From: an uncultured Eggerthellaceae bacterium
GTDB lineage: Bacteria; Actinomycetota; Coriobacteriia; Coriobacteriales; Eggerthellaceae
DNA length: 48,374 bases
Direction of reading: 5' to 3'
Assembly (NCBI GenBank): GCA_947650915.1
Contig: CANSWY010000012.1
Span: forward strand, 1 to 48,374
Made by a program: the position numbers and the translations under genes. Below, in pieces: positions 1-48,374 of this stretch; the first letter of the stretch is position 1, and each line of letters opens with the position of its first letter. The notes below the pieces were generated by a model. That model was given only the letters and a program-made list of their open reading frames with translations. It had not been told where the DNA came from and ran no database searches.

Positions 1-44
1 CACCATAGGATTCCCGATTCATCACTCACCCATGGCCCCTAGCT

Positions 45-119
45 CCAATTTGGGCCGTCCCTTCTGCACATCCGAAAGACCATCGGCTCTGTGCAATTTG
101 GGACGTCCCTTCTGCACAT
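45..119 (+). repeat. Two right-type 31-bp repeat units
   Basis: Two copies of the right-arm unit of the dispersed repeat lie at about 45-71 (first bases degenerate) and 89-119. Both carry the CTTCTG variant. A third, decayed copy seems to follow around 121-150, where a GGGA and a CCTTTCGCG remain. No left-type partner is visible, so this is either a remnant or the partner lies left of the window. It sits downstream of the ferredoxin-subunit gene that ends at 221. Confidence 0.8.
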
Positions 120-183
120 GGGGAATCCGGGACATGCCTTTCGCGCTTGCGTTCAGGGGCGCAGGGAAGCCGAGATCCTGCTG

Positions 184-211
184 CATGGAGGCGCCTTCAA
201 GCGCCTCCATG
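184..211 (-). terminator. Hairpin after ferredoxin subunit
   Basis: A perfect 11-bp stem (CATGGAGGCGC with its complement) and a 6-nt loop begin ten bases beyond the stop codon at 221. No T-run follows on the minus strand, so it may act as a 3'-end stabiliser or a U-tract-less terminator. Confidence 0.5.
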
Positions 212-220
212 GCCTCTTCC

Positions 221-562
221 TCACTTCACGGCATAGATCACCGTTCGCGGCATGTTCGAAAGCTCGCGCGCCAGCTCCTCATACGGACCGAACTGCATCA
301 CGCGCGCCTGGCAGTGGTGCACGCAGGTGGGAAGCCTCCCCTCTTCCACGCGCGCTTCGCACAGATCGCACAGCGTGGTGGGCAACGGCATGTAGGTGTA
401 CTCCCACGTGCCGTCTTCCTTCTCGCGCGGACCGTCCTGCAGCACGCGGATCCCCCACTGGCCTTCCGGCAGGTCATGCTCCTTCTTGCAGGCCACCTCG
501 CAACTATGGCAGCCGGTGCAGAAATCGTAGTTGATCAGCAGACCGTGATCCTTAATAGACAT
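221..562 (-). CDS. 4Fe-4S ferredoxin subunit of molybdopterin oxidoreductase
   Basis: A 113-residue iron-sulfur protein that should pass electrons to or from the molybdenum subunit encoded just upstream. The N-terminal third has a C-x2-C-x2-C-x3-C set (CTGCHSCEVAC), and the second half has CDLC followed by a C-x3-C pair, enough for about two [4Fe-4S] clusters. It is shorter than the DmsB/NrfC-type subunits (around 200 residues) that carry four clusters. The chosen ATG at 562 has a GGGAGG ribosome site. It overlaps the 3' end of the catalytic-subunit gene by 11 bp, so the two are surely co-translated. No membrane anchor subunit follows, and neither protein has a Tat signal, so a soluble cytoplasmic two-subunit enzyme is inferred. 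Confidence 0.88.
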   Translation of the reverse strand: MSIKDHGLLINYDFCTGCHSCEVACKKEHDLPEGQWGIRVLQDGPREKEDGTWEYTYMPLPTTLCDLCEARVEEGRLPTCVHHCQARVMQFGPYEELARELSNMPRTVIYAVK

Positions 563-2948
563 ACTTCCGCCCTCCCAAGACCTCTTCGTTAGTGTTGTCA
601 TGCACGGCATCGTCTGAGTACTGGATGCGGTCATACTTGAAACCGCCCAACTCCGTCACCTGTTTGCTGGGCATGACGTCGCTGTTCTCATCCGTGCACT
701 TGTAGATCTTGCAGAGCTGGCTCTTGTAGGGCGCGCCATAGCCGGTGGCACCGGTGACGCACTGGTTCGTCAGGTTGTTGATGTTGGAATCGAACACGCC
801 GAAGAGGCTGGGTTCTTCTGCGCCCTGTTCGGGGAACCACCAACCGTGTTCTGCGTTGATGACGCGTGGGTCCATGGTGGGCGTCTCGTGCACCACTTGG
901 CGACAGCGGCCGCGCGTGTTCTCGATCCAGACCCAGTCGCCGTCCGCCACGCCGTATTTCCGGGCGGTGTCCGGATGCATCTCCACCAGCGGCCACGGAT
1001 GGAATTCGCGCATGGTGGGCTGCTGACGATGCTCTGAGTGGAAGAACTCGTAGGAACGGTGGCCCGTGGTGAGCACCAGCGGGTACTCTTCGGCCAGTTC
1101 CGGCGTGGACTGCGGGCTTTCGCGCGGCTCCTCGTAGTACGGCAGCGGCGGATCGCCCAGCGCCTCCAGCACGATGCTGTACAGCTCTATCTTGCCGGTG
1201 GGCGTGTTGAAGCCAGGTTGCCCGTCTGAACGCAAAAGACCCAACTCGTGCATGCCGTAGGGACGCTCAGGCCAGCTGTCCACCATCTTCGTCAGCTCAG
1301 CGTAGGTGAAAGGCGGATTGTCGATGCCGTTCTCCACCGCCTCTTCCAGCAGTTCCAAGTCCGTGCGCGGCTTGAAGTTCTCCGGGTTCAGGCGGCTGCA
1401 CACCGCCACCACGATCTCCTCATCAGATTTCGCCTCATAGTACGAGCTCACCTTCGTGATGGCGCGCGTGGGCGTCCACCAACCGCGGATGGAGTTGCGC
1501 TCGCAGCTCATGGCCGCCGGCAGCACCAGGTCCGCGAACGCCACGGCCGTGGGCGTCTTGAACACGTCCACCACCACGACGAAATCCATCTTGTTGATGG
1601 CGTCGTAGACGCGCGGCGCTTCGCCCGCCATGTTCGCGATGGGGTTGGTGGACTGGAACCAGATCATCTTGATGGGATAGGGCTTGCCCGTCTCGATGCA
1701 CTGCAGGATGCTGTCACCGTGCGCGGTGGCCGCGCCCGCAGCGAAACGGTGCAGCGGCGAGAAATCAAGTCCGATGCGCAGCGCCTGCATCTCCGGGGAC
1801 ACGTACTTGTCGTAACCGTAGGGGTAGCTGAGCACCATGCCGTAGGCATCGCGCGCGATGAGGTTGCCGCCGGGCTTCTCGATGTTGCCGCAGATGGCGT
1901 TCATGGCGATCCATGCGTGCGCCTGCGGGATGCCGCCCACGTTCATGTCGACGGCCACGCCCCACTGGAGCGAGCTGGGGTTCCCGGAGGCGAACAGGCG
2001 TGCAGCGCGGCGGATCTTGTCAGCTGGGATCCACGTGATCTCTTCGGCGCGCTCCGGCGTCCATTCCTTGACGCATTCGGCCAGCTTGTCGAAGCCATAG
2101 CACCATTCGTCCACGAACTGATGATCATACAGGTCCTCTTCGATGATGACGTGGATCATGGCCAGCGCCAGCGCGCCGTCCGTGCCAGGGCGTCCCTGCA
2201 GCCAGATCTCCGCCTTCGCAGCCAGCCAGGTCAGCTGCGGATCGCTCACGATGAGCTTCGTGCCCATCTTCATCATCTCCACGATCCAGTGGCCCAAAAA
2301 GCCGTCGCCGTTGGATTTCAGCGGATTGTTGCCCACGATGAAGACGTAGTCCGGGCGCTTCCAACCTTCATGGTCGTACCGCTCGGGCCAGAATTGCGCC
2401 GCGTCGATGATGGGCAGGTCCCCCATGACGGCAGCGCCGATGGCCGCGCGCGGCAGCATGCAGGAATCCCCGGACAAGAAACCCAGCGCGAAATTCGGGC
2501 TGCCGAACCCGGCATAGGTGATGAGCGGCACGGCCCAGTTGCAGTTGCGCCCTGTGCCCATCATGCCCACGATGGACTCCGGCCCGTATTCCTTCTGAAT
2601 GCGGCGCACGTTCTCTTCGATGATGTCCAGCGCCTCTTCCCAGGAGATGCGCTCCCATTTGTCCTCGCCGCGCTCCCCTGCACGCTTCATGGGGTACTTC
2701 AAGCGGTCAGGATGGTCCACTGCCTCCAGCATGTTGAGGCAGCGCATGCACAGCGTCCCGTTGTTGTACGTCTGGTTCGGGTCGCCCTCTATCTTGACCA
2801 GCTTGTCATCCTTGTCCGTGTACAAGAGCACGCCGCAGCTGTCGTGGCATCCCGGTGCCGACCAATGGCACGTGCGCGTCACGGTCAAGTCTCCTTCCTG
2901 CCACCTCCAATCCTTGCGGTACAGATCAGGGTTCCTCTCGAATGCCAT
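552..2948 (-). CDS. Molybdopterin oxidoreductase, DMSO reductase family, catalytic subunit
   Basis: A 798-residue molybdenum/tungsten bis-MGD enzyme. Near the N-terminus cysteines at about 27, 34, 38 and 67/70 can hold a [4Fe-4S] cluster. The body has the family's hallmark WEEAL region and a C-terminal MGD-binding domain. A cysteine at about residue 163 in the GDSCMLPR segment is a plausible metal ligand; this is an inference from its position. There is no twin-arginine signal, so the enzyme should be cytoplasmic. The ATG at 2948 has an AAGGAG site. The layout of a large Mo subunit plus a small ferredoxin and a divergent regulator matches the many specialised reductases, dehydroxylases and transhydroxylases of Eggerthellaceae. 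Catechol dehydroxylases, acetylene hydratase and pyrogallol transhydroxylase are the relatives to compare. The substrate cannot be read from the sequence. Confidence 0.9.
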   Translation of the reverse strand: MAFERNPDLYRKDWRWQEGDLTVTRTCHWSAPGCHDSCGVLLYTDKDDKLVKIEGDPNQTYNNGTLCMRCLNMLEAVDHPDRLKYPMKRAGERGEDKWERISWEEALDIIEENVRRIQKEYGPESIVGMMGTGRNCNWAVPLITYAGFGSPNFALGFLSGDSCMLPRAAIGAAVMGDLPIIDAAQFWPERYDHEGWKRPDYVFIVGNNPLKSNGDGFLGHWIVEMMKMGTKLIVSDPQLTWLAAKAEIWLQGRPGTDGALALAMIHVIIEEDLYDHQFVDEWCYGFDKLAECVKEWTPERAEEITWIPADKIRRAARLFASGNPSSLQWGVAVDMNVGGIPQAHAWIAMNAICGNIEKPGGNLIARDAYGMVLSYPYGYDKYVSPEMQALRIGLDFSPLHRFAAGAATAHGDSILQCIETGKPYPIKMIWFQSTNPIANMAGEAPRVYDAINKMDFVVVVDVFKTPTAVAFADLVLPAAMSCERNSIRGWWTPTRAITKVSSYYEAKSDEEIVVAVCSRLNPENFKPRTDLELLEEAVENGIDNPPFTYAELTKMVDSWPERPYGMHELGLLRSDGQPGFNTPTGKIELYSIVLEALGDPPLPYYEEPRESPQSTPELAEEYPLVLTTGHRSYEFFHSEHRQQPTMREFHPWPLVEMHPDTARKYGVADGDWVWIENTRGRCRQVVHETPTMDPRVINAEHGWWFPEQGAEEPSLFGVFDSNINNLTNQCVTGATGYGAPYKSQLCKIYKCTDENSDVMPSKQVTELGGFKYDRIQYSDDAVHDNTNEEVLGGRKYVY

Positions 2949-3032
2949 GCCCGCTCCTTCCTCTCTCCCTTGCCAGATGGCCGCATTCTATTGGTCGGCC
3001 CCTCGGCCTCGGCGCGCAGCCAGCCCAAGATA

Positions 3033-3061
3033 TTGCCCAGGTTTCGTACTGAACGTACAAT
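3033..3061 (+). promoter_or_regulatory. Promoter of PucR-type regulator gene
   Basis: A -35 TTGCCC, a 17-bp spacer and a -10 TACAAT lie about 40 bp upstream of the regulator start at 3099. The spacer end and -10 contain a GTAC-N5-GTAC inverted repeat (about 3046-3058), a candidate operator for autoregulation. The 150-bp gap also has to hold the promoter of the divergent molybdoenzyme genes, which I could not place. Confidence 0.6.
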
Positions 3062-3098
3062 GCCCCTCATCGCTGCGCCGAAAAGGAGGGGGACACGC

Positions 3099-4637
3099 AT
3101 GGTGACACTGGCCCTCATAGCCGACTATCTCTCCATTCCCGATGACGCCTGCCACCGGGTGAAACCCGTCGGGCGCACCCTTTCCGGCATCCGCCTCCTG
3201 CCCTCCGATGCCGAGAAATTGACGCCCGAGCACCTCTATCTGGTTCCTTGGGACCGCCTCTGCGCGCGAGGTGAGCGCCCCTCCTTGTGCAAGCAGTACG
3301 AATATCTGGTGTCAGCAGATGAAGACCCGCAGCTGAAAGGCATCAGCTACGTGTTCACGCCCACGTCCATGCTTGCGCTCGAAGAGGTCCACGCCAACGT
3401 TCAGGCCGTCTTCGATCTGTTCGAGACCCGCTTCCGAACCGCGCTCCTCACCTGCGCCATGCATGAAAGGAGCATCGAGGCGCTGCTGAACGTGGCTTAC
3501 CCGTTCTTCGGCAACCCCATGTACGTGGCTGATTCCGCCTTCGCGCTGCTGGCCCACTCCACCAATGCCGTGGTCAGGAAGCCCACGCCGCAGTGGACCA
3601 GCATCGTCACCGAGAACATCTTGTCACCATCCATCGCGAACAAGCTGGACGCTGCCCAGATCAGGCACCTGGACACGCTGCGCGATGCCACGTTCATCGA
3701 AACGGTGGACGCTAAGGGCATCCACGACATCGTGGCGCACATCGACCGCAACGGCGCGCGCATCGCGAACCTGGCCATCATCGGATGCGAGGCCCCTTTC
3801 AAGCCCTACCACCTGGCGCTGGCGGATTTCCTGGTGGAATGCATCGGCTACGTGCTGGAAGGGCAGCGCAACTTCCAGAAGCAAAGCGGCATGCTGTACG
3901 AGCGCTGGCTGCTGATGCTGCTGGAGGGGCACGTGCGCTCCGACGCTGAGATCGAGACCCATCTGGCGAACCTGGGCTGGAGCGCGGATGACTCGTTCCG
4001 CGTGGCCGTGATCGACTTCCTGGACAAACCGAAGATGGGAACTGGCACGCTCACGTACCACTGGCGCATGCTGTCGCTCATGATGGTGGACCAGAAATGC
4101 TTCATCCACGACGGCGCGCTGGTGCTGGTGCTGCGGCAACCGAAGGAGCAGCAGGCGCCTGTGCCGTTCGACAACAGCGTGGCTCGGTTCTTGAAGGAGA
4201 GCGGCTTGCGCTGCGGCGTGTCCGAACCGTTCACCTCCGTCCTTGAGATGCAGCCGCATTACGAACAAGCCAAGCGCATCCGCCGCTTCGCCGAGGCCGG
4301 GGCCCCTATCATCTGCCATGAGAACGTGCTGGCCGACGACTTGCTGGCGGCCGTGCCTTTCCTAGCGGATTGGCGCGCGAACATCGCACCGGGCGTGCTG
4401 CGGCTGCATGATGCGGACCGCGCTGGCGGAACGGCGTTGACGGAGAGCCTCTACGCATACCTTTCCGCGAACCGCAGCTTGAAAGAAGCGGCCTGCGCGC
4501 TGAACATCCACCGGAACACGCTGGTGTACCGCCTGAAGCGGATCGCGGAGCTGTGCGACATCGAATGCGCGGATGCGGATGCGCGGTTGTCGCTGTTGCT
4601 GTCCTGCAAGATCGCGCTGGACCACCTGCGCCCATGA
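3099..4637 (+). CDS. PucR/CdaR-family transcriptional regulator
   Basis: A 512-residue regulator. The C-terminus (about residues 450-505) is the helix-turn-helix typical of PucR/CdaR proteins: SLKEAACALNIHRNTLVYRL followed by RIAEL. The middle is the GGDEF-like domain region of that family, and the N-terminal 300 residues are a divergent sensor region that I do not recognise. There are no membrane segments. The ATG at 3099 has a strong AAGGAGG site at 3083-3089; longer upstream readings run antisense through the molybdoenzyme gene and are not real. It is divergent from the Mo-enzyme operon and probably controls it in response to a substrate, possibly along with the flavoenzyme/SDR pair downstream. 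Confidence 0.88.
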   Translation: MVTLALIADYLSIPDDACHRVKPVGRTLSGIRLLPSDAEKLTPEHLYLVPWDRLCARGERPSLCKQYEYLVSADEDPQLKGISYVFTPTSMLALEEVHANVQAVFDLFETRFRTALLTCAMHERSIEALLNVAYPFFGNPMYVADSAFALLAHSTNAVVRKPTPQWTSIVTENILSPSIANKLDAAQIRHLDTLRDATFIETVDAKGIHDIVAHIDRNGARIANLAIIGCEAPFKPYHLALADFLVECIGYVLEGQRNFQKQSGMLYERWLLMLLEGHVRSDAEIETHLANLGWSADDSFRVAVIDFLDKPKMGTGTLTYHWRMLSLMMVDQKCFIHDGALVLVLRQPKEQQAPVPFDNSVARFLKESGLRCGVSEPFTSVLEMQPHYEQAKRIRRFAEAGAPIICHENVLADDLLAAVPFLADWRANIAPGVLRLHDADRAGGTALTESLYAYLSANRSLKEAACALNIHRNTLVYRLKRIAELCDIECADADARLSLLLSCKIALDHLRP

Positions 4638-4645
4638 CGCTCATA

Positions 4646-4760
4646 TGCAAAAGGGACGTCCCTTTTGCACATCAGGCAGCCTAGCAGGTGCAATTTGGGA
4701 CGTCCCTTTTGCACATCAGGCGATCTCGCGGGTGCAATTTGGGACGTCCCTTTTGCACAT
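4646..4760 (+). repeat. Three repeat units, the first a 24-bp perfect palindrome
   Basis: The first unit (4646-4669) is a perfect 24-bp palindrome formed by the outer half of a left-type unit joined to the outer half of a right-type unit at the GACGTC centre. Two right-type units follow (4687-4716 and 4731-4760), separated by short linkers of the CAGGC...CGGGTGC type. The palindrome starts nine bases after the regulator's stop codon and may end its transcript. Confidence 0.85.
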
Positions 4761-4881
4761 CAGGCTCGATCGCTTAGGTTCGTTTCGGCGCTGAGACCTT
4801 ACTCAGAACGCGCAATGAGAGCCTGAGCGCCCACCCTTCGCGCGCGCACGCGCGCGATGCCCTATGGTGCCCGACAAGCAC

Positions 4882-5059
4882 GCGAAAGCGCGAAAGCCGT
4901 GCATGCAGAAGGCTGATGTGCAAAAGGGACGTTCCAAATTGCACATAGAAGAAGTCTTCCAGTGCGCATCGTCTTTTGCTATGTGCAATTTGGGACGTCC
5001 CTTCTGCACATCAGGCGACCTCATGGGTGCGATCTGGGATGCCCCTTTCGCGCTTTCGC
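4882..5059 (+). repeat. 96-bp inverted-repeat element A with outer arms
   Basis: The left arm (4916-4946), the 34-bp centre in forward orientation (4947-4980) and the right arm (4981-5011) make 96 bp. Outside these, a 15-base segment at 4882-4896 is the exact complement of 5045-5059, so the structure is nested. One arm position is not matched (left CAAAAG, right CTTCTG). The element lies between the regulator and the flavoenzyme genes. Between 4763 and 4880 I see only a short alternating CG run (4839-4856). Confidence 0.9.
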
Positions 5060-5086
5060 AGGTTTCAGGCCGGCAGAGGAGGAGCC

Positions 5087-7039
5087 ATGTTCGATCCCGC
5101 ACGGTACCAACACGCATTCAGCCCCATCACCATCCGCAACCTCACGCTCAAGAATCGGCTCCAGTTCTCGCCCATCGTGAATCCCATGACCACCTACGAC
5201 GGCTGCGTCACGGACGATTACGTGGACTTCATGGACATGCAAGCCGGCACGGGCGTGGGCTTGGTCACCATCGGCGCCACTTCCGTCGACCACGACACCG
5301 GAGAGGATTTCGCGGGCGAGCTGGACGTGACGGATGACCGCAAGATGATCGGATTGGCACGTCTGCCGGAAGTGGTGCATTCGCACGGCGCGAAGCTGTC
5401 CGTGGAGCTGGTGCACGCAGGCCGCGGGGCCAACCCGGCGCTCCTGCGCCGACCGGACGCCATCGCCCCGTCCGTCTTCCCCACCTCCTGGGGTTCGCGC
5501 CACATCCGCGAGATGACCCAGCGCGACATGGACACCGTCATCGAGCATTACCAAGATGTGGTCAGACGTCTGGCGCGCGTGGGCTTCGACATGGTCATGA
5601 TCCACGCAGCCCACGGGAACCTGCTGGCGCAGTTCCTCTCCCCGCTCACGAACACGCGGCACGACTGGTACGGCGGCAGCTTCGAGAACCGTTGCCGCTT
5701 CCCGCTGGCCGTGCTCAAGGCCGTGCGCGAAGCGGCCGGGGACATGCCGGTGGAGATGCGCATCAGCGGCACGGAAACGGTGCCTGGCGGCATGCAGCTG
5801 GATGAGACCATCGCGTTCTTGGCTGAGGCGCAGCGCTACATCGACCTGGCGCACATCTCCGGCGGGCTGGTGGTGGAACCGCTCACCATGTACACCACCA
5901 TGCCGCCGTATTTCTCGCCCCTGAACACGTTCTTGGCCTCCGCTGAAGCCGTGAAAGCGGATCCGCGCATCACCATCCCGGTGACCACCGTGGGCTCCAT
6001 CGAAACGCTGGATGACGCCGAAGCCATCCTGGCCGCAGGCAAGGCGGACATGGTGGCCATGGCCCGAGCGCACTTGGCCGATCCCGATCTCATCAAGAAA
6101 TCCTACCGGGGAGAGCCCGAACAGGCGCGCCCCTGCCTGCGCTGCTGGTGCTGCGCGGGCTCCTCTCACTTCATCCGCTGCGCCGTGAACCCAGGGCTCG
6201 GTCGCACGGGACGCTACCGCACCGTGGAACCTGCGCGCACGTCCAAGAAAGTGGTCATCGTCGGCGGTGGTGTCGCGGGGATGACGGCAGCGCAGATCTG
6301 CACCCAGCGCGGCCACGACGTGGTGCTCTTCGAAGCGAACGATGAGCTGGGCGGCCTGCTGCCGGAGATCTGCCAGCTCTCCTTCAAGGGCGACATGCGC
6401 CGCTATGCGGATTGGATGGTGCGCACCACGAAAGAGTGCGGCGCCGACATCCGGCTGGGCGTGCGCGCGGGCGCCGCAGAGGTGGCGGCAGAGGATCCGG
6501 ACGTCATCCTTGTGGCCACCGGGTCCGTGCCGGTGGATCCGCCCATCCCGGGCATCGACGGGCCGAACGTGGTCAGCGTGCTGGACGCGGACACAGGGCG
6601 CGCGGACATCGGGCAGCGCGTCGTGGTCTGCGGGGGAGGCGCCAGCGGCAGCGAATGCGCGCTGGGCCTGGCCATGCAGGGCAAGGACGTCACCGTGGTG
6701 GACATGGTGCCCGTTGAGGAATTCGGGCGCGGCATGGAGGAGATCCCGCTGTGGATGATGCAGTCCAAGTATCTTCCCGAATACCACATCCAGCAGATCG
6801 GCGATTGCAAGGTGGTGGCCGTGACGGAAGCCGGCGTGGAGATCGAGGATCGGAACTGGAACCACACGCTGCTGCCGGCAGACACCATTGTCAACGCGCT
6901 GGGCATGCGCCCGCGCCGGGACGTGGTGGAAGAGCTGGAGCAGCTGATCCCCGACGTGCATGTGATCGGTGACGCCGATCATGTGGAGGGGATCCTGAAC
7001 GCGAACCGCATGGCGTACGACTTCGCCGTGAGGATCTGA
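5087..7039 (+). CDS. NADH:flavin oxidoreductase / old yellow enzyme with FAD domain
   Basis: A 650-residue flavoenzyme built like 2,4-dienoyl-CoA reductase, trimethylamine dehydrogenase and the bile-acid enzymes BaiCD/BaiH. Residues 1-340 are an FMN-binding TIM barrel. A cysteine cluster for a [4Fe-4S] centre follows at about 349-365 (CLRCWCC, then a cysteine eight residues on). An FAD Rossmann fold starts near 389 (VVIVGGGVAG) and an NAD(P)H Rossmann fold near 512 (VVVCGGGASG). The cysteine spacing differs from the usual C-x2-C-x3-C-x11-C. The ATG at 5087 has an AGGAGGAG site; an earlier in-frame start lies in repeat DNA. It should reduce an activated C=C bond; the substrate is unknown. The SDR gene follows after 36 bp, so the two act together. 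Isoflavone reduction (daidzein reductase plus dihydrodaidzein reductase) is a known system with this pairing. Confidence 0.9.
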   Translation: MFDPARYQHAFSPITIRNLTLKNRLQFSPIVNPMTTYDGCVTDDYVDFMDMQAGTGVGLVTIGATSVDHDTGEDFAGELDVTDDRKMIGLARLPEVVHSHGAKLSVELVHAGRGANPALLRRPDAIAPSVFPTSWGSRHIREMTQRDMDTVIEHYQDVVRRLARVGFDMVMIHAAHGNLLAQFLSPLTNTRHDWYGGSFENRCRFPLAVLKAVREAAGDMPVEMRISGTETVPGGMQLDETIAFLAEAQRYIDLAHISGGLVVEPLTMYTTMPPYFSPLNTFLASAEAVKADPRITIPVTTVGSIETLDDAEAILAAGKADMVAMARAHLADPDLIKKSYRGEPEQARPCLRCWCCAGSSHFIRCAVNPGLGRTGRYRTVEPARTSKKVVIVGGGVAGMTAAQICTQRGHDVVLFEANDELGGLLPEICQLSFKGDMRRYADWMVRTTKECGADIRLGVRAGAAEVAAEDPDVILVATGSVPVDPPIPGIDGPNVVSVLDADTGRADIGQRVVVCGGGASGSECALGLAMQGKDVTVVDMVPVEEFGRGMEEIPLWMMQSKYLPEYHIQQIGDCKVVAVTEAGVEIEDRNWNHTLLPADTIVNALGMRPRRDVVEELEQLIPDVHVIGDADHVEGILNANRMAYDFAVRI

Positions 7040-7075
7040 AGGCAGGACGGACAGCACCAGACTGAAGGAGGCACC

Positions 7076-7882
7076 ATGGCATTCATCACCCCACCCATCC
7101 AGAGCATGGACGGCGCGTTCTCCGTCAAAGGGCAGAACGTGGTCATCACGGGCGGCTACCGCGGCATCGGGCTGGGGATCGCCACGGCCTATGCGCAATC
7201 CGGCGCGAACGTGGCCATCCTTTGCCGCAACGCGGAGAAAGCGCGCCCGGTGGCGGAAGAGCTGTCAGGCTACGGTATCACTTGTTTCGCCGTGCCGTGC
7301 GATGTCTCGGACCTGGAGAGCGTGGAGGCCGCGAAAGAGAGGGTGCTCACGCAGTTCGACCACATCGACGTGCTGATCAACAACGCCGGCGTGGCCTGCA
7401 CCACGCCCATCTTGGAAGACGACGGCCTCACCGAATGGCGGCGCGTCATAGACACCGACCTGAACGGCGTGGCCAACATGGTGCACGTCTTCGCGAAGCC
7501 CATGGTGGAGCACGGCACCGGCGGCAGCATCATCAACATCTCCTCCATCGGCGGCCAGCGCGTGAGCGATGCGCTGACCCATGCGAACCCGCCGTATTAC
7601 GCTGCGAAAGCCGGACTGGACAACTTCATGCGGTATCTGGCCATCGAATTCGGCAGCGCGGGCATCCGCGTGAACAACATCGCGCCCGGACCGTTCCATT
7701 CAGATCTGGATGACCAGATGAGCCCGGAGATGCTGGAGAACGCCACCAAGAACATGCCGATGCACCGTTTCGGGGAGAACATCGAGCTGGGCGCGCATTG
7801 CGTGTTCCTCTCATCGCCCGCAGGCGCGCACATCACCGGCACCGTGCAGGTCCACGACGGCGGCCTGATGCAAGTGGTGTGA
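7076..7882 (+). CDS. Short-chain dehydrogenase/reductase (SDR)
   Basis: A 268-residue classical SDR. The nucleotide-binding motif TGGYRGIG is near residue 25, NNAG near 102, the catalytic serine lies in the ISSIGG segment near 156, and the YxxxK pair is at Y174/K178. The C-terminal GPFHSDL and ITGTVQVHDGG segments fit the family. It should interconvert a ketone and an alcohol with NAD(P)H. It has an AAGGAGG ribosome site and is read in one operon with the preceding flavoenzyme, so it likely acts on that enzyme's product or substrate. The segment after the stop is repeat DNA, with no clear separate terminator. Confidence 0.92.
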   Translation: MAFITPPIQSMDGAFSVKGQNVVITGGYRGIGLGIATAYAQSGANVAILCRNAEKARPVAEELSGYGITCFAVPCDVSDLESVEAAKERVLTQFDHIDVLINNAGVACTTPILEDDGLTEWRRVIDTDLNGVANMVHVFAKPMVEHGTGGSIINISSIGGQRVSDALTHANPPYYAAKAGLDNFMRYLAIEFGSAGIRVNNIAPGPFHSDLDDQMSPEMLENATKNMPMHRFGENIELGAHCVFLSSPAGAHITGTVQVHDGGLMQVV

Positions 7883-7905
7883 CCCCCACCCCCCGGCATG
7901 GCAAG

Positions 7906-8098
7906 ATGTGCAGAAGGGACGTCCCAAATTGCCCAGAGCGGGAACGTCTCCTGATGTGCAAAAGGGACGTTCCAAATTGCACATAGGAATAGAGAATGAG
8001 TACTGAAAGACTGCTCCTATGTGCAATTTGGGACGTCCCTTTTGCACATCCACATCGCCTTTTCCCTATGTGCGATTTGGGAGGCCCCTTCTGCACAT
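7906..8098 (+). repeat. Nested inverted-repeat element B (four units)
   Basis: The inner element is 96 bp: arms 7954-7984 and 8019-8049, centre in reverse orientation. An outer left unit (7906-7936) and an outer right unit (8068-8098) flank it. The inner arms carry CAAAAG/CTTTTG and the outer arms CAGAAG/CTTCTG, so each nested pair matches itself. The cluster separates the convergent SDR and feo genes and could end both transcripts. Confidence 0.92.
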
Positions 8099-8118
8099 CA
8101 CCTTTGCAGCGTGGGGGC

Positions 8119-8343
8119 TTAAGGGAGCTTGCTCAGTTTCTCTTCCATGACGGGGCAGCTCTTCGGTTGCCCTTGGGCGGGGGCGGATGCACAGCCTGAG
8201 CAGCCGTGGCATCCGCCCTCTTCGCAATGGTCGCCGCAATCGCACATCCCGCGCTTCATCAATCGGCGCACCGCCAGCACCACGCACCCACAGATGATGG
8301 CCAGCAGGATGATGGTGGCGGGAGTGAATTCAAGGGCTTCCAT
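8119..8343 (-). CDS. FeoB-associated Cys-rich membrane protein
   Basis: A 74-residue protein with one N-terminal membrane helix (residues 8-26), then a basic stretch and a cysteine/histidine-rich tail (CDCGDHCEEGGCHGCSGC). This is the FeoB-associated Cys-rich family, thought to work with FeoB in ferrous iron uptake, perhaps binding iron at the inner face. The ATG at 8343 has a GGAG site. It begins 22 bp after the feoB stop codon, so it is the last gene of the feo operon. Confidence 0.87.
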   Translation of the reverse strand: MEALEFTPATIILLAIICGCVVLAVRRLMKRGMCDCGDHCEEGGCHGCSGCASAPAQGQPKSCPVMEEKLSKLP

Positions 8344-8365
8344 GGCATGTCTCCTTGCGGCGCGC

Positions 8366-10729
8366 TTACGCGTTCGCGCCTTCGGCGTTCAGCGCGTTCT
8401 GTGCCCGCTCGTTCTCGTCCTTGTTGTGTTTCGGCATGGGGCGGAACAGCTGGAACAGCATGAGCGCCAGCAGGATGATGGCGATGACCGTCCAGAAGTT
8501 GAACGCCACTTCCCCGGTGATCAGGCCGCCGATCTGGTAGATCATGAGCGCGATGCACCAGGCGAACCCGCACATGTAACCGATGGCCGCCCAGGTCCAC
8601 TTGGCGGAGCGCATCTGGTTGCGGATGGCACCCATGGCCGCGAAGCACGGCGCACACAGGAGGTTGAAGGCGCAGAAGGCCATGATGGCGACGCTGGTGC
8701 CGCCCATCATCTGCGCGAAGGACAGCCAGATGGAAGGATCGTCCTCGCCCACTTCGCCCAGACTGCTGATGATGCCCACGGTGGCCACCACGTTCTCCTT
8801 GGCCACCAGGCCAGTGATGGAGGTGACGGTGCCTTCCCAGTTGCCGAAGCCCAGCGGCATGAAGATCCAGGCCAGCAGGTTGCCCAACCCCGCCATCAGG
8901 CTGTACTGGATGTAGTCATCCATTTCGGTGTCCAGCAGGCCGAACGCGCCCTCGTAGATGCCGAAGTTCAGCAGGAACCAGATGACGATGGAGGACAGGA
9001 AGATGATCGTGCCGGCCTTCACGATGTAGGCCTTCACGCGCTCCCAGGTGGCCAAAACCACGTTCTTCACGGTGGGAAGGTGGTACTGCGGCAGTTCCAT
9101 GATGAACGGGGCGGCGTCGCCCGCGAACGCCTTCAGTTTCTTCAGCATGATGCAGCTCACGATGATGGCCGCCAGGCCCAGGAAGTAGAACAGCGGGGCC
9201 ACCCACCAGGTGCCCTCATAGAAGTTGCCGGCCAGCGCGCCGAACACGAGCGCGATGATGGGAAGCTTCGCGCCACAGGGGATCATAGTGGTGGTCATGA
9301 CCGTCATGCGGCGGTCCTTCTCGTTTTCGATGGTCTTGGTGGCCATGACCGCCGGCACGCCGCAGCCGGATGCGATGAGCATGGGGATGAAAGACTTGCC
9401 GGACAGGCCGAAGCGACGGAAGATGCGGTCCATGATGAACGCCACGCGCGCCATGTAGCCGCAGCCTTCCAGGATGGACAGCAGCAGGAACAGCACGATC
9501 AGCTGCGGCACGAAGCCCAGCACCGCGCCCACGCCGGCCAGGATGCCGTCAAGGATGAGACTCTGCAGCCAAGGCGCGCAGTCGACGGCGGTGAGCCATT
9601 CGTCCACCACCACAGGGATGCCCGGGTGCCAGAGGCCGAACTCGGCCGGATCAGGCTCCGCTTCCTCAAGGGCTGCCAACTGGGCATCGGTCGCGCCCTC
9701 TTCTTCGGCCAGCGCCAGCCCGTCCTCGTATTCCGCCATGGCCTCTTCGTACTGTTCGGCGCCGGTGTAGAGCCAGCCGTCACCGAAGACGCCGTCGTTG
9801 GCCCAGTCCGTGGCGATGGTGCCCACGGTGGTCACGCTGATGAAATACACCAGCGCCATGATGACGATGAAGATGGGGATGCCCAGCACGCGGTTCGTGA
9901 CGATGCGGTCCACCTTCTGCGTGGTGGTGAGGCCCTTGGCGGACCTCTTCACGCAGGCGTCGCACACGTCCGTGATGACGTCGTAGCGTTCGTTGGTGAT
10001 GATGGATTCCGCGTCATCGTCTTCAGCCGCTTCCAGCTCAGAACGGATGGCGTCCAGCTGGGACAGGTCCGTGGCGGCCAGCTGCAGCTTGTCCAGCGTG
10101 AGCTGCTCGCCCTCCAGGCACTTGATGGCGTACCAGCGCACCTCGTTCTCCGGCACCTTGCCGAAGATGACATCGGTCACCTTGTTGAGCGCGCTCTCCA
10201 CATCCGCCGTGAAACGCAGCTGGCTTGCGGGTGCGGTGCCGGCGTTCGCCGCGGCCACCGCCGCATCCACCAGCTCTTGGGTGCCCGCGCCCTTCAGCGC
10301 AGAGATCTCCACCACCGGGCAGCCCAGCTCATGGGACAGCTTTTCGGCGTTGATCTCATCGCCGTTCTTCTTCACCAAGTCCATCATGTTGAGCGCCAGC
10401 ACCACCGGCAGGCCCAAATTGATGATCTGCGTGGTGAGGTACAGGTTGCGCTCCAGATTGGTGGCGTCCACGATGTTGACCACCACGTTCGGGCTTCCGC
10501 TGAGCAGGAAATCCCGTGTGACCACTTCTTCAGGAGTGTACGGTGACAAAGAGTACACGCCCGGCAAGTCAGTGATCTCCACTTCCTTGTCGCGCCTATA
10601 CTTTCCGCCCTTCTTCTCCACGGTGACGCCGGGCCAGTTGCCTGTGTACTGGTTGGTGCCAGTCAGATCGTTGAACAGCGTCGTCTTGCCGCAGTTCGGA
10701 TTGCCGGCAAGCGCGATGTTGATGCTCAT
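8366..10729 (-). CDS. feoB: Ferrous iron transporter FeoB
   Basis: A 787-residue Fe2+ transporter. The N-terminal G domain shows GNPNCGKTT (G1, residues 8-16), the GNWPGVTVEKK switch region and DLPGVYSLSP (G3). It is followed by a helical domain and polytopic Gate regions, ending in a hydrophobic tail. The loop after the first membrane helix (about residues 315-365) carries an acidic insertion rich in E, D and A that most FeoB proteins lack; it should face outward. The start at 10729 has a nearby AAGGAAG stretch. It is the third gene of the operon, after two FeoA genes, with a 111-bp leader that holds a palindrome. Confidence 0.97.
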   Translation of the reverse strand: MSINIALAGNPNCGKTTLFNDLTGTNQYTGNWPGVTVEKKGGKYRRDKEVEITDLPGVYSLSPYTPEEVVTRDFLLSGSPNVVVNIVDATNLERNLYLTTQIINLGLPVVLALNMMDLVKKNGDEINAEKLSHELGCPVVEISALKGAGTQELVDAAVAAANAGTAPASQLRFTADVESALNKVTDVIFGKVPENEVRWYAIKCLEGEQLTLDKLQLAATDLSQLDAIRSELEAAEDDDAESIITNERYDVITDVCDACVKRSAKGLTTTQKVDRIVTNRVLGIPIFIVIMALVYFISVTTVGTIATDWANDGVFGDGWLYTGAEQYEEAMAEYEDGLALAEEEGATDAQLAALEEAEPDPAEFGLWHPGIPVVVDEWLTAVDCAPWLQSLILDGILAGVGAVLGFVPQLIVLFLLLSILEGCGYMARVAFIMDRIFRRFGLSGKSFIPMLIASGCGVPAVMATKTIENEKDRRMTVMTTTMIPCGAKLPIIALVFGALAGNFYEGTWWVAPLFYFLGLAAIIVSCIMLKKLKAFAGDAAPFIMELPQYHLPTVKNVVLATWERVKAYIVKAGTIIFLSSIVIWFLLNFGIYEGAFGLLDTEMDDYIQYSLMAGLGNLLAWIFMPLGFGNWEGTVTSITGLVAKENVVATVGIISSLGEVGEDDPSIWLSFAQMMGGTSVAIMAFCAFNLLCAPCFAAMGAIRNQMRSAKWTWAAIGYMCGFAWCIALMIYQIGGLITGEVAFNFWTVIAIILLALMLFQLFRPMPKHNKDENERAQNALNAEGANA

Positions 10730-10761
10730 CCCCTTCTTCCTTCCTTGATCGCTTCCGGATG

Positions 10762-10783
10762 GGAGTTAACTTAAGGTAACTCC
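10762..10783 (-). promoter_or_regulatory. 22-bp palindrome upstream of feoB, possible DtxR-type operator
   Basis: A 22-bp near-perfect palindrome (GGAGTTA and TAACTCC arms around an ACTTAAGG-type centre, two mismatched positions) lies 33 bp upstream of the feoB start. Its TTAA/GGTAA content resembles the boxes of DtxR/IdeR iron regulators, so iron-dependent control is a reasonable inference. The regulator gene is not in the window. Confidence 0.45.
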
Positions 10784-10790
10784 ATGTCCG

Positions 10791-10813
10791 AAAAATGCGC
10801 CGCTCCGGGCGCC
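10791..10813 (-). terminator. Weak hairpin between feoA and feoB
   Basis: On the minus strand a short GC stem (GCGCC with GGCGC) is followed by ATTTTT. It could partly end the feoA transcript before feoB, leaving feoB to a second, iron-controlled promoter at the palindrome. Confidence 0.35.
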
Positions 10814-10840
10814 TTCCCTGCGTGATGGCGGGCTTTGCGC

Positions 10841-11074
10841 CTATGCCACCAGAACGTTCTGCGCTTCGCCCTTGCGCAGCGACAGTTCGAACCCGCGAAC
10901 GGTGACTTCGATGGGGTCCCCCAACGGCGCCACCTTGCGGACGGTGACTTCCGTCCCCTTCGTGAGGCCCATGTCCATGATGCGGCGCTTGATGGCGCCT
11001 TCGCCCGTGAGCTTCGCCACGCGCACCGTGTCCCCTACGGGCACATCGCGAAGCGTGGTTGCCGCGTCTGCCAT
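10841..11074 (-). CDS. feoA: FeoA-family protein (first copy next to feoB)
   Basis: A 77-residue SH3-like FeoA domain protein: opening LRDVPVGDTVRVAKL, the IKRRIMDMGLTKGTEV core and the GDPIEVTVRGFELSLRK strand region are all present. FeoA is a small cytoplasmic partner of FeoB in Fe2+ import. The ATG at 11074 has a GGAGGG site. It follows the other FeoA-like gene by 13 bp. Of the two copies this one is nearest the canonical FeoA. Confidence 0.93.
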   Translation of the reverse strand: MADAATTLRDVPVGDTVRVAKLTGEGAIKRRIMDMGLTKGTEVTVRKVAPLGDPIEVTVRGFELSLRKGEAQNVLVA

Positions 11075-11087
11075 GCCGTGTTCCCTC

Positions 11088-11369
11088 CTAACCGGTGATG
11101 ATCCTCTTCGCAGAGGCCTTGTCCAGCGCCACCTGCGATCCTTTGACTTCCACGATCAGGTTGCCGGCCTGTTCAGTGACCACCTTCACCAGCGCGCCCG
11201 GCACGAATCCCAGGTTCTCCAGATGATGGTGGATCTCACCGCCGCCGCGCACTTTGCTCACGTGCGCGCTTTCGCCGGACTTCATGAACGTGAGGGGCAT
11301 CTGCTGCACCGACACGCTGGTGCACCTCTCCTGCGGCAGAGCAGTTTCAAGGACCATCGCGTCTTGCAC
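11088..11369 (-). CDS. Second FeoA-family protein
   Basis: A 93-residue FeoA-domain protein with an extra N-terminal stretch of about 20 residues. The core shows HHHLENLGFVPGALVKVV and GSQVALDKASAKRI. The start is GTG at 11369, preceded by GGAAGGA; the in-frame ATG at 11357 is too far from that site. It is the first gene of the feo operon, with its own promoter upstream. Two different FeoA proteins ahead of FeoB is a known arrangement in anaerobes. Whether they form a heteromer or act separately cannot be told. Confidence 0.88.
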   Translation of the reverse strand: MQDAMVLETALPQERCTSVSVQQMPLTFMKSGESAHVSKVRGGGEIHHHLENLGFVPGALVKVVTEQAGNLIVEVKGSQVALDKASAKRIITG

Positions 11370-11409
11370 CGTATCCTTCCGTCAAAGTCAACTTCCACTG
11401 ACCTGAAGG

Positions 11410-11438
11410 ATGTTAACCCAAACGAACTTCGTTGACAA
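11410..11438 (-). promoter_or_regulatory. feo operon promoter
   Basis: On the minus strand a -35 TTGTCA, a 17-bp spacer and a -10 TAACAT lie about 40 bp before the first FeoA gene. The spacer holds a perfect 13-bp palindrome (AACGAA-C-TTCGTT on the plus strand, 11421-11433), well placed for a repressor. Confidence 0.65.
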
Positions 11439-11466
11439 CCACGGTTTACTTTTCTCGCCGAACGGG

Positions 11467-11620
11467 ATGTGCGAAAGGGACGTTCCAAATTGCACATGGC
11501 TGGATGGGGGATGTGCAAAAGGGACGTTCCAAATTGCACATAGGAAAAGAGGTTGAGCACTGAAAGACAGTTCCTATGTGCAATTTGGGACGTCCCTTTT
11601 GCACATCCCTTTTGCACATC
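11467..11620 (+). repeat. Inverted-repeat element C (three units plus a half)
   Basis: An outer left unit with the CGAAAG variant (11467-11497) precedes the 96-bp element: arms 11511-11541 and 11576-11606 (CAAAAG/CTTTTG matched), centre in reverse orientation. A 14-bp half unit (11607-11620) ends exactly at the stop codon of the neighbouring membrane-protein gene. Confidence 0.92.
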
Positions 11621-13144
11621 CTATTCGGGGTGGTGGACGCGGGCTTCTTCGCTGAGCTCTCGGCCGCGTTCGGCCTGTTCTTCCCAGATGTTGCTCTCCA
11701 CCTCAGGCGCTTTCGCCTGCTTCTTGCGGGCGCGCTTGCGCCGGGCCGCCGCCAGATCGGCCGCCAGCGCCTCGCGCGAGAACGGCCGGTCGAACGCAGC
11801 ACGCTTCCAGAAGAGCCACGCGAACAACACCAGACAGGCCAAGCCCACCTTCCAGGTGCCTTGGAACAGGAATTCGCAGCCGCCGATCAGCACCAGCGCG
11901 CTGAGCGTGATGGCCCAGGCCGTGCGGAAGCGCAGCACCAGCCCCACCGCGCACACCATGAGCACCAGCGAACTGAGGATGAGCGGGATGCCCACCACCA
12001 AAGAGCTCATGTCCACCCAGGTGGTGAGCATGGTGTACGGCGTGAATGCGTCCGGGAAGAACACCGCGCCCACGTTCACGGCGCCCACCAGGAACACCAG
12101 CGTTCCGGAGATCCAGGCGATGTCCTTGTGCCTCTGCATCTCCGTGGCGGATTTCTTGGACTTGAAGAATCCCGCTTGAGAGAGCAGCACCGCGCCGATG
12201 CAGAACGGGATCCAGAACATCACGCCGCGGTACACCAGCGCGATGGCAGCCGCCGTGGCCACGCTGCATCCGTACGCCGTGAGGATGGCCGTGATCATGG
12301 CCTCCACCACGCCCACGCCTTGGGGTGTGGGGCTCAAGATGACGGAAATGGCCCCCACGGCGAAGGCCGCCACCAGCGCTTCCACGTTCTCGAACCCGAA
12401 CGCGTAGCCGATGGCCACCAGGCAGGCCATGTTGAGGATGGCGGAGAATGACGCGTAGGCCACCGTGATGACGGACCCTTTCGGGTTCTTCGCCAAAAGG
12501 TCCGACGTCTCCACGAACGAATGCGCCAGATTGCGCCCCCAACCAGGCTTGAGGGACTTCTTGAACAGGCCCAGCACCCGGTTCACCACGTTCTGCAAAG
12601 TGAGGAACAGCCGGTAGAGGACGCGCGGGCGCAAATGCCCCACGAAGAACAGGCTGGAGAGGATGACCAGCACGCCCGCCAGCACCAGTCCGCCCACCAA
12701 AAAGACCGTGTTCATGCGACCCGAGATCAGCATGGTGATGAACCCGATGACGGAGATGGCGAACACCGCGGCGAAATACCCGATCTGCGACAGGATGGCA
12801 CCGCCAGTGGATTGGCCGGCATCGCAGCCTTCGCGATGAGCGTCGTCGATGATGAACGCAACGCCGGTAGCGCCGCTGAACAGGCAGAACGTATTGATGA
12901 ACACCAGGGAGAAGATGAGCACCACGTTGTGCCAGAAGCCAGTGGCATGCCCCACAGCGTCGAAGGCCGCATCATAGGAGGCGGCTTGCACGAAGTGGCG
13001 CCCCAGCATGAGCAGGATGGCGATGACCATGGGCACCAGCGCGCCCGTCATCATGGTGTTGAAGAAATCCGCCAGATAATCAACATTGGCGATGATGAAG
13101 CACACCGCCACGATGCCCAGAAGCAGCAGCAATGCCTTCTTCAA
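11621..13144 (-). CDS. LPG-synthase-TM / UPF0104-type flippase-like membrane protein
   Basis: A 507-residue polytopic membrane protein of the lysylphosphatidylglycerol-synthase transmembrane (UPF0104, YbhN/MprF N-terminal) family. It has about a dozen hydrophobic segments, and the family's signature glycine-rich stretch appears as SPTPQGVGVVEAMI. It lacks the soluble aminoacyl-transferase domain of full MprF, so it more likely flips or moves a lipid than synthesises one. The C-terminal 70 residues are charged and cytoplasmic. The start is TTG at 13144 after GAGGGG; the next ATG pair would delete the first membrane helix. The stop codon directly abuts repeat C. Confidence 0.85.
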   Translation of the reverse strand: MKKALLLLLGIVAVCFIIANVDYLADFFNTMMTGALVPMVIAILLMLGRHFVQAASYDAAFDAVGHATGFWHNVVLIFSLVFINTFCLFSGATGVAFIIDDAHREGCDAGQSTGGAILSQIGYFAAVFAISVIGFITMLISGRMNTVFLVGGLVLAGVLVILSSLFFVGHLRPRVLYRLFLTLQNVVNRVLGLFKKSLKPGWGRNLAHSFVETSDLLAKNPKGSVITVAYASFSAILNMACLVAIGYAFGFENVEALVAAFAVGAISVILSPTPQGVGVVEAMITAILTAYGCSVATAAAIALVYRGVMFWIPFCIGAVLLSQAGFFKSKKSATEMQRHKDIAWISGTLVFLVGAVNVGAVFFPDAFTPYTMLTTWVDMSSLVVGIPLILSSLVLMVCAVGLVLRFRTAWAITLSALVLIGGCEFLFQGTWKVGLACLVLFAWLFWKRAAFDRPFSREALAADLAAARRKRARKKQAKAPEVESNIWEEQAERGRELSEEARVHHPE

Positions 13145-13179
13145 ACGGAACCCCTCACGCCCGGTGCCAGGACGCCCCC

Positions 13180-13185
13180 ATTATA
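13180..13185 (-). promoter_or_regulatory. Possible -10 box of the flippase-like gene
   Basis: A perfect TATAAT on the minus strand lies about 35 bp before the TTG start. No good -35 hexamer is seen at the right distance, where repeat D begins, so this is tentative. Confidence 0.3.
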
Positions 13186-13211
13186 CCGACAAGAACCACG
13201 TCACGTTCCCG

Positions 13212-13354
13212 ATGTGCAGAAGGGACGTTCCAAATCGCGCAGAGGAGAGGTCTGTCGGATGTGCAGAAGGGACGTTCCAAATTGCACATAGAAAAAGAGA
13301 ATGAGCACAGAAAGACTGTTCCTATGTGCAATTTGGGACGTCCCTTCTGCACAT
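13212..13354 (+). repeat. Inverted-repeat element D (three units)
   Basis: An outer left unit (13212-13242) and a 96-bp element with arms 13259-13289 and 13324-13354, both of the matched CAGAAG/CTTCTG variant; centre in reverse orientation. The right arm lies inside the 3' end of the GT-C-like gene and supplies its last codons and stop. Confidence 0.92.
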
Positions 13355-14980
13355 CAGGCGGCGAGCGGCGTGTTGGCCGAAAGCCTGCCATCCGCGGACG
13401 CCCAAGATGACATAGAACGACGAGTAGAGGTACAAATAACGCGCACTGCATTCGAACAGCAGCAAGAAACCGCTCAGCAACAGGAGCGCCACCGTCGCAG
13501 CCATTTCAGCGGGGGTGGGCCGTTTGCGGAACCAGCAGAACGCCACACCCGCCAACGTCAAGAACCAGAGCACTTGCGCGATCCACGCCCACGGTGACGG
13601 CACTTGATCGGAATCGGCCATCTGCGGGGCGCCTTCACCGTATGGCGTCTCTTGGATGCCGTAGAACCGCTGGACGAGCGGACCATCCCCTCTGACCTCG
13701 TCCATGAGAGCAGGATCGGGCCGGTAGAACTGGAAATCGCCGTTGTCGTAATTGATCAGGTTCTTCTTCACCATGAGGTGCAGAACGCCGCTCGGTCCCA
13801 GCATGTGCACGCGCGTCCGCCATACGGCAAGATCGGATTCGGTCATCTCTTCCGCGGAATCAGCTGCCCAGGATTGTTGGCAGTCAGCGTTGTTGAACGT
13901 CCCGTCATAATTGTCGTTGAATCCCATCATGAGGTAATGCGCGGGAACCACTTCATGATTGGGCACGAGCGTGATACCCACTTGGTCGCGCGTGATGGAC
14001 ACCAGACCGCTCGCCAAGATGACCCCGATGACAGAACACGCTGCCATTCCAGCGAACGTGAACAACTTCGCCCGTCCGAAAGTTCGAGGGCGCACGATGG
14101 ACTTCTCAGAACCGTCCCGGCCCGCCTTCCGCCTGGCCAGCCATCCTTTGAGCCACAAACAGCCACTCACCAGCACCGCGCCCCCGAAGGCGGCGAGCGA
14201 TGTGGGCTTGATGTTGCAACCCACAACCGCCAAGAACGTCATCAACGGCCACTTCACTGGATGCTTGCAGCACGCATACAAACATAGGATGCTCGTAGTG
14301 AAGATGAGTCCGAACGTGTCCGTGTAGGCCACCATGAAATAGGGGCTGAATCCGATGAACACGAACGCCAAGGCGAACGCGCAGAGGCCGCAACGGGTCC
14401 CGCCCAGCGCACGGGCCGTGAATCCCGTGAGGCAGACGCTGACGGTGACGACGAGGCAGTTGAGCTCCAGTAGCGCGAGATGTGGGTCGGCCCCGATGGC
14501 ATATCCAAAAGAATACATCGTTGCAATGATGCCGCCCATGAAGTAGTTGTTCGGGTAAATGGAATAATGCGCCGTCAACACCCTGGGGTCATCGAATCTG
14601 ATCATCAGGCCCCAATCCACGTCCGAGCCGATGAAGTAACCGCCATGCATGAGGACCGATTCCACACAGAACAAGAGCACCCCGGCAGCCAGAACGAAGA
14701 CGGTGAACCCATGCTTCGCCAGGAAAGGATGGGAGAGAGACCGAGGCAGCCTCCTGGCGAGAACGCAACAGGCGCCCCCGATGACGAGCGCCAGCGGCAG
14801 CAGCGCGAAACCCCAAAAGGACACCAGCCATTTGCAACGGAAATCCAGGAACGGAGCCACCGCCACATCCAGCACGATGCACACGACAATGTAAGCGAGG
14901 AAAACGCACCAGAGCGCTTTCGGCACCGCGCCGAAGAAGCGCGCCAGCTTGGAAGAGGGGGCAGATGCTGCCCTATCCAC
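13322..14980 (-). CDS. Polytopic membrane glycosyltransferase-like protein (GT-C type), repeat-encoded C-terminus
   Basis: A 552-residue membrane protein with about 11-12 hydrophobic segments. It has a large extracytoplasmic loop near residues 345-460 and a YPNN segment in its first half. It resembles GT-C glycosyltransferases that use polyprenyl-phosphate sugars, but no certain catalytic motif was found. It is clearly paralogous to the protein at 18469-20100: both share the YPNN...GADP region, the HYLM segment in the loop and the ARY/PRY...GW C-terminus. The start is GTG at 14980, six bases after the GT2 gene, so it is co-translated. The final ten residues (MCRRDVPNCT) and the TAG stop come from repeat D, showing that the repeat replaced the native end. 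Confidence 0.75.
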   Translation of the reverse strand: MDRAASAPSSKLARFFGAVPKALWCVFLAYIVVCIVLDVAVAPFLDFRCKWLVSFWGFALLPLALVIGGACCVLARRLPRSLSHPFLAKHGFTVFVLAAGVLLFCVESVLMHGGYFIGSDVDWGLMIRFDDPRVLTAHYSIYPNNYFMGGIIATMYSFGYAIGADPHLALLELNCLVVTVSVCLTGFTARALGGTRCGLCAFALAFVFIGFSPYFMVAYTDTFGLIFTTSILCLYACCKHPVKWPLMTFLAVVGCNIKPTSLAAFGGAVLVSGCLWLKGWLARRKAGRDGSEKSIVRPRTFGRAKLFTFAGMAACSVIGVILASGLVSITRDQVGITLVPNHEVVPAHYLMMGFNDNYDGTFNNADCQQSWAADSAEEMTESDLAVWRTRVHMLGPSGVLHLMVKKNLINYDNGDFQFYRPDPALMDEVRGDGPLVQRFYGIQETPYGEGAPQMADSDQVPSPWAWIAQVLWFLTLAGVAFCWFRKRPTPAEMAATVALLLLSGFLLLFECSARYLYLYSSFYVILGVRGWQAFGQHAARRLMCRRDVPNCT

Positions 14981-14986
14981 GATGAT

Positions 14987-16009
14987 CTACCCCCCCCAGG
15001 TGCGCTCTGACTCGATATAGCGCGGGCGCCGCTTCACTTCCAGATACGTCTTGCCCACGTATTCGCCGATGATGCCCACGCTCACCAGCTGCATGCCGCC
15101 CAACAGCGCGACGACGCAGATGAGGCTGGCCCAACCGGCGACGGTGCGTCCCAGGCAGAGCATGACGATGGACCAGATGGAGATGAGCAGCCCGAACAGC
15201 GTGACGATGAACCCGGCGCCCACCACCATGCGGATGGGGGTGGTGGAAAGGGACGTGATGCCGTCGATGGCCAGGCCAAGCATCTTGCGGAAGGGGTAAT
15301 GCGTTTCGCCGGCCGTGCGTTCGGCGCGCTGGTATTCCACCTGGGCGGAGGGGAAGCCGATGAGCGGGACCAGGCCGCGCAGGTAGATGTTGCGTTCGGT
15401 GAACGTGGACAGAGCCTCCAGCGCGCGGGCGCTCATGAGCCGGTAGTCAGCGTGATTGAACACCACTTCGGCATCCATGCTGTTCAGCAGCTTGTAGAAC
15501 GCCTCTGCACTAGTGCGCTTGAACCAGGAATCAGTCTCGCGGCTGGATCGCACGCCGTAGACGATGTCATGGCCGCTGGCGTATTCGGCCAGCATGGCGC
15601 TCATGACGCTGATGTCATCCTGGCCGTCGACATCCAGAGAAATGGCGGCATCGCAGTGATCCTTCGCTGCCATGAGGCCGGCCATCAGCGCGTTCTGGTG
15701 GCCGCGGTTGCGCGAGAGAGACAAGCCGCACACGCGTTCATGGGCAGTGGAGAGGTTCCAGATCTTGTCCCACGTTCCATCGGAGGAACCGTCGTTCACG
15801 AAGAGGATGCGGCTTTCGGGACTGGCCATGCCTTCACTGATGAGCCGGTCCAGCTCATCCAGGAACAGCTGCGGCGTGACCTCCAACGTTTCTGATTCGT
15901 TGTAGCAGGGGATGACCAGCCACACGCAGGCGGGCAGCGCATGCCGCAGCACGCGCTGCGGCGCGGACGCATCCGATGATCCGGTGGCTGCCTCTGGATT
16001 GAAAGTCAT
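14987..16009 (-). CDS. GT2 family polyprenyl-phosphate glycosyltransferase
   Basis: A 340-residue protein with an N-terminal GT-A domain (VWLVIPCYNES, FVNDGSSDGTWD, SLSRNRGHQNAL, DVDGQDD) and two C-terminal membrane helices. This is the DPM1/GtrB-type family that loads a sugar from a nucleotide donor onto undecaprenyl phosphate at the inner face. Its product would feed a GT-C enzyme such as the neighbours on either side. The start ATG at 16009 overlaps the stop of the P-type ATPase gene (ATGA), which argues for coupled translation; a longer upstream reading runs within the ATPase gene and is rejected. Confidence 0.9.
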   Translation of the reverse strand: MTFNPEAATGSSDASAPQRVLRHALPACVWLVIPCYNESETLEVTPQLFLDELDRLISEGMASPESRILFVNDGSSDGTWDKIWNLSTAHERVCGLSLSRNRGHQNALMAGLMAAKDHCDAAISLDVDGQDDISVMSAMLAEYASGHDIVYGVRSSRETDSWFKRTSAEAFYKLLNSMDAEVVFNHADYRLMSARALEALSTFTERNIYLRGLVPLIGFPSAQVEYQRAERTAGETHYPFRKMLGLAIDGITSLSTTPIRMVVGAGFIVTLFGLLISIWSIVMLCLGRTVAGWASLICVVALLGGMQLVSVGIIGEYVGKTYLEVKRRPRYIESERTWGG

Positions 16010-18423
16010 GCTGCGAGTATAGCAGCACGCCGTTCGCGATGATACCGGTCGAAGGCTGTGTAGAGCAGCTGATAGGCGATGATGTTCACCACCGCAGCCA
16101 CGCCGAAGACCCACCACATGGGCTCCGTCATGGGCGCGATGTTGAAGAGCCGGCCGAACGCCGTGCAACCCAGCACCGTGCCGCCCACGACCACCACCAA
16201 GAGCGCAGCGCGCAGCGGCGTGTAGGGGATGGACAGCCGGATGACCAACATGATTCCGATGAGCGAGGTGAGCAGCACGCAGAGCGTAGAGACCTGCTCA
16301 TAGGAAAGCCCCAACGCCAGGCGGCCCACAGCGTTCACCGCCAAGACTGAGCAGATGACGCAGATGGCACCGGGGATGGAGCGCACCACGCAGTTCTTCA
16401 GGAAGTGGCCGCGCACCAGATCGTGGTTGGGCTCCAGCGCCAGCACGAACGAAGGCAACCCGATGGTGAACGCACTGACGAGCGTCATCTGGATGGGCAT
16501 GAAGGGGTACTGCCAAGGCAGCAGGATGAAGAGCACGGCCATCACCATGGAGAAGAGCGTCTTCACCAGGAAGAGGGAAGCGGAGCGCTGCAGATTGTTG
16601 ATGGAGCGACGCCCTTCGGCCACCACCTTGGGCATGGAGGCGAAATCGTTGTCCACCAGCACCAGCTGAGCCACGTTGCGGGCCGCGTCCGATCCGGATG
16701 CCATGGCCACGCTGCAATCCGCCGCCTTGAGGGCCAGCACGTCGTTCACACCGTCGCCCGTCATGGCGACGGTGTGGCCCTGTTCTTGCAGCGCCAGCAC
16801 GAACGCCTTCTTCTGTTCAGGACGCACGCGGCCGAACACGCTGTTCTCCGCTATGGCCTGGGCGATCTGTTCGGACGAATCCAGCGTTGAGCAGTCAATG
16901 GAACGGTCCGCATCCGGCACGCCCACGCGCTGCGCGATGGCGGACACGGTGTGCGGGTCATCCCCGGAGATGACCTTGAGCGCCACGCCCTGTTCGATGA
17001 AGTACTGGATGGTCTGCGCAGCGGTGGAGCGGATCTCATCCTCCAGCAGAACGAAGCCCAGCGGCTCCGGCACGCCTTCGATGCGGCCTTCCTCGTTGAA
17101 GCCGCCCACGCGCGCCACCAGCAAGACACGGGCCTTCTCCGCCAGCCGGTCCGCTTCGGGCAGGATGGCCTCCAGCGCCTCCGGCGCATCCGCCAGCACG
17201 AACTGCACAGCGCCCATGGCAAAGGCCTGGCCGTCCGCCAGCACCACGCCGGAAAGCTTCGTGTCAGAGGAGAACGGCACGGAACGCGCGCCCTGCACCT
17301 CAGGCGCATCGGACGCATGCTGCCCCGCGATGAACGACCGGATGGCATCCGCGGTATCGTTCGGGTCTTCGTCAGCAAGCGCGATGGCAGCGGCCGCCTG
17401 ACGCGCTTCCGCAGCTCCGTTCGGCACGCCCGGCGCGCCCGCTACTTCGGCCACCTTCATGTGCCCGGTGGTGATGGTGCCTGTCTTGTCCAGGCAGAGC
17501 ACGTCCACCCGCGCCAGCGTTTCAATGCAGTACAGCTGCTGGACCAGCACTTGATGGCGCGAAAGGCGGATGACCGCCACGGCCAGCACGGTGGAGGTCA
17601 GAAGAATGAGGCCTTCCGGGATCATGCCCACCAGCGCGGAGGTGGTGGAGAGGATGGCGCTCTGCCAGTCAACGGCTTGCCGGAAGAACTGGCTGGCGAA
17701 CAGGAGCGCGCCCACCGGGAACAGCGCGATGCTCACGTACTTCACGATACCGTTCACAGAACGCATGATCTCTGAGTTGACGGCCTTGTGCTCCTTCGCC
17801 TGCGCGGTGATCTTGGCGGCGTAGTTGTCCGCCCCCACGTGCGTCACGCGCGCGAACACCACACCGGAATTCACGAACGACCCGCTCATGAGCGCGTCCC
17901 CCGCCGCTTTCGGCACCAGCTTGCTCTCGCCGGTGAGCAGGCTCTCGTTCGCGCGGCACGTGCCTTGGATGACCTCAGCATCTGCGGGCACTTGGTCACC
18001 GCGCGCCAGGCGGATGACGTCCCCCTTCACGATGTCATCCACGGGGATCTGCGTGAGCGCACCGTCGCGCACCGCTTCCACGTGCGCAGCCACCACGATG
18101 GCCAGCTTGTCCGTGAGGCGCTTGGATCGCACTTCCTGCACGATGCCGATCAGCACGTTCACCACGATGATGACCATGAACAGCATGTTCTTGTAGGACC
18201 CGGTGAGGAACACCAGCACCGCCAGCACCAGGTTCACGAAGTTGAACAGCGTGCAGACGTTGTCCCGCGCGATGTCTTTCAGCGAACGGGAGCGCAAAGA
18301 CGCGTCCGCATTCACCTTGCCCGCTGCCGTGAGCGCGGCCACCTCGGCCGAGGTCAGGCCTTGAGGGAACTGTTCTGCGCTGCTGACGGACGCGGATGGA
18401 TCTGTGGTCGGTATCTGAGGCAT
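16006..18423 (-). CDS. Cation-translocating P-type ATPase (CtpE-like)
   Basis: An 805-residue P-type ATPase. It shows the A-domain TGES, the MIPEGLILLTS membrane motif, phosphorylation site DKTGTIT, and the hinge TGDGVNDVLAL, with about ten membrane helices. There is no N-terminal metal-binding domain and no CPx motif, so it is not a heavy-metal exporter. The PEGL motif in place of PEGLP and the overall build resemble mycobacterial CtpE, reported as a calcium pump; the ion here is not certain. The ATG at 18423 is chosen because longer readings use a TTG inside the divergent gene. It heads a cluster with the GT2 and GT-C genes; only 45 bp separate it from the divergent GT-C gene. Confidence 0.88.
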   Translation of the reverse strand: MPQIPTTDPSASVSSAEQFPQGLTSAEVAALTAAGKVNADASLRSRSLKDIARDNVCTLFNFVNLVLAVLVFLTGSYKNMLFMVIIVVNVLIGIVQEVRSKRLTDKLAIVVAAHVEAVRDGALTQIPVDDIVKGDVIRLARGDQVPADAEVIQGTCRANESLLTGESKLVPKAAGDALMSGSFVNSGVVFARVTHVGADNYAAKITAQAKEHKAVNSEIMRSVNGIVKYVSIALFPVGALLFASQFFRQAVDWQSAILSTTSALVGMIPEGLILLTSTVLAVAVIRLSRHQVLVQQLYCIETLARVDVLCLDKTGTITTGHMKVAEVAGAPGVPNGAAEARQAAAAIALADEDPNDTADAIRSFIAGQHASDAPEVQGARSVPFSSDTKLSGVVLADGQAFAMGAVQFVLADAPEALEAILPEADRLAEKARVLLVARVGGFNEEGRIEGVPEPLGFVLLEDEIRSTAAQTIQYFIEQGVALKVISGDDPHTVSAIAQRVGVPDADRSIDCSTLDSSEQIAQAIAENSVFGRVRPEQKKAFVLALQEQGHTVAMTGDGVNDVLALKAADCSVAMASGSDAARNVAQLVLVDNDFASMPKVVAEGRRSINNLQRSASLFLVKTLFSMVMAVLFILLPWQYPFMPIQMTLVSAFTIGLPSFVLALEPNHDLVRGHFLKNCVVRSIPGAICVICSVLAVNAVGRLALGLSYEQVSTLCVLLTSLIGIMLVIRLSIPYTPLRAALLVVVVGGTVLGCTAFGRLFNIAPMTEPMWWVFGVAAVVNIIAYQLLYTAFDRYHRERRAAILAA

Positions 18424-18468
18424 CGGCCAATCATAGCGCACTTGCCTTTCGTGATAAGCTGGGCCACC

Positions 18469-20100
18469 ATGGAAGCTGCGATCGAAAACCAACGGTTGCC
18501 CCTGGGCGCACGCATCCCCTCCGCCGTGCTGACCGTCATGCGTTGGACGGTGCTCTTGTACTTGACGTTCGCAGTGGTGTGCTTGGGATTCTTCGCGAAT
18601 GGCATCGCCTACTCATTCTATGGAGGGGTCACCAAAGAGGGCGTCCCGTGGCTCATCCTGAGCGCGATGGCAGCAGGCGTCCTCGCCACGGTCGGGTTCT
18701 GGGCGCTCGGACGCACGAAGGCCCTGCAAATGCTGGAGGACCGAAAGCGCTTCACCTGCTTCGCCATCATCGGCGCAGCGGTGCTGTTCGCGGTGCAGCT
18801 GTTCGTCGCCAGCGGTGTGAGCTTCATAGCCGGGTCTGACTCCGGCGTGCTGACGGACGTGCCTGGACAGCAGGAAAACTCAGAATATCTTTCTGTGTAT
18901 CCGAACAACCTCTACCCAGCAGGCTTGTTCACGCTCATCTGGCAAGCCGCCGATGCCGTGGGCGCCGATCCTTTCTTCTGGCTGACGGCGGGCGGATGCC
19001 TTTCGGTGACGCTCGCTGTGGGGCTTGCAGCCATGGTGGCCTACCGGATCCGCGGCGCAGTCTGCGGCTTCGCTGTCTTCATCATCGGTGCAGCATGGCT
19101 GGGGATCTCCCCTATGGCTCAGGTTCCCTACACGGATTCATATGGTGCGCTGTGGCCGGTGCTCACGCTCTTTTTCTTCGTCTACGTGTCGGACGTCCGG
19201 ATCAAATGGCCGCTCATCGCCGTGGCTTCGGTCCTCGGATTCGCTATGAAAGCCCCAGCGCTGGCAATGTTGGGCGGCATCGTGGTGGCAGGGGGCTGCA
19301 CGTGGCTGTCTCAACAGGCAGAGCAGAAAGCGGCCCGCATCAAAGCGGAGGGCGAAGGAAAGAGCGGCGCCATGCAAGGAAAGCGAAAACCCCTTGCAAG
19401 CAAAACGATCGCTGTGGCCCTTGTCGGCTGCTTGGCGGCGGCCGTCTCAGCATGCGCGGCAGCCGCCATCCGCACCATCCCAGATGTGGATCTTGACCCT
19501 GAGAAAGAGATCGGCGTGGCACACTATCTCATGTTAGGGGTCGGGCCCAGCCGCGGCGTTTATTCACCTGAACTGTTCGAGTTCTCCACCAGCTTCGATA
19601 CGAAGGAAGAGCGGACTGCAGCCAACCTTGCAGTTTGGCAGGAGCGTTTGAACATGCTGGGGCCGATGGGGTTGGCCGATCTTGCGCTCTCCAAGACGAT
19701 GACCACGTTCGGCAGCGGCGCATTCTTCTGGGGTGGCGATGCGCTGCTCGACATCAGGGGGAAGAACAGCGTCCTGCGCAGTCTGTATGGCCTCCAACGC
19801 GATACGGACGGCAGGGCCCGAGTGGATGCCGCTTGCCCTTGGAACCAGTTCGCCCAGGTCGTTTGGTACGCGGTCCTGCTGGGATGCGCGCTGAACCTGC
19901 TGCGACGGCGCGTGGACCCTGCAGAATCGGCAATCTGCATCGCACTGCTCCTGTTCTGCATCTATGCGCTCATCTTCGAAGCGAACCCGCGCTATCCGTT
20001 CATCTTCGCGCCGTTGTTCCTGATCTTGAGCGTGAGCGGCTGGAGCAGTCTTTGGCAACGCATCGTTCGCCGCCTGTCTGCCCAACAGAACGTTGCGTGA
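18469..20100 (+). CDS. Polytopic membrane glycosyltransferase-like protein (GT-C type)
   Basis: A 543-residue membrane protein with about 11 hydrophobic segments, paralogous to the protein encoded at 13322-14980 (shared YPNN, GADP, AHYLM and ANPRYPF/ARYLYL regions and matching loop architecture). Its ending, RRLSAQQNVA, shows what the native C-terminus of the pair looks like. It likely transfers a lipid-linked sugar outside the membrane, but I see no proven catalytic residue. It is divergent from the P-type ATPase; the 45-bp gap must hold promoters for both. The ATG at 18469 has only a weak ribosome site (AAGCTGGG). The gene ends just before tRNA-Pro, and the tRNA's likely -35 overlaps its stop codon. 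Confidence 0.75.
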   Translation: MEAAIENQRLPLGARIPSAVLTVMRWTVLLYLTFAVVCLGFFANGIAYSFYGGVTKEGVPWLILSAMAAGVLATVGFWALGRTKALQMLEDRKRFTCFAIIGAAVLFAVQLFVASGVSFIAGSDSGVLTDVPGQQENSEYLSVYPNNLYPAGLFTLIWQAADAVGADPFFWLTAGGCLSVTLAVGLAAMVAYRIRGAVCGFAVFIIGAAWLGISPMAQVPYTDSYGALWPVLTLFFFVYVSDVRIKWPLIAVASVLGFAMKAPALAMLGGIVVAGGCTWLSQQAEQKAARIKAEGEGKSGAMQGKRKPLASKTIAVALVGCLAAAVSACAAAAIRTIPDVDLDPEKEIGVAHYLMLGVGPSRGVYSPELFEFSTSFDTKEERTAANLAVWQERLNMLGPMGLADLALSKTMTTFGSGAFFWGGDALLDIRGKNSVLRSLYGLQRDTDGRARVDAACPWNQFAQVVWYAVLLGCALNLLRRRVDPAESAICIALLLFCIYALIFEANPRYPFIFAPLFLILSVSGWSSLWQRIVRRLSAQQNVA

Positions 20101-20125
20101 CGCAGCTCCATTCCTGTGCTATCAT
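20097..20125 (+). promoter_or_regulatory. Likely tRNA-Pro promoter
   Basis: A -35-like GTGACG, a 17-bp spacer and a -10 TATCAT end 12 bases before the mature tRNA. The -35 overlaps the stop codon of the upstream membrane-protein gene. Confidence 0.45.
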
Positions 20126-20137
20126 AGCTGCCGCTTT

Positions 20138-20214
20138 CGGGTTGTGGCTCAGCTTGGTAGAGCGCTGCGTTCGGGACGCAGAGGCCGCAGGTTCAAATCC
20201 TGTCAACCCGACCA
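20138..20214 (+). tRNA. tRNA-Pro (anticodon CGG)
   Basis: A full cloverleaf: acceptor stem CGGGTTG pairs with CAACCCG. The D-arm is GCTC...GAGC, and the anticodon stem CTGCG/CGCAG carries loop TTCGGGA, giving anticodon CGG, which reads CCG proline codons. The T-arm has the GTTCAAATC loop region. The 3' ACCA is encoded in the DNA. CCG is expected to be common in this GC-rich genome. Confidence 0.96.
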
Positions 20215-20369
20215 TGAACGTCGCAGGCCCGGTGCTGAAAAGCATCGGACCTGTTTCACTTCGCGAGATTTGAACCACCGGTTCGCACCGAAACCGTCCA
20301 CTGGACGCTTTCGGTGCACGCTCAGGCGAAATCCTGTCAACCCGACCATGAATGTCGCAGGCCCGGTGC
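20195..20369 (+). repeat. Direct duplication of the tRNA-Pro 3' end
   Basis: The 41 bp at 20195-20235 (end of the T-arm, acceptor 3' strand, ACCA and 21 bp beyond) recur at 20329-20369 with one mismatch, 134 bp apart. The DNA between holds a long imperfect hairpin around 20285-20318 and no gene. Either a tandem duplication or the scar of an element that integrated at the tRNA. Confidence 0.8.
20225..20252 (+). terminator. tRNA-Pro terminator
   Basis: A 12-bp stem with one mismatch and a GAAA loop, followed by GTTTC, starts 11 bases after the tRNA. Confidence 0.6.
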
Positions 20370-20385
20370 CCAAGGCACCGGGCCT
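20359..20385 (+). terminator. Second GC hairpin in the duplicated segment
   Basis: A perfect 12-bp stem with a 3-nt loop, the diverged copy of the hairpin after the tRNA. Its two arms differ from the first copy in a matched way, keeping the pairing. Confidence 0.6.
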
Positions 20386-20425
20386 GTTCCATTCCCGCCG
20401 ATGCGAAAAAGCCCCTCCCCCAAAG

Positions 20426-20673
20426 ATGTGCAAAAGGGACGCCCCAAATTGCACCTGTTCGGGTGGGCGATGTGCAAAAGGGACGTCCCAAATTGCACAT
20501 AAGAACAGACGGTGAGCACTGGAAGACTGTTCCTATGTGCAATTTGGAACGTCCCTTTTGCACATCAGGCAACCTCGCAGGTGCAATTTGCCCGTGCCCG
20601 GCTCACCGATGAGCACCGGGCTTTTGCACATCAGGCAACCTCGCAGGTGCAATTTGGGGCGTCCCTTTTGCCG
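20426..20673 (+). repeat. Inverted-repeat element E, with one unit carrying a clpB fragment
   Basis: An outer left unit (20426-20456) and a 96-bp element (arms 20470-20500 and 20535-20565, centre reverse) are followed by two right-type units. The first of these (20580-20631) has its GGACGTCC core replaced by foreign DNA: 20588-20620 is identical to 33 bp of the clpB gene. The last (about 20646-20671) is degenerate at its end. This is the only copy whose arm asymmetry is reversed (GGAAC in the right arm rather than GTTCC in the left). It lies between the tRNA region and purH. Confidence 0.92.
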
Positions 20674-20704
20674 GGAGGTGGGGCGCTCGGCGGCCTCTTG
20701 CGGA

Positions 20705-22279
20705 TCAGTGGCGGAAGTGGCGATGGCCGGTGAAGACCAGGGCCACGCCCTTCTCGTTCGCAGCCTGGATGACCTCTTCGTCGCGGATGGAACCGCCCGG
20801 TTCTATCACAGCCACCACGCCGGCGTCCGCCAGCACGTCGAATCCGTCACGGAACGGGAAGAACGCATCCGACGCAGCCACTGCGCCCTTGGCCTTCTCC
20901 CCCGCCTGCTCAACGGCGATGCGCGCAGAGTTCACGCGGTTCGGCTGGCCGCCGCCCGCGCCCACGCTGGCGTTGTCCTTGGCGATCAAGATGGCGTTGG
21001 ACTTCACGGATTTCACCGCGCGCCACGCGAACAGGAGCTCTTCCATCTGTTCCGGCGTGGGCTGCACCTCACCCGCCACCTCGAACGCGCTGGCGTCTTC
21101 GGCCACCGAATCCGACACCTGGGCCAAAAGGCCGCCCTCCACGCTGCGGTACTCCACCGCTTCACCGGGCGCGTTCACGCCGCCCGTGGCCAACAGGCGG
21201 CAGTTCGGCTTGCTGGCATACATCTCGCAGGCATCCCCGGAGAACTCAGGGGCCACGATGGCCTCCACGAACTGCTTGTTGTCGAAGATGGCCGCCACTG
21301 TCTCCCCCGTGACCGGGCGGTTGAAGGCCATCACGCCGCCGTAGGCGGACACCGGATCGCATTCATGGGCTCGTTGGTAGGCGCGCGTCACGTTCTCATC
21401 CACGCACACGCCGCAGGGCGTCAGGTGCTTCACGATCACGCAGGCCGGTGCCTCGAATTCGCGCACGGCCGCCCAGGCAGCATCCAAGTCAAGATAGTTG
21501 TTGTAAGAAAGCTCCTTGCCTTGCAGCTGGAGCGCATGGGCCAAGGTGGTGCCGGCGTTCGGGTAGTCGTCCCGCGTATAGAAGGCCGCGGACTGATGCG
21601 GATTCTCGCCGTAGCGCAGGTCCTGCTTCTTCTTGAGGCCCAGCTCCACGGACGGCGCGTACTCCCCGCCTTCCGCGTCCAACTGCCGGCCCATCCAACG
21701 AGAGATGGCGCCGTCATAGGCCGCCGTGGTGGTGAATACCGAAAGCGCCAGCTGCTGGCGCGTCTCATAGCTGGTGCGCCCGCCCAGCTCGCGCATCTCA
21801 TCCAGGATGCTGCTGTAACTGGCAGGATCCGTCACCACCGTGACGCTGGCGAAGTTCTTCGCGGCAGAGCGCAGCATCGACGGCCCGCCGATGTCTATGT
21901 TCTCGATGCAGGTGGCAAAATCAGCCCCGGAGGCCACCGTCTTTTCGAAGGCGTAGAGGTTCACCACCACCATGTCGATCATCTGGATGCCGTGCTCGGC
22001 TGCCTGGGCCATGTGCGCCTCGTCATCCCGCTTGGCCAGAAGGCCGCCGTGCACGCGCGGATGCAGCGTCTTCACGCGGCCGTCCATCATCTCCGGGAAC
22101 TGCGTGACCTCATCGATGGGGGTCACCGGCACGCCCGCGTCAGCGATGGCGCGCGCCGTGCCGCCGGTGGAGATGATCTGGCAGCCGAATTCGTCCACCA
22201 GCGTGCGGGCGAAATCCACCACGCCCGTCTTGTCCGTGACGGACATCAACACCCGTTTGATCTGCGGATTCTCCATCAT
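20705..22279 (-). CDS. purH: Bifunctional AICAR formyltransferase / IMP cyclohydrolase
   Basis: A 524-residue enzyme for the last two steps of IMP synthesis. The N-terminal IMP cyclohydrolase (MGS-like) domain shows SVTDKTGVVDFA, IISTGGTARAI and GRVKTLHPRVHGG. The C-terminal formyltransferase domain shows LRYGENPHQSA, a KHLTPCGVCV site (usually KHxNPCG) and the late GGGQPNRVNS motif. The ATG at 22279 has a GGAAGGA site four bases upstream; the longer reading begins in repeat DNA. It is the last purine gene of the cluster, separated from the XdhC-family gene by a palindromic repeat, and its 3' side faces repeat E. Confidence 0.97.
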   Translation of the reverse strand: MMENPQIKRVLMSVTDKTGVVDFARTLVDEFGCQIISTGGTARAIADAGVPVTPIDEVTQFPEMMDGRVKTLHPRVHGGLLAKRDDEAHMAQAAEHGIQMIDMVVVNLYAFEKTVASGADFATCIENIDIGGPSMLRSAAKNFASVTVVTDPASYSSILDEMRELGGRTSYETRQQLALSVFTTTAAYDGAISRWMGRQLDAEGGEYAPSVELGLKKKQDLRYGENPHQSAAFYTRDDYPNAGTTLAHALQLQGKELSYNNYLDLDAAWAAVREFEAPACVIVKHLTPCGVCVDENVTRAYQRAHECDPVSAYGGVMAFNRPVTGETVAAIFDNKQFVEAIVAPEFSGDACEMYASKPNCRLLATGGVNAPGEAVEYRSVEGGLLAQVSDSVAEDASAFEVAGEVQPTPEQMEELLFAWRAVKSVKSNAILIAKDNASVGAGGGQPNRVNSARIAVEQAGEKAKGAVAASDAFFPFRDGFDVLADAGVVAVIEPGGSIRDEEVIQAANEKGVALVFTGHRHFRH

Positions 22280-22301
22280 GAAATCCTTCCCTTTCTTGCG
22301 C

Positions 22302-22403
22302 GGACGGGGCAAGCCCCGTCCCTACGGTCAACCGATCATGCCAGCCCCGTACCAATGGGCAGCCGATCGTGCGTGTTCCGTAGGGCAGGGGCTTGCCCCT
22401 GCC
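22302..22403. repeat. Pair of 20-bp GC palindromes in inverted orientation
   Basis: A 20-bp palindrome (GGACGGGGC, AA, complement) followed by CTACGG at 22302-22327 faces a second palindrome (GGCAGGGGC, TT, complement) preceded by CCGTAG at 22378-22403. They lie in the 137-bp gap between the XdhC-family gene and purH, about 60 bp apart. This is a BIME/REP-like layout, distinct from the 96-bp family. Confidence 0.7.
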
Positions 22404-22416
22404 ACCCTGAACTCGG

Positions 22417-23406
22417 CTACCTTCCCAACGATTTCTCGTGCTTGTCCTGCGCTTCGGCGCTGTAACGCGCACGGTACCGGACATCGATCAGCTCCGCCAC
22501 GATGGCGATGGCCAGCTCCGCCGGCGTTTTCGCGCCAAACTTGAGGCCGATGGGCCGCTTCACGCGTTCCCAATCCTCTTCGGTGACGCCCGCGTTCAGC
22601 ACCAGGTCATGCACAGTGGAGTTCTTGCCCGCACAGCCCATCATGCCTGCGTAGGCCACGTTGTTCTCCAGCGCCCACACACAGCTCTCCGGATCGAACA
22701 TGTGCCCGCGCGTGAGCACGCAGACGTAGTCTTCCGGCGATGCCGTGAGGTTCGCCAGTTCGTGGAAATCCCCGCCGTGCAGCATCACGCGTTCGGCATC
22801 CGAGAAACGCTCCTCGTTGAGGTAGGCCGGATCGTAGTCCACCACCTTCACTTCGAAGCCCACGTGGCGTGCCAGCCGCGCCAGTTCCACCGCCACATCC
22901 GATGCCCCCAGGAGCCACACGCGCACCGCGCCGAACAGGGGCACGCTGGTCCAGGTGAGGCCTTCGAACTGCTGATTGTGCATGGACGGCCCGCGCGTCA
23001 CGTCCTTCATCTGGAAGGCGTCCCGCGGACTGTGGTCATGGGCCGCCACGATCTCCTTCGCGTCGTTGCAGAAGAACAGGAACGATTCCCCGTTGGCAGA
23101 CCCCTGGTCCCCGTATTTCTTGGTGACCTCATTGTCGGTATTGGCCTGGGCCTGCACCGGATCATAGACCAGCTTGAATCCGAGCCACGCCAGATCCCCC
23201 TCGTCCATGGCGCGCAGTGCGCGCTCCAGCACAGGGATGTCCGCCGGGATGAGGCTGTCCTGGATGACCTTGAGCGATTCCGGCCCCAGATGGTCATTGC
23301 CCGCCGTGGCCTTTGCGGAGAACGCCGGGAAATCCTCCAGGGCAAGTTCAGGCGTGCGCCCGGCCTGCAGATCTTCGATGATGGCTTGCAGCGCTTCTCT
23401 TCTCAT
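22417..23406 (-). CDS. XdhC-family protein in the purine operon
   Basis: A 329-residue protein whose C-terminal half is the XdhC Rossmann domain: VWLLGASDVAVELARLA, the VLTRGH segment, YAGMMGCAGK and the closing PIGLKFGAKTPAELAIAIVA. XdhC proteins help insert or sulfurate the molybdenum cofactor of xanthine-dehydrogenase-type hydroxylases. The N-terminal half does not show the usual XdhC/CoxI motif. The ATG at 23406 overlaps the purN stop (ATGA), so it is translationally coupled to purine synthesis. It may serve a purine hydroxylase encoded elsewhere, or have been recruited to another NAD-linked role; the sequence does not decide. Confidence 0.82.
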   Translation of the reverse strand: MRREALQAIIEDLQAGRTPELALEDFPAFSAKATAGNDHLGPESLKVIQDSLIPADIPVLERALRAMDEGDLAWLGFKLVYDPVQAQANTDNEVTKKYGDQGSANGESFLFFCNDAKEIVAAHDHSPRDAFQMKDVTRGPSMHNQQFEGLTWTSVPLFGAVRVWLLGASDVAVELARLARHVGFEVKVVDYDPAYLNEERFSDAERVMLHGGDFHELANLTASPEDYVCVLTRGHMFDPESCVWALENNVAYAGMMGCAGKNSTVHDLVLNAGVTEEDWERVKRPIGLKFGAKTPAELAIAIVAELIDVRYRARYSAEAQDKHEKSLGR

Positions 23407-24011
23407 GCGATGCGGACCTTCCTTTCATCCGTGATGCTCACGCGTCCTTCAGCCAGCAGGCGCAACACTTCCGGATACAGGACGTGCTCCGCCTCATGGA
23501 TGCGCGCTTCCAGGCTTTCTATGTCATCCGTCTCCAGCACCGGCACCGCGCGCTGGGCCACGATGGGACCTTTGTCGTAATCCTCGTTCGCGAAATGCAC
23601 GGTGACGCCGGTGACCTTCACGCCCGCGTCCCACGCATCCTGGATGGCGTGCGCGCCCTTGAACGAGGGCAGCAGAGCCGGGTGCAGATTGAGCACGCGG
23701 TCAGGGAACGCATCCAGCATGACCGGCGTGAGCTTGCGCATGTAGCCCGCCATCACCACGTATTCCGCGCCCGCCTCCTGCATCTGGCACGCGATGAGCG
23801 CGTCCGCCACTTCCGGGTCTTCATAGGACGCACGGTTGAGCGCCGTGACCGGAATGCCCGCCGCCTCCGCCCGCTGGATGCCGAACGCGTCCGGGCGGGA
23901 AGAGATGACGCGCACGATGCTGACGGGAAGGCCGCCTTCGAGGGCGTCGATGATGGCTTGCAAGTTGGTGCCGCTGCCGGAGAGCAGCACGCCTATCTTC
24001 AGAGGGTTCAC
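23403..24011 (-). CDS. purN: Phosphoribosylglycinamide formyltransferase
   Basis: A 202-residue GAR transformylase that uses 10-formyl-THF for the third step of purine synthesis. It shows the N-terminal IGVLLSGSGTNLQAII loop and SSRPDAFGIQRAEAAGIP. The catalytic region is LNLHPALLPSFKGAHAIQDA, with the HPxLLPxFxG motif, and GVTVHFANEDYDKGPIVAQ follows. The start is GTG at 24011, overlapping the purM stop as GTGA; no ATG exists nearby, and longer readings lie within purM. It overlaps the XdhC-family gene by four bases at its other end. Confidence 0.96.
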   Translation of the reverse strand: MNPLKIGVLLSGSGTNLQAIIDALEGGLPVSIVRVISSRPDAFGIQRAEAAGIPVTALNRASYEDPEVADALIACQMQEAGAEYVVMAGYMRKLTPVMLDAFPDRVLNLHPALLPSFKGAHAIQDAWDAGVKVTGVTVHFANEDYDKGPIVAQRAVPVLETDDIESLEARIHEAEHVLYPEVLRLLAEGRVSITDERKVRIA

Positions 24012-25057
24012 CGGTAGACCACCTGGCCCGATCCGGCCACCGTCCGCCCGATGACGTAGGCGTCTTCGCCCGCGTCCTTCAGGTGCGCGCAGACCGCATC
24101 CGCTTGGTCGGCCGCCACCAGGAGCACCATTCCGATGCCCATGTTGAACGTCTTCAGCGCTTCTGGCTGTGACAGGTTCGCCGCGTCGCAGATGAAGCGG
24201 ATGATGGGCAGCTCCGGCCAGGAACCCAGGTCCACCTGGGCGTCCAGCGAATCCGGCAGCGCTCGGTTCAGGTTCTCCGTGATGCCGCCGCCAGTGATAT
24301 GCGCCAGCGCGTGCACCGCGCCCGGCAGCGCGCGCAGCACGTCCAGCACCGGCCTCACATAGATGCGCGTGGGCTGCAGGAGCGCTTCCAGGATGGATGA
24401 GCCGTCCAGCCATTCGCGCGGCTGTGCCAGCTCTTGCATCTCCTTGCCTTCGAAAGCCACCTTGCGCACCAGCGAATAGCCGTTGGAGTGGATGCCCGAA
24501 GAGGGCAGCCCGATGAGCACGTCCCCTTCACGCACGGTCTGCGGATCCAGCATGCGCGGCCGGTCCACCAACCCCACGCAGAAGCCGGACAGGTCATAGT
24601 CATCCGGGTCCATCACGCCGGGGTGTTCGGCCATCTCGCCGCCGATGAGCGCGCATCCGGCCAGCTTGCAGCCCTCCGCGATGCCCGCCACGATGGCCTC
24701 CGCCGCCTCAGAGGTGAGGCGCCCGATGGCCAGGTAGTCCAGGAAGAAGAGCGGCTCCGCTCCCGTGGCCAGGATGTCGTTCACGCACATGGCCACCAGG
24801 TCCACGCCCACCGTGGTGTGCACGCCGGCTGCCTGCGCCAGCTTCAGCTTCGTGCCCACGCCATCCGTGCCGCTGACCAGGATGGGGTCTTCCATGTCCT
24901 TCGCGGCCGCGATGCTGAACAAACCGCCGAACCCGCCGATATCCCCGATCACCTCCGGACGATAGGTGGCGCGCACCAGCGGCTTGATGGCATCCACCGC
25001 CCGTGCGCCTTCTGCCGTGTCCACGCCTGCGCTTGCATAGGTGACTTCTTCGGCCAT
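24008..25057 (-). CDS. purM: Phosphoribosylformylglycinamidine cyclo-ligase
   Basis: A 349-residue AIR synthetase. It shows VDTAEGARAVDAIKPLV, the GFGGLF segment, VSGTDGVGTKLKLA, a GVDLVAMCVNDI region and the glycine-rich HITGGGITENLNR. It closes the imidazole ring from FGAM with ATP. The ATG at 25057 has an AAGGAG site. It overlaps purN by four bases. It is separated from purF by 583 bp of repeat DNA and probably has its own promoter just upstream. Confidence 0.97.
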   Translation of the reverse strand: MAEEVTYASAGVDTAEGARAVDAIKPLVRATYRPEVIGDIGGFGGLFSIAAAKDMEDPILVSGTDGVGTKLKLAQAAGVHTTVGVDLVAMCVNDILATGAEPLFFLDYLAIGRLTSEAAEAIVAGIAEGCKLAGCALIGGEMAEHPGVMDPDDYDLSGFCVGLVDRPRMLDPQTVREGDVLIGLPSSGIHSNGYSLVRKVAFEGKEMQELAQPREWLDGSSILEALLQPTRIYVRPVLDVLRALPGAVHALAHITGGGITENLNRALPDSLDAQVDLGSWPELPIIRFICDAANLSQPEALKTFNMGIGMVLLVAADQADAVCAHLKDAGEDAYVIGRTVAGSGQVVYR

Positions 25058-25081
25058 GTGCGCTCCTTGAAGATCAGGGTC

Positions 25082-25099
25082 AGAATGGTTTTCATTCTA
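25082..25099 (-). promoter_or_regulatory. Possible purM promoter/operator
   Basis: On the minus strand a TAGAAT -10-like box sits within an inverted repeat (AGAATG-N5-CATTCT on the plus strand) 25 bp before purM. No convincing -35 is present. It is the only AT-rich patch between the repeats and the gene. Confidence 0.35.
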
Positions 25100-25133
25100 A
25101 CAGTCCGCACCCGCCCACAGATGACAGGCGCAG

Positions 25134-25352
25134 ATGTGCAAAAGGGACGGCACCCATTGGGCGTGATGTGCGAAAGGGACGTTCCAAATTGCACAGAGGA
25201 AGAGAGAGCCTGCAAAGGAAAGACTGTTCCTATGTGCAATTTGGGACGTCCCTTTCGCACATCTTGCGATCAGGGAAGGCCCTTTCGCACATCTTGCGAT
25301 CAGGGAAGGCCCTTTTGCACATCTTGCGATCAGGGAAGGCCCTTTCGCACAT
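25134..25352 (+). repeat. Inverted-repeat element F with three tandem 30-bp half units
   Basis: A decayed outer left unit (25134-25164) is followed by a 97-bp element (arms 25166-25196 and 25232-25262, matched CGAAAG/CTTTCG variant, centre reverse). Then come three tandem 30-bp units (25263-25292, 25293-25322, 25323-25352). Each has CTTGCGATCA fused to the outer half of a right arm, with alternating C/T/C at one position. From 25353 to 25515 nothing is recognisable. Confidence 0.92.
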
Positions 25353-25515
25353 CTCCGGGAGCGTTGCACCAGGGACCAGGGAGCTGCGCGCGGAGCACGA
25401 TGAAGCCTGTTATTGAAAGCATCAGCCCGCAAAGACCGCGACAGCTGAGCGCCCGCAGGGCGAACAGCTGACACATGCGAAGCGCACGGGCGATGCCTGC
25501 ATGAATAATCTCTGG

Positions 25516-25641
25516 ATGTGCGAAAGGGACGTTCCAAATTGCACATAGGAAGAGACCTTCTGCACTGTTTCGCTTCTGCTATGTGCGATTTGGGACGTCC
25601 CTTTTGCACATCCTGCGATCAGGGACGTCCCTTTTGCACAT
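25516..25641 (+). repeat. Inverted-repeat element G plus one half unit
   Basis: A 96-bp element (arms 25516-25546 and 25581-25611, CGAAAG against CTTTTG, a G-U-compatible pair; centre forward) is followed by a 30-bp half unit (25612-25641) of the same CTGCGATCA type as in element F. Its last base is the final base of the purF stop codon. Confidence 0.92.
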
Positions 25642-27002
25642 CATCGTTCGGGATAGATGCCGGTGAAACAAGCTTCGCAGAAGCCCGGGTGCTCCACGCC
25701 GGACACCGCTTCGCGCAGGCCCTCCAAGGACAGGAACGCCAGCGAATCGGCCCCCATCCACGCGCACATCTCTTCCAGCGTCTTGTTGGCCGCGATGAGC
25801 TGCTCCCGCGTGTCCGTGTCTATACCGTAGTAGCACGGCCAGAGGATCTGCGGGCTGGTGATGCGCAGATGCACCTCCGCCGCGCCCGCTGCCCGCAACA
25901 TGGCCACCAGCTTCTTGGACGTGTTCCCGCGCACCACCGAATCGTCGATCACCACGCACCGCTTGCCGCCGATGACATCCGGCAGCGGATTCAGTTTGAG
26001 GCGGATGCCCAACTGGCGCATCTCCTGGGTGGGCTGTATGAACGTGCGGCCCACATAGCGGTTCTTCACGATGCCGTCCGCATACGGGATGCCGCTCTCG
26101 TTGGCGAACCCCAGCGCCGCCGGCACGCCGGAGTCCGGCACGCCCAGCACCAGGTCAGCCTGGGCGGGCGCTTCCGTGGCCAAGATGCGGCCGCAGGCCT
26201 GCCGGGCTGCATAGACGTTCTGCCCGTCGATCACGGAATCGGGCCGGGCGAAGTAGACGTATTCGAAGATGCAGGAGGCGCGCGGCTTCGGTGCACGCCC
26301 GAGGGAAGAAGCGATGCCCTCCCCGTTCACGCGCAGGATCTCTCCCGGGGCCACTTCGCGCACGAAGCGCGCGCCCACGATGTCCAGCCCGCACGTTTCT
26401 GATGAGATCACCCAGCCTCGCTCATCCGGCAGCTCCCCCAGCACCAACGGGCGGATGCCGTAAGGGTCGCGGAACGCGTAGAGCGCTTCTGCCGTGCAGA
26501 CCACCATGGCATAGGCGCCGCGGATGCGCTCCATGGCCTGGGCGATGCCCTCCCGCAAATGATGCGTCTGGCACGTGAGGTGCGCGATGAGCTTCGCCGC
26601 CAGTTCGGAATCCGTGCCCGCCATGAGGGGGATGCGCAGCTCGTCCAAATGGGCGCGCAGCTCTTCGGTGTTCGTGAGCGTGCCGTTGTGCGCCAACGCG
26701 AAGGGGACGTCTTCGATGGATGCCAGATGCGGCTGCGCCATCTCCCACGCACCGCCGCCGCTGGTGGAATAGCGCACGTGGCCCACGGTCAGCATGCCCT
26801 TGAGCGCCGAGAGCGACGCTTCATCGAACACCTGGGTGACCAGGCCCAGATTCTTCTCAACACAGATGGCGCGCCCGTCCCCCACGGCGATGCCTGCGCT
26901 CTCTTGACCACGGTGCTGCAGCGCCTGCAGCCCGAAGCACGTCATGCGCGCAACGTCCGATCCGGGCGCCCATACGCCGAAGACGCCGCATTCCTCATGC
27001 AT
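25641..27002 (-). CDS. purF: Amidophosphoribosyltransferase
   Basis: A 453-residue enzyme for the committed step of purine synthesis (PRPP plus glutamine to phosphoribosylamine). The Ntn glutaminase domain starts MHEECGVFGVW; the cysteine at position 5 becomes the nucleophile after removal of the short leader. The phosphoribosyltransferase domain carries the PRPP motif CVVIDDSVVRGNTS near 346-358. The ATG at 27002 has an AGGAGGAG site; the longer reading lies in the sortase gene in another frame. The TGA stop shares its last base with repeat G. The gene follows sortase by 70 bp and leads the purine cluster. Confidence 0.97.
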   Translation of the reverse strand: MHEECGVFGVWAPGSDVARMTCFGLQALQHRGQESAGIAVGDGRAICVEKNLGLVTQVFDEASLSALKGMLTVGHVRYSTSGGGAWEMAQPHLASIEDVPFALAHNGTLTNTEELRAHLDELRIPLMAGTDSELAAKLIAHLTCQTHHLREGIAQAMERIRGAYAMVVCTAEALYAFRDPYGIRPLVLGELPDERGWVISSETCGLDIVGARFVREVAPGEILRVNGEGIASSLGRAPKPRASCIFEYVYFARPDSVIDGQNVYAARQACGRILATEAPAQADLVLGVPDSGVPAALGFANESGIPYADGIVKNRYVGRTFIQPTQEMRQLGIRLKLNPLPDVIGGKRCVVIDDSVVRGNTSKKLVAMLRAAGAAEVHLRITSPQILWPCYYGIDTDTREQLIAANKTLEEMCAWMGADSLAFLSLEGLREAVSGVEHPGFCEACFTGIYPER

Positions 27003-27072
27003 GATTCTCCTCCTGGATGCTCTGAACGGCCTGATGCTATGCCGCCCATGTTTCCAGCGCGTGACGGAAGCG

Positions 27073-28167
27073 TCAGCGGAGGCGCTCGTCCACCATGCCT
27101 TGCACGTCAGCCACTTCCGATTCATCCAACAGCGAATCAGCGAGCGATTCATCAGCGCCCGCGGGCAGGAATTCGGTCACATAGCAGCACACCAGGATGC
27201 GGTATTCATGATCGGGCTGGCTGCAGGTGGAGAAGACGAAAAGCTGCTTCATCTGATCAACGGGAATGGCGGGCGGGTTCGGCGTGACGTTCGACCCCGC
27301 TTCGCGCGCCTGCGCGTAGGCCGTGAACTCCTCCTGGGTAGGGAAGTTCGGAATGACGATGTCCGTGGAGACACCCGGTACTTTGTCACAAGCGAAGGAT
27401 GTCATGCGGAAGTTGCCCACCGGCGTGAGGACGAAGACCTCGCGATGCTGGTTGAACAGCTCGCTGTCCCCATAACATCTCCCGAACAGGGAGAACATGG
27501 AGCTGTTGTTCAAGTGATGCCCGTAGATGACGTTCACCTGGTCCGTCCATTCGGGGGAGTTGACGCCGGCCAGCATGATGGTGCCGTATTCGGCGCCGAA
27601 CGTGCCCACGGAATTGTCACCGAAGGTGCGACGCAGGTAGTATTCGTCATCGTTCTCGCGCCAGACGATGGGGTAGTTGATGATGCTGTCCGGCACGTAC
27701 ACCCAACCCACCACGTCCGGGTTGATGGCGCGCAGGCCGTCCCAGTCTATGTTGAAGCTGGCCAGCGTGGTGATGCCGCCCTGATCATCCACCTGCATGT
27801 ATTCCTGGGCCAGCTCATCGTATTCGTTCTGACCCTGCCAGTAGGTGTAGAAGATGTAGCCCACGCACGCCAGCGCGCCCAACAGGATGATGAGCGACAG
27901 GAAGAACATCACGCGCCAGACGCCTCCCCGGCGCGCGCCTTTGCTGTAGCGCGCATCCGCATGCTGCGTGGCAGAGGTGGTCTGCACGGGGCGCACGCAG
28001 CCCGCATAGGCTTGCGGCTGCGGCTGCGGCACCGGCCGCTGTTGCGGTTGGTGCGGTTGCTGGCAAGGCTGTCCCTGATAGGGCGGCTGCTGGACGGCTT
28101 GCTGCTGATAAGGCTGTTGGCCAGGCTGCTGCCACCGAGGGTCAGGGCGGTATGGCTGCTGCGTCAT
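27073..28167 (-). CDS. Class B sortase
   Basis: A 364-residue membrane transpeptidase. Residues 1-85 are a cytoplasmic proline/glutamine-rich tail, followed by a membrane helix (about 86-110) and the sortase domain. Catalytic residues are visible as NVIYGHH (histidine near 216), FSTCSQ (cysteine near 313) and the arginine in YRILVCC. The long insert around SSMFSLFGRCYGDSELF is typical of class B. Such enzymes attach surface proteins or haem-uptake proteins to the wall; no LPxTG-type substrate is encoded in this window. The long P/Q tail is unusual for sortases and may bind partners. The gene lies 17 nt after a 39-residue membrane protein gene. Confidence 0.92.
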   Translation of the reverse strand: MTQQPYRPDPRWQQPGQQPYQQQAVQQPPYQGQPCQQPHQPQQRPVPQPQPQAYAGCVRPVQTTSATQHADARYSKGARRGGVWRVMFFLSLIILLGALACVGYIFYTYWQGQNEYDELAQEYMQVDDQGGITTLASFNIDWDGLRAINPDVVGWVYVPDSIINYPIVWRENDDEYYLRRTFGDNSVGTFGAEYGTIMLAGVNSPEWTDQVNVIYGHHLNNSSMFSLFGRCYGDSELFNQHREVFVLTPVGNFRMTSFACDKVPGVSTDIVIPNFPTQEEFTAYAQAREAGSNVTPNPPAIPVDQMKQLFVFSTCSQPDHEYRILVCCYVTEFLPAGADESLADSLLDESEVADVQGMVDERLR

Positions 28168-28183
28168 TCCGAACGGATCGTCC

Positions 28184-28336
<153 letters not shown>

Positions 28337-28353
28337 TCATGGTAGCGTGCGGA

Positions 28354-28389
28354 CCCGGGTGCCGCAAGAGCATGCCTGCGGCACCCGGG
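28354..28389 (-). terminator. clpB terminator hairpin
   Basis: A perfect 12-bp GC stem (CCCGGGTGCCGC and its complement) with a 12-nt loop, 16 bp beyond the clpB stop. No T-run follows. Confidence 0.6.
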
Positions 28390-28405
28390 CCATGCGCCAC
28401 GGGCG

Positions 28406-31120
<2,715 letters not shown>

Positions 31121-31137
31121 GTCTTTCCTTTCTCATA

Positions 31138-31533
31138 TCACGAAGTGAGCCACCGGATGACCGGCGGCAGGTCTGAACGGCGCACGAGCGCCACGCTGTG
31201 GGAACCGGCATCTATCTCCGACATGCGCCGGGCCAGGCGGTGATAACGCTTGCGCAGGTTCTCCAGGCTGTCATTCGCATCATCCAGCTGCGTTTGCAGA
31301 TCCAAGATCCGCATGACGCCAGCCAGATTGATGCCCTCGGCCGTCAGTTCGTTGATCAGTTCCAGCCGGTCGATGTCCGCTTGGGAGTACATCCTGGTGT
31401 TGCCGCTGGTGCGCTGCGGTGTGACCAGGCCTTTCTGCTCATAGGCGCGGAGCGTCTGCGGGTGCACGCCGGCCAATTCCGCCGCAACGCTGATCATGTA
31501 CAGAGGACGGTTGCGGTCGGACGCGGCTACCAT
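31138..31533 (-). CDS. hspR: Heat-shock repressor HspR (MerR family)
   Basis: A 131-residue MerR-type repressor. The N-terminal winged helix-turn-helix shows [39 protein letters not shown], the core expected of HspR; the rest is a coiled coil ([21 protein letters not shown]) for dimerisation. HspR binds HAIR inverted repeats, and such a site overlaps the dnaK promoter here, so autoregulation of the whole operon is expected, with DnaK as likely co-repressor by analogy with Streptomyces. The gene overlaps dnaJ by seven bases and precedes clpB. Confidence 0.93.
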
Positions 31534-32510
31534 GGCCGCACAGCTTCCGGCGTGGCGGCCAGGAAGTCTTCCATGGCCTTCCTCTGTTCGTCATTCATGT
31601 CCGCGGGCGTCTCCACGCGAACTTTGATCTTCAAGTCCCCGAACGCGTCCTTGTCCTTGGACTTGATGTCTTTCGCACCCTTGCCCTTCACGGTGAGCAC
31701 CTTGCCGTCCTGCGTGCCCGCGGGAACCTTCACGCGCACCTTCTTGCCGTCCGGCGTGGGCACCACGATGCTGGCGCCCAGCGCGGCTTCCGCCACGTTG
31801 ATGGGCAGATCCACCAGAACGTCCGCCTTGTCCCGCGTGAAATACGGGTGCTCCGTGATGTGCGTGGTGATCAGCAGGTCTCCTGCTTCTCCGCCGTTCT
31901 CGCCCAGGCCGCCGCGGCCCTTGTAGCGCAAACGCCCGCCCTCGCGCGCGCCCGCCGGCACCTTCACTTCGATGGTGTCCGATTCGGACTTGCCGGGTAT
32001 GCGCACGGTCACGCGCTTGGTGATGCCGTTGAAGGCTTCGTCGAACGTGACATCCAGCTGGACGGACATGTCCTGCCCCTTGCGGGCACGGCTTCCGCCG
32101 AAATCCCAGTCCGTGCCGAACGCGCCTTCGCCATGGCGGATGCTGTCCAGAATGTCCGACCAGTCTATGCCGCCGAACCCACCGCCACCGCCTCCGGTGG
32201 TATAGGTGTAGGTGCTGCCGCCGCCCGCGCCGCCGAAGATGTCCTCGTAGCTGAACCCGCCAGCGCCGCCTTGGCCGCCCCACGGGATCTGACTCTCGTT
32301 CGCGGTGCCATACTGATCGTAGAGCGCCTTCTTCTTTTCGTCCGAAAGGACTTCGTAGGCCTCGTTGATCTCCTTGAACTTCGTTTCGTCACCGCCCGCA
32401 TCCGGGTGATGCGTGCGCGCGAGCTTGCGGAACGCCTTCTTTATCTCATCTTGGGAAGCTGTGCGCGGAACGCCCAGCGTCTTATAGTAGTCAGGTGCCG
32501 TTGCTGCCAT
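31527..32510 (-). CDS. dnaJ: DnaJ-family co-chaperone lacking the zinc finger
   Basis: A 327-residue J-domain protein that stimulates the DnaK ATPase. The J domain (residues 6-70) has the catalytic HPD in [12 protein letters not shown] glycine-rich linker (about 75-115) and two C-terminal beta domains (from about 143) follow. The four CxxCxGxG zinc-finger repeats of classic DnaJ are absent, so it is built like CbpA (class B). It is nonetheless the J-protein of the dnaK operon. The ATG at 32510 has an AGAGAGGTGG stretch upstream. A large hairpin lies between grpE and this gene. Confidence 0.93.
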
Positions 32511-32593
32511 AGAAACGTTCCACCTCTCTTTCCCTCATTCAGTCCGTTTTTTCATCGTATGCACAGAAAAGGGTTCAGAATGGCCGAGATGGC

Positions 32594-32647
32594 GCCGCCT
32601 TCGGGCCAAGTTGGCTTCGTCCAACGCAGAGCCCGGAACAAGGCGGC
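32594..32647 (-). other. Stacked hairpin between grpE and dnaJ
   Basis: Within the 144-bp gap the sequence can fold into three stacked stems: GCCGCCTT with AAGGCGGC (outer), GGGC with GCCC, and GTTGG with CCAAC (inner). No T-run follows. It could slow readthrough or guide RNA cleavage and so set the ratio of DnaK/GrpE to DnaJ/HspR/ClpB. Confidence 0.5.
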
Positions 32648-32654
32648 AGATCGG

Positions 32655-33341
32655 TTATTCTGATGCCCTTTTCGGGCCGCCGGTGGTGACCGTGACCATA
32701 GCCGGGCGCAGCACCTTCGTGCCGATCTTGTAGCCCTTCTGGTACACCTCGTTCACCGTCTCATCCGGCTGGCTGGCGTCTTCCACGGTTCCCACCGCTT
32801 GCGCCTCCAGCGCATCGAACGCTTCGCCCTGCGGATCGATGACCTCCACGCCATCCTTCTCCAGCGTGTTCACGAACTTCGCCAGGACCGCGCGAACGCC
32901 GTCCAGAAGGCCCATCTCACCGTTCTTCTCCGCATAGTCGATGGAGCGCTCAAGGTCATCCAGCACCGGGAGCAAACTGTTCACCAGCTTCTCAGCAGCC
33001 AGAGCCTTCTGCACTTCCTGCTGCTCCTTCGTGCGGCGCCGATAGGTGTCCCATTCAGCATGCAGGCGGACGTACTTGTCCTTCCATTCCGCCGCCTCCT
33101 TCAAAGCGTCAGCGGCCTGGGCTTCGGCCTCCACCTCATCCAGCGCGTTGTCCACGATGGCGGCGGCTTCCGCCTCCATCACCGCATCCACCAGATCCTC
33201 GGCGTCCACCGCGCCAGCCTCTACCGCCTGCTCAGGCGCGCTGGCCTTGGTTTCGGCCGCATTTGGAACGGATGCGCCTTTCGGCGCATCCGCGTTCGCA
33301 TTCTGAGGAGAAGCGGCTGACTGCGTGTTCTTCTCAGCCAT
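32655..33341 (-). CDS. grpE: Nucleotide exchange factor GrpE
   Basis: A 228-residue co-chaperone that releases ADP from DnaK. The first 75 residues are a low-complexity, alanine- and acid-rich tail. The core follows: a long helix (DALKEAAEWKDKYVRLHAEWDTYRRRT), the LLPVLDDLERSIDY segment, and the C-terminal beta wing with VYQKGYKIGTKVLRPAMVTV. It starts five bases after the dnaK stop, so the two are translated together. Confidence 0.96.
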   Translation of the reverse strand: MAEKNTQSAASPQNANADAPKGASVPNAAETKASAPEQAVEAGAVDAEDLVDAVMEAEAAAIVDNALDEVEAEAQAADALKEAAEWKDKYVRLHAEWDTYRRRTKEQQEVQKALAAEKLVNSLLPVLDDLERSIDYAEKNGEMGLLDGVRAVLAKFVNTLEKDGVEVIDPQGEAFDALEAQAVGTVEDASQPDETVNEVYQKGYKIGTKVLRPAMVTVTTGGPKRASE

Positions 33342-33346
33342 GGTGC

Positions 33347-35327
<1,981 letters not shown>

Positions 35328-35502
35328 GTTATTTTAGTAAGAAAAACTGGACAAACCTGCACCGTGTGAACTCTAAACCCTGTGGCAGGGGAAAAGATGG
35401 CTCTGAAATGGGCGTTTATGCCTCTGAACGCAACTGTTGCCATGGCGAAATCATGATGGAGGCGCACATGATTCCTCCATATTCCGCCCCTTCGCACCTT
35501 TG

Positions 35503-35642
35503 ATGTGCAAAAGGGACGTTCCAAATTGCACATAGGAAATGGCTGAACGCACTGAAAGACTGTTTCTATGTGCAATTTGGGACGTCCCTTTTGCACATCA
35601 GACGAACTCACGGGTGCGATTTGGGACGTCCCTTTTGCACAT
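35503..35642 (+). repeat. Inverted-repeat element H (three units)
   Basis: A 96-bp element (arms 35503-35533 and 35568-35598, CAAAAG/CTTTTG matched, centre reverse) is followed by an outer right unit (35612-35642). The 13-base linker before that unit is the same as in element I, although H lacks the matching outer left unit. Confidence 0.92.
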
Positions 35643-35666
35643 CCACCTAGAACGGTTTCGCGCACG

Positions 35667-35694
35667 AAAAAGCGCACCCCCAGAGGATGCGCTT
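35667..35694 (-). terminator. Ferredoxin gene terminator
   Basis: On the minus strand AAGCGCATCC, a short loop and GGGTGCGCTTTTT form an intrinsic terminator 31 bp beyond the ferredoxin stop. It is the most classical terminator in the window. Confidence 0.8.
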
Positions 35695-35725
35695 GCTACC
35701 TATATATATGTGTGCGTGCGGAAAG

Positions 35726-35914
35726 CTAGTCTTCCACGACCTCCGGGATGGCGCCCATGGGGCACTCCTCCACGCAATCGCCGCAGGCGATGCACGCATC
35801 TTCGTTCACGGCCTCAACGGTGCCGTCCACGACTTCCAGAACCTCCTGCGGGCACGCGTCAACGCAGATGCCGCAGCCGATGCACTCGTCAGCTTCGATG
35901 ACTGGATGTGACAT
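35726..35914 (-). CDS. 2[4Fe-4S] ferredoxin
   Basis: A 62-residue bacterial ferredoxin with two full cluster motifs, CIGCGICVDACP and CIACGDCVEECP, in the usual symmetric layout. The protein is very acidic, as clostridial-type electron carriers are. It would carry low-potential electrons in the cytoplasm, for example to hydrogenase or pyruvate oxidoreductase. The ATG at 35914 has an AAGGAG site; a longer upstream reading has none. It is a single-gene unit with its own promoter and terminator, consistent with high expression. Confidence 0.95.
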   Translation of the reverse strand: MSHPVIEADECIGCGICVDACPQEVLEVVDGTVEAVNEDACIACGDCVEECPMGAIPEVVED

Positions 35915-35997
35915 GTCGTCTCCTTCTCTCAATATGGCCACGAACGCCCCGTCGCAGATCCTCCAAGTGAGCGGCGCGTCCACTTGCAATCAGGCGA

Positions 35998-36026
35998 AAG
36001 ATACCCATGAAGGGAAAACGTGTCAA
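35998..36026 (-). promoter_or_regulatory. Ferredoxin gene promoter
   Basis: On the minus strand a consensus -35 TTGACA, a 17-bp spacer and a -10 TATCTT. The predicted 5' leader is about 75 nt, with no visible structure. Confidence 0.75.
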
Positions 36027-36090
36027 CCGGGATGCATCAAAATCAAGGGAGCGGCAACATCGCAAAAGAAACGCCCCCGGTCGCACAGAG

Positions 36091-36276
36091 GATGTGCAAA
36101 AGGGACGTCCCAAATTGCACCCGTGAGTTCGTCTGATGTGCAAAAGGGACGTTCCAAATCGCACATAGGAACAGTCTTCCAGTGCGTTCGGCCATTTCCT
36201 ATGTGCAATTTGGGACGTCCCTTTTGCACATCAGACGAACTCACGGGTGCAATTTGGGACGTCCCTTTTGCACATC
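36091..36276 (+). repeat. Nested 186-bp inverted repeat, element I (four units)
   Basis: The outer left unit with linker (36091-36135) is the exact complement of 36232-36276 over 45 bp. Inside is a 96-bp element: arms 36136-36166 and 36201-36231, centre forward. The whole folds into a stem of about 81 bp with two mismatches and a 24-nt loop. It lies between the ferredoxin promoter and the 3' end of hypE. Confidence 0.95.
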
Positions 36277-36319
36277 AGCCTTGTGGTCGGTGCGATCCGG
36301 GAGGGGGCTTTTCCGACCG

Positions 36320-37345
36320 TCAGCAGATGCGCGGGAGCTGCTCTCCTACCAGCATGTCCAGGATGCGCGTTCCGCCGAACGCCGTGCGCAAGAGCACGCG
36401 CGGGCTGCCGCCTTCGGGCACCTCCTGCGCGCACCCGATCACGCAAGCATCGCGCCCATAGGGGCTTTTCCGCATGGCCTCCACGGCCGCTTCGGCTTGA
36501 TCCGCCGGCACGCAGCAGACCATCTTGCCCTCGTTCGCCACCTGCATGACGTCATAGCCCAGCATCTCGCACGCGCCGGCCACGGCCGGCTTCACCGGAA
36601 CGCGTTCTTCTTCTACCAGCAACTCCACGCCGGACTGTTCTGCCAGTTCGTTCAACGTGGAGGCCAGGCCGCCGCGCGTGGGGTCGCGGAAACAGCGCAC
36701 GTCCGGCGCGGCTGCCATCACGTCTTGGATCAGGTGGTTCAGCGGCGCTGCATCGCTTCGGATGTCCGCCTGGAAGTTCAAGCCCTCGCGGCAGCTCATG
36801 ATGGTGATGCCGTGATCCCCCAGCGTGCCGCTCACGATGATGGCATCCCCTGGCCGGATGTGCGCGCCCGAAAGATCCACGCCTTCCGGAACGAATCCGA
36901 TGCCCGAGGTGTTGATGAAGACGCCGTCTCCGTGGCCGCGGTTCACCACCTTCGTGTCTCCGGTGACGATGCGCACGCCGGCCTCCTTCGCAGTGGCCGC
37001 CATGGACGCGCAGATGCGGCGCAGGTCTTCCATGGGCAGGCCCTCCTCCAAGATGAACCCGCAGGTGAGGTACGCCGGCCGGGCGCCGGAGGTGGCCACG
37101 TCATTCACCGTGCCGCAGACAGCCAGATGCCCGATGTCCCCGCCCGGGAAGAACAGCGGATCCACCACGAACGAATCCGTGGAACACGCGATGCGCTCCC
37201 CCGGTGCCGGCGCGGGCAGGACGGCCGCATCGTTGCCTTCGGCCAGTTCGTCCGAGCCGTAGGCTTCGAAGAACACCTCGTCTATGATGCGGCGCATCAT
37301 GGAGCCGCCGCTGCCGTGCCCCAGCATCACCGTTTCATCCGCCAT
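36320..37345 (-). CDS. hypE: Hydrogenase maturation factor HypE
   Basis: A 341-residue PurM-like ATPase that dehydrates the carbamoyl group on its C-terminal cysteine to make the cyanide ligands of [NiFe] hydrogenases. It shows the N-terminal GHGSGG motif, GNDAAVLP, the STDSFVVDPLFFPGGDIG segment and FRDPTRGGLASTLNE. It ends PRIC, with the essential terminal cysteine intact. The ATG at 37345 has an AAAGG site. It follows nikR by 29 bp; no other hyp gene is visible in the window. Confidence 0.97.
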   Translation of the reverse strand: MADETVMLGHGSGGSMMRRIIDEVFFEAYGSDELAEGNDAAVLPAPAPGERIACSTDSFVVDPLFFPGGDIGHLAVCGTVNDVATSGARPAYLTCGFILEEGLPMEDLRRICASMAATAKEAGVRIVTGDTKVVNRGHGDGVFINTSGIGFVPEGVDLSGAHIRPGDAIIVSGTLGDHGITIMSCREGLNFQADIRSDAAPLNHLIQDVMAAAPDVRCFRDPTRGGLASTLNELAEQSGVELLVEEERVPVKPAVAGACEMLGYDVMQVANEGKMVCCVPADQAEAAVEAMRKSPYGRDACVIGCAQEVPEGGSPRVLLRTAFGGTRILDMLVGEQLPRIC

Positions 37346-37374
37346 GGCGCAACCTTTCTTCGCTCAAGGGTCCG

Positions 37375-37911
37375 TCAGCCGACGGATGCCAGCACCAGCT
37401 TGCCGTTCTTGACGCCTTTCGTGCCCAAGATCATGTTCGAGACCGTCTGGATCAGCTCCGTCTCCCCGCGCAGCACGATGACCTCCAGACAGGTGCGGTG
37501 ATCCACATGCACATGCATGGTGGACACCACGTTGTCGAAGAAATCATGCTGGATGGTGTGCAGCTTGTCGTTCAGATCAGAGGAGTGGTGGTCGTACACG
37601 ATAGTGAGCGTGCCCATGACCAGGGTGCCCGGGATGGCGCTGCGCTCTTCCACCAGCGCTTCGCGGACCAGGTCGCGGATGACCTCGCTGCGGTTCTTCG
37701 CCAACCCGCGGCGAGCCACCAGCTGGTCGAAATCCATGAGCAAGTCCTCCGGCATGGCCACGGAGAAGCGCATGAGGTCGTTCGCCTTCGTGCGCTCAGG
37801 CTGATGCGAAGCCGGTGCCGAAGCCGCTGGCACGGCTGCCGTGCGCGCGCCCACCTTGAGGCTGCGTCCGCGCGCGCCCTGGTGCTCTTCGGTGCTCTTC
37901 GGGTGCGGCAT
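37375..37911 (-). CDS. nikR: Nickel-responsive regulator NikR
   Basis: A 178-residue regulator. A ribbon-helix-helix DNA-binding domain (MRFSVAMPEDLLMDFDQLVARRG, from residue 47) precedes an ACT-like nickel-binding domain. The ligands are visible in YDHHSSD and in HVHVDHRTCLEVIVLRG (H-x-H and C). It has 46 extra N-terminal residues compared with standard NikR, rich in alanine and basic residues; an alternative start is the ATG at 37773. The upstream ATG is favoured because it sits three bases after the preceding stop, suggesting coupling. It likely ties hydrogenase maturation to nickel supply. Confidence 0.93.
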   Translation of the reverse strand: MPHPKSTEEHQGARGRSLKVGARTAAVPAASAPASHQPERTKANDLMRFSVAMPEDLLMDFDQLVARRGLAKNRSEVIRDLVREALVEERSAIPGTLVMGTLTIVYDHHSSDLNDKLHTIQHDFFDNVVSTMHVHVDHRTCLEVIVLRGETELIQTVSNMILGTKGVKNGKLVLASVG

Positions 37912-37914
37912 GCG

Positions 37915-38169
37915 TCAGACCAGGCTCACCTGGACGCCGCCTGCATCCTCCGCGTCGTCTTCGATGGCGTCTTTCGCCTCATCCAGCAGCGCGCGCACGT
38001 CATCCATCAGGGATTGCGCCGCGTGCAGTTTCATGCCCACCGTCTCAAAGCCCGCATCCTCCGCGGTGTGAGCCAGATTGTGCATCTGGCGACGGCTGAC
38101 CTTGCACACGTCGTCGATCATGGCGATCATGGTCTCAAGCTGTCCGGTGTTGACGCCGTTGGAACACAT
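37915..38169 (-). CDS. Unknown 84-residue protein upstream of nikR
   Basis: An 84-residue soluble, acidic protein (it contains DDVRALLDEAKDAIEDDAEDAG) predicted mostly helical, with two cysteines near the N-terminus (C2 and C22). The ATG at 38169 has a GGAGG site four bases upstream, so expression is likely. It is the first gene of the unit that continues into nikR and hypE, three bases from nikR. I do not recognise the family. The position suggests a role in nickel handling or hydrogenase maturation, but nothing in the sequence proves that. Confidence 0.75.
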   Translation of the reverse strand: MCSNGVNTGQLETMIAMIDDVCKVSRRQMHNLAHTAEDAGFETVGMKLHAAQSLMDDVRALLDEAKDAIEDDAEDAGGVQVSLV

Positions 38170-38241
38170 GGTTCCTCCTCACGTTGCGCTGGCGATTGCT
38201 ATCATGCTTCCAATGCCCGCTCAGGATGCAAGGGAAGCAGT

Positions 38242-38700
38242 GTGAATACTATCCGGAATGGTAACACCTTCGGGTTCGACGCCGCAAGAGCGCTGACCGC
38301 CTACCAGCCGTTCGCGGCGGGCACGCCCGGCTGTTCGCTGGCGGTCATCTCTGAGCGCGAACTGCCGGATGCAGCGCGCACGGCGCTGGCCAGCTCCGCT
38401 GAGAAGCTGAGATTCGGGCGCGCGGGCGTGTTCTGGATCACCTGCACAGATGCCGAAGGACGCACCCTTACCCCAAGAGAGCTGCAAGAGCTGCTGGTGG
38501 CGCTGGATCCACTGGGGTTCGTGATGGCGGACGCGGCGGCGGCCGCGCGCATGGAAGAAGCGTTCGGCACCACGTGCGCCCAGGATGCCGCCGGGCGCGT
38601 GGCCGGACGCACGGCGGTGGCGTTCGAAAGCTTCGCGGACATGTTGGCTTCCTCTGAGGAGAAGCAGCGCGCCTGGGCATTGCTGAAGCGCCTGGCGTGA
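38242..38700 (+). CDS. Unknown 152-residue protein divergent from the nickel genes
   Basis: A 152-residue alanine-rich soluble protein with no membrane segment or signal. The start is taken as GTG at 38242 with AAGGGA upstream; longer readings run antisense to nikR. Visible features are a TPRELQELLVALDPLGF segment and two cysteines (in PGCSL and TTCAQ). I do not recognise it. It is divergent from the nikR/hypE unit with a 72-bp gap, so the two could share regulation. It is followed by 270 bp of repeats. Confidence 0.65.
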   Translation: MNTIRNGNTFGFDAARALTAYQPFAAGTPGCSLAVISERELPDAARTALASSAEKLRFGRAGVFWITCTDAEGRTLTPRELQELLVALDPLGFVMADAAAAARMEEAFGTTCAQDAAGRVAGRTAVAFESFADMLASSEEKQRAWALLKRLA

Positions 38701-38873
38701 AGGACAAAGGCTGAAGCCTTTGCTATGAAGGACATGTGGCCGAAGGGCCGTTCCGCAGCGCAGGCTCCAATCTGCGAAGGGCTGTTCCGTAGCGCAGGCT
38801 CCAATCTGCGAAGGGCTGTTCCGTAGCGCAGGCTTTAGCCTGCGAAGGACAAAGGCTGAAGCCTTTGCTACGA
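38701..38873. repeat. 34-bp tandem repeats bracketed by a 28-bp direct repeat
   Basis: A 28-bp sequence containing the palindrome AAAGGCT-GA-AGCCTTT occurs at 38701-38728 and again at 38846-38873 with one mismatch. Between them are three tandem 34-bp units (38742-38775, 38776-38809, 38810-38843), each with a CGCAGGCT...CTGCG near-palindrome. The last unit restores perfect pairing (AGGCTTTAGCCT). This is unrelated to the 96-bp family and lies between the unknown gene and ispD. Confidence 0.85.
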
Positions 38874-38975
38874 GTCATCCCAGGGAAGACCGAAACCGTT
38901 GCCACGGGTGCCTCCGGGTGATGCCATGCTGCGGTATCATCACCATCAACGCAACGCTTGATGAGAGGGAACCGC

Positions 38976-39818
38976 ATGCCGCACACCATCGATCCTGTCT
39001 ACACCCCGGAAACGCTGCGCGCACCGGAGCTGCTCTCGCAGGTGCTGGATGATGACCTGAACACCATCGCAGACCTGCGGCTGACCGGCAAAGTGGACAA
39101 GAATCCGAAAACGGCCGCCATCATCCTGGCCGGCGGCACGGGCGAACGCTTCGGCCGTGAAGGCGGCAAGCAGCTGGTGGAAGTGGCCGGCAAGCCCATC
39201 CTCACCTGGTCCGCCGAAGCGTTCGACGCGGTGGGAGATGTGGGGCTCATCGTGCTGGTGTGCCCGGAAGACCGCCAGGAGGAATACCTCAAGCGCGCGG
39301 TGGACCCATTCCCGTTCGCCACGCCGGTGGTGGTGGCGCCCGCGGGCAAGATCCGCCAGGAATCCGCGTTCTCCGGCCTGGAGGCGGTGCCGGACGACTT
39401 CGAATTCGTCGTGCTGCATGACGGCGCGCGCCCGCTCATCACACCAGAGCTCATCCTGCACACCATCAACACCGTGAAGGGCACGCTGGACGCTGATGGT
39501 GCCGTGGTGGCCCATCCGGCCGTGGACACGCTGAAAGTGGTGGAGGACGGCGTCATCGCGGGCACGCCGGATCGTCGCGTGTTCTGGAACGCGCAGACGC
39601 CGCAGGTCTTCCGCGCGGGCATCTACCGGCGCGCGCACATCTCCGCCCTGAACGACGGCTTCGTGGGCACGGACGATTCATCGCTGATCGAACGGCTGGG
39701 CGGCCGCGTGCTGGTGGTGGAAGGCAAGCGCGACAACATCAAGCTCACCGTGCCGGAAGACCTGGCGCTCTTGGCTTCGGCCATCCGCATGCTGCTGGCC
39801 GGCGAAGAGATGGCCTGA
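38976..39818 (+). CDS. ispD: 2-C-methyl-D-erythritol 4-phosphate cytidylyltransferase
   Basis: A 280-residue enzyme of the MEP isoprenoid pathway, making CDP-ME from MEP and CTP. The signature [14 protein letters not shown]...KQ lies near residues 46-65; [11 protein letters not shown] and the C-terminal region [16 protein letters not shown] also fit. It carries about 45 residues before the nucleotide-binding motif, which most IspD proteins lack. The ATG at 38976 has GAGGGA five bases upstream. It leads an operon with ispF 10 bp downstream. Confidence 0.95.
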
Positions 39819-39828
39819 GGAGGAGCCC

Positions 39829-40320
39829 ATGGCAGAGCGCATCGGACTGGGCATGGACGTGCACGCCTTCGCCGAAGGACGACGGCTCATTTTGGGCGGC
39901 GTGGACATCCCCTGCGAACGGGGGCTTGACGGCCATTCGGATGCGGACGTACTGGCCCACGCGGTGGCGGATGCCATCCTAGGAGCGGCCCGCGCAGGCG
40001 ACATCGGCAAGCTGTTCCCGGACACGGATCCGGCGTTCAAGGATGCGGATTCGCTGAAGCTCTTGGCGGCAGCGGTGGCCCACGTGCGCGCGGAGGGCTG
40101 GCGCGTGCAGGACGTGGATGCCGTGGTGGCCTGCCAAGCGCCGAAGCTCTCCCCGCACCGGGATGCCATGCGCCAGAACCTGGCGGACGCCTTGGGCGTG
40201 CCCGTGGAAAGCGTGGGCGTGAAGGCCACCACCACCGAACACCTGGGATTCGAAGGCCGGGGCGAAGGCATCAGCGCCTACGCCGTCTGCCTTTTGGAAA
40301 GAAGAGAGGAACCGTCATGA
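39829..40320 (+). CDS. ispF: 2-C-methyl-D-erythritol 2,4-cyclodiphosphate synthase
   Basis: A 163-residue trimeric zinc enzyme that makes MEcPP, two steps after IspD. It shows GMDVHAF (zinc-binding D and H), [22 protein letters not shown], a [12 protein letters not shown] segment and the late [16 protein letters not shown] motif. The ATG follows AGGAGG. It overlaps cysS by four bases (ATGA). Confidence 0.97.
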
Positions 40321-41816
40321 TCCGTCTGTACGACACACGCCAACATAAAAAGGTGGATTTCACCCCCCTGCACGAAGGGGAGGTGCGGATGTACGTCTGC
40401 GGGCCCACCGTGTACAACCGCATCCATATCGGCAACGCGCGCACGTTCATCTCCTTCGACATGATCCGCCGCTACTTGGAATGGGCGGGCTATGAGGTCA
40501 CCTTCGTGCAGAACGTGACGGACGTGGACGACAAGATCATCAACCGCGCTGCCGAAGAGGGGCGCACCGCTGCGGAAGTGGCCGCCGAATACACCGAAGC
40601 GTTCATCCAGGACATGCACGCAGCGGGCGTGGCTGACCCCACCATCCGCCCGAAAGCCACCGAAGAGATCCCGGCCATGATAGAGCTGGTGCAGTCCTTG
40701 GTGGATAAGGGGCACGCTTACGTGGTGGATGGCGACGTGTACTTCTCCGTGCGCTCCGACCCGCGCTACGGCACCCTTTCTGGCCGCAACGTGGATGAGA
40801 TGGAAAGCGGCCACCGGGAACTGCGCGCTGATGGCCAGGGCTTGGAGGACCGCAAGCAAGACCCGCTGGATTTCGCGCTCTGGAAAGCGGCGAAACCGGG
40901 TGAACCGGCATGGGATTCCCCGTGGGGGCAGGGCCGCCCGGGCTGGCACATCGAATGCTCCGCCATGTCCCACAAGTATCTGGGGCTGCCGTTCGACATC
41001 CACGGCGGCGGCCAAGACTTGGTGTTCCCGCACCATGAGAACGAACGCGCCCAATCCGAATGCGGCTGCGGCACCGCGTTCGCGAACCACTGGATGCACT
41101 CCGGCATGCTGCAAGTGAACGCCGAGAAGATGAGCAAATCCCTGGGCAATTTCCTGCTGCTGCATGAGGTGCTGGAAGGCGCCCGGCCAGAGGCGCTGCG
41201 CATGCTGATGCTCCAGACGCACTACCGTTCTCCCTTGGATTTCTCGCCCGCGCGCTTGGAAGAAGCGGACGCGGCGCTCACTCGCGTGGAGAACGCGCTG
41301 TCCGCGGCGGATTGGGCCTGCCAGAATGCGGTGGACGGCGCGCCGGACGCGCTTGACGGAGAGGCGCTGCGCGCTCGGGCGCAGACGTGCCGGGGCGCGT
41401 TCGCAGCCGCCATGGATGACGATTTCAACGCGCCGGCGGCGCTGGGCGGCATCTTCACGCTGGTGGGCGAGGTGAACACGGCGCTGGCGGACAACACGCT
41501 TTCCGTGATGGATGCCGAAGCCGTGGCGTGCGCCACGGATGCCATCCGGGAACTGTTGGCCGTGCTGGGCATCGCGCTGGCAGAGGATGCGGGCACCGCG
41601 GATTATCCTGAGGAAGTGGTGACGCTGGCAGCAGACGTTGCCGGATACGGCGGCGCGGATGCCATGGAAGCGGTGGAAGCGCTGCTGGAGGCCCGCGCGT
41701 TGGCGCGTTCGGAAAAGGATTGGGCGCGGGCGGACGCCGTGCGCGACGGCCTGACGGGGTTGGGCTTCGCCATAGAGGACACCCCCCAAGGCGCGAAGGT
41801 CACCTACGAACGATGA
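40317..41816 (+). CDS. cysS: Cysteinyl-tRNA synthetase
   Basis: A 499-residue class I aminoacyl-tRNA synthetase. It shows the zinc-binding C28 in [15 protein letters not shown] (HIGH-like at 37-40), WHIECSAMS, the zinc histidine region [12 protein letters not shown] and KMSKS at 271-275, followed by the helical anticodon-binding domain. It is translationally coupled to ispF before it and to the peptidase gene after it. The ispD-ispF-cysS order is common in bacteria. Confidence 0.98.
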
Positions 41817-42883
41817 GCGAAGCCAGACGGCACCCCATGCAGAACCGCCGCAAACCGTCGGTTCGCGGGCGTGTCGAGCTTCGACCACAACCAATCTCAG
41901 GCCGCCCTCGACCGAAAAGGCGCACCGAGTCCGTTTTTGCTGAGCGCCCCAGCGTCACTGTGACAGCCGTGGCTCCTGCGCCAACCCCCGTGTTGTCCCG
42001 ACGCTATTTGACGTATCTGGCCATCGCCTTGGTCATTCTGCTGGCAGCGGCGTTCCTTTTCGCACGCGCATGCACGCCAGCTGAGGACATCGAACAGGAA
42101 ACCGCCATTGCAGAACTGGAGCCCTCCAACTACGAGCTCATCGACGAAGCAGCGCTCCAGGACATCCTGGGCGCTGAACTGACGGCCAAGCTCATCACCG
42201 CTGCCGCTGACAATGACGATGCGGCGTGGATCGCAGCTCATCCGGAGGCCTATGCCGGCGATGGAGACAGCGTGCAGTTCAAGCTGCTCAGGCTTGCCGC
42301 GAACGAGCCGAACGCTGTCAGCTTCGTGCGTGCGTTCCCTGAACTCTACCCAGCCGACACCGCCGCTGATGACCGAGCGGGAGAAAGCGCGGGGCGCCGC
42401 ACGCCGCGGCTCTACCAGTGGGATGAGCGTTGGGGCGGCACCGTTTATTGCTCTACCGCCTTCGCGCTCACGGGCTGCTGCCCCACTAGCATGGCCATGG
42501 TGTACCAAGGTCTCACGGGCAAGGACGACAAAGGGCCGCGCGAAATGGGGCAGCTTGCCCAGGAATACGGCTACATGGATCAGTACAACGGCACATCGCA
42601 GTCGTATTTCGCGGGCGTGGCACCCAAGCTGGGGCTGCGCTGCACATCATTGGATGTCAGCGCACAAGCACTTCGGGACGCCCTCAGCCGCAATGAGCTG
42701 GTCATCTGCAACGTGGGTCCGGGAGATTTCACGGATGGCGGCCATTATCTGGTGATCACTGGCATGGACGAGGATGGCAAGTTGCTGATCAATGACCCGT
42801 TCTCCGCCATGAAGTCGGATGAATCCTGGGATATGAGCACCATGCTGGCCCAAACGAAAGCGCTCTGGGCCTTCTCCGCCTGA
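41813..42883 (+). CDS. Membrane-anchored C39-like (papain-fold) peptidase
   Basis: A 356-residue protein. A basic cytoplasmic N-terminus (1-62) is followed by a membrane helix (about 63-83, YLTYLAIALVILLAAAFLF), a spacer domain and a C-terminal peptidase_C39_2-type domain. That domain shows LYQWDERWGG, then TGCCPTSMAMV (likely nucleophile cysteine), GGHYLVITGMD (histidine) and NDPF. It should cut or bind peptides outside the membrane. The ATG at 41813 overlaps the cysS stop (ATGA). The TGA stop shares its last base with the first base of repeat J. The target is unknown. Confidence 0.85.
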   Translation: MSEARRHPMQNRRKPSVRGRVELRPQPISGRPRPKRRTESVFAERPSVTVTAVAPAPTPVLSRRYLTYLAIALVILLAAAFLFARACTPAEDIEQETAIAELEPSNYELIDEAALQDILGAELTAKLITAAADNDDAAWIAAHPEAYAGDGDSVQFKLLRLAANEPNAVSFVRAFPELYPADTAADDRAGESAGRRTPRLYQWDERWGGTVYCSTAFALTGCCPTSMAMVYQGLTGKDDKGPREMGQLAQEYGYMDQYNGTSQSYFAGVAPKLGLRCTSLDVSAQALRDALSRNELVICNVGPGDFTDGGHYLVITGMDEDGKLLINDPFSAMKSDESWDMSTMLAQTKALWAFSA

Positions 42884-43022
42884 TGTGCAAAAGGGACGTT
42901 CCAAATTGCACATATCCGGATGAGCGATGTGCAGAAGGGACGTTCCAAATTGCACATAGGAACAGTCTTCCAGTGCGCATGATCCATTTCTATGTGCAAT
43001 TTGGGACGTCCCTTCTGCACAT
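42883..43022 (+). repeat. Inverted-repeat element J (three units)
   Basis: An outer left unit (42883-42913, CAAAAG) precedes a 96-bp element with arms 42927-42957 and 42992-43022 (matched CAGAAG/CTTCTG) and the centre forward. It separates the convergent peptidase and clpC genes. Confidence 0.92.
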
Positions 43023-43035
43023 CCCGAATAAAAGG

Positions 43036-43063
43036 AGAGGGGCGGGTGAAAACCCGCCCCTCT
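43036..43063 (-). terminator. clpC terminator
   Basis: A perfect 12-bp GC stem with a 4-nt loop, followed on the minus strand by CCTTTTATT, nine bases beyond the clpC stop. It would also work, less well, from the other side. Confidence 0.8.
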
Positions 43064-43071
43064 TGCGTGTC

Positions 43072-45657
43072 TTACGCGGCGCCGCCTTCCAGAGATCCTG
43101 TGGACGTGCGCGGGGATGAGACGCCCGCGTGGCCCAAGTCGAAGTTCGTGAGCAGAAGCTCCGCCTCGCGAGCGATGGAATCCCGCTTGCGGGGTGCCGG
43201 GATGGACCCGCTGCCTGCCGTGAACGACAGCTTCGCGTCCTCCCCTTCACCTTCCACGTCCACATCCACCACCGAACCGCTGGTCCAGACGCCCTCCAGG
43301 ATCTGCTCCGAAATGGGGTCTTCCAGCAGCCGCTGGATGGCGCGGCGCAGCGGGCGCGCACCGTAGGTGGTGTCCGTGCCCTCCTTCGCGATGAACTGCA
43401 CCGCTGCCGGCGTCAGATTGATGGTCATGTTCTGAGAGATCATGCGGTCACGCAGATCCGCCACCATGAGCTCCACGATCTGGCCGATCTGCTCTTCGGT
43501 GAGGCTCTTGAACACGATGATCTCATCCAGGCGGTTCAGGAACTCCGGACGGAAGAGCTTCTTCATCTCCGTCATGACGCGGCTTTTGATTTCCTCATCA
43601 GAGAGGCCGGATTGCCCGTCCGGCGAAAAGCCCAGCGACGTTGATTGCGCGATGTCCCGCGCGCCCACGTTCGACGTCATGATGATCACGGTGTTGCGGA
43701 AATCAACCGTGCGGCCCTGGGCATCCGTGAGGCGTCCCTCTTCCAAGATCTGCAACAGGATGTTGAACACATCCGGATGCGCTTTCTCTATCTCATCGAA
43801 GAGCACCACCGAATAGGGGCGCTGGCGCACCGCCTTCGTGAGCTGGCCGCCCTCGTCGAACCCGACGTAACCCGGAGGCGAACCCACCAAGCGGCTGACC
43901 GTGTGCTTCTCCATGTATTCCGACATGTCGAAGGACAGGAGAGCCTCTTCAGAGTTGAACAGGAACTCCGCAAGCGCCTTGGAAAGCTCCGTCTTGCCCA
44001 CGCCCGACGGCCCCAGGAAGATGAACGAACCGGCCGGGCGCTTCGGATCCTTCAGGCCCGCGCGTGAACGGCGGATGGCCTTGGAGAGCGCTGTGACCGC
44101 TTCATCCTGCCCGATGACGCGCTCATGCAGCACGCCTTCCATGCGCAAAAGCTTCTCCGTTTCAGCCTCCGTCAGGTTGGACACCGGCACGCCGGTGGAC
44201 ATGGACACCACGTCCGCGATGTCTTCCAGCGTCACGTTCTGCACTGAACGCGCCGCGTCCTCCTCCCATTGCTTCTCGGCCTCTTCGCGCTTCGTCTTCA
44301 GTTCCGCCTCTTCATCGCGCAGCGTGGCCGCGCGCTCAAAATCCTGTTCGCCGATGGCCTTGTCCTTGTCCTGGCGGACGCGGCGCAGCTGGTCATCCAG
44401 TTCGCGCAGCTCAGGCGGCAACGTCATGTTGCGGATGCGCATGCGCGCACCGGCTTCATCCAGGACATCGATGGCCTTGTCCGGCAGATAGCGGTCCTGG
44501 ATGTAACGGTTCGAAAGCTCCACGGCGGCCTGCAGCGCCTCTTCGGTGAAGTGCACCTGATGGTGCGCCTCGTATTTGTCTCGCAGGCCCTCCATGATGC
44601 GCACAGCTTGCTCTTCGTTGGGCTCGTTCACCGTGAGCGGCTGGAAGCGGCGCTCCAGCGCGGAATCCTTCTCCAGATGCTTGCGGTATTCCTCCAGTGT
44701 GGTGGCACCGATGATCTGGATCTCACCGCGGGAGAGCGGCGGCTTCAGGATGGCCGCAGCATCGATGGACCCTTCTGCGGAGCCCGCGCCGATGATGGTG
44801 TGGATCTCATCGATGAACAGGAGCACGTCACCGGAATCCATCACTTCCTTGATGACCTTCTTCATGCGCTCTTCGAATTCGCCGCGGTACTTGGAACCGG
44901 CCACCAGCGCAGACACGTCCAGCGTGACGAGGCGCTTGTTGCGCAGAAGATCCGGCACTTGGCCAGCCACGATCAGCTGCGCCAGGCCCTCAGCGATGGC
45001 CGTCTTGCCCACGCCCGGCTCGCCCAGGATGAGCGGGTTGTTCTTCTGGCGGCGGGAAAGGATCTGCATCACGCGTTCGATCTCTGCCGCACGCCCGATG
45101 ACCGGGTCAAGCTCCCCATCCTTCGCCTTCTGCGTCAGATCAGTGCTGAACTCCTTCAGCATGCTGTCCCCGCGCTGACCTGACGGATCGAACCCGGCGC
45201 GACCCGCCATGACGGGTGACTGGCCCACGATGTCGTTCATGGTGGAACGGATGTCATCCGGCGTGACGCCCATGCGCTTCAGCACGTCAACGGCGGTGCC
45301 GTCGGCTTCGCGGGCGATGCCCAGCAGCAAGTGTTCCGTGGAGATGTAGGACTGGCCCATCTGCATGGCTTCGCGCAGGGAGTTTTCCAGCACGCGCTTC
45401 ACACGCGGGGTGAACGCCAAATGCCCGGACACGTCCGCATCCTCATCGATGGTGGCGATCTGGCGAATGTTCTGCGTGACGCCGTCGTGCGTGATGTTCA
45501 GACGCGCCAACGCCTGGGCCGCCAGCCCCTCCTTCTCAGAGATGAGGCCCAGCAAGATGTGTTCGGTGCCCACGTAGGGCTGATGCAAAGCGCGCGCTTC
45601 GTCTTGCGCCAAGACGAGCACCTTTCGCGCTTTGTCGGTGAACTTCTCAAAAGACAT
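43072..45657 (-). CDS. clpC: ClpC ATPase
   Basis: An 861-residue AAA+ unfoldase that feeds ClpP. The order is: N-terminal Clp repeats (1-145), first AAA with GEPGVGKT, a short middle domain with a UVR-type segment (about 420-460; [20 protein letters not shown]), and second AAA with GPSGVGKTE. The UVR motif and short middle domain tell it apart from ClpB. The ATG at 45657 has a GAGGAA site; the longer reading runs through the promoter. A CIRCE operator overlaps its promoter. No mcsA, mcsB or ctsR gene is nearby. Confidence 0.96.
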
Positions 45658-45698
45658 GATTCCTCGATTCTGATGTGCTTGATGGCATTTTGCAGCGT

Positions 45699-45728
45699 AT
45701 GTTAGCACTCCTGGCATAGGAGTGCCAA
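45699..45728 (-). promoter_or_regulatory. clpC promoter
   Basis: On the minus strand a -35 TTGGCA, an 18-bp spacer and a -10 TAACAT, 42 bp before clpC. The CIRCE element covers the -35, the spacer and part of the -10. Confidence 0.65.
45702..45728 (-). promoter_or_regulatory. CIRCE element (HrcA operator)
   Basis: TTAGCACTC, nine bases, GAGTGCCAA on the plus strand, compared with the consensus TTAGCACTC-N9-GAGTGCTAA: 17 of 18 bases match with exact spacing. HrcA is therefore expected to repress clpC; the hrcA gene is not in this window. Confidence 0.92.
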
Positions 45729-45808
45729 AACGCTTGAGCAACGCCCACACATGCCGCACACATCCGCTGCGCGCGTGCGCTAGGATGGGCGCGATGACAG
45801 GAGGCTCC

Positions 45809-46732
45809 ATGCAGCGCATCGGCATCATAGATTTGGGCAGCAACACCGTCCGCTTGGTGGTGTTCGGCGTACAGAAGGATCTCGGGAAGCATCTGCGCCC
45901 GCGGGAGTTCCGCGTGCTGCTGAACGAAAAGGAAGTGGCCGGCTTGTCCGCCTACGTGGACGATGGCCTGTTCACGGACGCTGGCATCGAACGGGCGGCG
46001 GATGTGCTGGAAGACCATCTGGCCAGTGCGAAGAACGTGGGCTGTTCAGAGGTGCACGTGTTCGCCACCGCAGTGCTGCGCAACTGCGCGAACAGCGCGC
46101 AGGCCGTTGAGGCGCTGGAACGCAAGACGGGCCTGGCGCTGGACATCATCTCCGGTGAAGAGGAAGCGCATCTGGGATTCGTGGGCGCGTGCATCGGGCA
46201 AGATCTGGAGCAGGGCATCCTGGTGGACATCGGCGGCGGTTCCACGGAGTTCACGCACATCGAACGCGGGCGGGACCTCATGAACGTGAGCGTGCCGCAG
46301 GGCAGCGTGTCCTCCTATGCGGCAGCGGTCTCCCGCGTGCTGCCCACGCCGGACGAATGCGCGGCCATCCGCGCCGCGTTCGAAGAGCGCATCTCAGAAT
46401 ACAAGTGCATCAAAGCCACGCACGAGGCAGCCATGTACGGCATCGGCGGCAGCGTGCGCGCGGTGGCGAAGATGCTGGGACGCATGAACGGGCGGGACAA
46501 AGCGCAGAAACAGATGGTGCCTGCTGATGTTGATCGCGTGCTGGCGCTGCTGGAAGAGGATCCGTCCACGTTCGCACACCTGGCCGTGAAGGCCGTGCCG
46601 GATCGCTTGCATTCGGTGGTTCCCGGGTGCATCCTGCTGCGCACGCTCATGGAGGCGGCACAGGCGAAGACGCTCACCCTCTGCAAATACGGCGTCCGCG
46701 AAGGCTACCTGTCAGAACGCGTCCTGGGCTGA
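45809..46732 (+). CDS. Exopolyphosphatase / pppGpp phosphohydrolase (Ppx/GppA family)
   Basis: A 307-residue protein of the ASKHA fold. It shows IIDLGSNTVRLVVFGV at the N-terminus, ATAVLRNCANS, SGEEEAHLGFVGA and LVDIGGGSTEFTHI, the phosphate-1, connect and phosphate-2 signatures. It has only the two core domains, as in short actinobacterial Ppx proteins, without the HD-like C-terminal part of E. coli Ppx. It hydrolyses polyphosphate or pppGpp; sequence alone cannot say which. The ATG at 45809 has GGAGG four bases upstream; earlier in-frame starts overlap the clpC operator region. It is divergent from clpC. Confidence 0.92.
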   Translation: MQRIGIIDLGSNTVRLVVFGVQKDLGKHLRPREFRVLLNEKEVAGLSAYVDDGLFTDAGIERAADVLEDHLASAKNVGCSEVHVFATAVLRNCANSAQAVEALERKTGLALDIISGEEEAHLGFVGACIGQDLEQGILVDIGGGSTEFTHIERGRDLMNVSVPQGSVSSYAAAVSRVLPTPDECAAIRAAFEERISEYKCIKATHEAAMYGIGGSVRAVAKMLGRMNGRDKAQKQMVPADVDRVLALLEEDPSTFAHLAVKAVPDRLHSVVPGCILLRTLMEAAQAKTLTLCKYGVREGYLSERVLG

Positions 46733-46779
46733 TGCCAGCAGCTGCAGGTTGCTGCGGAGAACCTGCGTTCGGCACAGCA

Positions 46780-46820
46780 GGTGAAAACCCCGGGACGCAG
46801 TGCGCTCCGGGGTTTTCACC
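46780..46820. terminator. Bidirectional terminator between ppx/gppA and moeA
   Basis: A perfect 14-bp stem with AAAA on one side and TTTT on the other (GGTGAAAACCCCGG and its complement) around a 13-nt loop. It serves the two convergent genes. Confidence 0.8.
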
Positions 46821-46845
46821 ATGAAGAGAGAGGAGGGGCGTGTTC

Positions 46846-48174
46846 TCACAACCACTGGTTCCGCAGCTCCACCTGGATGACCTGACCCGCTTTGGGAGGC
46901 TGTGCAGCTGGCCCTGCGGGCATCAGGCAATAGGCATTCGCCGCTTCCGCCTGCACTGAACCAGGCCGACCAGGCACCGGCGTGGCCAGCAGGCGCCCCT
47001 GATCATCAGAGGCCAATGTCAGGAACTTCACCGAGAAGAACTCATCACCAAGATCCGTGGCCTCCGCTGGCCGTTCTTCCCCCCGCAGCTCAGCCTGGGG
47101 CGTTCGAGCGCGTTTTTCCATCTTCCCTGCCGAAAGGTCAGCGGTCAGCATGGCCGCGATGGTGCGCGGGGCGGGGTCAAGCCCGAAGAAGCGCTTCATC
47201 AGGGGAAGCAGATAGAACCCGAGCGTGAACGACGCGCCGCCGCTCGGGCCGGAGATGCCCACCACAGGCACGTCATCCACCAACCCATAGGAACTATGAT
47301 GGCCGGGGCCGTGGTTGGTCTGGTGGCAGATCATCCGTCCAAGCTCTTCCAGCACCTCAACGGACCAGTCGTCGGACCCCTTTGATGACCCGGCGTTCAG
47401 CACCACGATATCAGCCACGGCGCACGCATCCAGCAAAGCGCGCCGGATGGCTTCGCGTTCGTCGGGCACGATGTCGAACGGGACGAACACGCCTCCCCAC
47501 GCTTCCACCTTGCCGCGCACCACTGCGCCGTTGGATTCATAGACCCTGCCCTGGCCGGCGAACCGCTCTGCGGCGCTGGCGGCGAAAGGCAGGTTCGCGG
47601 GCACCAGCTCGTTGCCGGTAGGGATGAATGCCACGCGCGGCTTCGCCATCACCGTCACCGACGAATGCCCGGCAGCTGCGATGCGAGCCGCAATATCCGG
47701 CGTGATGACGCACCCGGCCTCCCACGCCACATCGCCCCTCCGAGCCTGCGAACCCACCGCCCGCGTGCCCGCCCACCTGCCGGAGGGCGCAGCCTTGACG
47801 CGCACATGCATCTCATCATCGCTCACATCCACGTGCTCGACCACGATGGCGGCATCGAAACCCGCCGGCATGGCGACGCCCGTATTGGCGAATTCCCAAT
47901 CGACGCCGCGCACCCATGCATCCGTGTTCGGGATCTGGCCATCCGGCAGACCTGCGAACGCATCCCAATGCACGGCTATGGAATCCATTGCGCACGTGAG
48001 CGCGTTCGGCAGGTCGGTTTTGTACGGCACGTCTTCAGCGAGCACGCGGCCATAGGATTCGGAAAGCGCCACGCGCTCCATGCGCTGATGCCCGAAGGAG
48101 CCGGGCAAGGCCCCCAACATTCCTGCGACAGCCGCATCTCGTGAAAGCTCGATATGCCTTGAATGGTCTCGCAT
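46846..48174 (-). CDS. moeA: MoeA-family molybdopterin molybdenumtransferase
   Basis: A 442-residue enzyme that inserts molybdate into adenylylated molybdopterin. It shows the N-terminal SYGRVLAEDV and AMDSIAV segments and a central MoCF-like domain with VAFIPTGNELV, NAGSSKGSDDW and VVGISGPSGGASFT. The C-terminal MoeA domain IV is diverged. Several usual motifs are altered (AMDSIAV for AMDGYA, GISGPSGG for GLPGNP), so it may be a specialised paralogue, for tungsten or for a particular enzyme group. The ATG at 48174 has a GGAGG site. It follows the ABC-transporter binding-protein gene by 8 bp, which suggests uptake and cofactor assembly in one operon. Confidence 0.85.
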   Translation of the reverse strand: MRDHSRHIELSRDAAVAGMLGALPGSFGHQRMERVALSESYGRVLAEDVPYKTDLPNALTCAMDSIAVHWDAFAGLPDGQIPNTDAWVRGVDWEFANTGVAMPAGFDAAIVVEHVDVSDDEMHVRVKAAPSGRWAGTRAVGSQARRGDVAWEAGCVITPDIAARIAAAGHSSVTVMAKPRVAFIPTGNELVPANLPFAASAAERFAGQGRVYESNGAVVRGKVEAWGGVFVPFDIVPDEREAIRRALLDACAVADIVVLNAGSSKGSDDWSVEVLEELGRMICHQTNHGPGHHSSYGLVDDVPVVGISGPSGGASFTLGFYLLPLMKRFFGLDPAPRTIAAMLTADLSAGKMEKRARTPQAELRGEERPAEATDLGDEFFSVKFLTLASDDQGRLLATPVPGRPGSVQAEAANAYCLMPAGPAAQPPKAGQVIQVELRNQWL

Positions 48175-48182
48175 GATGCCTC

Positions 48183-48374
48183 CTATGCCTTCGGCAGCGC
48201 CCCTTGCAGCAGATCTGCCAGCTCAGCATCTGACAGGTCACGGCCGTACATGGTGCGGTAATACGCCTTCGTCACATCTTGGATGGAGTCTGGGAATGCG
48301 TCCGGATACAGCAGACGCGGCAGCCACTGCATGCCCATCAGCTGGTTCACCGTGGGCGGGTTGTTCATCCAGCA
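48183..48374 (-). CDS. C-terminal end of an ABC-transporter substrate-binding protein (partial)
   Basis: The last 63 codons of a gene that runs off the right edge. The segment with WLPRLLYPDAFPDSI and AYYRTMYGRDLSDAEL is typical of the C-terminus of TroA/FepB-fold binding proteins for iron complexes or metal oxyanions. Next to moeA, a molybdate or tungstate binding protein is the natural guess, but an iron-complex binder cannot be excluded. The ATG at 48368 is internal, not the start. Confidence 0.65.
   Translation of the reverse strand, partial: CWMNNPPTVNQLMGMQWLPRLLYPDAFPDSIQDVTKAYYRTMYGRDLSDAELADLLQGALPKA

Follow-up and report, generated by a model that had tools for sequence, protein, structure and literature searches.

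The closest described counterparts of the repeats analyzed here are the REP and REPIN elements, which published accounts present as short palindromes that occur hundreds of times per genome, usually paired in inverted orientation across a spacer of constant length, accompanied by extra tandem units and absent from relatives (PMC3116915; PMC3733652). CGTC-tagged REPs are described as abundant palindromes without a dedicated tyrosine transposase (PMC3733652). Here, we describe a palindromic repeat family of an uncultured Eggerthellaceae bacterium and a single unit of this family that is interrupted by a short copy of clpB.

A REP-like palindrome family and its interrupted unit

The interrupted unit was found in a stretch of 48,374 nucleotides (the window) that represents one whole contig (C12) of a draft assembly (1,977,045 bp, 50 contigs, 98.6% complete). 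The repeat unit is GTGCRATTTGGRACGTCCCTTYYGCAC. A 26-base search pattern, equal to this unit minus its first G, gave 417 forward and 437 reverse exact matches in the 1.98-Mb assembly, that is, at least 854 units by exact-pattern count, and no matches in any of 59 further genomes of the family, among them the congener. The presence of at least 854 copies in less than 2 Mb represents a very large species-specific expansion, apparently recent, with no transposase found beside the units. Most of the 116 sampled arrays are built on an inverted unit pair (<>), with a spacer of 38 bp in 98 of the 111 centres, and the arrays often grow outward by extra units with a 44-bp period. The unit core is GGGACGTCCC or GGAACGTCCC in 303 of the 341 sampled units.

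Short palindromes, hundreds of copies, inverted doublets, a constant spacer, extra tandem units and absence from relatives are all features that the family shares with REP and REPIN elements as the cited accounts describe them (PMC3116915; PMC3733652). The inverted doublet, short spacer and high copy number expected of REPINs are thus present, and extragenic position was judged within the window only. Unlike the REPINs of these accounts, the units carry no GTAG or CGTC end tag, no Y1-type transposase gene is flanked by units as in the association of REPINs with RAYT, and the pairs are extended outward by units of 44-bp period (PMC3116915; PMC3733652). The units end in ...GTGC/GCAC and have CTAT and ATC on the outside. 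For all six Y1_Tnp loci in the assembly, no consensus unit was found at a distance of up to about 1.5 kb. With the CGTC-tagged REPs, the family shares the abundance of palindromes and the lack of a link to a tyrosine transposase, but here CGTC lies in the unit core and not at the end (PMC3733652). Because there is neither a GTAG or CGTC end tag nor a RAYT neighbour, we refer to the family as REP-like and not as REPIN. Elsewhere in the assembly, at L143 and L145, two of the six Y1-type transposase genes lie near other palindrome families (CGTAGCGCAGGCTTCAGCCTGCGAA; CGTAGGGCAGGGGCTTGCCCCTGCC), as in REP-RAYT pairs.

Arrays are located in the window at 4645–5009, 7956–8047, 11469–11604, 13261–13352, 20428–20673, 25136–25350, 25518–25609, 35505–35640, 36094–36273 and 42885–43020. 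At 25250–25354, a normal unit is followed by head-to-tail degenerate half-units of 30 bp (TTGCGATCAGGGAAGGCCCTTTCGCACATC), a mode of array growth unlike the 44-bp period.

The array at 20428–20673 is REP-like and inverted, contains two ordinary units on each side in addition to the interrupted unit, and lies between a tRNA-Pro gene (20138–20214) and the 3′ end of purH. The features of the array and of the donor gene are as follows (ordinary units and the array itself by unit scan).

20428–20673, no strand: array of <<>> type with the interrupted unit, between tRNA-Pro and the purH 3′ end
20428–20454, minus strand: outer left unit, core GGGGCGTCCC
20472–20498, minus strand: inner left unit, core GGGACGTCCC
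20537–20563, plus strand: inner right unit, core GGAACGTCCC
20555–20590, plus strand: 36-bp direct repeat CTTTTGCACATCAGGCAACCTCGCAGGTGCAATTTG, first copy
20581–20629, plus strand: interrupted unit, GTGCAATTTG + 30 bp + CTTTTGCAC
20591–20620, plus strand: net insertion of 30 bp with clpB as its source; the identity covers 33 bp when the shared TTG (20588–20590) is counted
20621–20656, plus strand: 36-bp direct repeat, second copy
20647–20673, plus strand: outer right unit, core GGGGCGTCCC, right end degraded
28406–31120, minus strand: clpB, donor gene (NCBIfam TIGR03346, 1275.8 bits, above the ClpB equivalog cut-off)
30483–30515, plus strand: donor sequence, antisense strand of clpB codons 202–213, first Walker A

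Upstream of the array, a 24-bp copy of the 3′ end of tRNA-Pro itself is located at 20329–20352, about 134 bp downstream of the gene and just before the array, and a similar hairpin, rich in GC, comes after it. This piece may represent a second, degenerate tRNA or else the end of an old integration.

The clpB copy and the duplication around it

The 33-mer TTGCCCGTGCCCGGCTCACCGATGAGCACCGGG occurs at 20588–20620 and 30483–30515, on the plus strand in both cases. The first-pass annotation had described this identity, its position and its strand exactly, and its assignment of the piece to the Walker A region of clpB also holds, the donor comprising codons 202–213 with the first Walker A. With up to three mismatches allowed, these two places are the only ones in the 1.98-Mb assembly, and the donor is therefore clpB and not another AAA+ gene. 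As an alternative donor, any other AAA+ gene was rejected on the same grounds, none being found within three mismatches anywhere in the assembly; the longest exact run shared by clpB and the second Clp gene is 21 bp. The match is real and its donor unambiguous.

The interrupted unit is composed of GTGCAATTTG, CCCGTGCCCGGCTCACCGATGAGCACCGGG and CTTTTGCAC, in this order. Since TTG at 20588–20590 is common to the unit and the donor, the net insertion is 30 bp and not 33 bp. The interrupted unit lacks precisely the 8-bp GGACGTCC (or some variant) of normal units, a segment symmetric about the dyad. The insert is bounded by a perfect 36-bp direct repeat, 20555–20590 being identical to 20621–20656, and each of the 36-bp flanks consists of a half-unit, a linker and a half-unit. 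The core had initially been read as replaced by clpB DNA; the clpB copy stands, and the identical flanks make replacement only one of two possible histories (see below). The left junction has 3 bp of microhomology (TTG) and the right one has none, and 3 bp at a single junction is near chance level. Together with the next C, the insert forms a hairpin that exceeds in strength about 99% of random 31-mers from the window (p of about 0.01 to 0.04, depending on counting). The interrupted unit thus still folds, and the strength of the hairpin may hint that the ability to form one mattered, or may be due to chance in a single example.

The direction of copying can be deduced from the congener (G001), in which the purH-to-clpB synteny is kept, with about 80–83% nucleotide identity over these genes. 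The congener clpB occupies the same syntenic place and differs from the donor at two of 33 positions, and neither an array nor a tRNA was found in the 795 bases examined beside its purH. As clpB is conserved and syntenic in the congener and the array is absent there, the copying went from clpB to the array. The insert carries the clpB state of the source species with zero differences, so that, to judge from the sequences compared, the copy is recent enough to have retained full identity with clpB.

Proposed origin of the insertion

We propose, with a probability of about 0.8, that the 30 bp are the scar of a templated insertion that arose in a single mutational event with the distant clpB as template. 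A templated insertion had been suggested in the first-pass annotation, and it is supported by the single distant donor, the position of the insert at the palindrome dyad, and 3 bp of microhomology on one side with none on the other. In the proposed scheme, a 3′ end lying inside a palindromic unit and terminating in ...AATTTG would have annealed by its TTG to clpB, some 10 kb distant; 30 nt would have been copied from clpB before the end was released; and a join requiring no homology would then have linked the released end to the right arm of a unit, CTTTTGCAC. The priming side, the break or stall at the palindrome, the polymerase and the joining pathway are the parts of this scheme that we infer.

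Because an identical 36-bp repeat is present on both sides of the insert, two histories fit. In the first, a half-unit, linker and half-unit would have been duplicated in tandem over 36 bp and the clpB piece would have filled the junction of this duplication, all in one event starting from an ordinary 2+2 array. In the second, the array would already have had an older third, normal unit (GTGCAATTTGGGACGTCCCTTTTGCAC), and its 8-bp core GGACGTCC would have been swapped out. The 2+2 arrangement is found in 19 of the 116 sampled arrays, versus six for 2+3. When one tandem run with 3-base linkers is set apart, the sampled arrays contain no more than two halves of three units (L124 and L131, with 17-bp linkers) in which successive linkers are identical. 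The greater frequency of 2+2 over 2+3 and the scarcity of identical linkers mildly favour the one-step duplication. We therefore slightly favour the first history, although a single example cannot separate the two.

Searches of the 98.6%-complete draft at E values up to 0.001 revealed no homologue of Ku and none of SbcD; in a control search, 13 of the 14 reference genomes gave SbcD-like matches. A gene may be missed in a draft, but with no Ku found, classical bacterial NHEJ is unlikely, and with no SbcD found, hairpin cutting by SbcCD is not the preferred route. Two known pathways, Ku-independent end joining and template switching at stalled forks (here primed by microhomology), are the likeliest routes to the clpB insertion. 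The assembly as a whole is packed with palindromes and has no detected SbcD or Ku, and loss of SbcCD could be related to tolerance of repeats.

A variant of the templated-insertion scheme, in which clpB mRNA and not the gene served as the template, is improbable. The side with microhomology corresponds to the top-strand 3′ end ...TTG, at which the extension product is complementary to clpB mRNA, and such an arrangement is compatible with a break at the palindrome having been filled from an RNA template.

Alternative explanations and relation to templated insertions

One assembly, a draft of 50 contigs rich in 30-bp repeats, underlies what is observed here: the identity and its donor, the one-off status, the duplicated flanks and the microhomology. 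An assembly or amplification chimera, in which read chimerism or a graph mis-join made the 33-bp junction, is the rival that survives best. It is still unlikely: a chimera would require two false joins, independent of each other and separated by 30 bp, that left both half-units intact with exact 36-bp repeats around them, donor and acceptor are located in one contig with an intact clpB, and assembly word sizes are normally above 33.

Retention of the piece for a function is very unlikely. The orientation is compatible with such a role, since the array is antisense to clpB on its plus strand: a transcript entering it from tRNA-Pro would include 33 nt perfectly complementary to clpB mRNA and could thereby tune clpB. 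However, the target codons 202–213 lie deep in clpB, far from the start; no terminator, promoter-like site or known RNA was found in the array by simple scan or Rfam, tRNA being the only Rfam family; and recent copying explains the perfect identity equally well. A regulatory antisense role is thus unlikely, and the clpB scar is probably without function.

The idea, raised in the first-pass annotation, that the array takes up genomic pieces as its normal behaviour and acts as a capture site is not supported and very unlikely for this genome. Genic DNA, the clpB piece, is held by one unit, and one more half-unit abuts a different palindromic repeat family. In the latter case (L154, at G000:C34:3140), the half-unit runs straight into the repeat CACGAAGGGACGGAGGATTCGTGACCT, which is also present at L124, L133 and L152; L154 is a repeat nested in or joined to another repeat. 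Against capture, only one core among more than 850 units is replaced by other genomic DNA, and three pattern designs found no replaced core elsewhere in the whole assembly. Arms 13–43 bases apart occur at 23 places, of which 22 are a normal unit followed by a partial unit and one is the interrupted unit. A left arm followed by a non-G base occurs at nine places (seven point variants of normal cores, the interrupted unit and L154), and a right arm without a preceding CC only in partial or degenerate units, coding matches and the interrupted unit. The widest design, with both arm variants allowed, returned the interrupted unit alone, and inserts that start with G and exceed 43 bp can be missed by such designs. 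The partial units beside arrays are bits of units and not of genes.

A search for self-matches of at least 20 bp in 279.5 kb of non-redundant sequence of this genome also points to a one-off, by the criterion that the first-pass annotation itself had set: among the matches listed (the best 120 of 149), no other unit or linker matches a gene, and the only gene-to-unit match is that of clpB. Outside the unit family, the same best 120 of 149 self-matches are paralogous coding pieces and other repeat families, the remainder being tRNA ends, tandem repeats and overlaps of adjacent sequence pieces. When 84,980 named genomes were scanned for units whose core holds a long non-G insert, 35 scattered loci in unrelated taxa emerged, which are probably chance matches. 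Viral contigs contained no unit and no clpB junction. The clpB insert is thus a one-off, and the repeats of this genome show no capture system.

Convergence or chance likeness is excluded by the length of the match for practical purposes: P-loop codons are conserved and GC-rich and Clp paralogues share runs of 20–21 bp, but here 33 exact bases lie within a non-coding repeat, no other AAA+ gene comes within three mismatches, and shuffled windows gave no match to the 33-mer even with up to three mismatches, which, with only one other genomic place, agrees with the original view that the match is not due to chance.

If the junction is true, it represents a clean and recent insertion from a distant template at a short palindrome, in a bacterium without detected Ku or SbcD. 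It would also serve as a fossil record of how error-prone repair acts on REP-like arrays, and as evidence that such arrays can grow via junctions falling in the palindrome centre. No bacterial precedent for templated insertion or quasipalindrome switching appeared in the titles and abstracts searched. The clpB insertion differs from the known routes of templated insertion in that it is a single bacterial case and, Ku not being found, does not correspond to the Ku/LigD route. It resembles the templated insertions ascribed to microhomology-mediated template switching and alternative end joining in that a distant sequence is copied exactly over a short length at a junction, with few bases of microhomology and a local duplication around the insert, and it is a fresh example of an already known kind of mutation.
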